A DNA stretch of 64,000 nucleotides, from the NCBI RefSeq assembly GCF_013112485.1, contig NZ_JABFHG010000003.1, forward strand, positions 62,001 through 126,000, written 5' to 3'. Under the pieces are notes generated by a model. That model was not told the origin of the DNA. It saw nothing but the letters and a program-made list of their open reading frames with translations, and ran no database searches. Below are positions 1 to 64,000 of this stretch, piece by piece. Position 1 is the stretch's first letter. Each line of letters opens with the position of its first letter. The translations under genes and the position numbers were made by a program. Origin of the DNA: Roseicella sp. DB1501. Lineage in GTDB: Bacteria > Pseudomonadota > Alphaproteobacteria > Acetobacterales > Acetobacteraceae.

Positions 1-2
1 TT

Positions 3-761
3 CTCTACGGCCCGATGTTCGTCATCTACCTGCTGTCCTTCCAGGGGCCGAATGGCGGCGTCACCTTCCCGATGGTCGGGTTCTCGACCGTCTGGTTCGA
101 GGACATCGTGAAGCCGGGCCAGATGGCGAACATCCCGGTCTCCTTCGGCCGCTCGATCCTGCTCGCCAGCATCGTCAGCCTCATCACCGTCCTGGTCTCG
201 GTCGCGGCCGGCCTCGGCTTCCGTCGCCGCTTCCGCGGCTCGGGCATCCTCTTCTACCTCGCCGTCGCCAGCCTGGTGATGCCGAGCCTGCTGGTCGGCT
301 TCGGCATCGGCCTCGGCTTCCAGCTTTTCGGCTGGCAGCCCGACCTGCTGAGCTCGGCCCTCGCCGCGCAGCTCACCTGGACGCTGCCCTTCGGCCTCTT
401 CGCCATGTTCGCGGTCTTCAATCGCTTCAACCGCTCCTACGAGGAGGCGGCAACGGATCTGGGGGCGAATGCCTGGCAGCGGCTGCGCTGGGTGACGCTG
501 CCGATCCTGCTGCCCGGCATCCTCGGCGTCGCCATGGGCGCCTTCACCCTGTCCTATGACGAGTATGCCCGCACGACGCTGGTGGCCGGCAACCGCAACA
601 CCCTGCCGCTCGAGATCTACGCCCTGATCTCGAGCTCCACCTCGCCGACGCTCTTCGCCATCGGCACGCTGACCACCACCGTTTCCTTCGTGGTGATCGG
701 CATCACCCTGGCGCTGGTGCTGCGGATGCAGCGGCGTCGCGCACTGGCCCGGACGGGCTGA
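3..761 (+). CDS. ABC transporter permease, PotC type (5' end cut by window)
   Basis: Inner-membrane permease of a binding-protein-dependent importer of the spermidine/putrescine/iron class. The frame is open to the window edge and reads LYGP just before the first ATG at 15, which matches the end of TM1 in PotC-like proteins, so the true start lies upstream. About five hydrophobic segments are visible. The EAA loop is present as EEAATDLGANAWQRL (codons near 440-490), the site that docks the ATPase. Ten bases separate the stop from the downstream ATPase gene, so they are cotranscribed. The partner PotB-type permease should lie left of the window. Substrate cannot be told from the sequence. Confidence 0.9.
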   Translation, partial: LYGPMFVIYLLSFQGPNGGVTFPMVGFSTVWFEDIVKPGQMANIPVSFGRSILLASIVSLITVLVSVAAGLGFRRRFRGSGILFYLAVASLVMPSLLVGFGIGLGFQLFGWQPDLLSSALAAQLTWTLPFGLFAMFAVFNRFNRSYEEAATDLGANAWQRLRWVTLPILLPGILGVAMGAFTLSYDEYARTTLVAGNRNTLPLEIYALISSSTSPTLFAIGTLTTTVSFVVIGITLALVLRMQRRRALARTG

Positions 762-771
762 GGATCGATCC

Positions 772-1785
772 ATGGATACCAGCGGTCTGCGCCTCGAGCA
801 CCGGTACGATGTCGAGCTGGTCGCGGTCACCAAGCGCTATGGCGGCACCGTCGCGGTGGACGGCATCTCGCTCCGCATCCCCCGCGCCACCTATTGCTGC
901 CTGCTCGGTCCCAGCGGCTGCGGCAAGACCAGCACGCTCCGCATGATCGCCGGTCACGAGGTGGTCTCCGAAGGCGACGTGCTGATCCACGACACGAACG
1001 TCACCGACCTGCCGCCCGTCCGGCGCGGCACGGCAATGATGTTCCAGAGCTACGCCCTCTTCCCGCATCTGACCTGCCTCGACAACGTCGCTTTCAGCCT
1101 GAAGGCGCGCGGCGTGCCGAAACCCGAGCGGCACCGGCGGGCGCGCGACTACCTGGCGCGGGTGCATCTGCAGGATTATGCGGAGCGGCTGCCGGGCCAG
1201 CTCTCCGGCGGTCAGCAGCAGCGGGTCGCGCTCGCCCGCGCCCTCATCACCGAGCCGCGCATCCTGCTGCTCGATGAGCCGCTCTCGGCGCTCGATCCCT
1301 TTCTGCGCGGCCAGGTGCGGGAGGAGCTGAAGCGGCTGCAGCGCGAGCTCGGCATCACCTTCATCCATGTGACGCACAGCCAGGACGAGGCAATGGCGCT
1401 TGCCGACATGATGGTCATCATGGAGGCCGGCCGCATCCGCCAGGCCGGGCCGCCGCGCGAGGTCTTCGAGCGGCCGGCCGATGCCTTCGTCGCCCGCTTC
1501 ATCGGCGGCCACAACATCCTGCGCGACGATACCGGCATGGTTGCCGTGCGGGCCGACCGCTGCCGGCTCGGCATGGCCGCGGGCGCCCCGCACATCCGCG
1601 GCCGCGTCGCGGCGGTGGAGTATCAGGGCAGCAGCGTGCGTGTCGCCCTCGCGGTGGATGACGGGCCGGCGCTGTCCGTCGTCATGCCGGATGACCGCTT
1701 CTTCGCCGGGCCGGTGCAGCCGGGCGAGGAGGCGGCGCTCAGCTGGTCGGCGCAGGACGCGCACGCCATCCCCGAACGCGCCTGA
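772..1785 (+). CDS. ABC transporter ATP-binding protein, PotA type
   Basis: Cytoplasmic ATPase that powers the importer encoded around it. The 337-residue protein has Walker A GPSGCGKT near residue 46, signature LSGGQQQR near 144, Walker B LLLDEP near 165 and the switch His in HVTHSQ. A C-terminal TOBE_2-like domain follows (VAVRADRCRLG onward), usual in PotA/FbpC proteins. The ATG at 772 follows a GAGGA ribosome site. The next gene, encoding the binding protein, starts 44 bases later. The family transports polyamines, ferric iron, thiamine or similar small solutes; which one applies here is not visible. Confidence 0.93.
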   Translation: MDTSGLRLEHRYDVELVAVTKRYGGTVAVDGISLRIPRATYCCLLGPSGCGKTSTLRMIAGHEVVSEGDVLIHDTNVTDLPPVRRGTAMMFQSYALFPHLTCLDNVAFSLKARGVPKPERHRRARDYLARVHLQDYAERLPGQLSGGQQQRVALARALITEPRILLLDEPLSALDPFLRGQVREELKRLQRELGITFIHVTHSQDEAMALADMMVIMEAGRIRQAGPPREVFERPADAFVARFIGGHNILRDDTGMVAVRADRCRLGMAAGAPHIRGRVAAVEYQGSSVRVALAVDDGPALSVVMPDDRFFAGPVQPGEEAALSWSAQDAHAIPERA

Positions 1786-1829
1786 CTCCTTCGCCGGGGT
1801 CCATGGCGACAGATGCCAACCAGGGAAAG

Positions 1830-3434
1830 ATGGGAACCAAGCCCATGCATCGCCGGAGCCTCTTCCTCGCCGCCGCATCCCTGGCCGCGGCGCCGCTTGC
1901 CACGCCCCGCCTTGCGCGCGGCCAAGCGGGCAACGTGCTGAACTTCGTGCCTTATGCCGATGTCGCCGCGACCGATCCCATCTGGAGCAGCACCTATGCG
2001 ACGCGGACCTCGGCGCTTGCCGTCTTCGACACGCTTTACGGCGTGGACGAGACGCTGGTCGCCCGGCCGCAGATGGTCGAGGGCCATGTCGTCGAGGATG
2101 ACGGCAAGCGCTGGACGCTGACGCTGCGCGACGGCCTGGTCTTCCACGATGGCGAGCGGGTGCTGGCGCGCGATTGCGTCGCCTCGATCCAGCGTTGGGG
2201 CCGAAGGGACGGCTTCGGTCAGGCGCTGTTGGCGGCGACGGAGGAGCTGAGCGCGGCGGATGACCGCCGCATCGTCTTCCGCCTCAGGCGCCCCTTCCCG
2301 ATGCTGCCAGACGCGCTGGCGCGGCCGAGCGCGTTGGTCTGCGCCATGATGCCGGAACGCATCGCCCGCACCGATCCCTACACCCAGATGCCGGAGGTGA
2401 TCGGCAGCGGTCCCTTCCGCTACCTGTCCGCCGAGCGCGTGCCCGGCGCGCGCGTGGTCTACGAGAAGCACGCCGCCTACCGGCCGCGCAGCGAGGGCAG
2501 GCCGAGCTTTACCGCCGGGCCGCGGCTCGCCCTTCTCGACCGCGTCGTCTTCAACGTCATGCCCGACCCGGCCGCCGCCGCCGCGGCCCTGCAGGCCGGC
2601 GAGGTGGACTGGATCGAGCAGCCGCTGATCGACCTGCTGCCGCTGCTGCGCCGCTCGCGCGACATCACCGTGGAGGTGAAGGACCGCTCCGGCTATCTTG
2701 GTCAGTTCCGCTTCAACCATCTGCACCCGCCCTTCGACAAGCCGGCAATCCGTCGCGTCATCCTCGCCGCGATCAGCCAGGCCGATTGCATGAAGGCGGT
2801 GGTCGGCAGTGAGGAGGCGATCGCCAACAGCCAGGTCGGCATCTACACGCCGGGCTCGCCCTTCGAGACCGATGCCGGCAAGCCGCCAGCGCCGCCCGCG
2901 GATCTGGCGCCGCTGAAGCGGGCGCTGGCTGAGGCGGGCTACAAGGGCGAGCGCGTGGTCATGCTCGCCGCCGCCGAGGTGCCGCGCATCAGCGCGGTCT
3001 GCGAGGTGACGCGCGACGTGCTCTCACGGCTCGGCGTCAATGTCGACTACGTGCAGGCGGATTGGGGTACCATCGGCGCTCGCACCACGAGCAAGGAGCC
3101 GGTCGAGCGCGGCGGCTGGAGCTGCTACTGCACCTATGTCGGCGGCATCGATGCGATGAGCCCGGCGGTGCATTCGGCATTGCGCGGCAACGGCACCAAT
3201 GGCGGTCCGGCCGGCTGGCCGAGCAGCGCCCGCATCGAGGAGTTGCGGGCGCAATTCTTCGCCGCCCCTGATCTCGCCGGGCAAAAGGCGGCGACGCGCG
3301 CGCTGCAGCTTCAGGCCTGGCAGGACGTGCCCTTCGTGCCGCTCGGCCAGTTCATCCAGCCCGTCGCCTACCGCAAGGTGCTGACCGGCATGCTACCCGG
3401 CGTGCCGCTCTTCACCAACATCCGCAAGGCCTGA
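1830..3434 (+). CDS. ABC transporter substrate-binding protein, family 5 (peptide/nickel type)
   Basis: Periplasmic solute receptor of the SBP_bac_5 family (DppA/OppA-like), about 534 residues. An ATG at 1830 has AGGGA just upstream and gives MGTKPMHRRSLFLAAAS, a basic N-terminus plus hydrophobic core ending near ARGQA, so a Sec or Tat-like signal peptide; ATG 1803 is an alternative without a good ribosome site. Family features include LRDGLVFHDGERV and the RRVILAAISQADCMKAV helix. It follows a PotC/PotA pair, although this family normally works with DppB/DppC permeases; the pairing is odd and is listed as a finding. Confidence 0.9.
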   Translation: MGTKPMHRRSLFLAAASLAAAPLATPRLARGQAGNVLNFVPYADVAATDPIWSSTYATRTSALAVFDTLYGVDETLVARPQMVEGHVVEDDGKRWTLTLRDGLVFHDGERVLARDCVASIQRWGRRDGFGQALLAATEELSAADDRRIVFRLRRPFPMLPDALARPSALVCAMMPERIARTDPYTQMPEVIGSGPFRYLSAERVPGARVVYEKHAAYRPRSEGRPSFTAGPRLALLDRVVFNVMPDPAAAAAALQAGEVDWIEQPLIDLLPLLRRSRDITVEVKDRSGYLGQFRFNHLHPPFDKPAIRRVILAAISQADCMKAVVGSEEAIANSQVGIYTPGSPFETDAGKPPAPPADLAPLKRALAEAGYKGERVVMLAAAEVPRISAVCEVTRDVLSRLGVNVDYVQADWGTIGARTTSKEPVERGGWSCYCTYVGGIDAMSPAVHSALRGNGTNGGPAGWPSSARIEELRAQFFAAPDLAGQKAATRALQLQAWQDVPFVPLGQFIQPVAYRKVLTGMLPGVPLFTNIRKA

Positions 3435-3443
3435 TCCGGCCTT
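3426..3443. terminator. Short inverted repeat at the stop of the binding-protein gene
   Basis: AAGGCC (3426-3431) and GGCCTT (3438-3443) form a 6-bp stem that overlaps the TGA at 3432. No T tract follows. It may be a weak terminator. The remaining 285 bases to the next gene contain nothing else that I can identify. Confidence 0.3.
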
Positions 3444-3719
3444 CGGCGATGTCGGCGCGCTGCCGGTGGGGCTGCCGTCGGCCGGCGGCATGACCCGCAT
3501 CGCGGCGAAGCCGCGCCTGCCGCGAGACCTGACTTCGCAGGTTGATCTCGACGGCATCAGCTTCGTCAGCAACGATCATTTTCTGCCCGTCATGCAGCGG
3601 ACGACCGCCGCACCGGAGGCGCAGCTCGCTGCGCCGATCGCTGGTGGGTGCATTTCTAGCTTGCAGAGTCAGGGCAGGGCTGCGGACATCGAGGGGCTCA
3701 GAACCAAGGGGGAAACGAC

Positions 3720-5168
3720 ATGGCATTCGGAAGCCGAACCGCCGGCAAGCACCCCTTCCATGGGATCGGCTGCGTCTGCCACCGGCCGGAATTGCAGCAG
3801 GCATCGCGGCGGCTGGACGCGTTCAGCCGCCGCCAGACCATGGCAGGGATCGGCGGAGCCTGGCTGACCGCCAGCGCCGTGACGCCGGCCATGGCGCAGC
3901 CGGCGCCGCCGAAGTCAATTCTGTTCCGTCAGGCCCGGCTGTTCGACGGCACCGCCGATGGGTTGCGCTCCGGCATGCAGGTGCTCGTCCAGGACGGCAC
4001 GATTGCCGCGGTCGATGCGGCGGGCAATCCTCCGCCGCAGGCTGCACTTGTCATCGACTGTGCGGACCGCGTGCTCATGCCAGGGCTGATCGACGCGCAT
4101 TGGCATTCGCTCTTCGCGGCCGTGCCAGTGACGGAGCTGCTCACGGGCGATCCCGGCGCCATCTTCACGGCCTCGACCGCCGAGGCGCAGCGGACATTGC
4201 TGCGCGGCTTCACCACGATACGCGACCTCGGCGGGCCGGCCTTCACCTTCAAGCAGGCCATCGATCGCGGGGTGATCCCGGGGCCGAGGATCTACCCATC
4301 GGGCGCGATGATCACAACCTCCGGTGGGCATGCCGACCTGCGCATGTTGTCCGAGCTGCCGCGCAACCCCGACAGGCTCAGCCTGATCGAGAAGGTCGGC
4401 GGCGCCATGATCACCGACAGCCTCGGCGAGCTGCGGATGCGCATCCGGGAGCAATTGCTGCAGGGCGCGTCGCAGGTGAAGCTGGTCGGCGGCGGCGGCG
4501 TCTCCTCGCCGCGCAGCCCGCTGGACATGTCGACCTTCGGCGAGGCCGAATTGCGGGCGGCGGTGGAGGTGGTCCAGGACTGGAACACCTACATGACGGT
4601 CCATGCCTTCGCGCCGAACACCGTTCAGCGCTCCATCGCCGCCGGCGTCGCCTGCATCGAGCATGCGCATCTGATGGACGACCGGACGGCGGAACTCATG
4701 GCCGAGAAGAAGGTCTGGCTCAGCACCCAGCCCTTCCTGTCGGAAGCGGATTCCGTGCCGCTGACCGGCCCGAGCCGCGACCGGCTGGCACAGGTCATCG
4801 CCGGCACGCCGCGGGTCTATGCGCTGGCGCGCAAGCACGGCATCCAGACGGCCTGGGGATCGGACATCCTGTTCTCGCCGCAGATGACGCCGCGCCAGGG
4901 CACGATGCTGGCGCATCTCGGGCAATGGTACTCGAATGCCGAGGCGCTGCGCATGGCGACCTCGGTCAATGGCGAGTTGTTGGCGCGCTCTGGACCGCGC
5001 AACCCCTATCCCGGCAAGCTCGGCGTCGTGCAGGCGGGCGCGCTGGCCGACCTGATCCTGGTCAATGGCGATCCGCTGGCCGATCTCGGTCTCGTTGCCG
5101 ACCCCGCCCGGAATTTCCAGATCATCATGAAGGGGGGCGTGATCCACAAGAACACCCTCGGCGCATAA
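3720..5168 (+). CDS. Amidohydrolase family protein, probably exported
   Basis: Metal-dependent hydrolase of the amidohydrolase superfamily (imidazolonepropionase/prolidase-like branch), 482 residues. The HxH metal motif is DAHWHS near residue 126; later features are KLVGGGGVSS (possible carbamylated or metal-linked Lys region), TVHAFAP, IEHAHLMDD and WGSDILF, the expected order of His, His and Asp ligands. The ATG at 3720 follows GGGGGAAA. Residues 30-60 contain a twin-arginine-like RRQTMAGIGG stretch and a hydrophobic segment ending AMAQPA, so export to the periplasm is likely, with an unusually long n-region. The substrate is unknown. Confidence 0.88.
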   Translation: MAFGSRTAGKHPFHGIGCVCHRPELQQASRRLDAFSRRQTMAGIGGAWLTASAVTPAMAQPAPPKSILFRQARLFDGTADGLRSGMQVLVQDGTIAAVDAAGNPPPQAALVIDCADRVLMPGLIDAHWHSLFAAVPVTELLTGDPGAIFTASTAEAQRTLLRGFTTIRDLGGPAFTFKQAIDRGVIPGPRIYPSGAMITTSGGHADLRMLSELPRNPDRLSLIEKVGGAMITDSLGELRMRIREQLLQGASQVKLVGGGGVSSPRSPLDMSTFGEAELRAAVEVVQDWNTYMTVHAFAPNTVQRSIAAGVACIEHAHLMDDRTAELMAEKKVWLSTQPFLSEADSVPLTGPSRDRLAQVIAGTPRVYALARKHGIQTAWGSDILFSPQMTPRQGTMLAHLGQWYSNAEALRMATSVNGELLARSGPRNPYPGKLGVVQAGALADLILVNGDPLADLGLVADPARNFQIIMKGGVIHKNTLGA

Positions 5169-5187
5169 CGGGCCAGTAACGGGCCAG
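5166..5187. repeat. Tandem 11-bp duplication
   Basis: TAACGGGCCAG occurs twice head to tail (5166-5176 and 5177-5187). The first copy contains the TAA stop of the amidohydrolase. It is probably a simple replication slip. The rest of the 110-base gap shows nothing further. Confidence 0.8.
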
Positions 5188-5278
5188 ACCCGCCGGCCAT
5201 CCGGTTGACAGCCGAGCCGGACCCCCGAAGCTAGCCGCCGGGACGGAACGACCGGTCTGGTTTCAGGGGCAGCGGGCG

Positions 5279-6697
5279 ATGGATATGGATGAGATCGGCT
5301 ATCTGGGCGTGACCGAGCTCGGCGCGCTCTACCGGGCGCGCAAGCTCTCGCCGGTCGAGGCGGCGAAGGCGGTGCTCGCGCGCATCGAGCGCATCGAGCC
5401 GAATGTGAACGCCATGATGCGCTGCACGCCGGAGCATGCGCTGGCCGCGGCCCGCCACTCCGAGGCGGTGTTCCAGCAAGGCGGTGCTGCCCGCCTGCTC
5501 GAGGGCATTCCGGTCACCATCAAGGACCTGCAGCCGACCAAGGGCGTGCAGACGGACTACGCTACGGCGGTGATGCAGGGCACGATCCCGGATGCCGATG
5601 CGCCGGTGGTCACGCGGCTGCTCGATGCCGGCTGCATGATGCTGGGCAAGACCACCTCCGCCTCCGAATGGGGCTGGAAGGGCGTCAGCCAGGCGCCGAT
5701 CTCGGGGATCACCCACAATCCCTGGGGCAAGGGGCTGAATGCCGGCGCCTCCTCCTCCGGTGCCGGTGTCGCCGCCGCCTGCGGCTACGGTCCGCTGCAC
5801 CAGGGCGGCGACGGCGCCGGCTCGATCCGCATGCCGGCGCATTTCTCCGGCGTCTATGGGCTGAAGCCGACCTATGGCCGCGTGCCGAGCTGGCCGATCT
5901 CGAACAACGATCTCGCCACCCATGTCGGGCCGCTGACGCGGAGCGTGGAGGATGCCGCGCTGATGCTGCAGGCGATGGCCGGGCCGCATCCCTGGGACTT
6001 CACCTCGCTGGAATCGCCGCCGCAGGATTATGCCGGGCAGCTCGGCGCGGCGAGCATGAAGGGCAAGCGGATCGGCTTCACGCGCGACCTTGGCCATGCC
6101 CGGGTCGACCCGGAGGTGGCGGAGCTGGTGGCCAAGGCGGTGACGGCCTTCGAGGCGATGGGCGCGCATGTCGAGGAGGTGACGCCGCCCTGGGGGCCGC
6201 TCGGCCCGGAGCTGGCGCGCTTCTTCTGGCCGGCGACCTTCACGGCCCGGCTGCGCTACCTGCCGGAATTCGAGAGCCGCATGGATCCCGGCTTCGTCGC
6301 CATGATCAAGTCGGCCGCCGGCTTCACCGTGCCGCAGTTCATGCAGATGCGTGAGCGGCGCTTCGCCTATATCCAGGCGATCCACGAATTCATGGAGGGC
6401 TACGATTTCCTGCTGTCGCCGGCGGTGAGCGTCGCCGCCTTCCCGGCGGACCGGCTGCAGCCGGAGCATTGGCCGCAGCACGAATGGGACTGGCTGATGT
6501 GGGCCGAGTTCTCCTACCCCTTCAACTGGTCGGGCAGCCCGGCGGCGAGCCTGCCCTGCGGCTTCACCCCGGCCGGCCTGCCGGTCGGGCTGCAGATCGT
6601 CGGCCGGCGCTTCGACGATCTCGGCGTGCTGCAGGCGAGCGCGGCCTTCGAGGCGGCGCGGCCCTGGGCGCAGCATCGGCCGCCGCTCGCGCGCTGA
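5279..6697 (+). CDS. Amidase (amidase-signature family)
   Basis: Ser-cisSer-Lys amidase related to GatA, 472 residues. The catalytic triad is visible as Lys in VTIKDL near residue 81, the cis-Ser in the NAGASSSGA loop near 157 and the nucleophilic Ser in GGDGAGSIRMPA near 181. No gatB or gatC is adjacent, so it is more likely a catabolic amide hydrolase than a tRNA amidotransferase subunit. It lies downstream of the amidohydrolase and converges with an MFS carrier 18 bases away, suggesting uptake and hydrolysis of an amide-type compound. ATG 5279 precedes a second in-frame ATG at 5285. Confidence 0.93.
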   Translation: MDMDEIGYLGVTELGALYRARKLSPVEAAKAVLARIERIEPNVNAMMRCTPEHALAAARHSEAVFQQGGAARLLEGIPVTIKDLQPTKGVQTDYATAVMQGTIPDADAPVVTRLLDAGCMMLGKTTSASEWGWKGVSQAPISGITHNPWGKGLNAGASSSGAGVAAACGYGPLHQGGDGAGSIRMPAHFSGVYGLKPTYGRVPSWPISNNDLATHVGPLTRSVEDAALMLQAMAGPHPWDFTSLESPPQDYAGQLGAASMKGKRIGFTRDLGHARVDPEVAELVAKAVTAFEAMGAHVEEVTPPWGPLGPELARFFWPATFTARLRYLPEFESRMDPGFVAMIKSAAGFTVPQFMQMRERRFAYIQAIHEFMEGYDFLLSPAVSVAAFPADRLQPEHWPQHEWDWLMWAEFSYPFNWSGSPAASLPCGFTPAGLPVGLQIVGRRFDDLGVLQASAAFEAARPWAQHRPPLAR

Positions 6698-6715
6698 CGC
6701 GGCGGCAGCCCTGCG

Positions 6716-7924
6716 TCAGGCCGGGCTGAGACGCCCGGCCCGCAGCCGCGGCAAGGGCGGGAAGGCGAGGGCGATCGCCACCGCGCCGAGACCGACGGCG
6801 AGCGAGGCGAGGTGCATCCCCGCATAGCTGCCGAACCTGTCGAAGATCCAGCCGCCGACCGCCGGCCCGATCGCCATGCCGAGACAGGAGAGCATGGTCG
6901 CGGCGCCGAAGACTGTGCCCATGATGTGCGGGCCGAAATAGTCGCGCGCCAGGGCCGCGTAGAGCGGCATCACGCCGCCATAGGCGAGACCGAAGAGGGC
7001 GGCGACGGCGTAGAACTCGCCGAGGCTCCGGGCCGGCAGGAAGGCCGCGATCGCCAGCGCCTGCAGCACCAGCCCGCCGATCAGCACCGGCTTGGCGCCA
7101 TGGCGGTCAGCGAGCAGGCCGAGCAGCAACCGCCCGCCGAGGCCCGCCAGGCCTTGCAGGCTGTAGACGCTGACCGCGGCCATCGCGGAGACGCCGCACA
7201 CCATGGCGTAGCTCACCACATGGAAGATCGGCCCCGAATGCGCGAGGCAGCAGGCGAAGAAGGTTGCGCCAAGCACCATGAACTGCCGGGTGCCGAGGGC
7301 CTCGCGCGCGGTGAGACGCTGGTGCCCCGGCAGGCTCGTCGCGGCGCCGGCGAGGGTCATCACCGGCGGGCGGCGCAGCAGCAACGCGACGGGCAGGACC
7401 ACGGCCCAGGCGGCGAGGCCGATGATGAGCTGCGCGCTCCGCCAGTCGTGCCGGGTGAGCAGCCATTGCGCGAATGGCGCGACGATGACCGGCGCCATGC
7501 CAAGCCCGGCCGAGACGAGGGAGACGGCGAGGGCGCGATGCCGATCGAACCAGGCGCTGGCCGTCGCCATCATCGGCGCGAAGAAGGCGCCGGCTGCCAG
7601 CCCGAGGAAGACGCCATAGGCGAGCTGGAATTGCAGCAGGCTCGTCGCGCGGCTCGCCAGCACCAGCCCGGTGCCAAGGAGCACTCCCCCGGCGAGGCCG
7701 ACGATGCGCGGCCCATGGCGGTCGCTGACCCAGCCCCAGCCGAAGGCGCCGACGCCCATGGCCAGGAAGGCGATGGTCATGGAGGCGGAGATGCCGACGC
7801 GCGACCAACCCGTCGCCGCAGTGATCGGATCGAGAAACACGGCGAGGGAGAACATCGACCCCATGCCGATGCAGCCCATCACCGCGCCGGCGGCCACGAT
7901 GACCCAGCCATAGTGTCGTTGCAT
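6716..7924 (-). CDS. MFS transporter
   Basis: Inner-membrane secondary carrier of the major facilitator superfamily, 402 residues with about 12 hydrophobic segments. The loop 2-3 signature is WGWVSDRHGPR and the repeat in the second half is GLLADRHGAKP. The N-terminus QRHYGWVIVAAG resembles the oxalate/formate-monocarboxylate group. Start chosen at 7924 because GGGAGGAA lies seven bases upstream; the open frame continues upstream to 8113 without a comparable site. Substrate is not determinable; the neighbouring amidase suggests an organic acid, which is only inference. Confidence 0.92.
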   Translation of the reverse strand: MQRHYGWVIVAAGAVMGCIGMGSMFSLAVFLDPITAATGWSRVGISASMTIAFLAMGVGAFGWGWVSDRHGPRIVGLAGGVLLGTGLVLASRATSLLQFQLAYGVFLGLAAGAFFAPMMATASAWFDRHRALAVSLVSAGLGMAPVIVAPFAQWLLTRHDWRSAQLIIGLAAWAVVLPVALLLRRPPVMTLAGAATSLPGHQRLTAREALGTRQFMVLGATFFACCLAHSGPIFHVVSYAMVCGVSAMAAVSVYSLQGLAGLGGRLLLGLLADRHGAKPVLIGGLVLQALAIAAFLPARSLGEFYAVAALFGLAYGGVMPLYAALARDYFGPHIMGTVFGAATMLSCLGMAIGPAVGGWIFDRFGSYAGMHLASLAVGLGAVAIALAFPPLPRLRAGRLSPA

Positions 7925-8171
7925 GCGCGTTTTCCTCCCACAGGATCCGCGCTGGCGAAGGCTGGATCCTGCCAGACCGGCATCGTCCCAGATCGCCGCC
8001 AGGTGGCAAACGGTGATCTCGCAGAGGCGCCATGCATGACGGCACCTCGCGGCGGCGATAGCGGGAGCGGAAGCGGCCGCGATGCAGAACGGCCTTCTGC
8101 ATCCGGCCCGCATGCCGGGGCCATGTCCGGCTCCTGCCGCGGCTTGCCTCGCCCGTGGGTGCGCGGCGCGC

Positions 8172-8226
8172 TTGACCTGCGGCCGCCGCCCGGATCAAAG
8201 TAACCAACCGGTTACCCGGGGGGAGA
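8172..8226 (+). promoter_or_regulatory. Promoter with LacI-type dyad upstream of the oxidoreductase operon
   Basis: A -35-like TTGACC at 8172-8177 is followed by GTAACC-AACC-GGTTAC (8200-8215), an inverted repeat with 6-bp arms containing AACCGGTT; the GGGGGAG ribosome site follows at 8218-8224. A dyad with a central CG placed over the expected -10 region is typical for LacI-family repressors of sugar genes. No LacI gene is in the window. The 309-bp gap also carries the MFS start signals on the other strand. Confidence 0.5.
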
Positions 8227-8233
8227 CGAAGCA

Positions 8234-9388
8234 ATGGCGGAATGCCGCATCGGCATCATCATGAACGGCGTGACCGGCCGCATGGGCACCAACCAGCACC
8301 TGGTCCGCTCCATCGCCGCCATTCGCGCCGAGGGCGGCGTCCGCCTCGCCAATGGCGACCGGGTGATGCCCGATCCGATCCTGGTTGGCCGCAACCGCGA
8401 GAAGCTGGAGGCGCTCGCCCGCGCCCATGGCATCGCCCGTACCAGCACCGATCTGGAAGCCTGCCTGCGCGACCCGCGGGACGAGCTCTTCTTCGATGCC
8501 GCGACCACGCAGCTCCGCGCCGGGCTGATCCGCCGCGCCATCGCCGCCGGCAAGCACATCTATGTCGAGAAGCCGACCGCCGACCGGCTGGAGGATGCGC
8601 TCGACATCGCCCGCCGCGCCCGCGCGGCCGGGATCAAGCATGGCGTGGTGCAGGACAAGCTGTTCCTGCCCGGGCTGCGCAAGCTGAAAATGGTGATCGA
8701 CAGCGGCTTCCTCGGCCGCCTCTGCGCGGTGAAGGGCGAGTTCGGCTACTGGGTCTTCGAGGGCGACCTGCAGCCGGCGCAGCGGCCGTCCTGGAACTAC
8801 AAGGCGGCCGAGGGCGGCGGCATCATCCTCGACATGCTCTGCCACTGGCGCTACGTGCTGGACAACCTCTTCGGCGAGGTTGAGGCGGTCTCCTGCCTCG
8901 GCGCCACGCATATCCCGGAGCGGATCGGCGAGGACGGAAAGCCCTACAAGGCCGATGTGGACGACGCGGCCTATGCCACCTTCCAGCTGCGCGGCGGGGT
9001 CATCGCGCATATCAACAGTAGCTGGGTGACGCGCGTCCGGCGCGACGACCTGGCCACCTTCCAGGTGGACGGGACGCATGGCAGCGCCATCGCCGGCTTG
9101 CAGCGGTGTTGGACGCAGGGCCGCGTCAACACGCCGAAGCCGGTCTGGAACCCCGACATCCCGCAGGCCATCGACTTCTTCGCCGGCTGGCAGGAGGTGC
9201 CGGCGACGCAGGACTACCCGAACGGCTTCCGCGTGCAATGGGAGCTGTTCCTGCGCCACCTCGCCGGGGAGGTGGCGGAATTCCCCTGGGACCTGATGGC
9301 CGGCGCCCGCGGCGTGCAACTCGCCGAGGCCGGGCTGCGGAGCTGGCGCGAGCGCCGCTGGATCGACCTGCCCATGCTGGAGGCCTGA
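8234..9388 (+). CDS. Gfo/Idh/MocA family oxidoreductase
   Basis: NAD(P)-dependent dehydrogenase of sugars or inositol-like polyols, 384 residues. The N-terminal Rossmann fold shows GIIMNGVTGRMG, an unusual variant of the GxGxxG motif, and the EKP signature is in KHIYVEKPTAD near residue 115. The C-terminal half has the alpha/beta substrate domain. It is first in an operon with a DUF993 aldolase-like gene (5-base gap) and a sugar isomerase (4-base overlap), a set that implies stepwise sugar or sugar-acid breakdown. The dyad upstream suggests LacI-type control. Confidence 0.92.
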   Translation: MAECRIGIIMNGVTGRMGTNQHLVRSIAAIRAEGGVRLANGDRVMPDPILVGRNREKLEALARAHGIARTSTDLEACLRDPRDELFFDAATTQLRAGLIRRAIAAGKHIYVEKPTADRLEDALDIARRARAAGIKHGVVQDKLFLPGLRKLKMVIDSGFLGRLCAVKGEFGYWVFEGDLQPAQRPSWNYKAAEGGGIILDMLCHWRYVLDNLFGEVEAVSCLGATHIPERIGEDGKPYKADVDDAAYATFQLRGGVIAHINSSWVTRVRRDDLATFQVDGTHGSAIAGLQRCWTQGRVNTPKPVWNPDIPQAIDFFAGWQEVPATQDYPNGFRVQWELFLRHLAGEVAEFPWDLMAGARGVQLAEAGLRSWRERRWIDLPMLEA

Positions 9389-9393
9389 GGACC

Positions 9394-10551
9394 ATGCCGA
9401 GCATCACCCTGCCGGGCGCCGAGGGGCTGCGCTCCTTCACCCTCAGCCCGCCGCGCGACTTCCCGCAGGCGACGCCGCCTTTCCCGCGCATCGCCCTCGC
9501 CGCCGCGCATGTGGTGGCCGACCCGCTGGCCGAGCAGGATCCCTGGCTGGATGCGAAGCTCGACTGGGACCGCACCATCGCCTATCGCCGGCACCTGTGG
9601 TCGCTCGGCCTCGGCGTCGCCGAGGCGATGGACACGGTGCAGCGCGGCATGGGGCTCGACTGGCCGGCGGCGCTGGAGCTGATCGGCCGCAGCCTCGATG
9701 CCATGCGCGACATCCCCGGCGCAGTGATGGCGAGCGGCGCCGGCACCGACCAGCTGGCGCCCGGCCCCGATGTCACCATCGACGACGTCATCCGCGCCTA
9801 TGAGGAGCAGTGCGCGGCGATCGAGCGGCTGGGCGGGCGGCTGATCCTGATGGCTTCGCGGGCGCTGGCGAAGGCGGCGCGCGGCCCGGCCGATTACGAG
9901 CGGGTCTATGACCGCATCCTGTGCCAGGTGCGTGAGCCGGTGATCATCCACTGGCTCGGCGAGATGTTCGACCCGGCGCTCGACGGCTACTGGGGCGCGG
10001 CGGACCACTACAAGGCGATGGAGACGGCGCTGACTGTCATCGCCGCGCATGCCGGGAAGGTGGACGGCATCAAGATCAGCCTGCTCGACAAGGAGAAGGA
10101 GATCGCCATGCGCCGCCGCCTGCCGGTGGGCGTGCGCATGTACAGCGGCGACGACTTCAACTACCCGGAGCTCATCGCCGGCGATGCCGAGGGGTATTCG
10201 GACGCGCTGCTCGGCATCTTCGACCCGATCGCGCCGGCGGTGGGAGGGGCGCTGGCGGCGCTGTCGCACCAGGATCTCGCCAGCTTCCACGCCATCCTGG
10301 CGCCGACCGTGCCGCTCTCGCGCCATGTCTTCCGCGCGCCGACGCGCTTCTACAAGACCGGCGTCGTCTTCCTCGCCTGGCTGAACGATCACCAGGCGCA
10401 TTTCACCATGGTCGGCGGCCAGCAATCGGCGCGCAGCATCGGGCATTTCGCCGAGCTCTTCCGCCTCGCCGATGCCGCCGGCCTGCTGCGCGACCCGGAT
10501 CTCGCCACCCACCGGATGCGGCTGCTGCTGGCGCTGCACGGCATCGCATGA
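9394..10551 (+). CDS. DUF993 family protein (dihydrodipicolinate-synthase-like aldolase)
   Basis: 385-residue protein of the DUF993 family, related to the class I DapA/NAL aldolases. The likely Schiff-base Lys lies in KVDGIKISLLDKEKE (near residues 222-236), with GVRMYSGDDFNYPEL following. The start at 9394 gives MPSITLPGAEG; the open frame runs upstream inside the preceding gene only by chance. It sits between a Gfo/Idh oxidoreductase and a sugar isomerase, so it probably cleaves a keto-sugar acid. The exact substrate is not known from this sequence. Confidence 0.88.
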   Translation: MPSITLPGAEGLRSFTLSPPRDFPQATPPFPRIALAAAHVVADPLAEQDPWLDAKLDWDRTIAYRRHLWSLGLGVAEAMDTVQRGMGLDWPAALELIGRSLDAMRDIPGAVMASGAGTDQLAPGPDVTIDDVIRAYEEQCAAIERLGGRLILMASRALAKAARGPADYERVYDRILCQVREPVIIHWLGEMFDPALDGYWGAADHYKAMETALTVIAAHAGKVDGIKISLLDKEKEIAMRRRLPVGVRMYSGDDFNYPELIAGDAEGYSDALLGIFDPIAPAVGGALAALSHQDLASFHAILAPTVPLSRHVFRAPTRFYKTGVVFLAWLNDHQAHFTMVGGQQSARSIGHFAELFRLADAAGLLRDPDLATHRMRLLLALHGIA

Positions 10552-11378
10552 GCGCCGCCGGCATGGGCCCGGGTCCGCTCAGCCTCAACACCGTCACGGT
10601 GAAGGAGCGCTGGGACCTCGCCGAATGCATCGAGGGCTGCGCCCGGCACGGCATCCCCGGCATCTCCCCCTGGCGGGACGTGCTGGCCGCCATGGGCGTC
10701 GATGCCGCCGCGCGGCGCATCCGCGAGGCCGGGCTCAGCGTCACCGGCCTCTGCCGCGGCGGCATGTTCCCCGCCGCCGATGCCGAAGGGCGGCGCCGCG
10801 CCATCGAGGACAACCGCCGCGCCATCGCCGAGGCGCATGCGCTGCAGGCCGCCTGCCTGGTCATGGTCTGCGGTGGGCTGCCGCCCGGCTCGAAGGACCT
10901 GCCCGGGGCGCGGGCCATGGTGCGCGACGGGCTGGAGGCGATCCTGCCCGAGGCCCGCGCCGCCGGCGTGACCCTGGCGCTGGAGCCGCTGCACCCGATG
11001 ACCTGCGCCGATCGCAGCGTTCTCAGCACGCTCGGCCAGGCGCTCGATCTCTGCGAGGCACTGGGCGAGGGCACCGGCGTCGCGCTCGACGTCTACCATG
11101 TCTGGTGGGACCCGGCGCTGGAGGCGCAGATGGCGCGGGCGGCCGGCCGCATCGCCGCCTTCCATGCCTGCGACTGGCTGGTGCCGACCACCGACACGGT
11201 CTTCGACCGCGGCATGATGGGGGATGGCGTCATCGACATCCCGCGCATCCGCGCCCTGGCCCAGGCGGCCGGCTATGCCGGCGCCGTCGAGGTCGAGATC
11301 CTCTCGCATCGCTGGTGGCGGGAGGAGCCGGAGGAGGTGCTGCGCCTCATGCGGGAGCGACACGCCACCGCCTGCTGA
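10548..11378 (+). CDS. Sugar phosphate isomerase/epimerase (xylose isomerase-like TIM barrel)
   Basis: 276-residue AP endonuclease 2/xylose-isomerase-like barrel protein. Conserved metal-ligand positions are suggested by the Glu in LALEPLHP, the Asp in VALDVYHVWWD, the His in AFHACDW and the terminal VEVEIL Glu. ATGA overlap with the upstream DUF993 gene shows translational coupling. It ends 10 bases from a convergent hydrolase gene. It probably interconverts a keto-sugar intermediate of the operon's pathway. Confidence 0.88.
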   Translation: MSAAGMGPGPLSLNTVTVKERWDLAECIEGCARHGIPGISPWRDVLAAMGVDAAARRIREAGLSVTGLCRGGMFPAADAEGRRRAIEDNRRAIAEAHALQAACLVMVCGGLPPGSKDLPGARAMVRDGLEAILPEARAAGVTLALEPLHPMTCADRSVLSTLGQALDLCEALGEGTGVALDVYHVWWDPALEAQMARAAGRIAAFHACDWLVPTTDTVFDRGMMGDGVIDIPRIRALAQAAGYAGAVEVEILSHRWWREEPEEVLRLMRERHATAC

Positions 11379-11388
11379 GGCCGGCGGC

Positions 11389-12642
11389 TCAGCCCCGCCC
11401 CGCCATCTCCTGCAGCACCGGCAGCAGATGCGGTTTCAGCCCGGCGAAATTCTCGCTCATCGGGAAATGCCCGATCCCGGGCATGATCACCGCCTGCGCG
11501 CCGGGGATCGCCGCCGCTGTCGCCCGCGTATCCTCCGGCCGGCAGGAATAGTCGAACTCGCCGGTCAGCAGCGCCACCGGGCACCGCGCGGTGTCGATGC
11601 GGCCGAGCTTGCTGCGCAGGTCGCCCTCCTCGGCGTAGAAATGCAGGTCGCCGCGGAACACGCCTGGGCCGCCCTGCATGTAGTGCCAGAGCGTCTCCCA
11701 GCGCGCCGCCTCCGGCGCCGCCGGGCCGATCAGGCCGGAGACCATGGCGCCGCAGACCTCGCCGCCATGGATGCGTGGATGGTGCAGCACCGAGAGGTCG
11801 TAATAGCTGCCGGTGAAGGCGCTGCCCTGCAGCCCGACCACGCCGCCCAGCGCCCCGGCATGCTCGGCCGCGAGGTCGAGCACGATGCGGCCGCCGATGG
11901 AGCAGCCGATGACGATCGGCCGCTCCAGCCGGAGCGCCCGCGCCACCGTCATGACCAGGCCGGTATAGGCGGCGGTGGTCAGCCGGTATTCCTCCTGCTC
12001 CCAGCCCGGCGGCGGCGAAGACTTGCCGTGCCAGGGCATGTCGAAGGCGATGCAGCGGAACTGCCGGGTGATCTCGGCATCGTTCAGCATCTCGCGCCAC
12101 TGCCGGCCATCGCTGCCGGCGGTGTGCAGCAGCAGCAGCGGCCTGCCGCTCCCGGCCTCCTCGACATAGAGGCGGTGCGGCCGGCCTTCGATGTCGAGGC
12201 GGAGATAGCGGCCGGTGACCGGCTCGAATTCCGGCTCGCCCCAGGGCTGCGCCGGCACCAGCTCGCGCGGCCGCGGCGGTCCCTGGCGCAGCAGGGCGAG
12301 CGCCGCCTTGAACCAGGCGAGATGGGCGAAGAAGACCGCGGTGTCGCCCTCGATGGCGAGCGCGCCCTGGCGGCGCAGCGCCAGCAGGTCGTTCCAGCCC
12401 GGCACCGGCTCCGGCGCCAGGAAGCGCGCCATGCCCTCGGCCGAGACGCGCAGGGCCAGGGTCCAGGCGGGCAGGGTGAAGGGGCCGCGGCGCAGCTCGG
12501 CGATCAGGCCGCGGCGGATCGCCACCAGCCAGCTCCGGTCACCGATCTCGAGCAGCAGGTCCGCATCCAGCGTCGCCCCGCGGCGCGCCAGCCCCGGCGC
12601 CGCGGCGACGCGCCCCGGCCAGCCGGCCATGGCTTGGTCCAT
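11389..12642 (-). CDS. Alpha/beta hydrolase with extra N-terminal domain
   Basis: 417 residues. The C-terminal 260 residues are an alpha/beta hydrolase: oxyanion strand LLLLHTAGSDGRQW, nucleophile elbow GCSIGGR (Ser), acid in GEFDYS, and His in GIGHFPMSE. The N-terminal 130 residues resemble an SCP2/lipid-binding-like domain (LLEIGDRSWLVAI, DTAVFFAHLAWFKAALALL), which is inference. Start at 12642 is set by GGAAGGAG seven bases upstream. It is monocistronic and convergent with the sugar operon. Substrate unknown. Confidence 0.85.
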   Translation of the reverse strand: MDQAMAGWPGRVAAAPGLARRGATLDADLLLEIGDRSWLVAIRRGLIAELRRGPFTLPAWTLALRVSAEGMARFLAPEPVPGWNDLLALRRQGALAIEGDTAVFFAHLAWFKAALALLRQGPPRPRELVPAQPWGEPEFEPVTGRYLRLDIEGRPHRLYVEEAGSGRPLLLLHTAGSDGRQWREMLNDAEITRQFRCIAFDMPWHGKSSPPPGWEQEEYRLTTAAYTGLVMTVARALRLERPIVIGCSIGGRIVLDLAAEHAGALGGVVGLQGSAFTGSYYDLSVLHHPRIHGGEVCGAMVSGLIGPAAPEAARWETLWHYMQGGPGVFRGDLHFYAEEGDLRSKLGRIDTARCPVALLTGEFDYSCRPEDTRATAAAIPGAQAVIMPGIGHFPMSENFAGLKPHLLPVLQEMAGRG

Positions 12643-12770
12643 GCTCCTTCCCTCCCCTTCGTTCCGGAGCAGGCTAGGACAGATCGCCACGGGGCGCGAC
12701 GGGCAGGTCATTCCACCCTGCGCCAGCCTGTTCTAGCCTGCCTCGGAATGTCCAATCGCGGGAGGAAGGA

Positions 12771-14108
12771 ATGACTGGTCCAGAGATGCGCCGGCCCGGC
12801 CGGCGCAGGGCCATTGCGCTCGGCGCCGGGCTCCTCCTCGGCGCCCGCGCGGCGCGCGCCATCCCCGCCGCGAATGTCGCCCCGCCCAGCTACCGTCCAG
12901 AGCAGGGCGCCCGCTTGCGGGTGCTGCGCCCGGCCAAGTTCATCGACCCCGACGAGGCGATCTTCAACGCCAATTCCCGCCGCTTCACCGAGCAGACCGG
13001 CATCGAGGTGCGGGTCGATTACGTGAATTGGCCGGACATGCCGGTGCAAGTGGCGGTGGCCTACAACACCGGGCAAGGCGCCGATGTCATCATCGGCTTC
13101 GGCGCCGACCCGCATCTCTACGCCGACAAGGTGACGGAGATGACCGACCTCGCCACCTATCTCGGCGCCAAGTATGGCGGCTGGTACGAGCTGGCGCAGG
13201 TCTATGGCCGCAAGTACCGCAGCGACACCTGGCTCGGCCTGCCGATGGGCGGCAGCAGCAGCCCGGTGGTCTATCGCCGCTCCTGGATGCAGGAGGCGGG
13301 GTTCGCGGCGATGCCGAACGACCTCGGCGAATTCCTCAAGCTCTGCCAGGGGTTGAAGCGCATCGGCCACCCCGCCGGCTTCGCCCTCAGCCACGCTCCG
13401 GGCGACGCGCCGGCCTACGCCAATTGGCTGCTCTGGTCGCATGGCGCGGCGCTGGTGGACGAGGAGGGCAAGGTCACGCTGGACAGCCCGGCCACCGCCC
13501 GCGCCCTCGACTACGCCCGCGCGTTGCAGGAGACGCTGGTGCCGGGGACCATGGCGTGGAACGGCGCCTCCAACAACCGCGCCTTCGTCGCCGGCGAGAT
13601 CGGGCTGACGCAGAACGGCGTCTCCATCTATTTCTCGGCCAAGACCGCGAAGGATGCGGCGCAGAACGCGGTCGCCGCCGATACCGACCATGCCGACATG
13701 CCGCATGGCAGCTCGGCCAAGGCGCCCTCGACGGCGCTGACGCTGAACGCCATGGTGCCGCGCTACACCCGCTACCCGCAGGCGGCGAAGGAGTATATCC
13801 GCTTCATGATGGAGGCGGAGCAGTACGATCCCTGGCTCAGCGGCTGCCTCGGCTACTGGTCGCAGCCGCTGAAGGCCTATGCCGAGAGTGCGGTCTGGTC
13901 CTCCGACTCCAAGCTCGCCGTCTACCGCACGGGCATGGACACGCCCTTCTACGAGGGCTTCCATGGCCCGATCAGCGCGGCGGCCGGGGCGGTGGTGGAG
14001 AATTGGGTCGTGGTCGACATGTTCGCGCGCGTCGTCACCGGCCAGCAGGCCCCGGCCGAGAGCATGCGCGAAGCCCAGCGCGCGGCGCGGCGCTGGTACC
14101 GGGGCTGA
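12771..14108 (+). CDS. ABC transporter substrate-binding protein, family 1, Tat signal
   Basis: Periplasmic sugar-type binding protein, 445 residues. The N-terminus RRPGRRRAIALGAGLLLGA is a twin-arginine-like signal with a cleavage region near ARAIPA. Typical cluster B features are VDYVNWPDMPVQ and an IYFSAKTAKDAA helix. No permease or ATPase gene is adjacent, so it is an orphan receptor or serves a distant transporter. GGAGGAAGGA precedes ATG 12771. The next gene, a PhyH dioxygenase, begins 49 bases downstream. Confidence 0.9.
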   Translation: MTGPEMRRPGRRRAIALGAGLLLGARAARAIPAANVAPPSYRPEQGARLRVLRPAKFIDPDEAIFNANSRRFTEQTGIEVRVDYVNWPDMPVQVAVAYNTGQGADVIIGFGADPHLYADKVTEMTDLATYLGAKYGGWYELAQVYGRKYRSDTWLGLPMGGSSSPVVYRRSWMQEAGFAAMPNDLGEFLKLCQGLKRIGHPAGFALSHAPGDAPAYANWLLWSHGAALVDEEGKVTLDSPATARALDYARALQETLVPGTMAWNGASNNRAFVAGEIGLTQNGVSIYFSAKTAKDAAQNAVAADTDHADMPHGSSAKAPSTALTLNAMVPRYTRYPQAAKEYIRFMMEAEQYDPWLSGCLGYWSQPLKAYAESAVWSSDSKLAVYRTGMDTPFYEGFHGPISAAAGAVVENWVVVDMFARVVTGQQAPAESMREAQRAARRWYRG

Positions 14109-14157
14109 GCCCCAACCGCGCCACGGCAAAACGGAACAGAGGAACGGGAAACGCACC

Positions 14158-15036
14158 ATGCTCACCGAAGCCCAGAAGGCGGAATACGACCGGGTCGGCG
14201 CCATCGTCGTGCCGGATGTGTTGAGTGCGGCGGAAGTCGCCGAGCTGCGCGCCGTGACCGACGGCTTCGTCGAGCGCGCGCGGCAGGTCACGGCGCATGA
14301 TGCGATCTACGACCTCGAGGACAGCCACACGCCGCAGCAGCCCCGGGTGCGGCGGATCAAGGCGCCGCACCTGCATCACGAGGCCTATGGCCGGTTGGTG
14401 CGCCACCCCGGCATCGTCGCCTGCCTGCAATCCCTCTGGGGCCCCGATATCCGCTTCGACACGGCGAAGCTGAACTTGAAATCGGCCGGCTTCGGCGCCG
14501 CGGTGGAATGGCACCAGGATTGGGCCTTCTACCCGCACACCAATGACGACCTGGCCGCGGTCGGCGTCATGATGGACGACATGGAGCTCGAGAACGGGCC
14601 GCTGCTGATCATCCCGGGCAGCCACAAGGACCCGGTCGTCCATGACCATCACGGCGAGGATGGCTGCTTCTGCGGCGCCATGGACCCGGGCAGGAAGGAG
14701 GTGGATTACCGCGCCGCCGTGCCGCTGACCGGCCGGGCCGGCTCCATCACCATCCACCATGTGCGGGCGGTGCATGGCTCGGCGCCCAACACCTCGAACC
14801 GCGACCGGCGGCTGCTGCTGTTCCAATTCCGCGCCGCCGATGCTTGGCCGCTGCTCGGCTTCCCGGAGGGGATCGAGGCCTATGACCGGCTGATGGTCTC
14901 GGGCCAGCCGGGCCTCTCGCCCCGCCTCGCCCCGGTGCCGGTGCGCCTGCCGCTGCCGCCGGCGGGCAAGCAGGGCTCGATCTACGAGAACCAGAAGGGG
15001 CTAAAGAACCGCTACTTCGCCGCAGCGGCCGAGTAG
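14158..15036 (+). CDS. Phytanoyl-CoA dioxygenase (PhyH) family protein
   Basis: Fe(II)/2-oxoglutarate-dependent oxygenase, 292 residues. The facial triad is visible as H-x-D in EWHQDWAFYPH near residue 119 and a distal His in HHVRAVHGSAPN; the Arg of NRDRRLLLFQF would bind 2-oxoglutarate. Start 14158 gives MLTEAQKAEYDRVG with GAACGGGAAACG upstream; the frame continues into the preceding gene by chance. It may hydroxylate a small molecule whose uptake involves the neighbouring binding protein, which is inference from position only. Confidence 0.92.
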   Translation: MLTEAQKAEYDRVGAIVVPDVLSAAEVAELRAVTDGFVERARQVTAHDAIYDLEDSHTPQQPRVRRIKAPHLHHEAYGRLVRHPGIVACLQSLWGPDIRFDTAKLNLKSAGFGAAVEWHQDWAFYPHTNDDLAAVGVMMDDMELENGPLLIIPGSHKDPVVHDHHGEDGCFCGAMDPGRKEVDYRAAVPLTGRAGSITIHHVRAVHGSAPNTSNRDRRLLLFQFRAADAWPLLGFPEGIEAYDRLMVSGQPGLSPRLAPVPVRLPLPPAGKQGSIYENQKGLKNRYFAAAAE

Positions 15037-15097
15037 ATGGCGAAGGTTTAATCACCAGTATCGCAACAAATATCCGGGCACGGACGTTCGGCCGCCC

Positions 15098-15526
15098 ATG
15101 TCTTCCTCGGAACACTCCCGTTTCGCCCGGATCGCCCAATGGGCCGCCTGCCAGACCGGCCGGCCCTGGGCCTTCATCCTTGCCTTGCTGACGGTGGTGG
15201 TCTGGGCGGTGACCGGGCCGCTCTTCGCCTGGTCCGACACCTGGCAGCTCGTGATCAACACCGGCACGACCATCATCACCTTCCTGATGGTCTTCCTCAT
15301 CCAGCACGCGCAGAACCGCGACACCCAGGCGATCCATGTGAAGCTCGACGAGCTGATCCGGGCGACGAAGGGCGCGCACAACCGCCTCATCGCGCTCGAG
15401 GACCAGAGCGAGGAGGAGCTCGCCAAGGCGCGCGAGGAGCTGCGGCGCGTGGCGGAGAAGGCCGACGAGGCGACGCGGCTGATGCAGGTGCAGGAGCGGC
15501 ACGGGCGTCGCCACCCGGCCAGGTGA
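15098..15526 (+). CDS. Low-affinity iron permease family small membrane protein
   Basis: 142 residues with two transmembrane segments (about residues 25-45 and 52-68, with the family motif TGRPWAF and TIITFLMVFLIQHAQNRD) followed by a charged helical tail rich in Glu and Arg. This matches the Iron_permease (FET4-like fragment) family common in proteobacteria. Despite the family name, iron transport has not been shown for such short bacterial members. It is probably monocistronic. Confidence 0.88.
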   Translation: MSSSEHSRFARIAQWAACQTGRPWAFILALLTVVVWAVTGPLFAWSDTWQLVINTGTTIITFLMVFLIQHAQNRDTQAIHVKLDELIRATKGAHNRLIALEDQSEEELAKAREELRRVAEKADEATRLMQVQERHGRRHPAR

Positions 15527-15572
15527 CGGCGGCCCGGTCCCGTCCGCACCGGCCCGGCAGGACGAGGGATGG

Positions 15573-16145
15573 ATGCAAACCCCGGAGACCCGCCTCTTCG
15601 TGATCACCGGCGGCCCCGGCGCCGGCAAGAGCACGCTCATCGCGGCCCTCGCGGCGCGCGGCCTCGCCCACCGGCCTGAGACCGGCCGGGCGATCATCCA
15701 GGACCAGATGGCGATCGAGGGTCCCGCCCTGCCCTGGGGCGACCGCGCCCTCTTCGCCGAGCTGATGCTCGCCGCCGAGCTCCGTAGCCATGCCGAGGCG
15801 CTTGCTCAGGCGAGGGCCACCGGCGGTCCCGTGCTCTTCGATCGCGGCATCCCCGATGTCATCGGTTACCTCGCGGTCTGCGGCCTGCCGGTGCTGGCGC
15901 ATCTGCACCGCGCCGCGCGTTGCCGCTACGCGCCGGAGGTCTTCGTCGCCCCGCCCTGGCCGGCGATCTTCGGCCAGGACCGGGAACGCCGGCAGTCCTT
16001 CGCCGAGGCCGCGGCGACGCATGCGGCGATGCTCGAGACCTATGCGGCGCTCGGCTACCGGCCGGTGCCGCTGCCGCTCGCGCCGGTCGAGGTACGGGTC
16101 GGCTTCGTGCTCGCGCGGATCGGGACATCGCCGGGGAGCCGCTGA
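15573..16145 (+). CDS. AAA-family P-loop ATPase/kinase
   Basis: 190-residue P-loop protein of the AAA_28 type. Walker A is GGPGAGKST near residue 14; FDRGIPDVIGY is the conserved Asp-Arg motif seen in nucleoside-kinase-like and zeta-like folds; RQSFAEA follows as a lid region. ATG 15573 is preceded by ACGAGGG. Family members are annotated as predicted ATPases or small-molecule kinases. No antitoxin is adjacent, so a toxin role is unlikely. Confidence 0.83.
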   Translation: MQTPETRLFVITGGPGAGKSTLIAALAARGLAHRPETGRAIIQDQMAIEGPALPWGDRALFAELMLAAELRSHAEALAQARATGGPVLFDRGIPDVIGYLAVCGLPVLAHLHRAARCRYAPEVFVAPPWPAIFGQDRERRQSFAEAAATHAAMLETYAALGYRPVPLPLAPVEVRVGFVLARIGTSPGSR

Positions 16146-16193
16146 CCCGGCGCCACCGAGACGCTACACTCGCGGCCAGACAGGAGCCTGCCC

Positions 16194-17627
16194 GTGGTCG
16201 CCATCACCTCGCCCGCCTTCAAGGAGAATGCCGCCCGCGCCCTGGCCGATCCCGGCCTGCAGAAGGCGCTCGGCACCGCCAAGGGCGCCTTCCTGCAACG
16301 GCGCGCCCAGGCCGTGGCCAACCTGCCGGAGTTCGAGCAGCTCCGGAATATCGGCCGCGACATCAAGAACCACACCCTCGCCAATCTCGACTTCTACCTG
16401 GAAGCCTATGAGAGCAAGGTGAAGGCGGCCGGCGGTCAGGTGCACTGGTGCAGCACCGCCGACGACGCCCGCGCCGCGGTGCTCGAGATCTGCCGTAAGG
16501 CCGGCGCCAGGACGGTCACCAAGGGCAAGTCGATGATCTCCGAGGAGCTCGGGATCAACGCGCATCTGGAAGCCCATGGCATCCGCCCGGTCGAGACCGA
16601 TCTCGGAGAGTACATCCTGCAGCTCCGCCAGGAGCATCCGAGCCACATCATCGCCCCCGCCTTCCACCTCAACCGCGAGGATTGGGAGGCGGATTTCCGC
16701 CGCCTGCACACCGACCTGCCGCCCGACCGCGTCTTCCACGAGCGGCGCGACATCCTGGCCGAGGCGCGTACCAAGCTGCGGGAGAAATTCCTCGCCGCCG
16801 ATGTCGGCATCACCGGCGCCAATTTCCTCATCGCCGAGACCGGCAGCAGCGTCATCGTCACGAACGAGGGCAATGGCGACCTGACCCAGACCCTGCCGCG
16901 GGTCCATATCGCCCTCGCCTCCATCGAGAAGGTGGTGCCGACGCTGGAGGATGCCTGCAACATGCTGCGGCTGCTGGCGCGCAGCGCGACCGGGCAGGAT
17001 TTCTCCGTCTACACCACCTTCAGCACCGGCGCCCGGCGCGAGGGCGACCTCGACGGGCCGGACGAGTACCATGTGGTGCTGGTGGACAACGGCCGCTCCA
17101 ACATGATCGGCACCGAGTTCCAGGAGATGCTGCGCTGCATCCGCTGCGCCGCCTGCATGAACCACTGCCCGGTCTATGGCGCGGTCGGCGGCCATGCCTA
17201 TGGCTGGGTCTATCCCGGGCCGATGGGCTCGGTGCTCACGCCCTCCCTCGTCGGCATCGAGAAGACCGGGCTGCTGCCCAACGCCTCCACCTTCTGCGGC
17301 CGCTGCGAGAGCGTCTGCCCGGTGAAGATCCCGCTGCCCGGCATGATGCGCCACTGGCGGGAGCGGGAGTTTGAGCGGCACCTGACGCCCGCGGCGCAGC
17401 GGACCAATATCGGCCTCTGGGCCTGGTTCGCCCGCCGCCCCACCGTCTATCGCTGGGCGACGCGGGCGGCGATCGGCGCGCTCGGCCTGCTCGGCCGCGG
17501 CAAGGGCGCCTTCCATTCCCTGCCGCTCGCGGGCGGCTGGACCAAGGGGCGCGACCTGCCGGTGCCCGAGCCCGGCGGCACCTTCATGGCCCGCTACGCC
17601 AAGGCGCGGCGCGGGCAGCGGGTCTGA
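16194..17627 (+). CDS. lutB: Lactate utilization iron-sulfur protein LutB/LldF
   Basis: 477-residue subunit of the LutABC L-lactate oxidase complex, which oxidises lactate to pyruvate at the membrane. A LUD domain fills the N-terminal 300 residues (TVTKGKSMISEELG, ITGANFLIAETGS). Two ferredoxin-like Cys clusters follow, CIRCAACMNHCP near residue 317 and FCGRCESVCP near 367, for [4Fe-4S] binding. The start is GTG at 16194, with CAGGAG seven bases upstream. lutA is not in front of it; a GFA-family gene separates it from lutC. Confidence 0.94.
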   Translation: MVAITSPAFKENAARALADPGLQKALGTAKGAFLQRRAQAVANLPEFEQLRNIGRDIKNHTLANLDFYLEAYESKVKAAGGQVHWCSTADDARAAVLEICRKAGARTVTKGKSMISEELGINAHLEAHGIRPVETDLGEYILQLRQEHPSHIIAPAFHLNREDWEADFRRLHTDLPPDRVFHERRDILAEARTKLREKFLAADVGITGANFLIAETGSSVIVTNEGNGDLTQTLPRVHIALASIEKVVPTLEDACNMLRLLARSATGQDFSVYTTFSTGARREGDLDGPDEYHVVLVDNGRSNMIGTEFQEMLRCIRCAACMNHCPVYGAVGGHAYGWVYPGPMGSVLTPSLVGIEKTGLLPNASTFCGRCESVCPVKIPLPGMMRHWREREFERHLTPAAQRTNIGLWAWFARRPTVYRWATRAAIGALGLLGRGKGAFHSLPLAGGWTKGRDLPVPEPGGTFMARYAKARRGQRV

Positions 17628-17630
17628 CGC

Positions 17631-18044
17631 ATGGCCCCGCCGCTGCGCGGCAGCTGCCTCTGCGGCGGCCTGCGCTACGAGATCGCCGGCCCGCTGAGCG
17701 GCGCGCTGCATTGCCATTGCAGCCTCTGCCGCAAGGCCCACGGCGCCGTCTTCCGCTCCCGCGCCGCCCTGCGCCGGGCCGATTTCCGCTGGATCCAGGG
17801 GGAGGACCTGCTCGCCGGCTACCGCTCCTCGCCCGGCACCACCCGGCATTTCTGCCGGGTCTGCGGCTCCAGCCTCCTCTCCTCCTTCGACGACCGGCCG
17901 GAGGTGCTGGGGCTCGCCCTCGGCACGCTGGACGACGATCCCGGCCTGCGCCCGGCGTTGCATGTCTTCGTCGGCTCGAAAGCCCCATGGTACGAGATCA
18001 CCGATGACCTGCCGCAATACGAGACCCTGCCGGGTGAGGGCTGA
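17631..18044 (+). CDS. GFA family zinc protein
   Basis: 137-residue protein of the GFA family (glutathione-dependent formaldehyde-activating-like, CENP-V fold). Zinc ligands are seen in GSCLCGGLRY, HCHCSLCRKAHGA and FCRVCGSSL, all in the usual order. It starts three bases after lutB and ends six bases before lutC, so it is inside the operon. Most members of this family have no proven formaldehyde activity; the role here is unknown. Confidence 0.9.
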   Translation: MAPPLRGSCLCGGLRYEIAGPLSGALHCHCSLCRKAHGAVFRSRAALRRADFRWIQGEDLLAGYRSSPGTTRHFCRVCGSSLLSSFDDRPEVLGLALGTLDDDPGLRPALHVFVGSKAPWYEITDDLPQYETLPGEG

Positions 18045-18050
18045 GCCGCG

Positions 18051-18815
18051 ATGAGCAAGGACGCCATCCTCGGCGCCATCCGCCGCGGGCTGAAGCGCGG
18101 CCCGCTGCCGGCCGACCAGCAGGCGATGCTGGCCGGGCGGCTGGCCAGCCATCCGCGCCACCTGATCCCGGCCCGCTCCCGCCTGCCGCGGCCGGACCAG
18201 GTCGCGCTCTTCGTGCGCAATGTCGAGAAGGAGTTCGGCACGGTCGAGCGGGTGCCGGACCTTGCCGCGGTGCCGGCCGCGCTGGCGGAATACCTCGCGG
18301 CGCAGAACCTGCCCTCGCGCTTCGTCCTCGCGCCCAACCCGGATTTCGAGGGCATTCCCTGGACCGATCGGCCGCTGCTCACCTTCGAGCGCCGCCGGGC
18401 GCAGGCGAGCGACCAGGTCAGCCTGCAGCATGGCTGGGCCGGCATCGCCGAGACCGGGACGCTCATGCTGCCCTCCGGCCCTGGCCGGCCGACGACGCTG
18501 AACCTGCTGGCGGAGACCGAGGTGGTGGTGCTGCGCGCCAGCACCATCGTCGGCGCCTATGAGGAGGCCTGGGACCGGCTGCGGGCGGAAAGCCACGACG
18601 TCCGCTCGGGCGGCTTCATGCCGCGCAACATCATGTTCGTCACCGGCCCCTCGCGCTCGGCCGATATCGAGCAGACGCTGGAGCTCGGCGCGCATGGCCC
18701 GCGCCGCCTGCACGTCATCCTGGTGGATGACGATGCCGCCGCCCTGCCCCCCGGCGACGCCACCCCGCCGCCGCCCGTGGCGGTGCCCGGCGGGCCCGCC
18801 GCCCCGGGCGACTGA
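18051..18815 (+). CDS. lutC: Lactate utilization protein LutC
   Basis: 254-residue LUD-domain protein, the third subunit of LutABC. Features include an N-terminal basic helix, RPLLTFERRRAQ, GWAGIAETGTLML and the C-terminal NIMFVTGPSRSADIEQTLELG characteristic of LutC/YkgG. The extreme C-terminus is a proline-rich tail (from about residue 230) not needed for the fold. Cotranscribed with lutB and gfa, and followed 10 bases later by an Smr-domain gene. Confidence 0.92.
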   Translation: MSKDAILGAIRRGLKRGPLPADQQAMLAGRLASHPRHLIPARSRLPRPDQVALFVRNVEKEFGTVERVPDLAAVPAALAEYLAAQNLPSRFVLAPNPDFEGIPWTDRPLLTFERRRAQASDQVSLQHGWAGIAETGTLMLPSGPGRPTTLNLLAETEVVVLRASTIVGAYEEAWDRLRAESHDVRSGGFMPRNIMFVTGPSRSADIEQTLELGAHGPRRLHVILVDDDAAALPPGDATPPPPVAVPGGPAAPGD

Positions 18816-18825
18816 GGCGGGGGTG

Positions 18826-19440
18826 ATGCGGCGCAACGGGGCGACGGGGGCGGGGCGTCCCGCGCCCGTCCAGCCCCGGCCACGCCACGGCCTGACCGAG
18901 GCGGAACGGGCGCTCTGGCAGCTCTACACGGTGCGGGCGCAGGTGGCGCCGCTGCCGGGCAAGGCGCTGCCGGCCCCGCCCCGGCCCGAAGCCCCGGCCG
19001 CGCCGGAGCCGCCGCCCACCCCGCGCCAGGCCCGGCTGCCGCTGCCGAAGCCGGCCGAGCGCGCGGCGCCGCATCGCGGCGTGGAGCTGCAGATCGGCCA
19101 GGCGCCGGCCGGGCTCGATGCCCGGCGCTGGCGCGCGCTGCGCCGCGGCGAGACCCGGCCGGAGCGCACCCTCGACCTGCATGGCCGCCGGGCCCAGGAC
19201 GCGCATGCCGCAGTCCGCCGCTTTCTGCACGAGGCGCAGCTCGACGGGCTGCGCTGCGTCGCCATCGTCACCGGCAAGGGATCCGGGGGGCAGGAGCCGG
19301 GAGTGCTGCGGCGGGAGCTGCCGCACTGGCTGAACGCGCCGGAGCTGCGGCACCTGCTGCTCGGCGCAGCGCATTACGCCGCCGGCAACCCCGGCGCCGT
19401 GGTGCTGCTGCTGCGCCGGCTGCGGGGCCTGCGGGAATGA
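18826..19440 (+). CDS. Smr (MutS2 C-terminal-like) domain protein
   Basis: 204-residue protein with a disordered Pro/Ala-rich first half (residues 15-85) and a C-terminal Smr domain: TLDLHGRRAQDA near 120 and VTGKGSG near 148, the LDxHG and GxG motifs of this nuclease family. ATG 18826 is preceded in frame by GTG 18823, also usable. It overlaps the following regulator gene by ATGA. The family includes DNA or RNA nicking nucleases; its place behind lutC looks incidental. Confidence 0.88.
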   Translation: MRRNGATGAGRPAPVQPRPRHGLTEAERALWQLYTVRAQVAPLPGKALPAPPRPEAPAAPEPPPTPRQARLPLPKPAERAAPHRGVELQIGQAPAGLDARRWRALRRGETRPERTLDLHGRRAQDAHAAVRRFLHEAQLDGLRCVAIVTGKGSGGQEPGVLRRELPHWLNAPELRHLLLGAAHYAAGNPGAVVLLLRRLRGLRE

Positions 19441-19802
19441 CGCCCTTCGGCGCCCGGCTGCGCGCCTTGCGCGAGGCCTATGGCGTGACCCAGGCGGAGC
19501 TCGCCCGCGCCCTGCACGTCTCGCCGGCCTATCTCTCGGCGCTGGAACACGGGCATCGCGGCCGGCCCTCGCCGGGCCTGATCCATCAGCTCAACGAGTA
19601 TTTCGGCCTGATCTGGGACGATGCCGAGGAGATGGTGCGCCTCGCCCGGCTCTCGCATCCCCGGGTGGTGGTGGACACGGCCGGGCTCTCGGCCGAGGCG
19701 ACGGCGCTGGCCAACCGCCTGGCGCGGGAGATCCGCTGCCTGAAGCCGGAGACGATCGCGGCGCTGACCGCGGTGCTGGAACGGGCCGCCGAGCGGGAGT
19801 GA
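19437..19802 (+). CDS. XRE-family helix-turn-helix regulator
   Basis: 121-residue DNA-binding protein. An XRE/Cro HTH occupies residues 4-60 (LRALREAYGVTQAELA, SPAYLSALEHGHRG). The C-terminal helix region has no recognisable ligand domain. It is translationally coupled to the Smr gene (ATGA overlap). It may regulate the lut operon, but GntR-type LldR is the usual lut regulator, so this is open. Confidence 0.9.
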   Translation: MTPFGARLRALREAYGVTQAELARALHVSPAYLSALEHGHRGRPSPGLIHQLNEYFGLIWDDAEEMVRLARLSHPRVVVDTAGLSAEATALANRLAREIRCLKPETIAALTAVLERAAERE

Positions 19803-19824
19803 GGCCGCGGCCAAGCCCGGCCTC
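19801..19824. terminator. Hairpin spanning two convergent stop codons
   Basis: GAGGCCG (19801-19807) and CGGCCTC (19818-19824) form a 7-bp stem. It includes the TGA of the XRE gene and overlaps the stop of the opposite-strand gene (19823-19825). It could act as a bidirectional terminator, though neither side has a T tract. Confidence 0.4.
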
Positions 19825-20353
19825 AAACCGCGCCGGAGGGCCCGCCCGGCAGCCGCACCGCATGCGTCACATGCCGCATGCCATGCGTCTTCTTGCCCAC
19901 CAGCACGCCGGTATGGCGATTGTCGTAGAGCACGGCGAGGCCGAAGCCATGGCTGCGCAGCAGCAGGAAATGGTCGGTGATGCGGAGCAGGTACCAGCCC
20001 TCCTCCAGCCCGTCGCGGACAAAACGCAGCAGGCTGCGGCGCCGCTCCGGCAGCGCGACCGGCTCGTAGGGGATGCCGAGCCCGTCCAGCACGCCGAGCA
20101 GATCCCGCCAATAGGCGGTGACGATGGGCCCTTCGGGCGGATACCAGCCCGGCGCGACGCTGCGAAGCAGATGGCTGGTCTCGGCATAGCCACGGCCAGT
20201 GGCCAGGGCGAGGGCGGCCGGGCCGCACCAGGGGATCTCGCCCTGATTCTCCTCGAGCAGCGCCAGGTGCCCGCGCATCTGGACCGGCTGGTCCTTGCGA
20301 TGGCCCGCCTGGTCCTCGTCTGTCGCATCGGTTGGCCGGGAGGACTGGACCAT
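19823..20353 (-). CDS. Conserved hypothetical, papain-like (C39-like) fold suspected
   Basis: I do not recognise a named family. The protein has up to 176 residues; ATG 20353 or ATG 20278 (MRGHLALLEEN) could be the start. A Cys in GEIPWCGPAALALAT followed about 90 residues later by RITDHFLLLRSHG recalls the Cys and His order of papain-like/C39 peptidases, and the chain ends with YDNRHTGVLVGKK. A promoter-like TTGACA-17-GATTCT lies upstream on this strand (20401-20429). A peptidase-like or catalytically inactive binding role is inference. Confidence 0.7.
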   Translation of the reverse strand: MVQSSRPTDATDEDQAGHRKDQPVQMRGHLALLEENQGEIPWCGPAALALATGRGYAETSHLLRSVAPGWYPPEGPIVTAYWRDLLGVLDGLGIPYEPVALPERRRSLLRFVRDGLEEGWYLLRITDHFLLLRSHGFGLAVLYDNRHTGVLVGKKTHGMRHVTHAVRLPGGPSGAV

Positions 20354-20400
20354 AAGGTCGGATTCCGCATCGCAGCGGTCGCGGGACCGCGTAAGATCAC

Positions 20401-20429
20401 AGAATCGTGTATATTCACTTTTCTGTCAA
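20401..20429 (-). promoter_or_regulatory. Sigma70-like promoter for the papain-like gene
   Basis: On the minus strand a perfect TTGACA (complement of 20424-20429) is followed after 17 bases by GATTCT (complement of 20401-20406). Transcription would start near 20394, about 40 bases before ATG 20353. Confidence 0.5.
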
Positions 20430-20430
20430 T

Positions 20431-20536
20431 CAGTGAGCTCGGACAGAGGCCAAGCGGTCCAGCGCGTGATGCGCCGAGGCCACAGGGACGGGGGGCTGGG
20501 GACAGCCTTCGTCTCGTCCCGGTGAGGGGCTCACTG
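20431..20536. ncRNA. Candidate structured RNA, three-way junction
   Basis: A 10-bp closing helix (CAGTGAGCTC 20431-20440 with GGGCTCACTG 20527-20536, one G-U) encloses two hairpins: GCGC-GTGAT-GCGC (20462-20474), extended by GGCC/GGCC (20448-20451, 20478-20481), and GGGACG/CGTCCC (20485-20490, 20515-20520) with an inner GGCTG-GGGA-CAGCC having a GNRA loop. It lies between two minus-strand genes (maf and the papain-like gene) and matches no RNA family I know. It could alternatively be the maf 3' end structure. Strand unknown. Confidence 0.4.
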
Positions 20537-20613
20537 CGGGAAGCCCTATACCCCGCCCGTGCCGGGCCTTCACCCCGGCCTGCGGCACCGCCCCCCGGTT
20601 TCGCCGCGCTGTC

Positions 20614-21252
20614 TCACCGCAGCAACACCCCGTGCCCGCGCAGGAAATCCAGCAATGGCAGCAGCGGCAGGCCAAGGATGGCGCTGTGCTCGCCCTCGAC
20701 CCGGGCGAAGAGCTGCACCCCCGGCCCCTCCAGCCGATAGGCCCCAACCGAGGACAGCACCGCCTCGCCCTCGGCCGCCAGATAGGCTTCGAGGAACTCG
20801 TCGCCGAAGGCGCGCATGGTCAGCCGCGGCCGCGCCAGGTGCTGCCAGACCCGCGCGCCGCGCCGCCAGCAGACCACGGCAGAGACCAACTCATGCGTGC
20901 GGCCGCGCAGCGCCCGGAGATGCGCCCGCGCCCCCGCCATGTCCGCCGGCTTGTCGAACCAGCGCGGGCGCCCCGCCTCATCCGGGCAGACCAGCATCTG
21001 GTCGGCGCCGATGACCAGCGCCTCGGGATGCCGGCGGGCGATCCGCTGCGCCTTGGCCTCGGCGAGCAGCATGGCGGCATCCTCGGGCGGGATGCCCTCG
21101 GCCTGGGCGCTCGCCTTGATCGCCGCCTCGTCGACCGCCGCCGCCACGGCGGTGAAGGCGAGGCCGGCGCCACGCAGCACCGCCTGCCGCGCGGATGAGG
21201 CGGTGGCGAGGATCAGGGGCGGGTCCTCGCGCTGCAGCCGGACGGCGGTCAT
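20614..21252 (-). CDS. maf: Maf family nucleotide pyrophosphatase
   Basis: 212-residue house-cleaning pyrophosphatase that hydrolyses non-canonical NTPs to NMPs. Family motifs are [12 protein letters not shown] near the N-terminus (phosphate loop), VIGADQMLV (catalytic Asp region), [14 protein letters not shown], and [12 protein letters not shown]. The start overlaps the ppsR stop by four bases (ATGA), so they form an operon. It lies on the left side of the putative origin. Confidence 0.93.
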
Positions 21253-22172
21253 GCCCTCTGGCCCGCCGGCTGCGCCACGGCCCCGCCCGAGCCCTGGCCG
21301 CCGTTCTGGCCGGGGGGCGGCGTCGCCTGCGGGCCCTCCTGGTTGCGGCGCATGTGCCAGGCCTCCATGAGCTGCAGCACGGTCGCCGCCGTCTCCTCGA
21401 TGCTGCGGCGGGTGACGTCGATCACCGGCCAGCCGCGAGCGGTGCAGAGCCGGCGTGCCGCCAGGATCTCGGCCTTCACGCTGTCGGGGTCGATATAGTC
21501 GGTGGTGCTCTGCCGCACGCCGTCGGCGCCGATCAGCCGCAGCCGGTGGCGGCGGATCTCGATCAACGCCGCCGCCTCGATGGTCAGCCCCACCACCGGG
21601 CAGCGCGGCGTCTCCAGCTCCGGCGGCAGCGGCGCGCCGGGGACGATCGGCACGTTCGCCGCCTTGATGCCGCGATTGGCGAGGTAGAAGCAGGTCGGCG
21701 TCTTGGAGGAGCGGGAGACGCCGACCAGGCAGACCTCCGCCTCATGGATCCCGGCCGTGCCCTGGCCGTCGTCATGCGCCAGCACGAAATGCATGGCGTC
21801 GATCCGACGGAAGTAGTCGGCATCCATCACGTGCTGCGCCGCCCGCTTCTCCTTGGCCTGGGCGCCGATCTGCCCCTGCAGCAGGTCCATCACCTGGTCG
21901 AGCACCGAGAGGCAGGGCACGCCGAGCCGCTCGCAGACCTCCTCCAGCGCATGCCGCAGGCTGCGGTCCACCAGGGTGAAAAGCACCGGCCCGGGCTCGT
22001 GCTGCAATCCTTCCAGCACCCGGTCGAGCTGCAGGCGGGAGCGGATGAGGCTCCAGCGATGGTGGACGACGTGATGGTCCTCGAAGCGGGCGAGGGTGGC
22101 CCGGGCGATCGAGTTCAGCGTCTCGCCCGTGCTGTCGGAGACCAGGTGGAGGTTGATGGCGCGCTGGGACAT
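21249..22172 (-). CDS. ppsR: Pyruvate, phosphate dikinase/PEP synthase regulatory protein
   Basis: DUF299 (Kinase-PPPase) protein of about 307 residues, a bifunctional Ser/Thr kinase and pyrophosphorylase controlling pyruvate phosphate dikinase or PEP synthase. [13 protein letters not shown] marks the N-terminus, the P-loop-like [15 protein letters not shown] lies near residue 150, and the tail is a low-complexity Gly/Gln/Pro run. ATG 22172 gives MSQRAIN; the frame is open further upstream by chance. It reads away from the putative origin and is coupled to maf. Confidence 0.93.
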
Positions 22173-22474
22173 GGGGTGGAGAATAGCGTGGACCGCGGGG
22201 GATACCGGGGAAAACCCTGGCGTCCCGGCGGGTTGCCTGGGAAACGGGTTGACGAGTCCGGTCCGAACCGACCGGCGGGAGGATCGCGACGGGGTCTGAT
22301 GGGGGAATCCGCACGACTCCAATTCATCCCCAGGATTCCACCGAGTCGCCGACTCACGCGCCTGTGGACCGGGCTGTGGATGGTTCGCGAAACAATTGTC
22401 TCCACATTGTCCACAGGCCTCTACAAGCCCCACCACCTTTTAAGACTCCTGTTTTCTTGCGAGAGAGTGCGGCC
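22173..22474. other. oriC: Candidate chromosomal replication origin (oriC)
   Basis: This 302-bp divergent gap between ppsR and hemE holds four TCCACA-core DnaA-box-like sites in 53 bp: complement at 22363-22371 and 22375-22383, direct at 22398-22406 and 22407-22415 (TTGTCCACA, one mismatch from TTATCCACA). Six GANTC sites lie at 22254, 22315, 22334, 22343, 22351 and 22444. An A/T-richer stretch, 22436-22460, could be the unwinding element. The origin lies beside hemE in Caulobacter and Rickettsia, and parAB/parS are 14 kb away here. Confidence 0.72.
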
Positions 22475-23536
22475 ATGGAGAGCGAACGTCCCGCGGCAGG
22501 CCTGCCCAAGCCCCTGCTCCGCGCCCTGGGCGGCGAGGCCGTCTGGCCGCCGCCGCTATGGCTGATGCGCCAGGCTGGCCGCTACCTGCCGGAATACCGG
22601 GAGGTGCGGGCCCAGGCCGGCGACTTCGTCACGCTCTGCACCACGCCCGAGATGGCGGCCGAGGTGACGCTGCAACCCATTCGCCGCTTCGGCATGGACG
22701 GGGCGATCCTCTTCTCCGACATCCTCATGGTGCCCTGGGCGATGGGGCAGAGCCTGCGCTTCGCCGAGGGCGAGGGGCCGCAGCTCGACCCGGTCCGCGA
22801 TGCCGAGGCGATGGCGGCGCTCGACCACAACCTGGTGGTGCAGCGGGCGGCGCCGATCTTCGAGACGGTGCGGCTGGTCCGCGCCGCCCTCGACGCCCAT
22901 GCGCCGCGCGTCGCGCTGATCGGCTTCGCCGGCAGCCCCTTCACCGTCGCCTGCTACATGGTGGAAGGCCATGGAAGCCGCGACTTCGCCATCCCCCGCA
23001 GCCTCGCCTTCACCGAGCCGCTGCTCTTCGGCAAGCTGATCCGCCAGCTCGTCGACGCCACCACCGCCTATCTGCTGGCCCAGGCCGAGGCGGGGGCCGA
23101 GGCGCTGATGCTCTTCGACAGCTGGGCCGGGCTGCTGCCGCCGGCGCAGTTCCGCCGCTGGGTGATCGAGCCGACGGGGCAGATCGTCCGCGCCATCCGC
23201 AAGGTGAACGCAACCATCCCGATCATCGGCTTCCCGCGCCTCGCCGGGCCGATGCTGGCGGAATACGCGCAGCGCACCGGCGTGCAGTGCCTCGGCCTCG
23301 ACACGACGATGGAGCTGCGCTGGGCCGCGGGGGCGGTGGCGCCGGGGCAGGCGCTGCAGGGCAACCTGGACCCGCTGGCCCTGGTCGGCGGCGGCATGGC
23401 GCTGGAGGCGGAGACGCGCAGCATCCTCGGTGCCATGCGCGGCCGGCCCTACATCTTCAACCTCGGGCATGGCATCGAGAAGGTGACGCCGCCGGAGCAT
23501 GTCTCGGCCCTGGTGCGGCTGGTGCGGACGGGCTGA
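22475..23536 (+). CDS. hemE: Uroporphyrinogen decarboxylase
   Basis: Cytoplasmic enzyme converting uroporphyrinogen III to coproporphyrinogen III in heme synthesis, 353 residues. The N-terminal signature MRQAGRYLPEYR starts near residue 31; FSDILMVPWAMG and GFAGSPFTVACYMVEG are the other family blocks. ATG 22475 follows GAGAGAG. First gene of a hemE-hemH-HAD-hemJ cluster. It stands directly right of the candidate origin, as in other alphaproteobacteria. Confidence 0.97.
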   Translation: MESERPAAGLPKPLLRALGGEAVWPPPLWLMRQAGRYLPEYREVRAQAGDFVTLCTTPEMAAEVTLQPIRRFGMDGAILFSDILMVPWAMGQSLRFAEGEGPQLDPVRDAEAMAALDHNLVVQRAAPIFETVRLVRAALDAHAPRVALIGFAGSPFTVACYMVEGHGSRDFAIPRSLAFTEPLLFGKLIRQLVDATTAYLLAQAEAGAEALMLFDSWAGLLPPAQFRRWVIEPTGQIVRAIRKVNATIPIIGFPRLAGPMLAEYAQRTGVQCLGLDTTMELRWAAGAVAPGQALQGNLDPLALVGGGMALEAETRSILGAMRGRPYIFNLGHGIEKVTPPEHVSALVRLVRTG

Positions 23537-23588
23537 ACAGGTCGCGGGGCGGGCTTGACCTGCCCCGCCGGCATGTCATCTCCGCCGC

Positions 23589-24713
23589 ATGGACCAAACC
23601 GCGCCCGCCGGCCCGCCGGCCGAGTCCCAAGGCCAGGCCGGCGGCCGGCGCGTCGCCATCGTGCTGTTCAACCTCGGCGGCCCGGACCGCACCGAGAGCG
23701 TCCGGCCCTTCCTGCGGAACCTCTTCCTCGATCCCGCCATCCTGCGGGTGCCGGGCTTCGTCCGGCCCTGGCTGGGGCGGCTGATCGCCTGGCGGCGGAC
23801 CCGGGCAGCGACGGAGAACTACGCCATCCTCGGCGGCGGCTCGCCGCTGCTCGCCCTCACCGAGGCGCAGGGGCGGGCGCTGGAGGCGGCACTGGCCGGG
23901 GACGCCGCGACCTATCGCTGCTTCGTCGCCATGCGCTACTGGCACCCGATGAGCGAGGCATGCGCCCGCGACGTCGCCGCCTGGCGGCCGGACGAGGTGC
24001 TGCTGCTGCCGCTCTACCCGCAATTCTCCACCACGACGACCGGCAGCAGCCTGCTTGCCTGGGAGGCGGCAGCGCGGGCGGCCGGACTTGCCGTGCCGAC
24101 CACCACGCTTTGCTGCTGGCATTCCGATCCCGGCTTCGCCGCGGCGACGGCCGGGCTGGTGCGCCAGGCCTGGGAGGCGGCGCGGGCGGCGCTGCCGGCC
24201 GGGGTGGGGCTGCGGCTGCTCTTCTCCGCCCATGGCCTGCCCGAGAGCATCGTGAAGGCCGGCGATCCCTATCAGTGGCAGGTGGAGAGGAGCGTCGCCG
24301 CGGTGACCGCCCGGCTCGACTTGCCGGAGCTCGACCACCAGGTCTGCTACCAGTCGCGGGTCACGCCGCAGACCTGGCTTGGCCCCTCCATCGAGACGGC
24401 GCTGGAAGAGGCGGCGCGGGACCGGGTGGCGGTGCTGGTCTGCCCGATCGCCTTCGTCTCCGAGCATTCCGAGACGCTGGTCGAGCTCGACGTGGAATAC
24501 CGGGAGGTGGCGGAGCGGCTCGGCCTGCCGGGCTATTTCCGCGTGCCGGCGCAGAACAGCGACCCGGCTTTCATCGCCGCCCTGGCCGGCCTCGTGCGCG
24601 GCGCCCGGGCCGGCGGCCGCGCCCTCTGCAGCTTCGCCGGCGGCCGGCAATGCCCGAAGCCCTTCGGCGACTGCCCGCATGCCCGCGCCCGGCAGGAGAC
24701 CGTCGCCGCATGA
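23589..24713 (+). CDS. hemH: Ferrochelatase
   Basis: Inserts Fe(II) into protoporphyrin IX, the last heme step, at the membrane surface; 374 residues. VLFNLGGPD opens the fold, the catalytic His is in SAHGLPESIVKAGDPY (His near 215) and the acid in SEHSETLVELD. The C-terminus has two Cys (GGRQCPKPFGDCPHA), too few by sight to call an iron-sulfur cluster. The first 18 residues are a flexible Gln/Ala/Gly-rich extension. ATGA overlap with the next gene shows coupling. Confidence 0.97.
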   Translation: MDQTAPAGPPAESQGQAGGRRVAIVLFNLGGPDRTESVRPFLRNLFLDPAILRVPGFVRPWLGRLIAWRRTRAATENYAILGGGSPLLALTEAQGRALEAALAGDAATYRCFVAMRYWHPMSEACARDVAAWRPDEVLLLPLYPQFSTTTTGSSLLAWEAAARAAGLAVPTTTLCCWHSDPGFAAATAGLVRQAWEAARAALPAGVGLRLLFSAHGLPESIVKAGDPYQWQVERSVAAVTARLDLPELDHQVCYQSRVTPQTWLGPSIETALEEAARDRVAVLVCPIAFVSEHSETLVELDVEYREVAERLGLPGYFRVPAQNSDPAFIAALAGLVRGARAGGRALCSFAGGRQCPKPFGDCPHARARQETVAA

Positions 24714-25399
24714 GCGTCCCGCCGCCCGCCCGCCCGCCGGGCCCGCCGCGGGCCGTGCTGTTCGATTGCGACGGCGTCCTCGCTGATAGCGAGGGGCTGG
24801 TGAACCGCATCGTCGCCGAGGACCTCACGGCGCGCGGCTGGCGCCTTTCCGGCGAGGAGGCGCATGAGGCCTTCCTCGGCATGGCGCTGCCCGACATGCT
24901 GCCGGTGATCGAGGCGCGGGTTGGCAGGCTGCCGCCGCACTGGGCACAGGAGCTGGCGCATCGCATCACCGGGGCGATGCTGGTCGAGCTGGAGCCGGTG
25001 CCGGGGGCGGAGGCGGCGGTGCGGGCGGTGATCGCCGCCGGGCTGCCGGTCGCGGTCGCCTCCAATTCCGGGCGCGAGGAATTGCAGGCCAAGCTGCGGC
25101 GCCTCGGCCTGGCCGAGGCCTTCGGGGATCGCGTCCTCAGCTTCGAGGATGTCGCGCGGCCGAAGCCGGCGCCCGACCTCTACCGCGCCGCCGCCGAGGC
25201 CTGCGGCGTGCCGCCGGCGGAGTGCGCGGTGGTGGAGGACAGCCTGCTCGGCGCCCGGGCCGGCATCGCTGCCGGCTGTCGGGTGTTCGGCTTCGCCCGC
25301 GGCACCGATGCCGCGGTGCTGGCCGCGATCGGGGCGCGGCCCTTCGCGGCGATGGCCGAGCTGCCGGGCCTGCTCGGCCTGGGCGGGGCGCCGGCATGA
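24710..25399 (+). CDS. HAD-superfamily phosphatase (beta-phosphoglucomutase/phosphoglycolate phosphatase type)
   Basis: 229-residue HAD hydrolase. Motif I is LFDCDGVLADSE (nucleophile and acid Asp), motif II is VASNSG, motif III Lys is in RPKPAPDLY and motif IV is VVEDSLLGARAG. A helical cap between motifs I and II makes it subtype IA. It overlaps hemH (ATGA) and overlaps hemJ by four bases, so all three are translated together. The substrate is unknown; no heme-linked phosphatase step is established. Confidence 0.92.
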   Translation: MSVPPPARPPGPPRAVLFDCDGVLADSEGLVNRIVAEDLTARGWRLSGEEAHEAFLGMALPDMLPVIEARVGRLPPHWAQELAHRITGAMLVELEPVPGAEAAVRAVIAAGLPVAVASNSGREELQAKLRRLGLAEAFGDRVLSFEDVARPKPAPDLYRAAAEACGVPPAECAVVEDSLLGARAGIAAGCRVFGFARGTDAAVLAAIGARPFAAMAELPGLLGLGGAPA

Positions 25400-25848
25400 C
25401 CGTCGCGGCGCTGGCGCCCTGGTACCTTTGGGTGAAATCGGTCCATCTGATGGCGGTGATCGCCTGGCTGGCCGGGCTGTTCTACCTGCCGCGCCTCTTC
25501 GTCTATCACAGCGACGTGCCGGTCGGCGGCGATCAGGATGCGCTCTTCGCGGTGATGGAGCGGCGGCTGATCCGCGGCATCATGAACCCGGCGATGATCC
25601 TCGCCTGGCTCTGCGGCATCACCCTGGTGCTGACGCCGGGCGTGGTGAACTGGAGCGCCGGCTGGTGGCATGTGAAGCTGGCGGGCGTGCTCGGCATGAC
25701 CGGCTTCCACCACCACCTCTCCCTGGCGCGGAAATCCCTCGCCCGCGGCGAGCGGCGGCACGGTGCGCGCTACTGGCGAGCGATGAACGAGCTGCCGACC
25801 CTGCTGATGGTCGCGATCGTGCTCATGGTGATCGTGAAGCCCTTCTGA
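25396..25848 (+). CDS. hemJ: Protoporphyrinogen IX oxidase HemJ
   Basis: 150-residue membrane protein of the UPF0093/HemJ family that oxidises protoporphyrinogen IX to protoporphyrin IX. Four hydrophobic segments are visible. The conserved His is in WVKSVHLMAVIAWLAGLFYLP and further family residues lie in WWHVKLAGVLGMTGFHHHL. The start overlaps the HAD stop (ATGA). With hemE and hemH here, three of the last heme steps are in one operon, and HemJ replaces HemG/HemY. Confidence 0.95.
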   Translation: MTVAALAPWYLWVKSVHLMAVIAWLAGLFYLPRLFVYHSDVPVGGDQDALFAVMERRLIRGIMNPAMILAWLCGITLVLTPGVVNWSAGWWHVKLAGVLGMTGFHHHLSLARKSLARGERRHGARYWRAMNELPTLLMVAIVLMVIVKPF

Positions 25849-25908
25849 ATCCTCGCCCTGCCTCCCGCCTAGCCTTGATCCGGCGTGGCCGGCAACCCAA
25901 ATCGGCAG

Positions 25909-25937
25909 TTGACGGGTGGTGTTGCGGTCCCTAGGGT
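25909..25937 (+). promoter_or_regulatory. Promoter upstream of rho
   Basis: TTGACG (25909-25914), 17-base spacer, then TAGGGT (25932-25937). Transcription from near 25944 would give a leader of about 220 bases before ATG 26163. rho is autoregulated through its leader in E. coli, and the length here allows something similar. I see no other element in this 314-bp gap. Confidence 0.45.
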
Positions 25938-26162
25938 CGCGCTGCTCGCCCGGGCAGCCTGGGGCGATTCGCGCCGTGCTGCCCATCTCCCTTCCTCTCC
26001 TCGGGACTTCGCCGGCCGACGGCTCCGATCAATTCCTGGCCCCCGGGACCTGATCGTGTTCGTGGCAGTGGCGGAACGGCCGGGGCATCGGTGCGGCTCC
26101 TCCGCGCCACTGCCGGCCCTACTGGGAAGTCTCCCGCTCCCCGCATCCGGACGCACAGCGCC

Positions 26163-27437
<1,275 letters not shown>

Positions 27438-27445
27438 ACGGGCGG

Positions 27446-27470
27446 GGCCGCCGGCAGCGCGCCGGCGGCC
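27446..27470 (+). terminator. GC-rich hairpin after rho
   Basis: GGCCGCCGGC (27446-27455) and GCCGGCGGCC (27461-27470) form a perfect 10-bp stem with loop AGCGC, nine bases after the rho stop. There is no T tract, as often in GC-rich genomes. It may terminate or pause transcription into the next gene. Confidence 0.55.
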
Positions 27471-27521
27471 GCACCTGGCCTCTTCCATCAGCGAAGGCGA
27501 CTCCCGATCTTGTCGGCAGCC

Positions 27522-28100
27522 ATGGACATCGCCCCGCCCGCCGAGACAGACCTCGCCCGCATCCTCCGCGCCGCCAGCTTCGCCGCCCGCGTCCATGCCA
27601 CGCATCGCCGCAAGGGCGACGCGGCCGAGCCCTATGTGAACCACGTGCTGGAGGTGGCGGAGATCCTCGCCGCCCATGGCGCACCGCCCGTCGCCGTCAT
27701 CGCCGCCCTGCTGCACGACACGGTCGAGGATAGCGACGAAGATCCCGATCCCTGCACCCTGCCGCGCATCGAGGCCGAGTTCGGGCCCGAGGTCGCGGCG
27801 ATCGTCGCCGAGGTCTCGGATGACAAGTCGCTGCCGAAGGAGGTACGCAAGGGGCTGCAGATCCGCGGCGCGCGCGGCGCCACGGCGGCGGCCAGGCAGG
27901 TGCGCCTCGCCGACAAGATCTCCAATCTCCGCGCCATCGCGGCCAGCCCACCGAAGGGCTGGGACCATGCCCGGCGGCTGGAATATGTCGGCTGGGCCGG
28001 GCGGGTGGCGGCCGGGCTGCGCGGCGTGAACCCGGCGCTCGACGCCCTGTTCGAGGCCACCTACCGCGAGGCCGTCGCCCGCCTCGCCGCCGAGGGCTGA
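27522..28100 (+). CDS. HD-domain phosphohydrolase, small alarmone hydrolase-like (MESH1 type)
   Basis: 192-residue metal-dependent HD hydrolase similar to the SpoT/MESH1 hydrolase domain, expected to remove pyrophosphate from (p)ppGpp. Ligand motifs in order are His in FAARVHATHRRKGD, HD in IAALLHDTVEDS and the later Asp in RLADKISNLRAIA. No synthetase domain is present. ATG 27522 is preferred over TTG 27510. The alarmone substrate is inferred from family resemblance and length only. Confidence 0.82.
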   Translation: MDIAPPAETDLARILRAASFAARVHATHRRKGDAAEPYVNHVLEVAEILAAHGAPPVAVIAALLHDTVEDSDEDPDPCTLPRIEAEFGPEVAAIVAEVSDDKSLPKEVRKGLQIRGARGATAAARQVRLADKISNLRAIAASPPKGWDHARRLEYVGWAGRVAAGLRGVNPALDALFEATYREAVARLAAEG

Positions 28101-28131
28101 CCGCCGCCGCCCGGCGCGGCATGCTGGCGGC

Positions 28132-28905
28132 ATGCCCGATCCCCTCGCCCCCGACCTGCCCCCGACCGGCGCGCTGGAGCGTGCCTGCCTCACCGCCCTG
28201 CCCGCGCCGCGCCAAGCCTGGGACGGGCCCTTCGTGCTGAAGGCCTTCCTCGGCGGCACCGGCCGCGCCAATGCCTGCTGCTCGCTCGATCCTGCACTCG
28301 ATCCGGAGCTTGCCGACCGCATCGCCCGGATCGAGGCACTCTACCACCGCCTTGGCCTCATCAGCCGCTTCCGCTCCACGCCGCTCGACCCGCCGGGGCT
28401 CGGCGCGGCGCTGGAGGCGCGCGGCTATGCCGAGGAGAAGGCCGAGAGCCTGGTCAATTGCGGGCCCCTCGCCCCGGTCGCCCGGGCCGATGCGGCGGTG
28501 CGCGACGAGGACGGGCCGAGCGAGGCCTGGATGGGTCTGGTGGCGACGGCGGAATACCAGACCCCGGCGCGACGCGCCGAGAAGCTCGGCAACAAGGACC
28601 TGCTGGCGGTGCCCTGCGCCTGGCTGGTGCTGCGCGAGGAGGGGGTGGACGCGGCCTGCCTCGCCGCGGTGACGGACGGACCGTTCTGCGGCATCTTCGA
28701 CCTGGCGACGCGCGCGGAATTCCGCCGCCGCGGCCTGGGCGCCCGGATCATCGGCGCCGCGGCGGACTGGGCGCGCGGCCTCGGGGCGCAATGGCTCTAC
28801 GCCCAGGTGGCCTCCGACAACCTCGCCTCCTGCGCCCTGCAGGCGCGGCTCGGCATGCGGGAGGCCTATCGCTACCGGTACTACGTGAAGCCCGCGCCCG
28901 GCTGA
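28132..28905 (+). CDS. GNAT family N-acetyltransferase
   Basis: 257-residue protein with a GNAT acetyl-CoA fold in its C-terminal 100 residues: the CoA-binding loop RRRGLGARIIGAA and the following NLASCALQARLGMREAYRYRY region. The N-terminal half is a divergent GNAT-like repeat. Acetyl acceptor unknown. It starts 31 bases after the HD-domain gene and may be in the same transcript. Confidence 0.88.
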   Translation: MPDPLAPDLPPTGALERACLTALPAPRQAWDGPFVLKAFLGGTGRANACCSLDPALDPELADRIARIEALYHRLGLISRFRSTPLDPPGLGAALEARGYAEEKAESLVNCGPLAPVARADAAVRDEDGPSEAWMGLVATAEYQTPARRAEKLGNKDLLAVPCAWLVLREEGVDAACLAAVTDGPFCGIFDLATRAEFRRRGLGARIIGAAADWARGLGAQWLYAQVASDNLASCALQARLGMREAYRYRYYVKPAPG

Positions 28906-28921
28906 GGGCGCAGGCCCGATC

Positions 28922-29830
28922 CTAACGCGCCCGCAGCCGCGGCTCGGCCGCCGCCTTCTCCACCAGCAGGTCAAGCACGGCGCGCACCCGGCGCGGCAGG
29001 GCCCGGCCGCCCGGCCAGACCGCGTTCACCTCGCGCGGCTCGGCCCGCCAGCCCGGCAGCACCGAGACCAGCCGCCCCGTCGCCACCTGGCCCATCACCC
29101 GCCAGGGGGCGAGCAGCGCTAGGCCAAGCCCGGCCTCCGCCCCGACCAGCACCGTCTCCACCTCGTCCGAAGTGATGCGGCCATGCACCGGGACCGTCGC
29201 CGCGGCGCCGTCCGGGCCTTCGAGGGTTAGCCCCTCGCCGGGCCGGTTGCCACGGAGCATGCAGAAATCATGCTTCACCAGGTCGTCCGGCGTCTCCGGC
29301 GTGCCGGCCCGGGCGAGATAGGCGGGTGCGGCGAAGAGCGCGAAATCCACCCGTCCCAGCCGCCGCGCGATCAGCGATTGCTGGCGGATCGGGCCGATGC
29401 GGATGCCGAGATCGATCCCCTCCTCCACCAGGTCGACCGTCTTGGTCTGCAGCCGGGCATCGATCGAGAGGCCCGGATGCGTCGCCAGGAAGGGGCCCAG
29501 CCAGGGCATGACAACACTGTTGAAGAAGGAGGCGACGCAGGAGATGCGGACCAGCCCGGTGGGCGCGCCTTGCAGCCCGCGGGCCGCCGCCTCGGCCTCC
29601 TCCAGCGCGTCGAGGATGCGCACCGCCTCCTGATGGAAGGCGGCGCCGGCCTCGGTCGGGGAAAGCCCGCGCGGCGAGCGCAGGAGGAGCGGCACGCCGA
29701 GCCGGTGCTCGAGCTCGCCGATGATGCGGGAGACGCTAGGCTGGCTCATCGCCAGGTCGCGCGCCGCACGCGTGATGTTCCCGGTCTCCATCACGCGACG
29801 GAAGACCTGGAGCTGTTGCAGCTTGTCCAT
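28922..29830 (-). CDS. LysR-family transcriptional regulator
   Basis: 302-residue regulator: winged HTH at residues 1-60 (FRRVMETGNITRAARDLAMSQPSVSRIIGELE) abbreviated here to its ends, FRRVMETGN and SRIIGELEHRLG, followed by a type 2 periplasmic-binding-like effector domain. It lies 57 bases downstream of the quinone reductase gene on the same strand rather than divergent, so its target is unclear. Similar proteins often control adjacent oxidoreductases. Confidence 0.93.
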   Translation of the reverse strand: MDKLQQLQVFRRVMETGNITRAARDLAMSQPSVSRIIGELEHRLGVPLLLRSPRGLSPTEAGAAFHQEAVRILDALEEAEAAARGLQGAPTGLVRISCVASFFNSVVMPWLGPFLATHPGLSIDARLQTKTVDLVEEGIDLGIRIGPIRQQSLIARRLGRVDFALFAAPAYLARAGTPETPDDLVKHDFCMLRGNRPGEGLTLEGPDGAAATVPVHGRITSDEVETVLVGAEAGLGLALLAPWRVMGQVATGRLVSVLPGWRAEPREVNAVWPGGRALPRRVRAVLDLLVEKAAAEPRLRAR

Positions 29831-29887
29831 GGTTGGTCCGCCGACCGGCGGAAGCCCTCCGGTCGAGCCGCAATGTTCCCCGAAGAA

Positions 29888-30856
29888 TTAAGGAATAAGA
29901 ACGGTGCTGCCCGTGGTCTTCCGGGCTTCGAGCGCTTCATGCGCCTTCGCGGCGTCCTTCAGCGGGAAGCTCTGGTTCACCGCGATCTTCACCGCGCCCG
30001 ACTTCACTGTATCGAACAGGTCCTGCGCGGTCCGCACGAGGTCCTCGCGCTTCGCCGTATAGGTGTTGAGCGTCGGCCGGGTGACGTAGAGCGAGCCCTT
30101 GGCGGCGAGCACGCCGAGATCGGTGGTCACCGGGCCGGAGGCGTTGCCGAAGGAGATCATCAGCCCGCGCGGCCGGAGACAGTCGAGCGAGGTGACGAAG
30201 GTGTCGCGGCCAACGCTGTCATAGACGACGGGCAGCATGGCGCCGGAGGTGATCTCCTTCACCCGCGCCGGGATGTTCTCGCTCGTCAGCAGCGCATGGT
30301 CGGCGCCGAGCGAGCGGATGAGCTCCGCCTTCTCCGGCGTCGAGACCACGCCGATCACCGTCGCGCCGAGATGCTTCGCCCATTGCACCAGGATGCTGCC
30401 GACGCCGCCCGCGGCGGCATGCACCAGGATCGTGTCGCCGCGCTGGACCGGATAGGTCTCCTTGACCAGGAAGCGCGCGGTCATGCCCTGCAGCATCATC
30501 GCCGCGGCCTGGGTGAAGTCGATCCCCTCCGGGATCTTCACCAGCTTCTCGGCCGGCACGCAGCGGGCCTCGGCATAGGCGCCGAGCGCGCCGGCATAGG
30601 CCACACGGTCGCCGGTCTTCAGCTCGGTCACGCCGTCGCCCACGGCATCGACGACGCCGGCGCCTTCCATGCCGATCGTCACCGGCATCGAGGGCGCCTT
30701 GTAGAGGCCGGTGCGGAAATAGACGTCGATGTAGTTCAGCCCGACGGCGTGCTGCTGCACGCGCACCTCGCCTGGCTTCGGCTCCGGCTTGGGCAGTTCC
30801 TCCCAGACCAGCTTATCGGGACCGCCGTACTCATGGACGCGGATGGCGTGGTTCAT
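29888..30856 (-). CDS. NADPH:quinone oxidoreductase (zeta-crystallin type)
   Basis: 322-residue member of the medium-chain dehydrogenase superfamily without the catalytic zinc ligands. The NADPH-binding motif is HAAAGGVGSILVQWAK near residue 148, and GLNYIDVYFRTGLY is the quinone reductase signature near residue 45. It reduces quinones in the cytosol. ATG 30856 follows AGGGAA and overlaps the stop of the upstream ogt gene by four bases, so the two are coupled. Confidence 0.95.
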   Translation of the reverse strand: MNHAIRVHEYGGPDKLVWEELPKPEPKPGEVRVQQHAVGLNYIDVYFRTGLYKAPSMPVTIGMEGAGVVDAVGDGVTELKTGDRVAYAGALGAYAEARCVPAEKLVKIPEGIDFTQAAAMMLQGMTARFLVKETYPVQRGDTILVHAAAGGVGSILVQWAKHLGATVIGVVSTPEKAELIRSLGADHALLTSENIPARVKEITSGAMLPVVYDSVGRDTFVTSLDCLRPRGLMISFGNASGPVTTDLGVLAAKGSLYVTRPTLNTYTAKREDLVRTAQDLFDTVKSGAVKIAVNQSFPLKDAAKAHEALEARKTTGSTVLIP

Positions 30857-31434
30857 CGAGGGGTTCCCTGGTGTTGGCCGCGCGGCGGCGCTTCGGGCCG
30901 CGGAGGGGCGAGCGGCAGCTCTCCTGTCCTGGCGCCGGCCGAGGCCCGGGCCTCGAGGGCGAGCAGGTAACGCTTCGTAGCCGCACCCTCGCCGCCCGAA
31001 TAGCCGCCAAGCGTCCCATTCGCCGCCACCACGCGGTGGCAGGGGATCAGGATCGGAATCGGGTTGCTGCCATTGGCTTGGCCGATGGCTCGCGGCGAGC
31101 GGCAGCCGATCTCGCGGGCAATGTCGAGATAGCTGCGCGTCTCTCCGGGCGGGATGCGGCGGAGCGCATCCCAGACCTGGCGACGGAAGGCGCTGCCCTC
31201 CGGCGCCAGGGGCAGGTCGAATTCCAGGCGTCGGCCGTCGAAATATTCCTGCAGCTGCCGCGCCGCTTCGCGCAGCAACGGGGTCACCGGCTCCGGCGGC
31301 AGGTCCTCGGGCCAATGGGCGCGGCCCCAGTCCAGCGCGACAATGGCGCCGGACCCGTCAGGCGTGCCGTCCTGGCCGGGACCCTCGAAGAGGGTGAGCT
31401 CGCCGAGCGGGGTATGGATGGTCAGGTGGGGCAT
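30853..31434 (-). CDS. ogt: Methylated-DNA-protein cysteine methyltransferase
   Basis: 193-residue suicide DNA repair protein that takes alkyl groups from O6-methylguanine. The active-site motif is PCHRVV, preceded by the HTH region AIGQANGSNPIPI. The start at 31434 gives MPHLTIHTPLGELTL; upstream codons to 31500 are not family-like. The C-terminal 25 residues form a Pro/Arg-rich tail. It heads an ogt-quinone reductase pair. Confidence 0.94.
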   Translation of the reverse strand: MPHLTIHTPLGELTLFEGPGQDGTPDGSGAIVALDWGRAHWPEDLPPEPVTPLLREAARQLQEYFDGRRLEFDLPLAPEGSAFRRQVWDALRRIPPGETRSYLDIAREIGCRSPRAIGQANGSNPIPILIPCHRVVAANGTLGGYSGGEGAATKRYLLALEARASAGARTGELPLAPPRPEAPPRGQHQGTPR

Positions 31435-31789
31435 GAAGCGCCTGATGGCACACCGGCCCCGCCTCCTCGTCAAGACGAGGCAGTCCTGGGTCAAACCCAT
31501 GCGATTTCAAGAATTTGGTGTGATAACGGATGGAGCAGGGCGGATGGTGGGAGGGCCGGGTCGGTGAGCGGCAGGCCGCAGCGGCCAGCACGGCAGACTT
31601 AGGCCGCCGGACGGCCCTCGACCATGCCCCTGCCTTTGGCTGGGCTCGGACCGGCTGACCCCAGGGATGCCACTGCAACGAGTTGCCGGCATGTTGCAGC
31701 ACATGGGGCGAGGTGGCGTCGCGCAGCAAGTTCCCGGGAGGGAGGATCGGCGCCGGGGCACCCTGGCCGCGGCAGGAGGGGATGGCTAC
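31435..31789. other. Divergent intergenic region between ogt and the ferredoxin gene
   Basis: 355 bases. An A/T-richer patch at 31500-31530 (around CAAGAATTTGG) is the likely promoter area for one or both sides, but I cannot place convincing -35/-10 pairs. Nothing coding or structured is evident. Confidence 0.5.
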
Positions 31790-32200
31790 ATGGGGAAGGC
31801 GGTACCGGCAGCCCACCAACCCCTGCGGAGAGACGCCTTGCCCGATACGTCCGTTCCCCCCGATCCGCCGCCCTATTTCCGCGCCCATGTCTTCGTCTGC
31901 TGCAACCGCCGGCCGGATGGGCACCGGCGGGGCTCCTGCGCGGCGCGGGGCTCGGAGAAGCTGCGGGACTACATGAAGGCCCGGGCGAAGGAGCTTGGGC
32001 TGGCAGGGATTCGGATCAACCAGGCGGGCTGCCTCGACCGCTGCGAATTCGGCCCCACCCTGGTGATCTATCCCGAAGGCATCTGGTACCGGCCGGAGAC
32101 GCCGGCCGATATCGACGAGATCCTGGAGACGCATCTGCGGGGCGGCGGCCGGGTGCGGCGGCTGATGCTGACCGAGAAGGATGTCGTGCCGAAGGGATGA
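31790..32200 (+). CDS. Thioredoxin-like [2Fe-2S] ferredoxin
   Basis: Small electron carrier of the NuoE/Fdx thioredoxin-like type, 136 residues from ATG 31790 (GGCAGGAGGG nine bases upstream). TTG 31838 with GGAGAGA ahead of it would give a 120-residue form closer to relatives. Cluster Cys are in VFVCCNRRP, GSCAA, and GCLDRCEFGP, the C-x(11-12)-C ... C-x3-C spacing of the family. It ends 10 bases before mnmE. Confidence 0.9.
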   Translation: MGKAVPAAHQPLRRDALPDTSVPPDPPPYFRAHVFVCCNRRPDGHRRGSCAARGSEKLRDYMKARAKELGLAGIRINQAGCLDRCEFGPTLVIYPEGIWYRPETPADIDEILETHLRGGGRVRRLMLTEKDVVPKG

Positions 32201-32210
32201 GGCGGCGGCC

Positions 32211-33527
32211 GTGACCGGCGAGACGATCTTCGCCCTCGCTTCCGGGGCCGGCCGGGCGGCTGTCGCCGTGCTGCGGCTCTCCGGGCCGGGCACGGCGATG
32301 GCGGTGGCTGCCCTCGCCGGCCGGTTGCCGGCGCCTCGCCTTGCCTCGCTGCGGCGCCTGCGGCACCCGGAGACAGGCGAGCTGCTCGACCGGGCGCTGG
32401 TGCTCTGGTTTCCCGGCCCGGCCAGCTATACCGGCGAGGACAGCGCCGAGCTGCATCTGCATGGTAGCCCTGCCGTCATCGCCGGCGTCGTGGAGGCATT
32501 GGTCGCCACCGGCCTGCGCCCGGCCGAGCCCGGCGAGTTCACGCGCCGCGCCTTCCTGTATGACAAGATCGACCTCACCGCTGCCGAGGGGATCGCCGAT
32601 CTCATCGCCGCCGAGACCGAGGGCCAGCGGCGCCAGGCCCTGCGGCAGGCGGAAGGCGCCCTGGCCGACCTCTATGAGGGCTGGACCCGGCGCTTGACCG
32701 CGCTGCTCGCCCGGCAGGAGGCCTTCATCGAGTTTGAGGACGAGGACCTGCCGGCCGGGCTGGATGCCGCGGTGGCGACCTCGGCGGCGGCGCTGCGGTC
32801 AGAGATGCTGGCGCATCTGGCGGATGCCCGCCGCGGCGAGCGGCTGCGGGAGGGGCTATTGGTCGCCATTCTGGGAGCACCGAATGCCGGGAAATCCTCG
32901 CTGCTGAACGCGCTTGCGGGGCGGGAGGCGGCGATCGTCTCGGCCCGCGCCGGCACCACCCGCGATGTGGTGGAGGTGCGGCTCGACCTCGCGGGGGTGC
33001 CGGTGACACTGGCCGATACGGCGGGGCTGCGAGAGGCGACGGACGAGATCGAGGCCGAGGGCATCCGCCGCGCCCGCCGTAGGGCCGAGGAGGCCGATCT
33101 GGTGCTCGCCCTCTTCGCCGCCGACCGGCCACCGGATGCCGGGACCCTGGGCTGGGTTGGGCCCGAAGCGCTGGTGGTGGTGAACAAGGTCGATCTGGCG
33201 CCGGCCCCCGCCGCGATCGGCGGCAGCGCGCCCCTCCCCCTCTCGCTCCACACAGGCGAGGGGCTGGAGGCGCTGCGCAGCCGCCTTGCCGAGGAGGCCA
33301 TTGCCCGGGCCGGGCTCGCCGCCGAGGCCAGCCTCACCCGGCCGCGGCACCGCGCCGCCCTGACCGAGGCGGCGGGTTGGTTGGCCGAGCTAGGGGCCGC
33401 GCCACTGCCGGAGCTGCGGGCCGAGGCGCTGCGGGCGGCGCTGCGGGCCATCGGTCGCATCACCGGCCGGGTCGGCGTCGAGGTCGTGCTCGACGCGGTC
33501 TTCGGCGAATTCTGCATCGGGAAATGA
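32211..33527 (+). CDS. mnmE: tRNA modification GTPase MnmE
   Basis: 438-residue GTPase that with MnmG makes the cmnm5U34 wobble modification. The N-terminal tetrahydrofolate-binding domain has SYTGEDSAELHLHG; the G domain shows G1 GAPNAGKSS near 222, G3 DTAGLR and G4 NKVD; the protein ends in the CIGK motif needed for activity. The GTG at 32211 gives MTGETIFALASG as in relatives; ATG 32181 would overlap the upstream gene. Confidence 0.96.
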   Translation: MTGETIFALASGAGRAAVAVLRLSGPGTAMAVAALAGRLPAPRLASLRRLRHPETGELLDRALVLWFPGPASYTGEDSAELHLHGSPAVIAGVVEALVATGLRPAEPGEFTRRAFLYDKIDLTAAEGIADLIAAETEGQRRQALRQAEGALADLYEGWTRRLTALLARQEAFIEFEDEDLPAGLDAAVATSAAALRSEMLAHLADARRGERLREGLLVAILGAPNAGKSSLLNALAGREAAIVSARAGTTRDVVEVRLDLAGVPVTLADTAGLREATDEIEAEGIRRARRRAEEADLVLALFAADRPPDAGTLGWVGPEALVVVNKVDLAPAPAAIGGSAPLPLSLHTGEGLEALRSRLAEEAIARAGLAAEASLTRPRHRAALTEAAGWLAELGAAPLPELRAEALRAALRAIGRITGRVGVEVVLDAVFGEFCIGK

Positions 33528-33531
33528 CGCC

Positions 33532-34155
33532 ATGGCGATGACCGGCGACGAGATCCGCGATTTCTATGCCCGCTGCGCCGCAGCGCGGCAGCGCTTCCAG
33601 GACATGGCCGTGCAATCCCTGCCGAAGCAGAAGGTGCTGGACCAGATGGAGCGGTTGGGCCTCGCTTTGGATCCAGAGATGGGCCAGGTCTCGGATGCCG
33701 ATCTGGCCTACGCCTTCGACCTCGCCGTCTACACCGCGGCGCCAGGGCGCTCGCGCGCCATCGATCGTGTGGTCCGCCGCCATGCCGGCTTGCCGAGCGA
33801 GGCGGCGCTGGTGCTGAACGCGCTGAGCCGGGCCTGGCTCTCCATCTTCCGCGTGCTGGACCAGCATCCGGAGGAAGGGTTGATCCTGAAGGATGAACTG
33901 CTCGGCGGCGAGGTCTGGCTGGTGGACCAGTCCATCGCCGAGACGGTGCCGCAGGGGACGGTGATCGCCAGCCGCATCGGCCGCGTCCTTGGCTTCTGTA
34001 TCACCACCGGGGTGGTAGCGGAGCTCGACGAGAACCGCCTCGCCGGCATCAACGCCATCATCTCCCGCAGCGGGGTGGCGGCCGAGACCCTGCTGGAGGA
34101 TCCGCGCTTCGCTACCATGATGTGGCAGGACGGGCTCGGCTTCCGCATCGGGTGA
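33532..34155 (+). CDS. Conserved hypothetical between mnmE and mnmG
   Basis: I do not recognise a family. 207 residues, no signal peptide or membrane segment. The first 90 residues are helical; a beta-rich part follows with [18 protein letters not shown] and [18 protein letters not shown], which recalls domains that follow SEC-C-type proteins, but no Cys cluster is present. It starts four bases after mnmE and precedes mnmG, so it is translated with the tRNA-modification genes. A link with that pathway is only positional. Confidence 0.8.
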
Positions 34156-34219
34156 GATCGCGGTCAGGCTGGTCACGGCCCCACTTCGTGGCATGGCGCG
34201 GCTTCGCTATACCCCTGCC

Positions 34220-36091
34220 ATGTTCGACGCATTCTTCGATGTGGTGGTAATCGGCGGCGGCCATGCCGGCTGCGAGGCCGCCGCGGCCGCCGCGCGCTGC
34301 GGCGCCCATACCCTGCTGTTGACCCACCGGATCGAGACACTGGGCGAGATGTCCTGCAACCCGGCGATCGGCGGGGTGGGCAAGGGACATCTGGTGCGCG
34401 AGGTGGATGCGCTGGACGGGCTCATGGGCCGCGCGGCCGATGCTGCCGGCATCCATTTCAAGCTGCTGAACCGCAGCAAGGGCCCGGCCGTACGGGGGCC
34501 GCGGGCCCAGGCCGACCGCGCGCTGTACCGCCAGGCGATCCAGGCCCTACTGCGGGCGACCGAGGGCCTGACCATCGCGGCGGAGGCGGCCGAGGATCTG
34601 GTGACCGGGGCGGAGGGCGAGGTCATCGGCGTCGTCACGGCGACTGGCCAGCAGATCCGCGCCGGCGCGGTGGTCATCACGAGCGGCACCTTCCTGCGCG
34701 GCATGATCCATATTGGCGAGACGCGTATCCCGGCGGGCCGGGTCAGCGAGGCGCCATCCATCGGCCTCTCGGACACGCTGCGCCGGTTGGGCCTGCCACT
34801 CGCCCGGCTGAAGACCGGCACGCCGCCGCGGCTGGATGGACGCAGCATCGACTGGGCGGCGCTGGAGCCGCAGCCGGGTGACGATCCGCCCGAGCCGCTC
34901 TCCTGGATGACGGAGCGGATCACCAACTCGCAGCGCCCTTGTGCCATCACCGCCACCACGCCGGCGACCCATGACCTGATCCGCGCCAACCTGCATCGCA
35001 CCGCCGTCTATGGTGGGCGGATCGAGGGGGTCGGACCGCGCTATTGCCCTTCCATCGAGGACAAGGTGGTGCGCTTCGCCGACCGCCAGCGCCACCAGAT
35101 CTTCCTCGAACCGGAGGGGCTGGAGGATGACACGGTCTATCCGAACGGCATCTCCACCAGCCTACCCGAGGCGCTGCAGGCGGCGCTGATCGCCTCGATT
35201 CCGGGGCTGGAGCGGGCCCGCATCCTGCGGCCCGGCTATGCGATCGAATATGACCATGTGGACCCCCGCGCGCTGACGCCAGCGCTGGAGGTTCGCACCA
35301 CACCGCGCCTGTTCCTCGCCGGTCAGATCAACGGCACCACGGGCTACGAGGAGGCGGCGGCGCAAGGTCTCCTGGCGGGGATCAATGCCGCGCGCCGGGC
35401 TGGAGGAGCAGTCCCCGATCGGATGCTCGGCCGGAGCGACGCTTATGCCGGCGTGATGGTCGATGACCTGATCTTGCAAGGGGTGACCGAACCCTATCGG
35501 ATGCTCACAGCTCGGTCCGAGTTCCGCCTAGCGTTACGCGCCGACAATGCCGGGCTGCGCCTGACCGAGAAAGGCATCGCCTGGGGCGTGGTGGGCAGCG
35601 ACCGCGCCGCAGCGCACCGGGCCTTTGTCGCCGCGTTGGAAGCGGCCATGGCCCGCGCGCGTACGGAAGGAGGCTCGCCAGCCTGGTATGCAGCGGCTGG
35701 GGTGACGGTGAACCAGGATGGCCGTTGGCGCAGCGCGCTGGAGGCGCTGGCCTTGCCGGTGATGACGCGGACCGATGCAGACCGTATCTTCCCTTGGCTG
35801 CGCGAATTGCCGCGTCGGGTGCGGTCCGAGCTTGAGGCCCAGGCCCTTTATGCGCCCTATCTCGAGCGTCAGGCCGCAGAACTGCGGGCCCTGGCGCGGG
35901 AGGAGCAACTCGCCATCCCAAAGGGGATTGATTTCGCCTTGGTGCCAGGTCTTTCGGCAGAGATGCGGCAGCGTCTGATGCAAGCCCGACCGGCTACGCT
36001 TGGTAGTGCGGGACGCATCCCCGGCATTACGCCCGCCGCGCTGGCAGCGCTGGCCGTTCACCTTCGGCGTGGCGAGGTGCGTTTCACGTGA
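34220..36091 (+). CDS. mnmG: tRNA uridine-5-carboxymethylaminomethyl modification enzyme MnmG
   Basis: 623-residue FAD protein, partner of MnmE. The dinucleotide-binding [10 protein letters not shown] begins near residue 11, followed by [24 protein letters not shown] abbreviated to CNPAIGG and [10 protein letters not shown], and [16 protein letters not shown], both GidA signatures. Start at 34220 ([14 protein letters not shown]) fits relatives; ATG 34193 adds nine residues. Neither has a clear ribosome site. The stop lies inside a parS site and overlaps the rsmG start. Confidence 0.97.
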
Positions 36092-36094
36092 AAC
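36081..36094. promoter_or_regulatory. parS: parS site 1
   Basis: GTTTCACGTGAAAC is a perfect 14-bp palindrome matching the ParB-binding consensus core. It contains the mnmG stop codon (TGA 36089-36091) and the rsmG GTG start (36088-36090). ParB loads here as a CTP-dependent clamp for chromosome segregation. parA and parB follow within 1.5 kb. Confidence 0.93.
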
Positions 36095-36696
36095 AGCCGA
36101 TCTTGGATGTTCCACGTGAAACCGAGGAACGGCTTCGGTCCTTCGTCGCTTTGCTGCAGCGCTGGAACGCGCGCATCAACCTGACAGCCGAACGCAATGC
36201 CGAAGACCTATGGCAGCGGCACGTGCTGGATTCGCTGCAACTCGCACCGCTCTTGCCGGATCGGTCGAGCCCGTTGGTCGATCTCGGGTCAGGTGCCGGG
36301 TTTCCCGGTCTGATCCTCGCTATGGCCACCGGCCACGAGACGCATCTGATCGAATCCGACCGCCGGAAGTCGGCTTTCCTGATCGAGGCGAGCCGCGCCC
36401 TGGCGCTGCGCCATGTGACCGTGCATCCGAAGCGGATCGAGGCTGCGACGTTGCCGAAGGCGACGATCCTCACCGCCCGCGCCCTCGCCCCGCTCACGAC
36501 CCTGTTGGGCTATGCCGCATCGATCCTGGCCCCGGACGGCGTTGCGCTGTTTCCAAAGGGCCGGAGCGTCGAGCAGGAATTGACGGACGCTGCACGCGAC
36601 TGGATCATGCGCGTCGAGCGCATTCCGAGCCGCACCGATCCGGCCGCCACCATCCTTCGTATCAGCGAGATTCGTCCTGCCGGCTCCCCCATCTGA
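36088..36696 (+). CDS. rsmG: 16S rRNA (guanine527-N7)-methyltransferase RsmG
   Basis: 202-residue SAM-dependent methyltransferase acting on the small ribosomal subunit RNA. SAM-binding motif I is [12 protein letters not shown] near residue 64, preceded by RHVLDSLQL and the NLTA motif. The GTG start at 36088 overlaps the mnmG TGA (GTGA). Its 3' end overlaps the apparent parA start by 20 bases. Confidence 0.96.
36109..36122. promoter_or_regulatory. parS: parS site 2
   Basis: GTTCCACGTGAAAC, one change from site 1 and equal to the common bacterial form TGTTCCACGTGAAAC. It lies 28 bp (centre to centre) from site 1, inside rsmG codons 8-12. The CACGTG core is intact. Confidence 0.92.
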
Positions 36697-37480
36697 CCGG
36701 GCCCGCCCCCGCGTCATCGCCTTCGCCAACCAGAAAGGTGGCGTCGGCAAAACCACGACCGCGATCAACCTCGCCACCGTCATGGCGGCGCAGCACAAGG
36801 TTCTGCTCCTGGACCTCGATCCACAGGGCAATGCCTCCACCGGGCTCGGGATCGAGCGGGCGGAACGCGGGGCTGGCACCTATGCGCTGCTGGTCGATGG
36901 CCGGCCGCTCGCGGAATTGCTGCGACCGACGCCGGTGCCGACGCTGCAACTCGTCCCGGCCGATGCCGACCTGGCTGGTGCGGAGGTCGAACTGGTGACC
37001 ATGGAGGACCGCGAGCGCCGGCTGATCCAGGCCCTGACGGCGGATCCGATTCTGATGGCTCAGTTTGACTACATCTTGCTGGATTGCCCGCCTTCCCTTG
37101 GGCTTCTGACGCTCAATGCCCTCGTCGCGGCGCATAGCGTGCTTGTGCCGTTGCAAACCGAATTCTTCGCACTGGAGGGCGTCAGCCAGATCACTCAGAC
37201 GATCGAGCGGGTGAGGCGCGCCCTCAACCCAACTCTGGCGCTCGAAGGCATCCTGCTGACCATGTACGATCGCCGGAACAACCTCTCCGAACTCGTAGCG
37301 CAGGACGTGCGCGGCTTTTTCAAGGACAAGGTATTCGAGACGGTGATCCCGCGGAACATCCGGATCAGCGAGGCGCCCTCGCATGGTCTGCCCGTCAGCC
37401 TCTACGATGCCCGCTCGCCCGGGGCGCAGGCCTATGCCGCCCTCGGCGCTGAATTGCTGCGGCGGGAGAAGCGGGCATGA
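36677..37480 (+). CDS. parA: Chromosome partitioning ATPase ParA, apparent CTG start
   Basis: 267-residue Walker-type ATPase moving ParB-parS complexes. The deviant Walker A KGGVGKTT needs residues upstream of the first ATG (36782), yet the frame has no ATG, GTG or TTG there. CTG at 36677 gives [19 protein letters not shown], a good family N-terminus. Later motifs are LLLDLDPQGNAS and YILLDCPPSLG. The stop overlaps the parB start (ATGA). A start at 36782 would remove the P-loop, so it is excluded. Confidence 0.93.
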   Translation: MPAPPSDRARPRVIAFANQKGGVGKTTTAINLATVMAAQHKVLLLDLDPQGNASTGLGIERAERGAGTYALLVDGRPLAELLRPTPVPTLQLVPADADLAGAEVELVTMEDRERRLIQALTADPILMAQFDYILLDCPPSLGLLTLNALVAAHSVLVPLQTEFFALEGVSQITQTIERVRRALNPTLALEGILLTMYDRRNNLSELVAQDVRGFFKDKVFETVIPRNIRISEAPSHGLPVSLYDARSPGAQAYAALGAELLRREKRA

Positions 37481-38352
37481 GCGGCGCCAAGAAGCCGATG
37501 CGACTGGGCCGTGGTCTCTCCGCCCTGCTCGGCGACGCAGCTGCGCCGATGCCCGCGACGCAGGCTCCTGCGAGCGCCCCCAGCGAGGGCGGGATCCGCA
37601 CCCTGCCTGTCGAGATGCTGGAGCCCGGCCCCTTTCAGCCCCGCGGCCCGATCGACCAGGGCCCGTTGCAGGAGCTTGCCGACAGCATCAAGGAACATGG
37701 CGTACTGCAGCCGATCCTGGTGCGGGAGAAGCCGGGCAGTCCTGGCCAGTATCAGATCATCGGCGGCGAGCGCCGCTGGCGAGCCGCGCAGCTCGCGCAA
37801 CTGCACGAGGTGCCGGTCCTGCTGCGCAACCTCGATGACCGGGCGGCCATGGCGGCGGCGTTGGTCGAGAACCTGCAGCGTCAGGACCTCAACGCTCTGG
37901 AAGAGGCCGAGGGTTTCCGCCGCCTGATCGACGAATTCGGCCTTACCCAGGACCAGCTTGGCCAGGCGGTGGGCAAGAGCCGCAGCCATGTGGCGAACAC
38001 GCTTCGTCTGCTCGCCCTACCGGAGCGGGTGCGAGAGTTGCTGCGCGACGGGGCGCTGACCGCCGGCCATGCCCGCGCCCTGCTGACCGCCCCGGATGCC
38101 GAGGCGCTGGCGCTGCAGGTGGTCGATCGCGGGCTAAACGTGCGGCAGACCGAGGCGCTGGTCGCCGCCAAGCCGCGCGAGCCCAATGCCCGGCCCGCGG
38201 TCGCGCCGGAAACCCAGGCGCTGGAGCGCGATCTGTCCACGCGCTTGGGGCTGCGGGTGAGCATTCGCCATGGCGGCCGTGGCGGCCAGGTGACGATCCA
38301 GTATCGCGATCTGGACCAACTCGACGGCTTGGTCCGCCTGCTGACTCCCTAA
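37477..38352 (+). CDS. parB: Chromosome partitioning protein ParB
   Basis: 291-residue CTP-dependent clamp that binds parS. The N-terminal basic segment LGRGLSALLG would contact ParA, the CTP-binding box II is GERRWRAA near 97, and the KorB/HTH domain has LTQDQLGQAVGKSRSHVAN. A C-terminal dimerisation domain ends the chain. Coupled to parA. The cognate parS sites are 1.4 kb upstream. Ends 10 bases from convergent holA. Confidence 0.97.
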   Translation: MSGAKKPMRLGRGLSALLGDAAAPMPATQAPASAPSEGGIRTLPVEMLEPGPFQPRGPIDQGPLQELADSIKEHGVLQPILVREKPGSPGQYQIIGGERRWRAAQLAQLHEVPVLLRNLDDRAAMAAALVENLQRQDLNALEEAEGFRRLIDEFGLTQDQLGQAVGKSRSHVANTLRLLALPERVRELLRDGALTAGHARALLTAPDAEALALQVVDRGLNVRQTEALVAAKPREPNARPAVAPETQALERDLSTRLGLRVSIRHGGRGGQVTIQYRDLDQLDGLVRLLTP

Positions 38353-38362
38353 GGCGTAGACC

Positions 38363-39382
38363 TTACCGGCGGCTGGCGGCCTGCCGCGCCAAGCCCGTCA
38401 CCGCGTTGCGGGCCACGGTTGTCGCCGGCAGGCCGGTCGTCTTGGTGCGCCGCTCAGCCTCCAGCAGCGCCGCCCCAGCGGCCATCAGCGCATCCGGCCG
38501 CCACAGCCGGAGCGCACGCTCCATGGCCGGGCGGTGGCGGAAGAAGACCGGCGGCCGCAGCGTCTCCAAGGCCCCGGCCGGCGCCGCTCCGGCCGCCACG
38601 GCCAGCGCCGCGAGGTGCAGGCGCTGCACATGCCGCAGCGCCGCCCGCACCACCTGCACGGCATTGGCGCCCTCGGCGAAGGCGGTGTCGAGCGCCTTGT
38701 CGGCCGTGGCCACCTCCCCCGCCATCGCCGCCATCAGGGCTTCCTCAAGGTCGAGGGCCGAGCCCTCGGCGATGCAGGCGATGGCGGCATCCGGCGTCAC
38801 CTTGCCGCCTTGGCCGACGAAGAGGGCGAGCTTCTCCAGCTCGCGCCGCAGCAGCATCCGGTCCTCGCCCAGCCGTTGCGCCAGCCATTCGGTGGCCGCA
38901 GGCTCGGCCGTGACATCCAGCTCCTGCAGGATGCGCGCGATGGAGCCGGCGAGCTCGCTGCCCCGTTCCCGGTAGCAGGCGATCACCGCGCCGGCGGGCG
39001 AGCCTTCCACCGCCTTGAACAGCGCGGCGCTGGTGCGGAGCTCCGGCGCCTCGATCACCACCAAGCCCGGTCCCGGCCCGGCCAGCGCCGCCCTGGCGGC
39101 CTCGACCACCTGCTTGCCATCGCCCGCATCGCGCAGCCGCACCAGGCAGCGGCCGCCGGTCAGCGGCGCGCTCGCCGCCTCATTGGCGAGAGATTGCGGC
39201 GCCCGCAGCATGTCCTTCGCGGCCTCGACCAGCCGCAGCGCATCGCCCTCGGTGACGGTACGGATCAGCGCCTCGCAGCGCTCACGGATCAGGCCGGGAT
39301 CGTCGCCATGCAGCAGCGCCACGCGACAGGCGCCAGGATTGGCGAGGAAGGCGCCGACGCGCCGCGCATCGAGCTTCGCCAC
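38363..39382 (-). CDS. holA: DNA polymerase III subunit delta
   Basis: 339-residue clamp-loader delta subunit. The N-terminal AAA+-like domain begins MAKLDARRVGAFLANP with LLHGDDPGLIRERCE; the middle has LGEDRMLLRRELEKL, a hallmark of HolA; the C-terminal collar domain ends the chain. As usual for delta, no Walker A is present. It begins three bases after lptE stops, in a leuS-lptE-holA operon. Confidence 0.94.
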   Translation of the reverse strand: MAKLDARRVGAFLANPGACRVALLHGDDPGLIRERCEALIRTVTEGDALRLVEAAKDMLRAPQSLANEAASAPLTGGRCLVRLRDAGDGKQVVEAARAALAGPGPGLVVIEAPELRTSAALFKAVEGSPAGAVIACYRERGSELAGSIARILQELDVTAEPAATEWLAQRLGEDRMLLRRELEKLALFVGQGGKVTPDAAIACIAEGSALDLEEALMAAMAGEVATADKALDTAFAEGANAVQVVRAALRHVQRLHLAALAVAAGAAPAGALETLRPPVFFRHRPAMERALRLWRPDALMAAGAALLEAERRTKTTGLPATTVARNAVTGLARQAASRR

Positions 39383-39385
39383 GGC

Positions 39386-39934
39386 TCAGTCCTTGGCCTT
39401 CGCCTGGGCCTCCATGCGCCGGCGGAGGGCGAGCGCGACCTGACGGACGATTGCCTCGGACATTTCCTCCATCGCGCGGCTTTCCAACGCATCGCGGGCG
39501 CTGTCGGCAGAGAAGAATTGCAGATCGGGAATGTTGAAGGAGTCGATCGTCCGATAGGGAATGTCGGATCGCGCCACCGGCACCGGTGGGACCGAGAGCG
39601 TCGCCAAGTCCCAGGTGCCGGTGATGGTGTAGCGGACCCGGGTGATGGTGCCGTCGCGCCGGTAGCCCAGCACCTCCACCCCCGGCGTGTAGGAGACGTT
39701 GAGCTGGTAGCGGGCCGAGGTGCCCGGCGCCGCGTCCTCCAGCCTCCGTTGCAGGTTCCGCCGCAGCAACTGGCCAGTCCGCTCATAAATCGGCCCGACG
39801 CGCACCGCGGCGAGCTCGGTGACGAGGTCTCCGTTGCCGCCATCAGCCGCCGTGCCCGGGGCGTAGAGCGGTCGGAAGTCGCAGCCTGAAAGGCCGAGCA
39901 GCCCCGCCGCGCCCAGCAAGCCGCGGCGCGTCAC
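39386..39934 (-). CDS. lptE: LPS assembly lipoprotein LptE
   Basis: 182-residue outer-membrane lipoprotein that plugs and guides LptD in lipopolysaccharide export. The GTG start at 39934 lies four bases after the leuS stop and yields VTRRGLLGAAGLLGLSGCDF, a lipoprotein signal with lipobox LSGC and +2 Asp. The mature part contains the family's RNLQRRL and SRAMEEMSEAIVRQVAL. The longer open frame to 40087 only overlaps leuS. Confidence 0.92.
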   Translation of the reverse strand: MTRRGLLGAAGLLGLSGCDFRPLYAPGTAADGGNGDLVTELAAVRVGPIYERTGQLLRRNLQRRLEDAAPGTSARYQLNVSYTPGVEVLGYRRDGTITRVRYTITGTWDLATLSVPPVPVARSDIPYRTIDSFNIPDLQFFSADSARDALESRAMEEMSEAIVRQVALALRRRMEAQAKAKD

Positions 39935-39938
39935 GGCC

Positions 39939-42647
<2,709 letters not shown>

Positions 42648-42749
42648 CGGCCATCGATATTGCTGCTCGGCCAAGGGAATAAGCCGTGGTCCGGCGCCTG
42701 GGAAGGGCGCGCTTGCGCCCCGCCTAAACACCGGTCCCGCCCGCCCGGC

Positions 42750-43499
42750 TCAGCTCGCCTCGAGCCAGTGCACCTCGCCGTCGTCCAGGTCGTAATGCGC
42801 CGGCACGATCTGCAGCCGGCCGCGGCCCAGCGCCTCCTGTAGCACCGGGCTCTGCGTGCGCAGCCGCAGGGCGACGCGCCGCGCATTGGCGCGGACCGCG
42901 GCATCGAGCGTGGTGTCGCCCGTGCGCCGCGCCGAAAGCACGGCCGGCAGGATGGGCTGCACCATCTCGCCGATCACGCCGGGGAAGTTGGTATTGCGGT
43001 CCACCACATCGACCGCTGCGGCGACGGCGCCGCAGCTTTCATGCCCGAGCACCACGATCAGCGGGCAGCCCAGCACGCCGACGCCGTATTCGATGCTGCC
43101 GAGCGCCGCGGTATCGACCGTGTTGCCGGCATTGCGGACGATGAAGAGTTCGCCGAGGCCGCGGCCGAAGAGCAGCTCGGGCGGCACCCGGCTGTCCGAG
43201 CAGCCGACCAGGACGCAGAAGGGCGCCTGGCCGCGTGCCAACTCCAACCGTCTCTCCCGCCCCTGGACCGCGCGGAAGGGGGCATCGGTCTGGAAGCGCT
43301 GGTTGCCGTCGCGCAGCAGGGCGAGCGCCTGGTCGGGCGTGAGGTTGGTCCGCGGCACCGGATCGGCGGCGCGCAGCGGCCGGGGCAGGCCAGCGAGGAT
43401 CGCCCCGACGGCGAGCCCGGCGAGGCCGCGCCGGCCTGGCGCGACCGGCAGGCGGCTGCCGGTCCGGCAGCAGGGGCAGGCGGGATCGAGGTGATGCAT
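42750..43499 (-). CDS. Beta-class carbonic anhydrase with export signal
   Basis: 249-residue zinc enzyme interconverting CO2 and bicarbonate. Zinc ligands are Cys in VGCSDSRVPPELLF near 98 with its Asp-Arg dyad, and the HESC pair in LGHESCGAVAAA near 153. Unlike cytosolic relatives it has a basic N-terminus and hydrophobic stretch (GRRGLAGLAVGAILAG, cleavage near LRAADP), so it is likely periplasmic. A CPCC motif lies ahead of the signal. A tandem repeat lies upstream. Confidence 0.93.
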   Translation of the reverse strand: MHHLDPACPCCRTGSRLPVAPGRRGLAGLAVGAILAGLPRPLRAADPVPRTNLTPDQALALLRDGNQRFQTDAPFRAVQGRERRLELARGQAPFCVLVGCSDSRVPPELLFGRGLGELFIVRNAGNTVDTAALGSIEYGVGVLGCPLIVVLGHESCGAVAAAVDVVDRNTNFPGVIGEMVQPILPAVLSARRTGDTTLDAAVRANARRVALRLRTQSPVLQEALGRGRLQIVPAHYDLDDGEVHWLEAS

Positions 43500-43688
43500 G
43501 GTCTGGACAGTCCCGGCGGGACGCGGCTGCGACGGGCGGGCCCGGTTGCGCCGCTCTCCTCGTTGCAGCCGCCGGCGGAGGGGCCGGCAGCCGGGCCGCG
43601 CACGGGCATCGGCCGGCAGGTCGAACGCGGCGCGGGGCGGCCGGTGCCCGCCGCTCGCCTGCAATGGGCCGGAGGGCGGCGGCGGCGC

Positions 43689-43762
43689 GATGCCGATTTG
43701 CGGCCGCCGCCAGATGCCGATTTGCGGCCGTCGCCGCGATGCTGATTTGCGGCCGTCGCCGC
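43689..43762. repeat. Three tandem 24-25 bp repeats
   Basis: Copies at 43689-43712, 43713-43737 and 43738-43762 share GATGCCGATTTGCGGCCG; copies 2 and 3 differ at one base. They lie between the divergent carbonic anhydrase and DUF1489 genes, 19 bases before the latter's start. The remainder of this 281-bp gap shows no clear promoter. Confidence 0.92.
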
Positions 43763-43780
43763 AGGCGGTACACCCGCCGG

Positions 43781-44203
43781 GTGCTGCATCTCATCAAGCT
43801 TTCCGTCGGCCCGAAGGATGTCGGCCAGCTCCGCGAGCTGCAGGCGCGCCGGGCCGTCGCCGACCCGCCGCTGCGCCACCAGACCCGCATGGTCCCGAAG
43901 CGGGCGGCCGAGATCACCGCCGGCGGTTCCATCTACTGGGTGGTCGCGGGCTTCGTGCAGGTGCGCCAGCGCATCCTCGAGATCCGCGACGAGGCCTGGG
44001 AGGACGGCACGAGCTGCGCCGGGCTGGTGCTGGACCCGACCCTGGTGCCGGTGGCGGCCCGGCCGGTGAAGCCCTTCCAGGGCTGGCGCTATCTCGAGCC
44101 GGCGGCGGCCCCGCTGGATGTCGCGGCCGGCGCGGAAGCGGAGGGGATCGAGGCGCTGCCGGCCCGGCTGCGGCAGGAGCTGCGGTCCCTTGGCCTGATC
44201 TGA
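43781..44203 (+). CDS. DUF1489 family protein
   Basis: 140-residue conserved alphaproteobacterial protein of unknown function. The GTG start at 43781 yields VLHLIKLSVGPKDV, the standard family N-terminus; upstream codons belong to the tandem repeat. Conserved blocks are TRMVPKRAAEI, GGSIYWVVAGFVQVRQRI and PKPFQGWRYL-like text near the end. No signal peptide. Neighbours give no hint of role. Confidence 0.9.
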   Translation: MLHLIKLSVGPKDVGQLRELQARRAVADPPLRHQTRMVPKRAAEITAGGSIYWVVAGFVQVRQRILEIRDEAWEDGTSCAGLVLDPTLVPVAARPVKPFQGWRYLEPAAAPLDVAAGAEAEGIEALPARLRQELRSLGLI

Positions 44204-44290
44204 GACTTCCCTGCGAAGCCGCGGCGGGCTCTGCGGGGACCCCGTGATTCGCTCAGGGCCCAAGGGGCGGCACAGCCTGCCGCGGCGCGC

Positions 44291-44620
44291 TCAGCCGCCG
44301 AGCAGCGCCCGCACCGCGACCAGTGCCGCCAGCCCGGCGAGCAGCGCCGGCAGCAGCCGCCCGCGTCCCCACCACCAGGCGAGCAGCCCGGCCGCCAGCC
44401 CGGCCAGGCGCGCGGCGAGCGGCAGGCTGGCCGCGGCGCCGCCGGGCAGGACCACGGCGAGGGCGACGAAGGCCGAGAGCGTCGCCTGGCTGACCGCCGA
44501 GGCCCAGGCGATCAACGGATGATCGGGCCGCAGCCGGCCCGCCACCAGCAGCCCGACGGCCCGCAGGCCGAGCATCGCCGCGATGCTCAGCGCGAGCGCC
44601 AGGCCGCGGCCATCGAGCAT
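44291..44620 (-). CDS. azlD: Branched-chain amino acid exporter small subunit AzlD
   Basis: 109-residue inner-membrane protein with about four hydrophobic helices (ALALSIAAMLGLRAVGLL, AVSQATLSAFVALAVVL and two later). It pairs with AzlC to export branched-chain amino acids. The ATG overlaps the azlC stop (TGATG). The protein is very rich in Ala, Leu and Gly, so assignment rests on position, size and topology. Confidence 0.85.
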   Translation of the reverse strand: MLDGRGLALALSIAAMLGLRAVGLLVAGRLRPDHPLIAWASAVSQATLSAFVALAVVLPGGAAASLPLAARLAGLAAGLLAWWWGRGRLLPALLAGLAALVAVRALLGG

Positions 44621-45366
44621 CAGCCTCGGCCCCCGCCCCCGCCCCCGCCTCTGGCCCTGCCGCCACGCCGGGCGGGACGGCGCAGCAGGAAGGCCAGCGT
44701 GCCGCCGACCAGCCCGGCTGCCAGCAGCCCCCAGGCGGCCGGCAGCAGGATGGCGAGCGGCGCCGCGGCGATGCCGGCGAGGATCGGCAGCCGCGAGGCG
44801 GGCATGCGGCCCTCGGCCGCCAGCAGCAGGGCGAAATAGAGCGGGTTGGCGAAGAGCAGGGCCGCCAGCAGCGAGGGCCGCAGCCAGGGTGCCGCCAGCA
44901 GGCCGAGCCAGGTCGCCAGCCCGGCGACCAGCCAGGAGGCCAGGGCGAAGCCGAGGAACCAGCGCAGCCGCGCCGCCTCCGGCAGGCCGGGCAGCACCCG
45001 CATCGCCGCCGCCCAGGGGGTGATGGCGATGAAGGGCAGCGCCAGCCAACGCCATCCTGGCCCAGGCCCGGATGGCGGGCCGAGCCAGGGGGCGATCGCC
45101 ATGGCCATCGGCAGGAAGCGCGCATTGGCCGCCGTCGCGCCGAGCGCGGCGCCCGCCGGATCGCCGGCGCCGGCCTGCAGCAGCACAAGCTGCCCGGCCA
45201 TGCCATAGACGCCGAGCGAGGCGCCGAGGGCCCAGCCCGGCCCCAGCCCGGCGGCAGCGACCGCAGCCCCGAAGGCGAGGAAGCTGACGCCCATGGCGAT
45301 GGCCGGGGCGCCGAGCGCGGCGCCGGCACCGGCGCGGAAGGGGGAGGAGGGGGATTCGGAGGACAT
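44620..45366 (-). CDS. azlC: AzlC family branched-chain amino acid permease
   Basis: 248-residue membrane protein, large subunit of the AzlCD exporter. Family features are GVSFLAFGAAVAAAGLG, GMAGQLVLLQAGAG (the AzlC 'QF' region equivalent) and NARFLPMAMAIAPWL. The C-terminus ends in an Arg/Gly run. ATG 45366 was chosen because it gives MSSESPSS; an in-frame ATG at 45387 exists. A 3 x 11-bp repeat lies 35 bases upstream. Confidence 0.9.
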   Translation of the reverse strand: MSSESPSSPFRAGAGAALGAPAIAMGVSFLAFGAAVAAAGLGPGWALGASLGVYGMAGQLVLLQAGAGDPAGAALGATAANARFLPMAMAIAPWLGPPSGPGPGWRWLALPFIAITPWAAAMRVLPGLPEAARLRWFLGFALASWLVAGLATWLGLLAAPWLRPSLLAALLFANPLYFALLLAAEGRMPASRLPILAGIAAAPLAILLPAAWGLLAAGLVGGTLAFLLRRPARRGGRARGGGGGGGRG

Positions 45367-45400
45367 GCCGCGCCGGCATCCTGCCATGCCGGGCCAGGGG

Positions 45401-45433
45401 CGCCAGCTAGGCGCCAGCTAGGCGCCAGCCAGG
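45401..45433. repeat. Three tandem 11-bp repeats
   Basis: CGCCAGCTAGG twice then CGCCAGCCAGG, head to tail, in the 258-bp divergent gap between azlC and the RND pump. The gap otherwise has no motif I can defend. Confidence 0.9.
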
Positions 45434-45624
45434 GCGCCACCCACCGGCATGGCGCCGCCGTAACCCGGCTGCCCTGGGGGATGGCGAAGTCTTAAGCCTC
45501 GCCCAATGGGTGCGGCAAGCCGGCGCGTGCGAAAAAACCAGGCCGGGCAAGGCATGGCCGCGCCCACAGCAGTGCCCAAGCCCTCTGCCCGTGCCGCATC
45601 GCGGCCGTCTGGACTGGAACCCGC

Positions 45625-48600
45625 ATGCGCCACCTGGTCGCCTTCGCCCTGCAGAAGCGGGCGCTCGTGATCCTGCTCTACATCGCCTTCCTCTGCATCG
45701 GCTTCGCGGGCTTCCGGCAACTCAACATCGAGGCCTATCCGGATCCGGTGCCGCCGACGGTGGTGATCATCACCCAGAACCAGGGGCAGAGCGCGGAGGA
45801 GATCGAGCGCTACATCACCATCCCGATCGAGGTCGGGCTCTCGGGCATGCCGAACCTGGCGAAGGTCCGCTCGACCTCGCTCTTCGGCCTCTCGGTGGTC
45901 TCGGCGCAGTTCACCTTCGCCTATAATTACGAGCAATCCCTGCAGCAGGTGCTGAACCGGCTCGGCCAGATCAGCGGCTTGCCGAATGGGGTGCAGCCGC
46001 AGATCAGCCCCTGGAGCCCGATCGGCGAGATCCTGCGCTACCGCGTGATCGGCCCGCCCGGCTTCGCCGTCAGCGACCTCCGGGTGCTGCAGGACTGGGT
46101 GCTGCAACGCCGCTTCAAGCGCGTGCCGGGGGTGATCGACGTCACCGCCTATGGCGGCCCGACCAAGTCCTACAACGTCATCGTCGACCTGCCGAAGCTG
46201 ACCGCCTACGGCCTCTCCCTGCCGCAGGTGGTGCAGGCCATCGGCAACGGCGATGCGACGACGGGCGCCGGCATCATCGATGTCGGCCCGCAATCCGCCG
46301 TGGTGCAGGGCGTTGGTCTGATCCGCTCCATGGACGATGTCCGCAACGTCGTGCTCGGGGTGAACAACAACCTCCCGGTCCTGCTCTCCGACGTCGCCCG
46401 GGTGGAGGTCGGCAACCTGCCCCGGCTCGGCATCGCCGGGCAGGAGGCGGATGACGACGTGGTCATGGGCGTGGTGCTCATGCGCCGCGGCGAGCAGACC
46501 CTGCCGACCATCCGCGCGGTGGAGCAGGAGGTGCGGACGATCAATGCCGGCGGCGTGCTGCCGCCCGGCGTGCACATCGTGCCGATCTACGACCGCAAGG
46601 ACCTGGTGGAGGTGACCACCCACCACGTGGTGAAGAACATCATCATGGGCATCGCCCTGGTGGTGTTCATCCAGTGGCTGTTCCTCGGCGACTTCAAGGG
46701 CGCGATCGTGGTGGGCGCGACCATCCCCTTCGCCTTCTTCACCGCCGTCATCGTCATGCTGCTGCGGGGCGAGAGCGCCAACCTGCTCTCCCTCGGCAGC
46801 CTGGATTTCGGCCTGCTGGTCGATGCCACCGTGATCATGGTGGAGAATGTCTACCGCCACCTGCACCTGACCCATGGCGTGCCTGGCCACCGGATCGCCC
46901 ACCCCACCGCCTCCCGCGGCCTCTCGGGCGTGCCGCTGATCGTGCTGCGGGCGGCCGGCGAGGTGAGCACGGCGATCTTCTTCTCGGCGCTGATCATCGT
47001 CGCCGCCTTCATCCCGCTCTTCACCATGGGCGGGATCGAGGGGCGGATCTTCGGCCCGATGGCCAAGACCTATGCCTATGCCATCGGCGGCGCGCTCTTC
47101 GCCACCTTCACCGTCGCCCCGGCGCTGGCCGGCACGCTGTTCCGCGACAACACGAAGGAGAAGGTGATGCCGATCGTGCGCTGGCTTGGGCGGGCGCACG
47201 AATACCTGCACGGCCTCGCCATGCGGCGGCGGATCGCCACCATCGCCGTCTCCGGCCTGCTGCTGGCCGGCGCCGTCGTGCAGTTCAGCCGGATGGGCGG
47301 CGAGTTCCTGCCGACGCTCGAGGAAGGCAGCATCTGGATGCGGGCGACCATGCCCGCGACCATCTCGCTCGCCGAGGGCAACCGCTACGTCAACCGCATG
47401 CGCATGGTGCTGAAGGAGTTCCCCGAGGTCATCACCGTCACCTCGCAGCAGGGCCGGCCGGATGACGGCACGGACAGTGCCGGCTTCTTCAATGCGGAGT
47501 TCTTCGTGCCGCTGAAGCCGATGGACCAGTGGACCACGGCGAGCAGCAAGGATGCGCTGGTCGAGAAGATCCAGGCGCGGCTGTCCCAGGAGTTCATCGG
47601 GGTCGACTTCAATTTCTCCCAGTACATCTCGGACAACGTGCAGGAGGCGGCCTCGGGGGTGAAGGGCGCCAACGCGCTGAAGGTGATCGGCCCGGATCTC
47701 GACGTGCTCGCGCGCGTGGCGGAGCAGATCCGCCAGCAGATGGAGAAGGTGGACGGCATCGCCGATCTCGGCGTCTTCCGCACCCTTGGCCAGCCGACCG
47801 TCTCCATCCGCATCGACCGCGCCAAGGCGGCGCGCTACGGCCTCGCCATCAACGACATCAACCAGGTGATCCAGGCGGCGATCGGCGGGCAGGAGGCGGC
47901 GCGGCTGTATGAGGAGGGCGGCGACCGCAACTTCCCGATCATCGTCCGCTTCGACGCACCCTACCGCACCCGGCTTGACGCCATCCGGCGCATCCCGATC
48001 AGCCCGCAATCCGGCGCGACGCTCGGCGACGTGGCGACGGTCGGGCTGATCTCCGGCGCGAGCTACATCTACCGCGAGGATGCCTCGCGCTACGTGCCGG
48101 TGAAATTCTCGGTCCGCGGCCGCGATCCGCAATCGGCGGTCGAGGAGGCGCAGGCGCTGGTGGAGCAGAACGTGGTGGTGCCGCCCGGCTACAAACTGGA
48201 ATGGGTGGGCGAGTTCCGCAACCTGCAGGAGGCGATCGCCCGACTGAAGATCGTGGTGCCGATCGCCCTCGCCCTCATCGCCATGCTGCTCTACGTGCAG
48301 TTCAGCAGCCTGCGCGACACGCTGCTGATCTTCGGCCTGCTGCCGCTCTCCTGCATCGGCGGCGTCACCGCGCTCGAGCTGATGGGGCTGCATTTCAGCG
48401 TGCCGGCGGCCATCGGCTTCCTCGCCCTGTTCGGCATCACGGTGATGGAGGGCATCATCCTGCTCTCGCATTTCCATGGGCTGCGCGATGCCGGGATGCC
48501 CTGGCGGCAGGCCCTCGACCAGGCCGGCGTGGACCGGATGCGGCCGGTGATGATGACCTGCCTCGCCGCGATGGTCGGCCTGCTGCCGGCGGCGGTCGCG

Positions 48601-48771
48601 ACCGGCATCGGCTCCGACCTGCAGAAGCCGCTGGCGGTGGTGGTGGTGGGCGGCACGACGCTACTGCCGATCTTCATCCTGGTGGTGTTCCCGGCGATGA
48701 TCGACCTTTTCGGCAAGCCCGCCTCGCTGCGCCGGAGGGAGCCGCGGGGGGCCAGGGCGGTCGTGCGGTGA
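45625..48771 (+). CDS. Heavy-metal-type RND efflux permease (CzcA/CusA family)
   Basis: Trimeric proton-driven inner-membrane pump, 1048 residues with 12 transmembrane helices and two large periplasmic loops. N-terminal ALQKRALVILLYIAFLCIG is TM1; TM4 carries LDFGLLVDATVIMVEN with the Asp of the proton relay in the HME pattern. No membrane-fusion protein or outer-membrane factor gene is adjacent, although CzcA is usually encoded with CzcB and CzcC. Substrate may be a divalent cation, or not a metal at all. Confidence 0.93.
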   Translation: MRHLVAFALQKRALVILLYIAFLCIGFAGFRQLNIEAYPDPVPPTVVIITQNQGQSAEEIERYITIPIEVGLSGMPNLAKVRSTSLFGLSVVSAQFTFAYNYEQSLQQVLNRLGQISGLPNGVQPQISPWSPIGEILRYRVIGPPGFAVSDLRVLQDWVLQRRFKRVPGVIDVTAYGGPTKSYNVIVDLPKLTAYGLSLPQVVQAIGNGDATTGAGIIDVGPQSAVVQGVGLIRSMDDVRNVVLGVNNNLPVLLSDVARVEVGNLPRLGIAGQEADDDVVMGVVLMRRGEQTLPTIRAVEQEVRTINAGGVLPPGVHIVPIYDRKDLVEVTTHHVVKNIIMGIALVVFIQWLFLGDFKGAIVVGATIPFAFFTAVIVMLLRGESANLLSLGSLDFGLLVDATVIMVENVYRHLHLTHGVPGHRIAHPTASRGLSGVPLIVLRAAGEVSTAIFFSALIIVAAFIPLFTMGGIEGRIFGPMAKTYAYAIGGALFATFTVAPALAGTLFRDNTKEKVMPIVRWLGRAHEYLHGLAMRRRIATIAVSGLLLAGAVVQFSRMGGEFLPTLEEGSIWMRATMPATISLAEGNRYVNRMRMVLKEFPEVITVTSQQGRPDDGTDSAGFFNAEFFVPLKPMDQWTTASSKDALVEKIQARLSQEFIGVDFNFSQYISDNVQEAASGVKGANALKVIGPDLDVLARVAEQIRQQMEKVDGIADLGVFRTLGQPTVSIRIDRAKAARYGLAINDINQVIQAAIGGQEAARLYEEGGDRNFPIIVRFDAPYRTRLDAIRRIPISPQSGATLGDVATVGLISGASYIYREDASRYVPVKFSVRGRDPQSAVEEAQALVEQNVVVPPGYKLEWVGEFRNLQEAIARLKIVVPIALALIAMLLYVQFSSLRDTLLIFGLLPLSCIGGVTALELMGLHFSVPAAIGFLALFGITVMEGIILLSHFHGLRDAGMPWRQALDQAGVDRMRPVMMTCLAAMVGLLPAAVATGIGSDLQKPLAVVVVGGTTLLPIFILVVFPAMIDLFGKPASLRRREPRGARAVVR

Positions 48772-48779
48772 CGGACGGC

Positions 48780-48887
48780 CCTGGACCATGATCCGCTCAC
48801 ACAGGCTCGCGGATCATGGTCCAGGCCGTTGTTTGATCGCGTGAGGCACGCTGTTCGGTGAGTCCACCTCAAGCGATCATGCTCCAG
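48780..48887. repeat. REP-like double palindrome
   Basis: A 17-bp perfect inverted repeat (CCTGGACCATGATCCGC at 48780-48796, complement at 48809-48825, 12-base loop) is followed by an imperfect 12-bp one (48835-48846 with 48867-48878). The segment GATCATGGTCCAG (48812-48824) recurs as GATCATGCTCCAG (48875-48887). It lies between the convergent RND and phosphonopyruvate genes. Likely an extragenic palindromic element that also ends transcription. Confidence 0.75.
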
Positions 48888-48896
48888 CGGCGGGGC

Positions 48897-49772
48897 CTAT
48901 CGCAGGTACTTCGCCTCGATCTGCCGCATCCGCGCATCGCCCTGCAGGGCGAAGATCTCCGCCACCGGGGCGATCTGCGCCTCGACCCCGGCGATGCCGC
49001 CCTCGGCCAGGATGCGGTGGAAGGTCTCCTGCATGGCGCGGACCGCGGCCCGGATGGCGTGGTTGCCGCAGATGATCAGGCCGACCTTGCCCAGCGCCCC
49101 AACCTCGGCGAAGGAGAGCTGCGGATAGCTGGTCGGCACCAGGACCAGCGGCACCCGGCCGGGCCAGGCGCGGCAGAAGCCGAGGATCTCCTCCGGCGTC
49201 TTCTGCTTGCTGTGGATCAGCACGGCATCGGCGCCGGCCTCGGCATAGGCGGTGCCGCGCCGCAGCGCCTCCTCCTGCCCCAGCCCGGCGATCAGGGCCT
49301 CGGTCCGGGCGATGACCAGCAGGCCGCCCGCGGCCTTCGCCGCCTCCAGCTTGCCCTGGAACTCGCCCAGCGGGACCAGCTCCTGCCGCCCGCCGGGGCG
49401 TAGGCTGCTGTCCTTGGGGAAGGTCTTGTCCTCCATCACCACGGCGGCGACGCCGGCGGCGCGGTATTGCGGCACGGCATAGGCGACGTTCACCGCATTG
49501 CCGAAGCCAGTATCGATATCGGCGATGACGGGCGCCGGCTGCGCCTCCGCCATCGCCCGCATCATCTCGAGATGCGTCCCCATCGGCAGGATGCTGGCAT
49601 CCGGCACGGCATGCGCGGCCGAGAGCTCGAAGCCGCTGCCCCAGACGGCATCGAAGCCCGCCTCGGCGGCGAGCTTGGCCGCCAGCGGGTTGTGCGCCGC
49701 CATCGCCACCGCCGGGCGGGCGACGTCCAGTTTTGCGCGCAGGGCCGCGGCCCTTGGGCTCAGCATGGTCAT
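48897..49772 (-). CDS. Phosphonopyruvate hydrolase/PEP mutase-like enzyme
   Basis: 291-residue enzyme of the isocitrate lyase/PEP mutase superfamily. Mg-binding region is DIDTGFGN near residue 82; the gating loop EDKTFPKDSS near 110 is of the PEP mutase/phosphonopyruvate hydrolase type; the first helix has WGSGFELSAAHAVPDAS. Ser replaces the Asn of true mutases (EDKLFPKTNS), which favours hydrolase activity: phosphonopyruvate to pyruvate plus phosphate. ATG 49772 follows GGAGGAT. No other phosphonate gene is near. Confidence 0.85.
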   Translation of the reverse strand: MTMLSPRAAALRAKLDVARPAVAMAAHNPLAAKLAAEAGFDAVWGSGFELSAAHAVPDASILPMGTHLEMMRAMAEAQPAPVIADIDTGFGNAVNVAYAVPQYRAAGVAAVVMEDKTFPKDSSLRPGGRQELVPLGEFQGKLEAAKAAGGLLVIARTEALIAGLGQEEALRRGTAYAEAGADAVLIHSKQKTPEEILGFCRAWPGRVPLVLVPTSYPQLSFAEVGALGKVGLIICGNHAIRAAVRAMQETFHRILAEGGIAGVEAQIAPVAEIFALQGDARMRQIEAKYLR

Positions 49773-49901
49773 GCAGGATCCTCCGACAGGCCGGCGCGGC
49801 CTTCCCCGCGTCCGCCGGCATGGCAAAGGCCAGCAGCCTGCCGGCGCGCGGCTACGATCCTATGCGTCGAAAGGATGCGCCGGGCGGTGCCGGCGCCAGT
49901 G

Positions 49902-50432
49902 TCAGCGGGCGGCCGACTGGCTCCGCAGCTCGCGGGCCCGGGCGAGGACCTTGTCCTCCATCTCGGAATTGGTGGCGGTCGAGACCGGGCTGTCGACCCA
50001 CTGCCCGCGATCCAGGCTCTGGCGGAAGACCTGCACCCGCACGCCATCCGAGCGAAGTTGCCGGCCGAGCACATAGGCCTGGGCCCGGAAGCGCTCGCCG
50101 CCGCTGCCGGGGGGCGTGTACCAATCGGTGATGATGGTGCCGCCGAAGGGATCGGCCGAGGCGAGCGGCATGAAGGAGAGGGTGTCGAGCGTCGCGCGCC
50201 AGAGATAGGCGTTCACCGAGAGGCCCGTGCCGGCGGCCGCCGCCTCGCGCGCCTCGCGGTCCTTGTCGACGCCGAAGACGACCAGGCCGGCGCTCGCGCC
50301 CTGGGGACGGTTGCGCGCCCGCCCGTTGCGCCAATCGCCGTATTCGTCGTTGTTGACCAGGCGCTGATTCGCATCGCCGCAGGCCGCGAGCAGCGGCAGC
50401 ATGAGGGCGATGGCGGCGAGAAAGGGCTTCAT
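49902..50432 (-). CDS. DUF3576 family lipoprotein
   Basis: 176-residue alphaproteobacterial lipoprotein of unknown function. MKPFLAAIALMLPLLAACGD is a lipoprotein signal with lipobox LAAC; Gly-Asp at +2/+3 predicts outer membrane. The conserved domain includes VNAYLWRATLDTLSFMPLASADPFGG and ITDWYTPP, quoted here in part. A promoter overlapping an inverted repeat lies just upstream. Confidence 0.92.
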   Translation of the reverse strand: MKPFLAAIALMLPLLAACGDANQRLVNNDEYGDWRNGRARNRPQGASAGLVVFGVDKDREAREAAAAGTGLSVNAYLWRATLDTLSFMPLASADPFGGTIITDWYTPPGSGGERFRAQAYVLGRQLRSDGVRVQVFRQSLDRGQWVDSPVSTATNSEMEDKVLARARELRSQSAAR

Positions 50433-50442
50433 GGCGGCCGCA

Positions 50443-50470
50443 CTATGGCTTGATCCCGGGCAGGATCAAG
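50443..50470 (-). promoter_or_regulatory. Promoter with 8-bp dyad upstream of the DUF3576 gene
   Basis: On the minus strand TTGATC, 16 bases, then CATAGT, ending 11 bases before ATG 50432. CTTGATCC (50449-50456) and GGATCAAG (50463-50470) form a perfect inverted repeat that includes the -35 box, so a repressor or activator may bind here. Confidence 0.45.
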
Positions 50471-50510
50471 GGCGAAAAGGCACGGGAAATCTTCCGTAAA
50501 CAAAGATGAC

Positions 50511-50541
50511 GAAAAGGGCGGCGGATTGCTCCGCCGCCCCC
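50511..50541 (-). terminator. Rho-independent terminator of the porin gene
   Basis: Reading the minus strand, GGGCGGCGGA-GCAA-TCCGCCGCCC (complement of 50516-50539) forms a perfect 10-bp stem followed by TTTTC. It lies 23 bases after the porin stop. Confidence 0.88.
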
Positions 50542-50563
50542 TTCGTCCGGTTCGGTCCGCCGA

Positions 50564-51991
50564 TCAGAAGGCGAGGCGGGTGCCGAGGATGAAGACCTTC
50601 GCCGTGCTGCGATCCTGCACGCCCGGGTTGGACGGGTCGAGGTCGCGGCCACGCTCGGCGACGGTGTAGCTGCTGTACTCGGCCACGATGTCGAGGCCCG
50701 GGGCGAGGCGGTAGTTGCCGCCGATGCCGTAGCCGAGGCGGCGCATCAGGCCGGCGCCGGCCGGGTTCGGCGTCGCCGTCAGCACGCCGCCGGTATAGCC
50801 ATAGGAGGTGCGGCTCGCGCCCTCGACGGTCTGCATCACGTAGTTGCCGCCGATGGTGAAGGGCCCGACGGTGTAGCTGGCACCGGCGAAGAACTGATCC
50901 ATTGGCCGGTCGCCCTTCATCGGGTTGCCCCAGAAGAAGTTCGAGGTGCCGTGCTCATACTGCGCGCCGACCGTCAGGCCGTAGGCGGTCGCCTGCGCAC
51001 CCACCTGCCAGACGCCGAGCGGCTGGAAGACCGAGCGCTGCGTGTTGGTGATCGGGCTGAGCTCCTTCGCCGCGCCCGAGCCGACATAGCCGCCGGTGAC
51101 GGAGAGGCCGACGCCGGCCAGGCTGCCGCGCCAACGGAGCGCGCCCTGGTACTCGTTGCGGCGGACCGACATCTCCGGGCCAGCGGCGGCGACGCCGAAG
51201 TTGGAGGCGCCGGTGAAGGCATAGGAGCTGTCGCACCAGCCGCTCGACTGGTTGGAGGAACAGCCCGTATCCTCGCCAACGCCGTAGTTGAAGGCGAAGG
51301 AGGCGCCGAAGTCGAAGCCGAAGAACTGCGGCGAGAGGTAGATGATCTTGGTGTTGTCGCCGAGGCCGCCCGGCGAGGTGGTGGTGCGGTCGTTGCCCTG
51401 GCGGGTGACGAAGGACTCGCGGTCGCCGTAGACGCCGCCGGTGCCGAAGTTGGTGATGACGCCCGAGTTCATCAGGCCGCCGACCGGGCCGTCCTCGTCG
51501 CCGAAGCGGATCTGGCCGAAGGTGGGCGAGGCGATGAAGGCGTAGTACTCGTCGATCGAGGCCGTCGTCTTGCCCGTGCTGGCACGCTGCTGGACGATGT
51601 TGCGGCCTTCCTGCTGGTTGAAGGCGATCTCGATCACCGCACCGTAGGACAGGCCGTTCGCCGTCTTGCCGTTGACGAAGACATGCACCTCGGCATCGGT
51701 CGAGAAGTCGTTCTTATCCAGCCGCGCGGTGTGGCCGGCGCTCTCGGTCGAGTTGGTGCCGATCACCGTGGTGCCGCTGCCCTGCTGCGCCAGGTTGCCG
51801 GTGGCGCCCGCGGTGTTGGTTGCCAGGCCGGACGGCGACGTCGAGTTCCGAGCGCTTTGCTGCGTGTTGCCGTAGTAAGCCCGGAAGAAACCGCCGATCC
51901 GCACCGTCGGGGCTTCCTGCGCCGCCGCGATGGACGGAGCCAGGAGCGCCGCGCCGACCACAGCGGTCGTGCCCAGCAGAATCTTACGCAT
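50564..51991 (-). CDS. Outer-membrane porin
   Basis: 475-residue porin. The signal peptide is MRKILLGTTAVVGAALLAPS with cleavage near IAAAQEA. The mature chain has alternating hydrophobic strands, the constriction-loop text SIDEYYAFIASPTFGQIRFGD (seen here only in part: FGQIRFGDEDGP), and ends with FILGTRLAF, a C-terminal aromatic typical for BAM recognition. GGAGGAT precedes ATG 51991. Two Cys pairs near residues 235-245 (DTGCSS, GWCDSS) may form a disulfide. Confidence 0.94.
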   Translation of the reverse strand: MRKILLGTTAVVGAALLAPSIAAAQEAPTVRIGGFFRAYYGNTQQSARNSTSPSGLATNTAGATGNLAQQGSGTTVIGTNSTESAGHTARLDKNDFSTDAEVHVFVNGKTANGLSYGAVIEIAFNQQEGRNIVQQRASTGKTTASIDEYYAFIASPTFGQIRFGDEDGPVGGLMNSGVITNFGTGGVYGDRESFVTRQGNDRTTTSPGGLGDNTKIIYLSPQFFGFDFGASFAFNYGVGEDTGCSSNQSSGWCDSSYAFTGASNFGVAAAGPEMSVRRNEYQGALRWRGSLAGVGLSVTGGYVGSGAAKELSPITNTQRSVFQPLGVWQVGAQATAYGLTVGAQYEHGTSNFFWGNPMKGDRPMDQFFAGASYTVGPFTIGGNYVMQTVEGASRTSYGYTGGVLTATPNPAGAGLMRRLGYGIGGNYRLAPGLDIVAEYSSYTVAERGRDLDPSNPGVQDRSTAKVFILGTRLAF

Positions 51992-52112
51992 CACAATCCT
52001 CCTCACGCGCCGGAGGCGCCCGGCTGTTCCCTTGACCCCTGCCCTGCCCCCTGACAGGACGCGAACCCAGCAAAAGCCTGCGCCAAGCACGGATGCGCCC
52101 GGGTCCCGCCAG

Positions 52113-52142
52113 ACTATGATGCACGGCGACAATGACCGACAA
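52113..52142 (-). promoter_or_regulatory. Promoter of the porin gene
   Basis: Minus strand TTGTCG (complement of 52137-52142), 18 bases, CATAGT (complement of 52113-52118). Start near 52106 gives a leader of about 115 bases, common for abundant porins and able to host small-RNA pairing. Confidence 0.45.
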
Positions 52143-52216
52143 CCGGTCGGATAGCGGGACCGCGACTTCCCCGAAACACTGTGGCGGCGTCGCCACATGC
52201 GCTTGCTGCAGTGCAG

Positions 52217-52894
52217 TTACACGCTGGGTGGGAGGCCGAGCGCGCCGATGGCGGCGATCCCGCCGGCCCAGCGCGGCAGCCGCCCGGCATTGCCGCCATC
52301 GATGCCGCCCAGCGCCAGGGCCGGCCGCCCGGCGCGCCGGGCGAGCGCCGCCCAGCGGCAGGGGCCGAGGGAGGGCGCGCCGGGATGGCTCGCGGTGGGG
52401 AAGACCGGTGAGAGCAGCACCGCATCGGCGCCGAGCCGGCGGGCGCGGGCGAGGCCGGCCCGGCCATGCGCCGCGACGGTCAGCAGCAGCCGGCGGCGGC
52501 GGCGGCGAGCCAGCAGGAAGGGCAGCAGCCCCGGTGTGCCGTGACGGTCCGGCAGGTGCAGCCCGGCCCCGAGGCGGAGCGCCGCCCGGCCATCCGCCGC
52601 CAGCAGCAGCCGGAGCTGTTGCCGCCGGGCCACGCTGGCCAGCCCGGCGACCACATCGGGGGCGAGGCCGCGCGCGATGACTGCGGCGCCGGCCGGCAGC
52701 CGCGCGGCGGCGGTCCGGGGATCGGGCAGGCGCCGCGGATCGCCGAGCAGCCACAGGCTGGGCAGAGTGGGGCGGGGCAGAGCGGGGCGGGGCAGCGGTG
52801 CGGCGGCGCCATCGGCCTTCGGCCGCAGCCGCCGCGCCGCCGCCAGCAGCCGCCGCCGCTTCCAGCCATCGGCGCCACGGTCTAGCCTCGGCAC
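52217..52894 (-). CDS. Thiamine phosphate synthase family protein (ThiE-like)
   Basis: About 225 residues. Phosphate-binding and pyrophosphate motifs of the ThiE/TenI family appear as ADAVLLSPVFPTASHPGAP and LALGGIDGGNAG near the C-terminus. It would join the thiazole and pyrimidine parts of thiamine, or act as a TenI-like relative. The only start seen is GTG 52894, three bases from the divergent PLP-protein start at 52898; the first 45 residues are Arg/Pro-rich and unusual, so the true start is uncertain. Confidence 0.8.
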   Translation of the reverse strand: MPRLDRGADGWKRRRLLAAARRLRPKADGAAAPLPRPALPRPTLPSLWLLGDPRRLPDPRTAAARLPAGAAVIARGLAPDVVAGLASVARRQQLRLLLAADGRAALRLGAGLHLPDRHGTPGLLPFLLARRRRRRLLLTVAAHGRAGLARARRLGADAVLLSPVFPTASHPGAPSLGPCRWAALARRAGRPALALGGIDGGNAGRLPRWAGGIAAIGALGLPPSV

Positions 52895-52897
52895 CCC

Positions 52898-53572
52898 ATG
52901 AGCCCTTCCGACGACATCGCCCGCAACCTCGCCCGGATCCAGGACAGGATCGCCGAGGCGGTGGCCCGCGCCAACCGGCCCGCCGGCGCCGTCAGCCTCG
53001 TCGCCGTCTCCAAGACCCACCCCGCCGCGGCGGTCGAGGCCGCGCTCGCCGCCGGGCAGCGCGTCTTCGGCGAGAACCGGGTGCAGGAGGCGCAGACGAA
53101 ATTCCCCGGCCTGCGTCCGGCCTGGCCCGGGCTGCGCCTGCACGTCATCGGCGCCCTGCAGACCAACAAGGCGCGCGACGCCGTCCGCCTCGCCGATATG
53201 ATCGAGAGCCTGGACCGGCCGCGCCTGGCGGCGGCGCTGGCCGAGGCCATGGCGAAGGAGGGGCGGCGGCCGGATTGCCTCATCCAGGTGAATGTCGGGG
53301 AGGAGCCGCAGAAGGCCGGCATCCCGCCCGGCGAGTGCGACGAATTCCTGCGCGCCTGCCGCGAGGAGCATGGGCTGCCGATCTGCGGCCTGATGTGCAT
53401 TCCGCCCGCCGAGGGCGATCCGCGCCCGCATTTCGAATGGCTGGCCGAACGCGCCACGCGGCACGGCTTGCCCGTGGTCTCCATGGGCATGAGCGCCGAT
53501 TTCGAGCAGGCCATCGCCTGCGGTGCGACGCATGTGCGCGTCGGCTCGGCGATCTTCGGCGCGCGTGGGTGA
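52898..53572 (+). CDS. YggS family pyridoxal phosphate homeostasis protein
   Basis: 224-residue single-domain TIM-barrel protein like alanine racemase N-domains. It binds PLP through Lys39 in LVAVSKTHP. Other family blocks are GENRVQEAQTKF, HVIGALQTNKAR, IQVNVGEEPQKAG and VSMGMSADFEQAI, with VRVGSAIFG at the end. It buffers free PLP in the cytosol. Divergent from the ThiE-like gene. Confidence 0.96.
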   Translation: MSPSDDIARNLARIQDRIAEAVARANRPAGAVSLVAVSKTHPAAAVEAALAAGQRVFGENRVQEAQTKFPGLRPAWPGLRLHVIGALQTNKARDAVRLADMIESLDRPRLAAALAEAMAKEGRRPDCLIQVNVGEEPQKAGIPPGECDEFLRACREEHGLPICGLMCIPPAEGDPRPHFEWLAERATRHGLPVVSMGMSADFEQAIACGATHVRVGSAIFGARG

Positions 53573-53577
53573 GATGC

Positions 53578-53622
53578 GCCGGCCGGCCGCCTGTATGATC
53601 GGCGGACCGGCCGCCGGCCGGC
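53578..53622. terminator. GC hairpin between convergent genes
   Basis: GCCGGCCGGC (53578-53587) can pair with GCCGGCCGGC (53613-53622), with an inner CGCC/GGCG stem. It separates the PLP-protein gene from the opposite small membrane gene and may end both transcripts; no T tract. Confidence 0.4.
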
Positions 53623-53631
53623 CGCGGACCG

Positions 53632-53808
53632 TCAGGCCCGGCGGTCAGGCGTCAGGGCCGACTTGAACATCAGCAGCATGCCGCAGCCGAGCATGGCGAT
53701 GACCGCCGGCTCGTCGAGGCCGATCGCGGCCAGGCCGAGCCCGGCCAAGAAGAGCAACGGCGCCACGACGAAGGCATTGTCGTATGCGGCCTGAAGCAGG
53801 GCTTTCAT
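53632..53808 (-). CDS. Small membrane protein, 58 residues
   Basis: Not recognised as a named family. The protein begins MKALLQAAYDN, has one long hydrophobic region (about residues 13-32, FVVAPLLFLAGLGLAAIG) and a second weaker one (34-49, AVIAMLGCGMLLMF), and ends SALTPDRRA. GGGAGG lies eight bases before ATG 53808, so translation is well supported. Next 283 bases upstream hold a 6-bp inverted repeat CGCATG/CATGCG (53922-53939) and an A/T-rich patch, likely regulatory. Confidence 0.75.
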   Translation of the reverse strand: MKALLQAAYDNAFVVAPLLFLAGLGLAAIGLDEPAVIAMLGCGMLLMFKSALTPDRRA

Positions 53809-54091
53809 GGTCCGACCTCCCCTCTCGCCCGTCCCTTGCCCGATTCTGTAGCCAGCATGAACGGACGGTAATTTAGGGGCCGCACACTGCCGCGCCGATA
53901 AGGGCGACGTCCAGCAAATTGCGCATGCCGGTTCATGCGGTTTCGAATTGGAATTGCATTTATTCCGAAGGGTCGCGCGACGGGGCGACGGCCGTCAGGC
54001 CGCACGTCATGGTGAGCGGCGCGACTCGGCCCGGGTCTCAACGCTGCCACCGCCATGTTCGTGGAATGTCCTGCGAACAGGGCGGCGGCAA

Positions 54092-54622
54092 TCAGCCCGG
54101 CCGCACCTCGATCGAGGTCAGCCCTGCCGCCAGCACCGCCCGCAACTCCGATTCGGGCAGGGCGATGCAGCCCTCGGTCGGCGCCAGGTCCGGCCGGGCC
54201 AGATGCAGGAAGATGGCGCTGCCGCGGCCGCGCTCCACCGGCGCGTCGTTCCAGCCGAGCACGCCGATCAGGTCGTAGAGGTGATCCTCACGCCAGAGCA
54301 CCTCGTGCCGCGCCGGATGCGGCAGGCGGATGCGGCGGTTGTAGGCGGCGTCGCCGGGATCGTCGCACCAGCCATCCTCGGGCGAGAGCGGCTCGACGGG
54401 CACCCGGCAGGTTGGCGCCGCCACCCGGTCGGCCCGGTAGAGCAGGCGGCGGAGCGGCAGGAGGCCGACGGGCGTGGCGCCGTCCCCCTCGCGCTTGTCG
54501 GCGCGGATGCCGCCGCGGCCGAGGGCGCAGCGCCAGGCCTGCCGGCCGAGGCGCAGCACCCCGTCCGGGCCGAGGCTGGCGCGGCCGGGATCAGGCGCGG
54601 CCATGGCGGCGAGGAGGCTCAT
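54092..54622 (-). CDS. L,D-transpeptidase (YkuD) family protein
   Basis: 176-residue YkuD-fold protein. The catalytic block is HLARPDLAPTEGCIAL, with His and the nucleophilic Cys in the HxnSGC-like order of the short alphaproteobacterial subfamily. GLLPLRR and CDDPGDAAYNR are other conserved parts. No signal peptide is evident from ATG 54622, which is unusual for a cell-wall crosslinking enzyme. It lies 51 bases after ribA on the same strand. Confidence 0.9.
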   Translation of the reverse strand: MSLLAAMAAPDPGRASLGPDGVLRLGRQAWRCALGRGGIRADKREGDGATPVGLLPLRRLLYRADRVAAPTCRVPVEPLSPEDGWCDDPGDAAYNRRIRLPHPARHEVLWREDHLYDLIGVLGWNDAPVERGRGSAIFLHLARPDLAPTEGCIALPESELRAVLAAGLTSIEVRPG

Positions 54623-54673
54623 GCGCGGGACGGCCGGCGGCGAGGGTCATGGGGAGCCCGGTCATGCGCGGCC

Positions 54674-55864
54674 TCAGGCAAGGAGATGGCCGAAGCGGCG
54701 GGCCTTGGTGGCGAGATAGTCGTCGTTCACGCCGTTGGGCGGATAGGCATGCGCCTCCCGCCCCTCCACCACGATGCCGCAGGCGGTGAGGGCGGCGATC
54801 TTCTGCGGGTTGTTGGTCAGCAGCCGCACTCGCTCGATGCCGAGCTGCTGCAGCATGGTGGCGGCGACGAGGAAGCTGCGCTCATCGGCGCCCCAGCCGA
54901 GGGCGCGGTTGGCGTCCAGCGTGTCGAGCCCGGCATCCTGCAGCGCATAGGCGCGGAGCTTGTTGACCAGCCCGATGCCGCGCCCCTCCTGCGCCAGGTA
55001 GAGCAGCACGCCGGCGCCCTCGGCCGCCATGCGCCGGATCGCTCCCTGAAGCTGCGGCCCGCAATCGCAGCGGAGCGAGCCGAGGAGGTCGCCGGTGAAG
55101 CATTCGGAATGCAGCCGGACCAGGGGGGCGGGGTCCGTCGCCGCCTCCGGACGGCCGATCAGGATCGCCAGATGCTCGATCCCGCCATCGGCGGCGCGGA
55201 AGGCGACGATGCGGGCATCGGCGGCGGCTTCGAGCGGCACCGCGGCCTCGGCCACCTTCCGCAGCGTGGCGGCGGCGCTGGCAGGATAGGCGAGGACCTT
55301 TGCCGCCTCGATCGCCAGCAGGTGGTGCGACGGTGGCGCCGGCTCCCGCTCGAGCGGCAGCGCGACCAGGGCGGGCAGCAGGCGGCCGAGCTTGGCGAGG
55401 GCGATCGCGGCGGCGGCGAGCGGCGGCGGCGCCAGGCGCGCGGGGCGCGGCGTCTCCGGCAGCAGCCGCTCGGCGGTGGGATCGGCGAGGCTGCGCAACG
55501 CCTCGGGCGAGAGCAGCGTGGCAGGCAGGGGCAGGGCCACCACCTCCTCCGGCGCCTGCCGCGGGTGGCGAGCCGGCAGGGCGATGGCCGCCGCCCGGGC
55601 CGGGGCGAGCAGCAGCACCGGCGGCGCGCCGGCGAGGGCGGCGAGCTCGGCGAGGCCGGTCGCGCCGACCGTCTCCGCCGCGGCGATGGCGAGCCATGCC
55701 GGTGGCGACCCCTGCTCCGCGCCCCGCATCCCCTGCAGGAGGACCGGCGTGCCGCGGCGCAGCTCGGCCGCGGCGCGGTGGACGGCCCGGAGGGCAAGGG
55801 CCTCCGCGTCCGGCAGCGCCGGGGACTCAACCGTGTTACGATGCGGGGCCTCAGGGATTGTCAT
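54674..55864 (-). CDS. ribA: GTP cyclohydrolase II with RibB-like degenerate N-terminal half
   Basis: 396 residues. The C-terminal 200 residues are GTP cyclohydrolase II: zinc Cys in HSECFTGDLLGSLRCDCG, QEGRGIGLVNKLRAY and LLTNNPQKI, making the riboflavin precursor from GTP. The N-terminal 190 residues look like a worn DHBP synthase domain (LRRGTPVLLQG near residue 30) but lack the acidic DDEDRENEGD-type motif, so RibB activity is not expected. Start ATG 55864. Confidence 0.93.
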   Translation of the reverse strand: MTIPEAPHRNTVESPALPDAEALALRAVHRAAAELRRGTPVLLQGMRGAEQGSPPAWLAIAAAETVGATGLAELAALAGAPPVLLLAPARAAAIALPARHPRQAPEEVVALPLPATLLSPEALRSLADPTAERLLPETPRPARLAPPPLAAAAIALAKLGRLLPALVALPLEREPAPPSHHLLAIEAAKVLAYPASAAATLRKVAEAAVPLEAAADARIVAFRAADGGIEHLAILIGRPEAATDPAPLVRLHSECFTGDLLGSLRCDCGPQLQGAIRRMAAEGAGVLLYLAQEGRGIGLVNKLRAYALQDAGLDTLDANRALGWGADERSFLVAATMLQQLGIERVRLLTNNPQKIAALTACGIVVEGREAHAYPPNGVNDDYLATKARRFGHLLA

Positions 55865-56001
55865 GGTCAAGACTGTAGGTCCAAGTTCCGGGCATGACGC
55901 AGGGGGAATGTGGCATTGAGACGTCGGCCGACGACGAGATGAACGAAATAATCCGGCTATCGCCCCGCTTGCGCGCGGCGGGAGGGGATTCCCATCTAAA
56001 C

Positions 56002-56030
56002 TTGACAGCGACGCCATAGCTTCGCCATCG
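56002..56030 (+). promoter_or_regulatory. Possible promoter of the response regulator gene
   Basis: A perfect TTGACA at 56002-56007 with CCATCG 17 bases on; the -10 is poor. It lies 75 bases before ATG 56083 in the 218-bp divergent gap with ribA. GGGAGAAGG at 56072-56080 is the ribosome site. Confidence 0.35.
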
Positions 56031-56082
56031 AGTTGTCGGAAGAGAGCGTCGTATCGAAACGCTGAGCGAACTGGGAGAAGGC

Positions 56083-56799
56083 ATGGCCGGTCCGCGCCCC
56101 GTGCTGATTGTGGATGACGACGCCGCGCTGCGTGCGACGCTGGCCGAGCAGCTTTCCCTTGAGGGAGAGTTCGCGCCGGAGGAGGCTGGCACGGCTTCGG
56201 AGGCGGAGCAGATCCTCACCGGCTCGAGCAGCCGCTTTGATGCGGTCCTGCTGGATATCGGCCTGCCGGACGGGGATGGCCGGGAGCTCTGCATCCGCCT
56301 GCGGCGGCAGGGGCTGAAGATCCCCATCATCATGCTGACCGGCGCCGATGCCGAGCAGGACGTGGTGCGGGGGCTGGATGCCGGGGCCAACGACTACATC
56401 GCCAAGCCCTTCCGGCTGAACGAGCTGCTGGCCCGGCTGCGGGCGCAGCTGCGCGTCTTCGACAATTCCGAGGACGCCACCTTCATCATCGGCCCCTATT
56501 CCTTCCGGCCCTCGGCGAAGCTGCTGATGGAGGCCGCGCGCAACCGGAAGATCCGGTTGACCGAGAAGGAGAGCGCGATCCTCAAATACCTCTACCGCGC
56601 CGGCGGCCGGCCGGTCGGGCGGCAGGTGCTGCTGAACGAGGTATGGGGCTACAACAGCGCGGTCACGACCCATACGCTCGAGACCCATATCTACCGCCTG
56701 CGGCAGAAAATCGAACCCGATCCCAGCAATGCGCAGCTGCTGCTGACCGAGGGCGGCGGCTACCGGCTAGATCCGGCGGCCGGCCAGGCCGCGGCCTGA
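56083..56799 (+). CDS. OmpR-type response regulator
   Basis: 238-residue two-component regulator. Receiver: acidic DDD near residue 11, phospho-acceptor Asp in AVLLDIGLPDGDG near 57, Thr in MLTGAD and Lys in IAKPFR. Output: winged helix with LTEKESAILKYLYRAGG and THTLETHIYRLRQKIE. FIIGPYSFRPSAKLL between the domains is shared with a broadly conserved alphaproteobacterial regulator, possibly CenR; I am not certain. No kinase gene is adjacent. Confidence 0.94.
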   Translation: MAGPRPVLIVDDDAALRATLAEQLSLEGEFAPEEAGTASEAEQILTGSSSRFDAVLLDIGLPDGDGRELCIRLRRQGLKIPIIMLTGADAEQDVVRGLDAGANDYIAKPFRLNELLARLRAQLRVFDNSEDATFIIGPYSFRPSAKLLMEAARNRKIRLTEKESAILKYLYRAGGRPVGRQVLLNEVWGYNSAVTTHTLETHIYRLRQKIEPDPSNAQLLLTEGGGYRLDPAAGQAAA

Positions 56800-56991
56800 G
56801 CCGGCCGTGGGGGCGCATCGCAGCCCATAACGAGGGCGGCGGACAGACGGGCGCGACTCGGGACGGGCGTGGAAAACCTGGCCGTGCCGGGGCTTGCGTG
56901 CTGTTGTCCGAACGGGGAAGATGCGAAGGCCTAACGAGATAAGGGCGATCTGCGACCTGGACGCCCATCATGGCCGGGGTTTTGTTCCGGA

Positions 56992-57020
56992 TTGTTTTCT
57001 AATTTCCCCCACATGTTAAT
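56992..57020 (+). promoter_or_regulatory. Promoter in an A/T-rich island
   Basis: TTGTTT (56992-56997), 17 bases, GTTAAT (57015-57020). The 340-bp gap 56800-57139 contains an island (about 56975-57100) clearly richer in A and T than the surroundings, ending with a TATAAG at 57086. It would drive the receiver-like gene downstream, with a leader of about 120 bases. Confidence 0.45.
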
Positions 57021-57139
57021 TTCGTGACATTTGTGCCACGTCCATCCGCTGAATTTTTTACGCGTACTCCAGCGTGTCTATCTACTATAAGTTGCTAACG
57101 GACCATGGGCCCACCGCTCCATAGGAGCTTGTTCAGGGC

Positions 57140-57874
57140 GTGAGCATGAATGTTTTTTCTCTGACGAACCGCCATCGCCGCAGCGGCACAACGGCTCAGG
57201 ACGCCCGGATCGCCGCACGTTTCGTCTTCGCCCGGCCTGGCTGGAGGGTGGCCGAGCGGCAGGATGTGCTAAATGACCCCTATCTCGAAATCACGGTCAG
57301 CCGCGCCCCCGGGCGGAAGGTGCTGACTTGGAACCTGGCGCGCCGCGACTCGGACATCCTCGTGCAGTTCGCCGAGGAGGCCCGCCCGGTCGGGCCCTAT
57401 CCGAGCGTGAACGAGGCGCTGCTGGCGGTCTGGGAGGATGCGGAACGGCGCTCCTCGCAACTGCAGGCACGGCCCTGCCTGCTGCTCTTCGGGTTGGACG
57501 AGACCTCGGCCGCCGAGATCCAGGATTTGGCGACGATCACCGGCTTCGATACGCTGCTCGCGCCCTGCGCCGATCCCGAGGCGGTGCTGGTGCCCGGCCT
57601 CGACCTCGCCGGCGTCGTCATCGACCTGCAGATGCCGCAATTCGGTGGCGATGGCCGTGCGGTCATCAAGCGCATCCGCCAGAGCTGGGCGCGTGTCCCG
57701 GTGCTGGCGGTGACGATCCACCCGCATTATGCGCCGGAGGCCGATCTGCACGGCCTGGGCGGCCCGACCCAGCGGGAGCGGCGGCCCTGCAACCAGGACC
57801 GTGTCCTGCAATGGCTGCACGGCGTCTTCGACGCGCATGGGCTGGGGCGGCCGGACGGCACCACCGAGGACTGA
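57140..57874 (+). CDS. Protein with degenerate receiver domain
   Basis: 244 residues; GTG 57140 or ATG 57146 may be the start. The C-terminal half from residue 110 looks like a response-regulator receiver: strand RPCLLLFGLDE, possible phospho-Asp in VVIDLQMPQFGGDG and VPVLAVTIH. The conserved C-terminal Lys is missing, so signalling would be atypical. The N-terminal 100 residues (APGRKVLTWNLARRD, PSVNEALLAVW) match no domain I know. It follows the OmpR-type regulator. Confidence 0.78.
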   Translation: MSMNVFSLTNRHRRSGTTAQDARIAARFVFARPGWRVAERQDVLNDPYLEITVSRAPGRKVLTWNLARRDSDILVQFAEEARPVGPYPSVNEALLAVWEDAERRSSQLQARPCLLLFGLDETSAAEIQDLATITGFDTLLAPCADPEAVLVPGLDLAGVVIDLQMPQFGGDGRAVIKRIRQSWARVPVLAVTIHPHYAPEADLHGLGGPTQRERRPCNQDRVLQWLHGVFDAHGLGRPDGTTED

Positions 57875-57892
57875 GCGCGGCCGCGTACCGCG

Positions 57893-58492
57893 TTATTCCA
57901 GCCGGCAGGCCTCGTCGAAGCCGAGGCGCGGCGCGCGGGGTGGCAACGCCGTCGCATCGCCATGGCCGAGATTGACCAGGAAATTGGATTTCCAGGTCTC
58001 GCCCGGGAAGAAGGCGTCATCGACTCGGATATTGTCGAAGCCGCTCATCGGCCCAGCATCCAGGCCGACGGCGCGGGCGGCCAGGATAAGGTAGGCGCCC
58101 TGCAAGGTGCCGTTGCGGAAGCCGGTCTCACGCGCCAGCTGGGCATTGTCGGCGAACCAGCCGACCGCATCGATGCCCGGCAGCAATCGCGGCAGGGCAT
58201 CGTAGAAGCGCTCGTCATGGGCGACGATGCAGGTGACCGGCGCGCGCATCGTCGTCTCGACATTGCCGGCCGAGAGGGCGGGCCGCAGCTTCTCCTTGCC
58301 CTCCCGGGTCCGGATGAAGAGGAAGCGGGCCGGGCAGGTATTGGCGCTGGTCGGGCCCCATTTCAGCAGGTCGTAAAGCTCCTGAAGTTGAGTGTCGGGG
58401 ACCGGCCGGTCGGTCCAGGCGTAATGCGTCCGCGCGGCCCGGAACAGCAATTCGCGCCCGGCCTCGTCGAGCGTCGCGGCATCGGTGGTCAT
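57893..58492 (-). CDS. Nitroreductase family protein (RutE/malonic semialdehyde reductase-like)
   Basis: 199-residue FMN-dependent oxidoreductase. The [20 protein letters not shown]-terminal block, [18 protein letters not shown], and [11 protein letters not shown] match the RutE/HadB branch, which reduces malonic semialdehyde to 3-hydroxypropionate in pyrimidine breakdown. No other rut gene is present, so that role is tentative. ATG 58492 follows AGGAGAGG. Confidence 0.9.
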
Positions 58493-58661
58493 GCGCCTCT
58501 CCTGGTGGTTGGCGGACCGGGAGCATGGCCCGTTCGCGCAATGCCCGCCTCCGGACCGAAGCGCGCAACCCGGCCTGCGGCGGCCGGTTCCATCGCCCCG
58601 GCGCGGTTGCAAGTCCAGGGGCGATGCGTGACGGCGATGATCGAAGCGCTGGGGGAGAGTG

Positions 58662-58700
58662 CGCCCTTCCGTACCCGGCTCAGGCGGGAACGGAAGGGCG
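58662..58700 (-). terminator. Hairpin after the exopolysaccharide operon
   Basis: CGCCCTTCCGT (58662-58672) pairs perfectly with ACGGAAGGGCG (58690-58700), 17-base loop, five bases after the GT2 stop (58706). No T tract. The rest of the 213-bp gap shows nothing else. Confidence 0.6.
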
Positions 58701-58705
58701 AGGGC

Positions 58706-59554
58706 TCAGCGCCAGAGCAGGCGCTTGGCGGCTGTCAGCGTCCGGAAGGGGATCGCCATGAAGGTCACGGTCCGCGCCACACCGAGATAGGCATGCGGAT
58801 CGATCCAGGAGAAATCCCGAAGCTGGATCTTCAGCCGCGAGACCAGGGTCCGGTTGCGCTTGGAGGAGGTGATGCCGCGGCTGCTGACGATATAGGTGGT
58901 CAGCACCTGCGGCAGGTTGGCGAGCCGGTAGCGCCGCCCGATGCGCACGAAGAGGTCGTAATCCTCGGCCGCCTTGTAGCGGTCGGAATACAGCCCGACC
59001 TCCCGCAGGGCCGTTGCCCGCATCATGATGGCCGGATGCAGCAGCGCCGGGACGTAGCGCTGCTTGCGCAGGATCGCCGCATGCTCAGTTGGGAAGCGCA
59101 GGGTATAGAGATACTCGCCATCATCGTCGACGCATTGCACCCAGCTGCCGACGATGCCGGCTTCCGGATGCGCGTCGAGATAGGCGGCCTGCGCCTCGAA
59201 GCGGCCCAGGATCGGCGTGTCGCCGGCATCGAGCCGGGCGATGTAGTCGTAGCCACGAGCGAGGATCGCCTCGAGCCCGGCATTCAGCGCGTGCTCGATG
59301 CCCCGGTTCGGCGTGAGCCGGAGGAGGGTGACGGCATGGCTGCCGCACCGCTCCGGCGCCTGGATCGGCGTGCGGCTGCCGTCATCCACCACGACGATGT
59401 CGAAGGGATGCGGATCGGCGGCCAGCACCTCGAAGGTCCGCTCCAGCCCCTCCTGGTCGTTGTAGACCGGCAGGAGGACGCAGATCCCAGGGGCCGCCGG
59501 CGCTGAGGCGTCCGCGCGGCCACCGGCATCCGACGGCATGGCCTGCGTGCTCAC
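58706..59554 (-). CDS. GT2 family glycosyltransferase
   Basis: 282-residue inverting glycosyltransferase of the GT-A fold. CVLLPVYNDQEGLERTF starts the nucleotide-binding domain, metal-binding DXD-like DAGD follows RLDAGDTPILG, and the acceptor region has KAAEDYDLFVRIGRRY (catalytic ED). GTG 59554 overlaps the stop of the kinase gene (GTGA); ATG 59539 is an alternative. It likely adds a sugar to the exopolysaccharide repeat primed by the upstream transferase. Confidence 0.93.
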   Translation of the reverse strand: MSTQAMPSDAGGRADASAPAAPGICVLLPVYNDQEGLERTFEVLAADPHPFDIVVVDDGSRTPIQAPERCGSHAVTLLRLTPNRGIEHALNAGLEAILARGYDYIARLDAGDTPILGRFEAQAAYLDAHPEAGIVGSWVQCVDDDGEYLYTLRFPTEHAAILRKQRYVPALLHPAIMMRATALREVGLYSDRYKAAEDYDLFVRIGRRYRLANLPQVLTTYIVSSRGITSSKRNRTLVSRLKIQLRDFSWIDPHAYLGVARTVTFMAIPFRTLTAAKRLLWR

Positions 59555-61878
59555 GCGCGCTCCGTCTCCGTCGCCGAATGATGGTCGAGCGGGATCGCGC
59601 GCGGCGGGTAGCGATAGGCCGAGGCATCGGCGCTAGCGGCTCCGCGCAGCAGCGGGCGGTTCAGGCCCGTCGTGTCGATCATCTCGGCCTGGTTGACGAT
59701 GAGGCCGGAGACCCGGATGCCGCGCGCCCGCAGATCGGCGACGCCGGCCCGAACGGTGCTGAGCGGCGTGGAGCGCCACTTGGTCACCATCAGGCACTCA
59801 TCGGCATTGTAGCCCACGAAGAGGCTGTCGGAGGCAACCGAGAGCGGCGGCGTGTCGAGGATGACGTAGTCGAAATTCGCCGCCAGCGAGTTGATCAACG
59901 CCCGGAACTTGGGCGAGGAAAGGATGACGTGCGGGTGCGCCACGGCGGCGCTGAACCGCACGGTGTTCGGGTGCTCCGCCCCCGCCCAGTACATCCGCAC
60001 CTCGAGGTCGCTGTCCTCCTCCGGCAGGTCGCGCCACTCAGTGAGATGGCTCGACTGCTGCGGCAGGTTCGCCGGCTGCGGCTTGCGCAGGTCGCAGTCG
60101 ACGACGACGGCGGTCTGCTTGGTCAGCGTCAGCGCGGCGGCCAGCGCCATGCAGAAGGAGCTCTTGCCCTCGCCCGGCTGCGAGGAGGTGACCATGATCA
60201 CCCGCCGGCTCATCCCCTCGAGCCGCACCTGCAGCGAGGCGCGGGCCCAGTGCAGCGCCTCGGCATAGGGTGAGTAGGGGTTCTCGGAGACGAAGCGCGA
60301 GATCGAGCCGCGATGCTGCGGGATCTTCGGCAGGTAGGTGACGTCGAGCGCGTCGCTCAGCGCCTGCTGGCCGAGGATCACCGGGTCGTTCTGCCGCTGC
60401 CGCCGGCCGCGATAGACGGCGATGGAGGCGCCGATCATCAGGCCGCCGAGACCACCGAGACCGGCCAGGGCCGGGGCGGTCGCGCCGTTCGGCCGCAGCG
60501 GAACGGCGGCGGAGGAGAGCAGCCGGGTGCTGAGCTCGGGCAGGTCGCGCCGGCCGTTCAGCTCCCGCTGGCGCAGCAGGAAGTGGTCGTAGACCTGGGC
60601 GAGCGCCGTGGCCTGCCGCTCCGCCTGGCGCAGCGCGGCATGCGCATCGGCATTGGCTGCGATCGCCTTCTCCTGCTGGCGCAGGGTCTCGACGATGTTG
60701 ACCTCCTGCCGCCGTGCGGCATTCACCTCGGTCTGCAGGCTGCGGGTGACGCGCGACACCTCGTCGGCGATCAGCCGCCGTGTCTGCGACAGCTCCTGCC
60801 GGACCGAGCGCACGTTCGGGTGCGACGGGCCGAGGGTCGAGGAGAGCTGCGCCTCCTGGCGGTCGAGCTCGGCCTCCTGCTTGCGCAGCTGCTGGATGGT
60901 CGGCGAGCTGAGCACTTCGGTCGCGGCCGCGCCGCCGGCGGCGCCGGACCCCTTCGAGGCGGCGTCGAGCCGCGCCTCGGCATTGGTGAGCTTCATGCGG
61001 ACCGTGAGAAGGCCGGTCATGAGTTCGGTCGCCTGCTGCTGCGTCAACGCGCCCGAGCGCAGCTCCTGCAGCCGCACCTGCTCGCGCATCTGCTGCGTGT
61101 TACGCTCGGCGGCGCGCAGCTCGTCGGAGAGCGAGGCGAGCTTGCTCGCCAGCGTCGCCGCGGTCTCCTCGTTGTTGTTGTTCGTCACCTCGGTCCGGTA
61201 GGCGAGATACTGATCGACCACGGCATTCGCCACCGCCGCCGCGACCTGCGGGTCGGAGGCGGTGTAGGCGACGCGGACGGTGTAGGAGCGGCCGGTGTTC
61301 TCCACCTGCAGCTTCTTCGCGACGAAGGCGGCGAGGCGGCGGCGCTCCTGCACCTCCGGCGGCTCGTTCGAGACCGGCTCGGCGGGCGGCGTGAGGAAGT
61401 CGCAGACCGACTGCGCCGGCTGCTGCAGCACCGTCGGGAGATGCCCGACCAGGCCTGCGGCGCCGGGCGCGCAGGGCGACCAGGAAGACTTGCCGTTGTT
61501 GTCGCCGAGCGCTTCCCGGGTGAGGTTCGCCTGGATCGCGGGCGGCAGCGAGCGCAGCGCGCGGTCGATGATCAGCGGTGAGCTGATTGTCTCGACCGCC
61601 GTGCGGGTGATCGCCGGATCGGGCGGCATCTGCACGCCGTCGGGCGCCAGTTCGGACACCGTCCGCGTGCGCACGCTCGGCGGCTCGGCGACCATGGTCG
61701 CCTCGGCGAAATAGGACGGCGTCAGGACCCGCGAGAAGGCCAGCCCGCCGATCGCGCCGATCCCGCACATCGCAAGAAGCAGCAGCTTCCGTTGACGCAG
61801 GGAGCTGACCAGATCGGAAAGACCAAAGGCTTCGCGATTCGTGAAGCGGTCAAAGTTGGCATCGGCTGCGAAGAACAT
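59551..61878 (-). CDS. Polysaccharide biosynthesis tyrosine autokinase (Wzc/ExoP type)
   Basis: 775-residue chain-length regulator and BY-kinase. A Wzz domain with TM1 (KLLLLAMCGIGAIGGLAFS) and TM2 (ALAGLGGLGGLMIGASIAV) flanks long coiled coils (residues 260-460). The cytoplasmic kinase has Walker A SSQPGEGKSSF, Walker A' VVVDCDLRKPQ and Walker B YVILDTPP. The Tyr-rich tail of such kinases is reduced to AYRYPP. ATG 61878 is chosen by family alignment. Confidence 0.92.
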   Translation of the reverse strand: MFFAADANFDRFTNREAFGLSDLVSSLRQRKLLLLAMCGIGAIGGLAFSRVLTPSYFAEATMVAEPPSVRTRTVSELAPDGVQMPPDPAITRTAVETISSPLIIDRALRSLPPAIQANLTREALGDNNGKSSWSPCAPGAAGLVGHLPTVLQQPAQSVCDFLTPPAEPVSNEPPEVQERRRLAAFVAKKLQVENTGRSYTVRVAYTASDPQVAAAVANAVVDQYLAYRTEVTNNNNEETAATLASKLASLSDELRAAERNTQQMREQVRLQELRSGALTQQQATELMTGLLTVRMKLTNAEARLDAASKGSGAAGGAAATEVLSSPTIQQLRKQEAELDRQEAQLSSTLGPSHPNVRSVRQELSQTRRLIADEVSRVTRSLQTEVNAARRQEVNIVETLRQQEKAIAANADAHAALRQAERQATALAQVYDHFLLRQRELNGRRDLPELSTRLLSSAAVPLRPNGATAPALAGLGGLGGLMIGASIAVYRGRRQRQNDPVILGQQALSDALDVTYLPKIPQHRGSISRFVSENPYSPYAEALHWARASLQVRLEGMSRRVIMVTSSQPGEGKSSFCMALAAALTLTKQTAVVVDCDLRKPQPANLPQQSSHLTEWRDLPEEDSDLEVRMYWAGAEHPNTVRFSAAVAHPHVILSSPKFRALINSLAANFDYVILDTPPLSVASDSLFVGYNADECLMVTKWRSTPLSTVRAGVADLRARGIRVSGLIVNQAEMIDTTGLNRPLLRGAASADASAYRYPPRAIPLDHHSATETERA

Positions 61879-61891
61879 CGCCTCTGGGCCC

Positions 61892-62602
61892 TCAATACGC
61901 GCCACGGCGACGTACCACGACCGCACCGGTACATGCCAGGATCGCAAGGTCTTTTCGCAAGGATGGGAACTGCACATACGCAACATCGAGGGCGATGCGC
62001 TGCGCGAAGCTGGTGTCGCTCCGGCCGCTCACCTGCCATGCCCCCGTGAGGCCCGGCCGGACCGACATGTAGTCGTCGGCTGCACCCGCCGGCACGTAGT
62101 ACTGATCGAGCTCTTCGCGCAGGACGGGACGCGGCCCGACCAGGCTCATCTCGCCGCGCAGCACGTTGATGAGCTGCGGCAGCTCATCGAGGCTCGTGGC
62201 GCGCAGGATGCGGCCGATGCGCGTCACCCGCGGATCGGCGCGCAGCTTCCGCCGCTCGTTCCATTCGGCCCGGGCCTGCGGATCGCGCTCGAGCAGGGCC
62301 TGCAGCGCCTGCTCGGCATCGATGCGCATGCTCCTGAACTTGAGGCAGCCGAAGACCCGGCCACCGCGGCCGATCCGCCGGTGGACGAAGAATACCGGAC
62401 CGCCATCCGCCGCCACGCAGGCAGCAAGCAGCAGGAGCGCAGGCGCCAGAACCAACAGCAGGCCAGCGGCACCGACCACGTCCATTCCGCGCTTCACGGT
62501 CGGGCGCATGGCTTTCCGGAGTCTGTAGTGCCACCGGAGATCTTGTTCTTGCGCCGTGTCGGAGGAGAAAGATGTATCGTGCGTCCAGGAGACTTGCGCC
62601 AT
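61892..62602 (-). CDS. Undecaprenyl-phosphate sugar phosphotransferase (ExoY/WcaJ type)
   Basis: Membrane enzyme that starts exopolysaccharide repeat synthesis by loading a sugar-1-phosphate on the lipid carrier; 236 residues from ATG 62602 (TGAGGAAG upstream). One N-terminal helix (MDVVGAAGLLLVLAPALLLL), then KFRSMRIDAEQ, SLDELPQLINVLRGEMSLVGPRP (seen in parts) and VRPGLTGAWQVSGRSD, the PgpD-type catalytic core. ATG 62638 and 62707 are alternatives. It lies 13 bases before the Wzc gene. Confidence 0.93.
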   Translation of the reverse strand: MAQVSWTHDTSFSSDTAQEQDLRWHYRLRKAMRPTVKRGMDVVGAAGLLLVLAPALLLLAACVAADGGPVFFVHRRIGRGGRVFGCLKFRSMRIDAEQALQALLERDPQARAEWNERRKLRADPRVTRIGRILRATSLDELPQLINVLRGEMSLVGPRPVLREELDQYYVPAGAADDYMSVRPGLTGAWQVSGRSDTSFAQRIALDVAYVQFPSLRKDLAILACTGAVVVRRRGAY

Positions 62603-62665
62603 TTCTTCCTCAGATCGGCAGGTTTGCTGCGACGCCATATAGCAGCGTATGCTCCCTCGATCAGC

Positions 62666-62694
62666 AATACACGAAAACCCCATCCCAATAACAA
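62666..62694 (-). promoter_or_regulatory. Promoter of the exopolysaccharide operon
   Basis: Minus strand TTGTTA (complement of 62689-62694), 17 bases, TGTATT (complement of 62666-62671). Start near 62659 leaves about 57 bases to ATG 62602. It lies in the 556-bp divergent gap to the desaturase gene, which is A/T-richer than average; no coding region there is credible. Confidence 0.5.
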
Positions 62695-63158
62695 GGACCT
62701 CATACACCGCCTAAAGGTTGAGTGACAGCAACCCTTTATCATTCCTCGGTGAGCAAAACGATCCGAGTTAGGACTCTTCACGGTTTCATACTGGTCGCCG
62801 CGCGACCTCGCCAAACCACTGACAAGGCCAAGTTCTCACGCAATCACCGCGCAAATCGTTGCCGCCGCGACCTCACGATTACCGGCGGTGCTGCACCGCA
62901 AAGGTCTCACTGTGTTGTCAATGCGTGCGGTCGAAGGGCCATGTCATGTCTCGAAAGGTGAACAGCGCCGTTCCACCGAGTGACGGGACTGCGGCGCCAT
63001 CACGCGATCGTGGGAATACAACCACGGGTGATGGCTTGAGAGGTTACGTAATCTTTTCATCGTCTACGATTGCGCTCCTGTAGACTATCTTTGGGCCGCA
63101 GACGACCACCCGTTGGTACCAGGCTCCGTTCCACGCCGCCTGCTACGAGAAGGACCTC

Positions 63159-64000
63159 ATGACGCAACTTGCAGGTCTGGCCGAGACCATCGCCAGCAAG
63201 CTGACCGGCCCCAACGCCCTCGCTTTCGCCGCCGTGCTGGCGACGAGCCTGATCGCGTCGGTCGCGATGTACCTCTGGTCGCATCCAGGGCCGCGCGATC
63301 TCCGCAACTGGCTGCGCTTCGCCTTCCCGCGCGAGATCCTGACGCATCCCTCGGCCCGGGCGGACCTTTTCTTCTGGGTGACGCGCAAGCTGGTCATGCG
63401 GGTGATGTTCATCCCCGCCTCCGCCAGCGTCATCTTCGTGGTCGGCTACGCCACCGCCTCGCTGCTGAACCATGTGCTGGGCGGCGATTACCACGACGCC
63501 GCGCCGGCAGGTCCCTGGACGATCGTCTTCTTCACGATCACCGGCCTGCTCGCCTACGACCTATCCTATTACCTCTATCACCTCGCCCAGCACAAAATTC
63601 CCATCCTGTGGGAGTTACATAAGGTTCATCATTCGGCCGAGGTCATGGTGGGCATCACCAAGGATCGGATCCATCCGGTTGATGAGCTGATGAACCGGGT
63701 GTGGGACGGCCTCTTCGTCGGCGTCGTCTACGGCGTCTGGTACTACTTCGCCGTCGACCTCGTCGAGGCGACCGTCCTCGGCGTTAGCGTCTACGTGATC
63801 CGCAACATCCTGATGATGGATTTCATCCGGCACACGCATCTGCGCGTCTCCTTCGGGCCTCTCAATGGCGTGATCCTGTGCCCGCACTGGCATCAGCTGC
63901 ATCACAGCGTCAACCCGAAGCACTACGACCGCAATTTCGGCCTGCTGCTTTCGGTCTGGGACCGCATGTTCGGCACCGCCTGCGTGCCGGAACCCAATGA
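63159..64000 (+). CDS. Sterol desaturase/fatty acid hydroxylase family protein (3' end cut)
   Basis: Membrane di-iron oxygenase; 280 residues visible before the window ends. The His clusters are HxxxH in YHLAQH, HxxHH in HKVHHS, HTH in IRHTHLR and HQLHHSVNPKHYDRNFG. Hydrophobic helices precede each cluster. ATG 63159 follows AAGGAC. The family hydroxylates or desaturates lipids such as hopanoids, carotenoids or alkylglycerols; the substrate here is unknown. Confidence 0.93.
   Translation, partial: MTQLAGLAETIASKLTGPNALAFAAVLATSLIASVAMYLWSHPGPRDLRNWLRFAFPREILTHPSARADLFFWVTRKLVMRVMFIPASASVIFVVGYATASLLNHVLGGDYHDAAPAGPWTIVFFTITGLLAYDLSYYLYHLAQHKIPILWELHKVHHSAEVMVGITKDRIHPVDELMNRVWDGLFVGVVYGVWYYFAVDLVEATVLGVSVYVIRNILMMDFIRHTHLRVSFGPLNGVILCPHWHQLHHSVNPKHYDRNFGLLLSVWDRMFGTACVPEPN

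Follow-up and report, generated by a model that had tools for sequence, protein, structure and literature searches.

The 302 bp gap between the divergent genes ppsR and hemE is very probably the DnaA-dependent chromosome origin of Roseicella sp. DB1501, a member of the Acetobacteraceae. This assignment is well supported by the gene neighbourhood, by DnaA boxes that are conserved among relatives, by the polarity of GGGNAGGG in two of these, by parAB and a pair of parS sites at a distance of about 14 kb, and by the lack of a box cluster at dnaA, and it bears out the preliminary description, in which replication was proposed to start here. An origin at this position is in itself ordinary and expected for the class; the less ordinary feature is its load of GANTC, the target of CcrM, and it is possible that CcrM gates initiation in the gap.

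The ppsR–hemE gap and its DnaA boxes

The Roseicella sp. DB1501 assembly is a draft of 47 contigs (5.99 Mb, 98 % complete), and the window, by which we mean the whole stretch of DNA analysed, comprises 64 kb (bases 62001–126000) of a 584-kb contig. The genes near the gap include maf, ppsR, hemE, hemH, rho, mnmE, mnmG, rsmG, parA and parB. The features are as follows, in window coordinates.

21249–22172, minus strand: ppsR (PF03618, 284.7 bits)
22173–22474, no strand: proposed chromosome origin (oriC), the whole ppsR–hemE gap, from motif counts, shuffles and alignment; one of 90 distinct gaps compared
22197–22215, minus strand: degenerate DnaA-box-like block, ppsR-proximal, with family consensus TGTGGAt..cGGGGA.aac (alignment of 90 gaps)
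22254–22355, no strand: six GANTC (CcrM) sites, at 22254, 22305, 22315, 22334, 22343 and 22351, each aligned in 18–37 of the 90 gaps
22363–22371, minus strand: DnaA-box-like site, TCCACA core at 22363–22368, the core lying within a conserved block
22375–22383, minus strand: DnaA-box-like site CCATCCACA (motif count, 90-gap alignment)
22380–22459, no strand: A+T-richer stretch, likely unwinding region to judge from base composition
22398–22406, plus strand: DnaA-box-like site GTCTCCACA, family consensus at the same place TCCcC (motif count, 90-gap alignment)
22407–22415, plus strand: best DnaA box, TTGTCCACA, nearest hemE, one mismatch from TTATCCACA
22421–22423, plus strand: weak candidate for a first DnaA-trio (CTA), preceded by the spacer GGCCT (trio count over gaps)
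22444–22448, no strand: hemE-proximal GACTC, a positionally conserved GANTC, aligned within 2 columns in 71 of the 90 gaps
22475–23533, plus strand: hemE, uroporphyrinogen decarboxylase (PF01208, 373 bits)
34193–36091, plus strand: mnmG (gidA) (GIDA, 544.7 bits)
36080–36095, no strand: parS site, one mismatch from the consensus
36108–36123, no strand: parS site, two mismatches from the consensus
36782–37480, plus strand: parA (AAA_31, 140.6 bits)
37477–38352, plus strand: parB (ParB_N, HTH_ParB, ParB_C)

The named sequence that best matches ppsR comes from Roseicella frigidaeris (95 %), and we take PF03618 to be the DUF299/COG1806 gene. No Rfam RNA was found in 21000–24000 at gathering scores. 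Two LUD-domain genes at 16194–18815, one of which has 4Fe-4S domains, resemble a lactate-utilisation pair and are presumably lutB and lutC. The two parS sites (36080–36123), whose starts are 28 bp apart, lie around the end of mnmG and the start of rsmG; parAB, parS and gidA had been named as clustering near alphaproteobacterial origins. According to an excerpt of PMC8116508, parAB is close to the origin in almost all of the genomes analysed there, the exceptions including some in Rhodospirillales.

The gap holds four of the 12 TCCACA cores of the window, at 22363(−), 22375(−), 22401(+) and 22410(+), which span 53 bp (22363–22415); a recount gave the same number, two per strand, as had been described. 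Four or more were seen in none of 5000 dinucleotide shuffles of the gap (mean 0.16), and within the 264 kb that were read of its own 584-kb contig the gap is the densest 100-bp window for this core (four, with two at the best place elsewhere). The box nearest hemE, TTGTCCACA, is the one reported previously as a single mismatch from consensus; three other 9-mers in the window are equally close to TTATCCACA (5140, 49211 and 56109), and a perfect TTATCCACA occurs neither in the gap nor anywhere in the 64-kb window. The G+C content of the gap is 0.626 as against 0.707 for the window, and the A/T-richer stretch that had been noticed before hemE is evident in 60-bp windows starting at 22380–22420, where A+T reaches 0.48–0.50 compared with 0.29 for the whole window.

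Both ppsR and hemE are present in 109 of 111 loci (our own genome included, and some genomes twice), and in all 109 the two genes are divergent and lie only a short gap apart; the remaining pair comprises the CcrM locus and L102, a stretch that breaks off at 59 bp from ppsR. The 109 loci yield 90 distinct gaps, which include that of the window and some near-copies, and since the named loci were the best 80 of 406 and the HemE loci the best 30 of 117 genomes with a match, these gaps lean towards near relatives. TCCACA occurs at 9.2 per kb in the gaps and at 0.19 per kb in their flanks, with a median of three per gap and a minimum of one. Alignment of the 90 gaps reveals conserved blocks on both sides: TGTGGAt..cGGGGA on that of ppsR and, on that of hemE, two TGTGGA, then TCCcC, then ATCCACAGG. 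This last element is the family consensus of the box at 22407–22415, and each of its letters is kept in at least 80 % of the gaps. The ppsR-proximal block (22197–22215) probably represents weak DnaA boxes.

Of the 76 gaps with the last box, 44 have the trinucleotide CTA no more than 8 bp after it (0.16 in shuffles; the 14 gaps of 90 without the box sought were left out), two consecutive DnaA-trios are found in 10 of the 76, and the window has one trio only. The match to the BUS, which consists of two DnaA boxes, a spacer and a run of DnaA-trios (PMC8287927, excerpt), is therefore partial, with a last box, a short spacer and CTA in the 44 gaps; a clear version, with CTACTACTA, is present in L259 (G066:C1:947472–949271). 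This locus, from a small-genome member of the Acetobacteraceae, has 13 TCCACA in the 450 bp before hemE, many of them in full TTATCCACA boxes, and its array ends with the box TTATCCACAGG, a GC-rich spacer, CTACTACTA and an A+T-rich run before hemE; ppsR was not found beside hemE in this locus. We note that of 20 further Acetobacteraceae (L242–L261) only seven have ppsR next to hemE in the 1.6 kb that were read, and the origin neighbourhood thus seems to be broken in part of the family.

The experimentally identified origin of Caulobacter lies between hemE and COG1806, and the same pair is found in Rickettsia (PMC1914354, excerpt), in agreement with the earlier statement that oriC is beside hemE in Caulobacter crescentus and Rickettsia. 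The Caulobacter crescentus Cori and the Rickettsia origin resemble the gap described here in their flanking genes, in a cluster of DnaA boxes and in a short, A+T-richer gap, although theirs exceed 400 bp (PMC1914354, excerpt). Cori also differs in having five CtrA sites and one IHF site (PMC1914354, excerpt), whereas no CtrA-like (TTAA-N7-TTAA) or IHF-like site lies within two mismatches of the consensus in the gap of the window.

GANTC sites in the gap and its relatives

There are 48 GANTC sites in the window, seven of which are in the gap (22254, 22305, 22315, 22334, 22343, 22351 and 22444); the preliminary description had six within 195 bp, of which the span is right and the number one too low. 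Seven or more are rare in 5000 dinucleotide shuffles of the gap (P 0.0004; mean 1.66), and in the 264 kb read of its own contig no 200-bp window elsewhere has more than three, as against seven in the gap. Over the 90 gaps the frequency is 16.4 per kb, with a median of four, as against 0.80 per kb in the flanks, and 464 sites were observed where dinucleotide shuffles predict 132.5, although only 57 of the 90 gaps are individually above their shuffles at P<0.05. Two gaps have no GANTC and the richest has 14 sites in 317 bp. When the gap is set against the GANTC-richest 300-bp window elsewhere in its locus (75 of the 90 loci, shorter ones being dropped) it has the higher count in 59, ties in seven and loses in nine; one of the relatives sampled below, G102, has 12 sites in 300 bp at its origin and no more than five in any window elsewhere in the 391 kb that were read.

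Six of the seven sites of the window's gap are aligned in only 18–37 of the 90 gaps, so most GANTC sites are not kept in place; conservation in sister genomes had been put forward as a check, and at least one DnaA core is kept in 90 of 90 gaps. The seventh site, at 22444, is the conserved GACTC, whose first base is 31 bp before hemE. This looseness of position speaks for the view that the gap is the origin but that its GANTC sites serve only the transcription of hemE and ppsR, or are a by-product of mutation or drift, with no role in initiation, a view that we regard as evenly poised between right and wrong. It also draws on the two gaps that lack GANTC in genomes that encode CcrM, and on the judgement, in an excerpt of PMC3973325, that CcrM is not required for the control of initiation in Caulobacter, where a ccrM deletion in minimal medium gave a wild-type-like DNA-content profile. 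Several features of the sites run the other way. Among gapped palindromic pentamers GANTC alone is strongly enriched (13.6-fold relative to whole loci; next is TTNAA at 3.4-fold). Its density in the gap is unrelated to that of the flanks (Spearman −0.09, P 0.40; 89 of the 90 loci, a shorter one being dropped), the flank medians of GANTC-rich and GANTC-poor gaps being 0.69 and 0.79 per kb (P 0.34); local GANTC density was rejected as the cause of high origin counts, there being no flank correlation. The sites are most frequent in the middle deciles of the gap, which hold few DnaA cores, and form a lesser peak close to hemE; high counts are scattered over several clades.

Gaps with at least seven GANTC (26 of 90) require eight changes on a PpsR+HemE tree, at least six of them forced by well-supported branches, in a quick search with SH-aLRT support only and an arbitrary root, so that gains are not told from losses; at thresholds of five and eight sites the changes number 17 and five, respectively. 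Counts per gap are 11–14 in Roseomonas in the narrow sense, 8–11 in the Belnapia clade and 0–5 in the Neoroseomonas clade, and in the Roseicella/Paracraurococcus clade five of the seven rows have 7–9 and the other two have three and five. More distant gaps carry fewer sites: 6.4 per kb, or 1.7 times the mononucleotide expectation, in 35 genomes from other families in which ppsR adjoins hemE (40 genomes were sampled among the upper ranks of the 94 that matched HemE, and the five dropped had 2–7 GANTC in the 450 bp before hemE). Seven more distant Acetobacteraceae have 5.6 per kb (20 were sampled and those with ppsR used; the 13 dropped had 1–4 GANTC). The strong load is thus particular to part of the Acetobacteraceae, and among the literature matches listed, most subscription papers being outside the scope of the search, there is no report of GANTC-dense origins in this family.

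It is improbable that the central GANTC-rich segment is instead the binding site of some other protein, acting independently of methylation, whose motif contains GANTC by chance. The commonest start-to-start spacing of the sites is 8 bp (30 pairs in the 90 gaps, for example GAGTC-GCC-GACTC, and 23 of 224 pairs in the 26 GANTC-rich gaps), and G or C occupies the middle position in 248 of the 464 gap sites compared with 69 of 196 in our own contig, both of which would suit such a motif. However, many other spacings occur, all four letters are found in the middle position (G 130, A 125, C 118, T 91), as fits the degenerate N of CcrM, and a close CcrM homologue is present in 43 of the 44 genomes searched. 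No GANTC overlaps a DnaA core (0 of 464), and we do not press this avoidance as a signal, since the letters that an overlap would need are already disfavoured by the box consensus.

A possible methylation step in initiation

Roseicella sp. DB1501 encodes a CcrM-type protein (PF01555 with RAMA) on contig 45. The one genome searched that lacks a close CcrM homologue is that of Roseomonas sp. MO-31 (G145, L076), whose gap has two GANTC and whose assembly may be incomplete. The two gaps with no GANTC belong to two close relatives, Roseomonas rubea (L063) and Neoroseomonas nitratireducens (L066), which have CcrM homologues of 79 % and 78 % identity, respectively. GcrA is also encoded in the genome, although it is not known to act at origins, and a search for the SeqA family, in which the E. 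coli positive control matched, gave no hit in the 98 %-complete draft.

At the origin that we place in the ppsR–hemE gap, DnaA would be expected to bind the inverted box pairs at 22363–22415 and the weaker ppsR-proximal block, and to melt the A+T-richer stretch in the direction of hemE, starting at the last box (22407–22415). The dense CcrM sites, which fill the middle of the origin between the two groups of boxes, would probably be hemimethylated from the firing of the origin until CcrM acts late in the cycle, if the timing is that of Caulobacter, and the hemimethylated state may either delay re-firing or tune transcription of hemE and ppsR through a reader such as GcrA. This methylation step, to which site density and gene content point, is offered tentatively, and we consider it somewhat less than an even prospect.

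One parallel is in E. coli, whose oriC has 11 GATC in about 245 bp. There, as here, methyltransferase sites are dense inside a DnaA origin; E. coli uses Dam and GATC together with SeqA, whereas CcrM and GANTC would be used here, SeqA was not found, and sequestration is only hypothetical. Several GANTC sites are also reported within the Caulobacter origin (PMC3973325, excerpt), as compared with up to 14 in a relative. The secondary replicons of Agrobacterium offer a second parallel. Over-expression of CcrM leads to over-initiation at ori2, for which GANTC hemimethylation was proposed to prevent re-firing and was likened to the Dam/SeqA system (PMC11514494, excerpt), and repABC origins have been called GANTC-rich (PMC6090056, excerpt); these origins are started by RepC, however, whereas that of Roseicella is a primary origin of the DnaA type.

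For such primary origins the control of initiation by CcrM is unsettled, since the Caulobacter deletion indicates that CcrM is not required and over-expression, cited as giving extra chromosomes, that it can matter (PMC3973325, excerpt), while ori2, with its RepC origin, suggests a role like that of Dam and SeqA (PMC11514494, excerpt). Origins of the Roseomonas–Belnapia–Roseicella group have a density of target sites like that of E. coli oriC, and the occurrence of GANTC-dense origins beside relatives with 0–5 sites, in the Neoroseomonas clade, amounts to a natural experiment. As a hypothesis, the GANTC-dense origin could be a variant form in which initiation is gated by GANTC. In its fullest version, which we think rather unlikely as a whole, a DnaA-type primary origin would have been repeatedly packed (or unpacked) with CcrM sites in this group, up to 7–14 in about 300 bp, and hemimethylation would act as a once-per-cycle timer, analogous to Dam/SeqA control but based on CcrM, and operating without SeqA and, in the origin of the window, without detectable CtrA sites.

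Strand polarity and the position of the origin

Because our own genome is in too many pieces for polarity to be tested along the whole chromosome, the largest contigs of two relatives were sampled, each being assumed to be a closed circle: a 5,479,657-bp contig of G088, in 60 stretches of 10 kb (600 kb), and a 4,328,147-bp contig of G102, in 20 stretches (391 kb), with hemE at 4152 kb. Eight G-rich motifs were counted in G088, four of them special cases of GGGNAGGG, which we take to be the FtsK-orienting motif of E. coli and which was named first among the eight and then carried to the scan of both relatives. With the origin set at hemE, GGGNAGGG occurs 149 times on the leading and 59 times on the lagging strand in G088, and 119 and 45 times, respectively, in G102. 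An unguided antipodal scan of G088 gives a best position of 575–600 kb, compared with 566.8 kb for hemE/ppsR (permutation P 0.0004, for height), and the G102 optimum is at 3925 kb, which is 227 kb, or about one sampling step, from hemE (P 0.0002, for height). All eight motifs are commoner on the leading strand of G088 for an origin at hemE, with best positions of 250–1050 kb.

Plain GC skew, which had been suggested as a check, gives a divided answer. In G102 it is maximal for the same split of stretches that hemE gives, and its minimum agrees within the 218-kb sampling; in G088 the minimum is at 1.80 Mb and not at hemE (0.567 Mb), the fit being weak (R2 0.21). For an origin at hemE in G088 the leading-strand coding share is 0.508 (best 0.561, at 2.5 Mb) and the third-position skew 0.006 (best 0.014, at 5.25 Mb), and in the 264 kb read of our own contig neither GC skew, with its minimum at 14 kb, nor GGGNAGGG turns at the gap. 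We rejected plain GC skew as a locator because its scatter per stretch is larger than the signal and the polarity of GGGNAGGG is much stronger, though the result counts against the origin reading; GC skew is described as insufficient in several alphaproteobacteria (PMC1914354, excerpt). An origin at dnaA was also rejected, since that gene, which is on a different contig, has a single TCCACA in its surrounding 4.4 kb.

That the gap is only the divergent promoter region of ppsR and hemE, under GcrA/CcrM and with DnaA as a transcription factor, and that replication starts elsewhere, is very improbable: the enrichment of GANTC in intergenic regions of most alphaproteobacterial chromosomes (PMC8116508, excerpt), the conserved GACTC just before hemE and the G088 GC skew are in its favour, but GGGNAGGG polarity turns at the gap in G088 and near it in G102, every gap has a DnaA core, the gap mostly exceeds the rest of its locus in GANTC, and a scan of 22100–22560 found no sigma-70-like promoter, though such scans miss promoters of other types. 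No terminator was found in that interval either. With the origin in the ppsR–hemE gap, these results suggest that GGGNAGGG polarity is able to locate an origin where plain GC skew fails.
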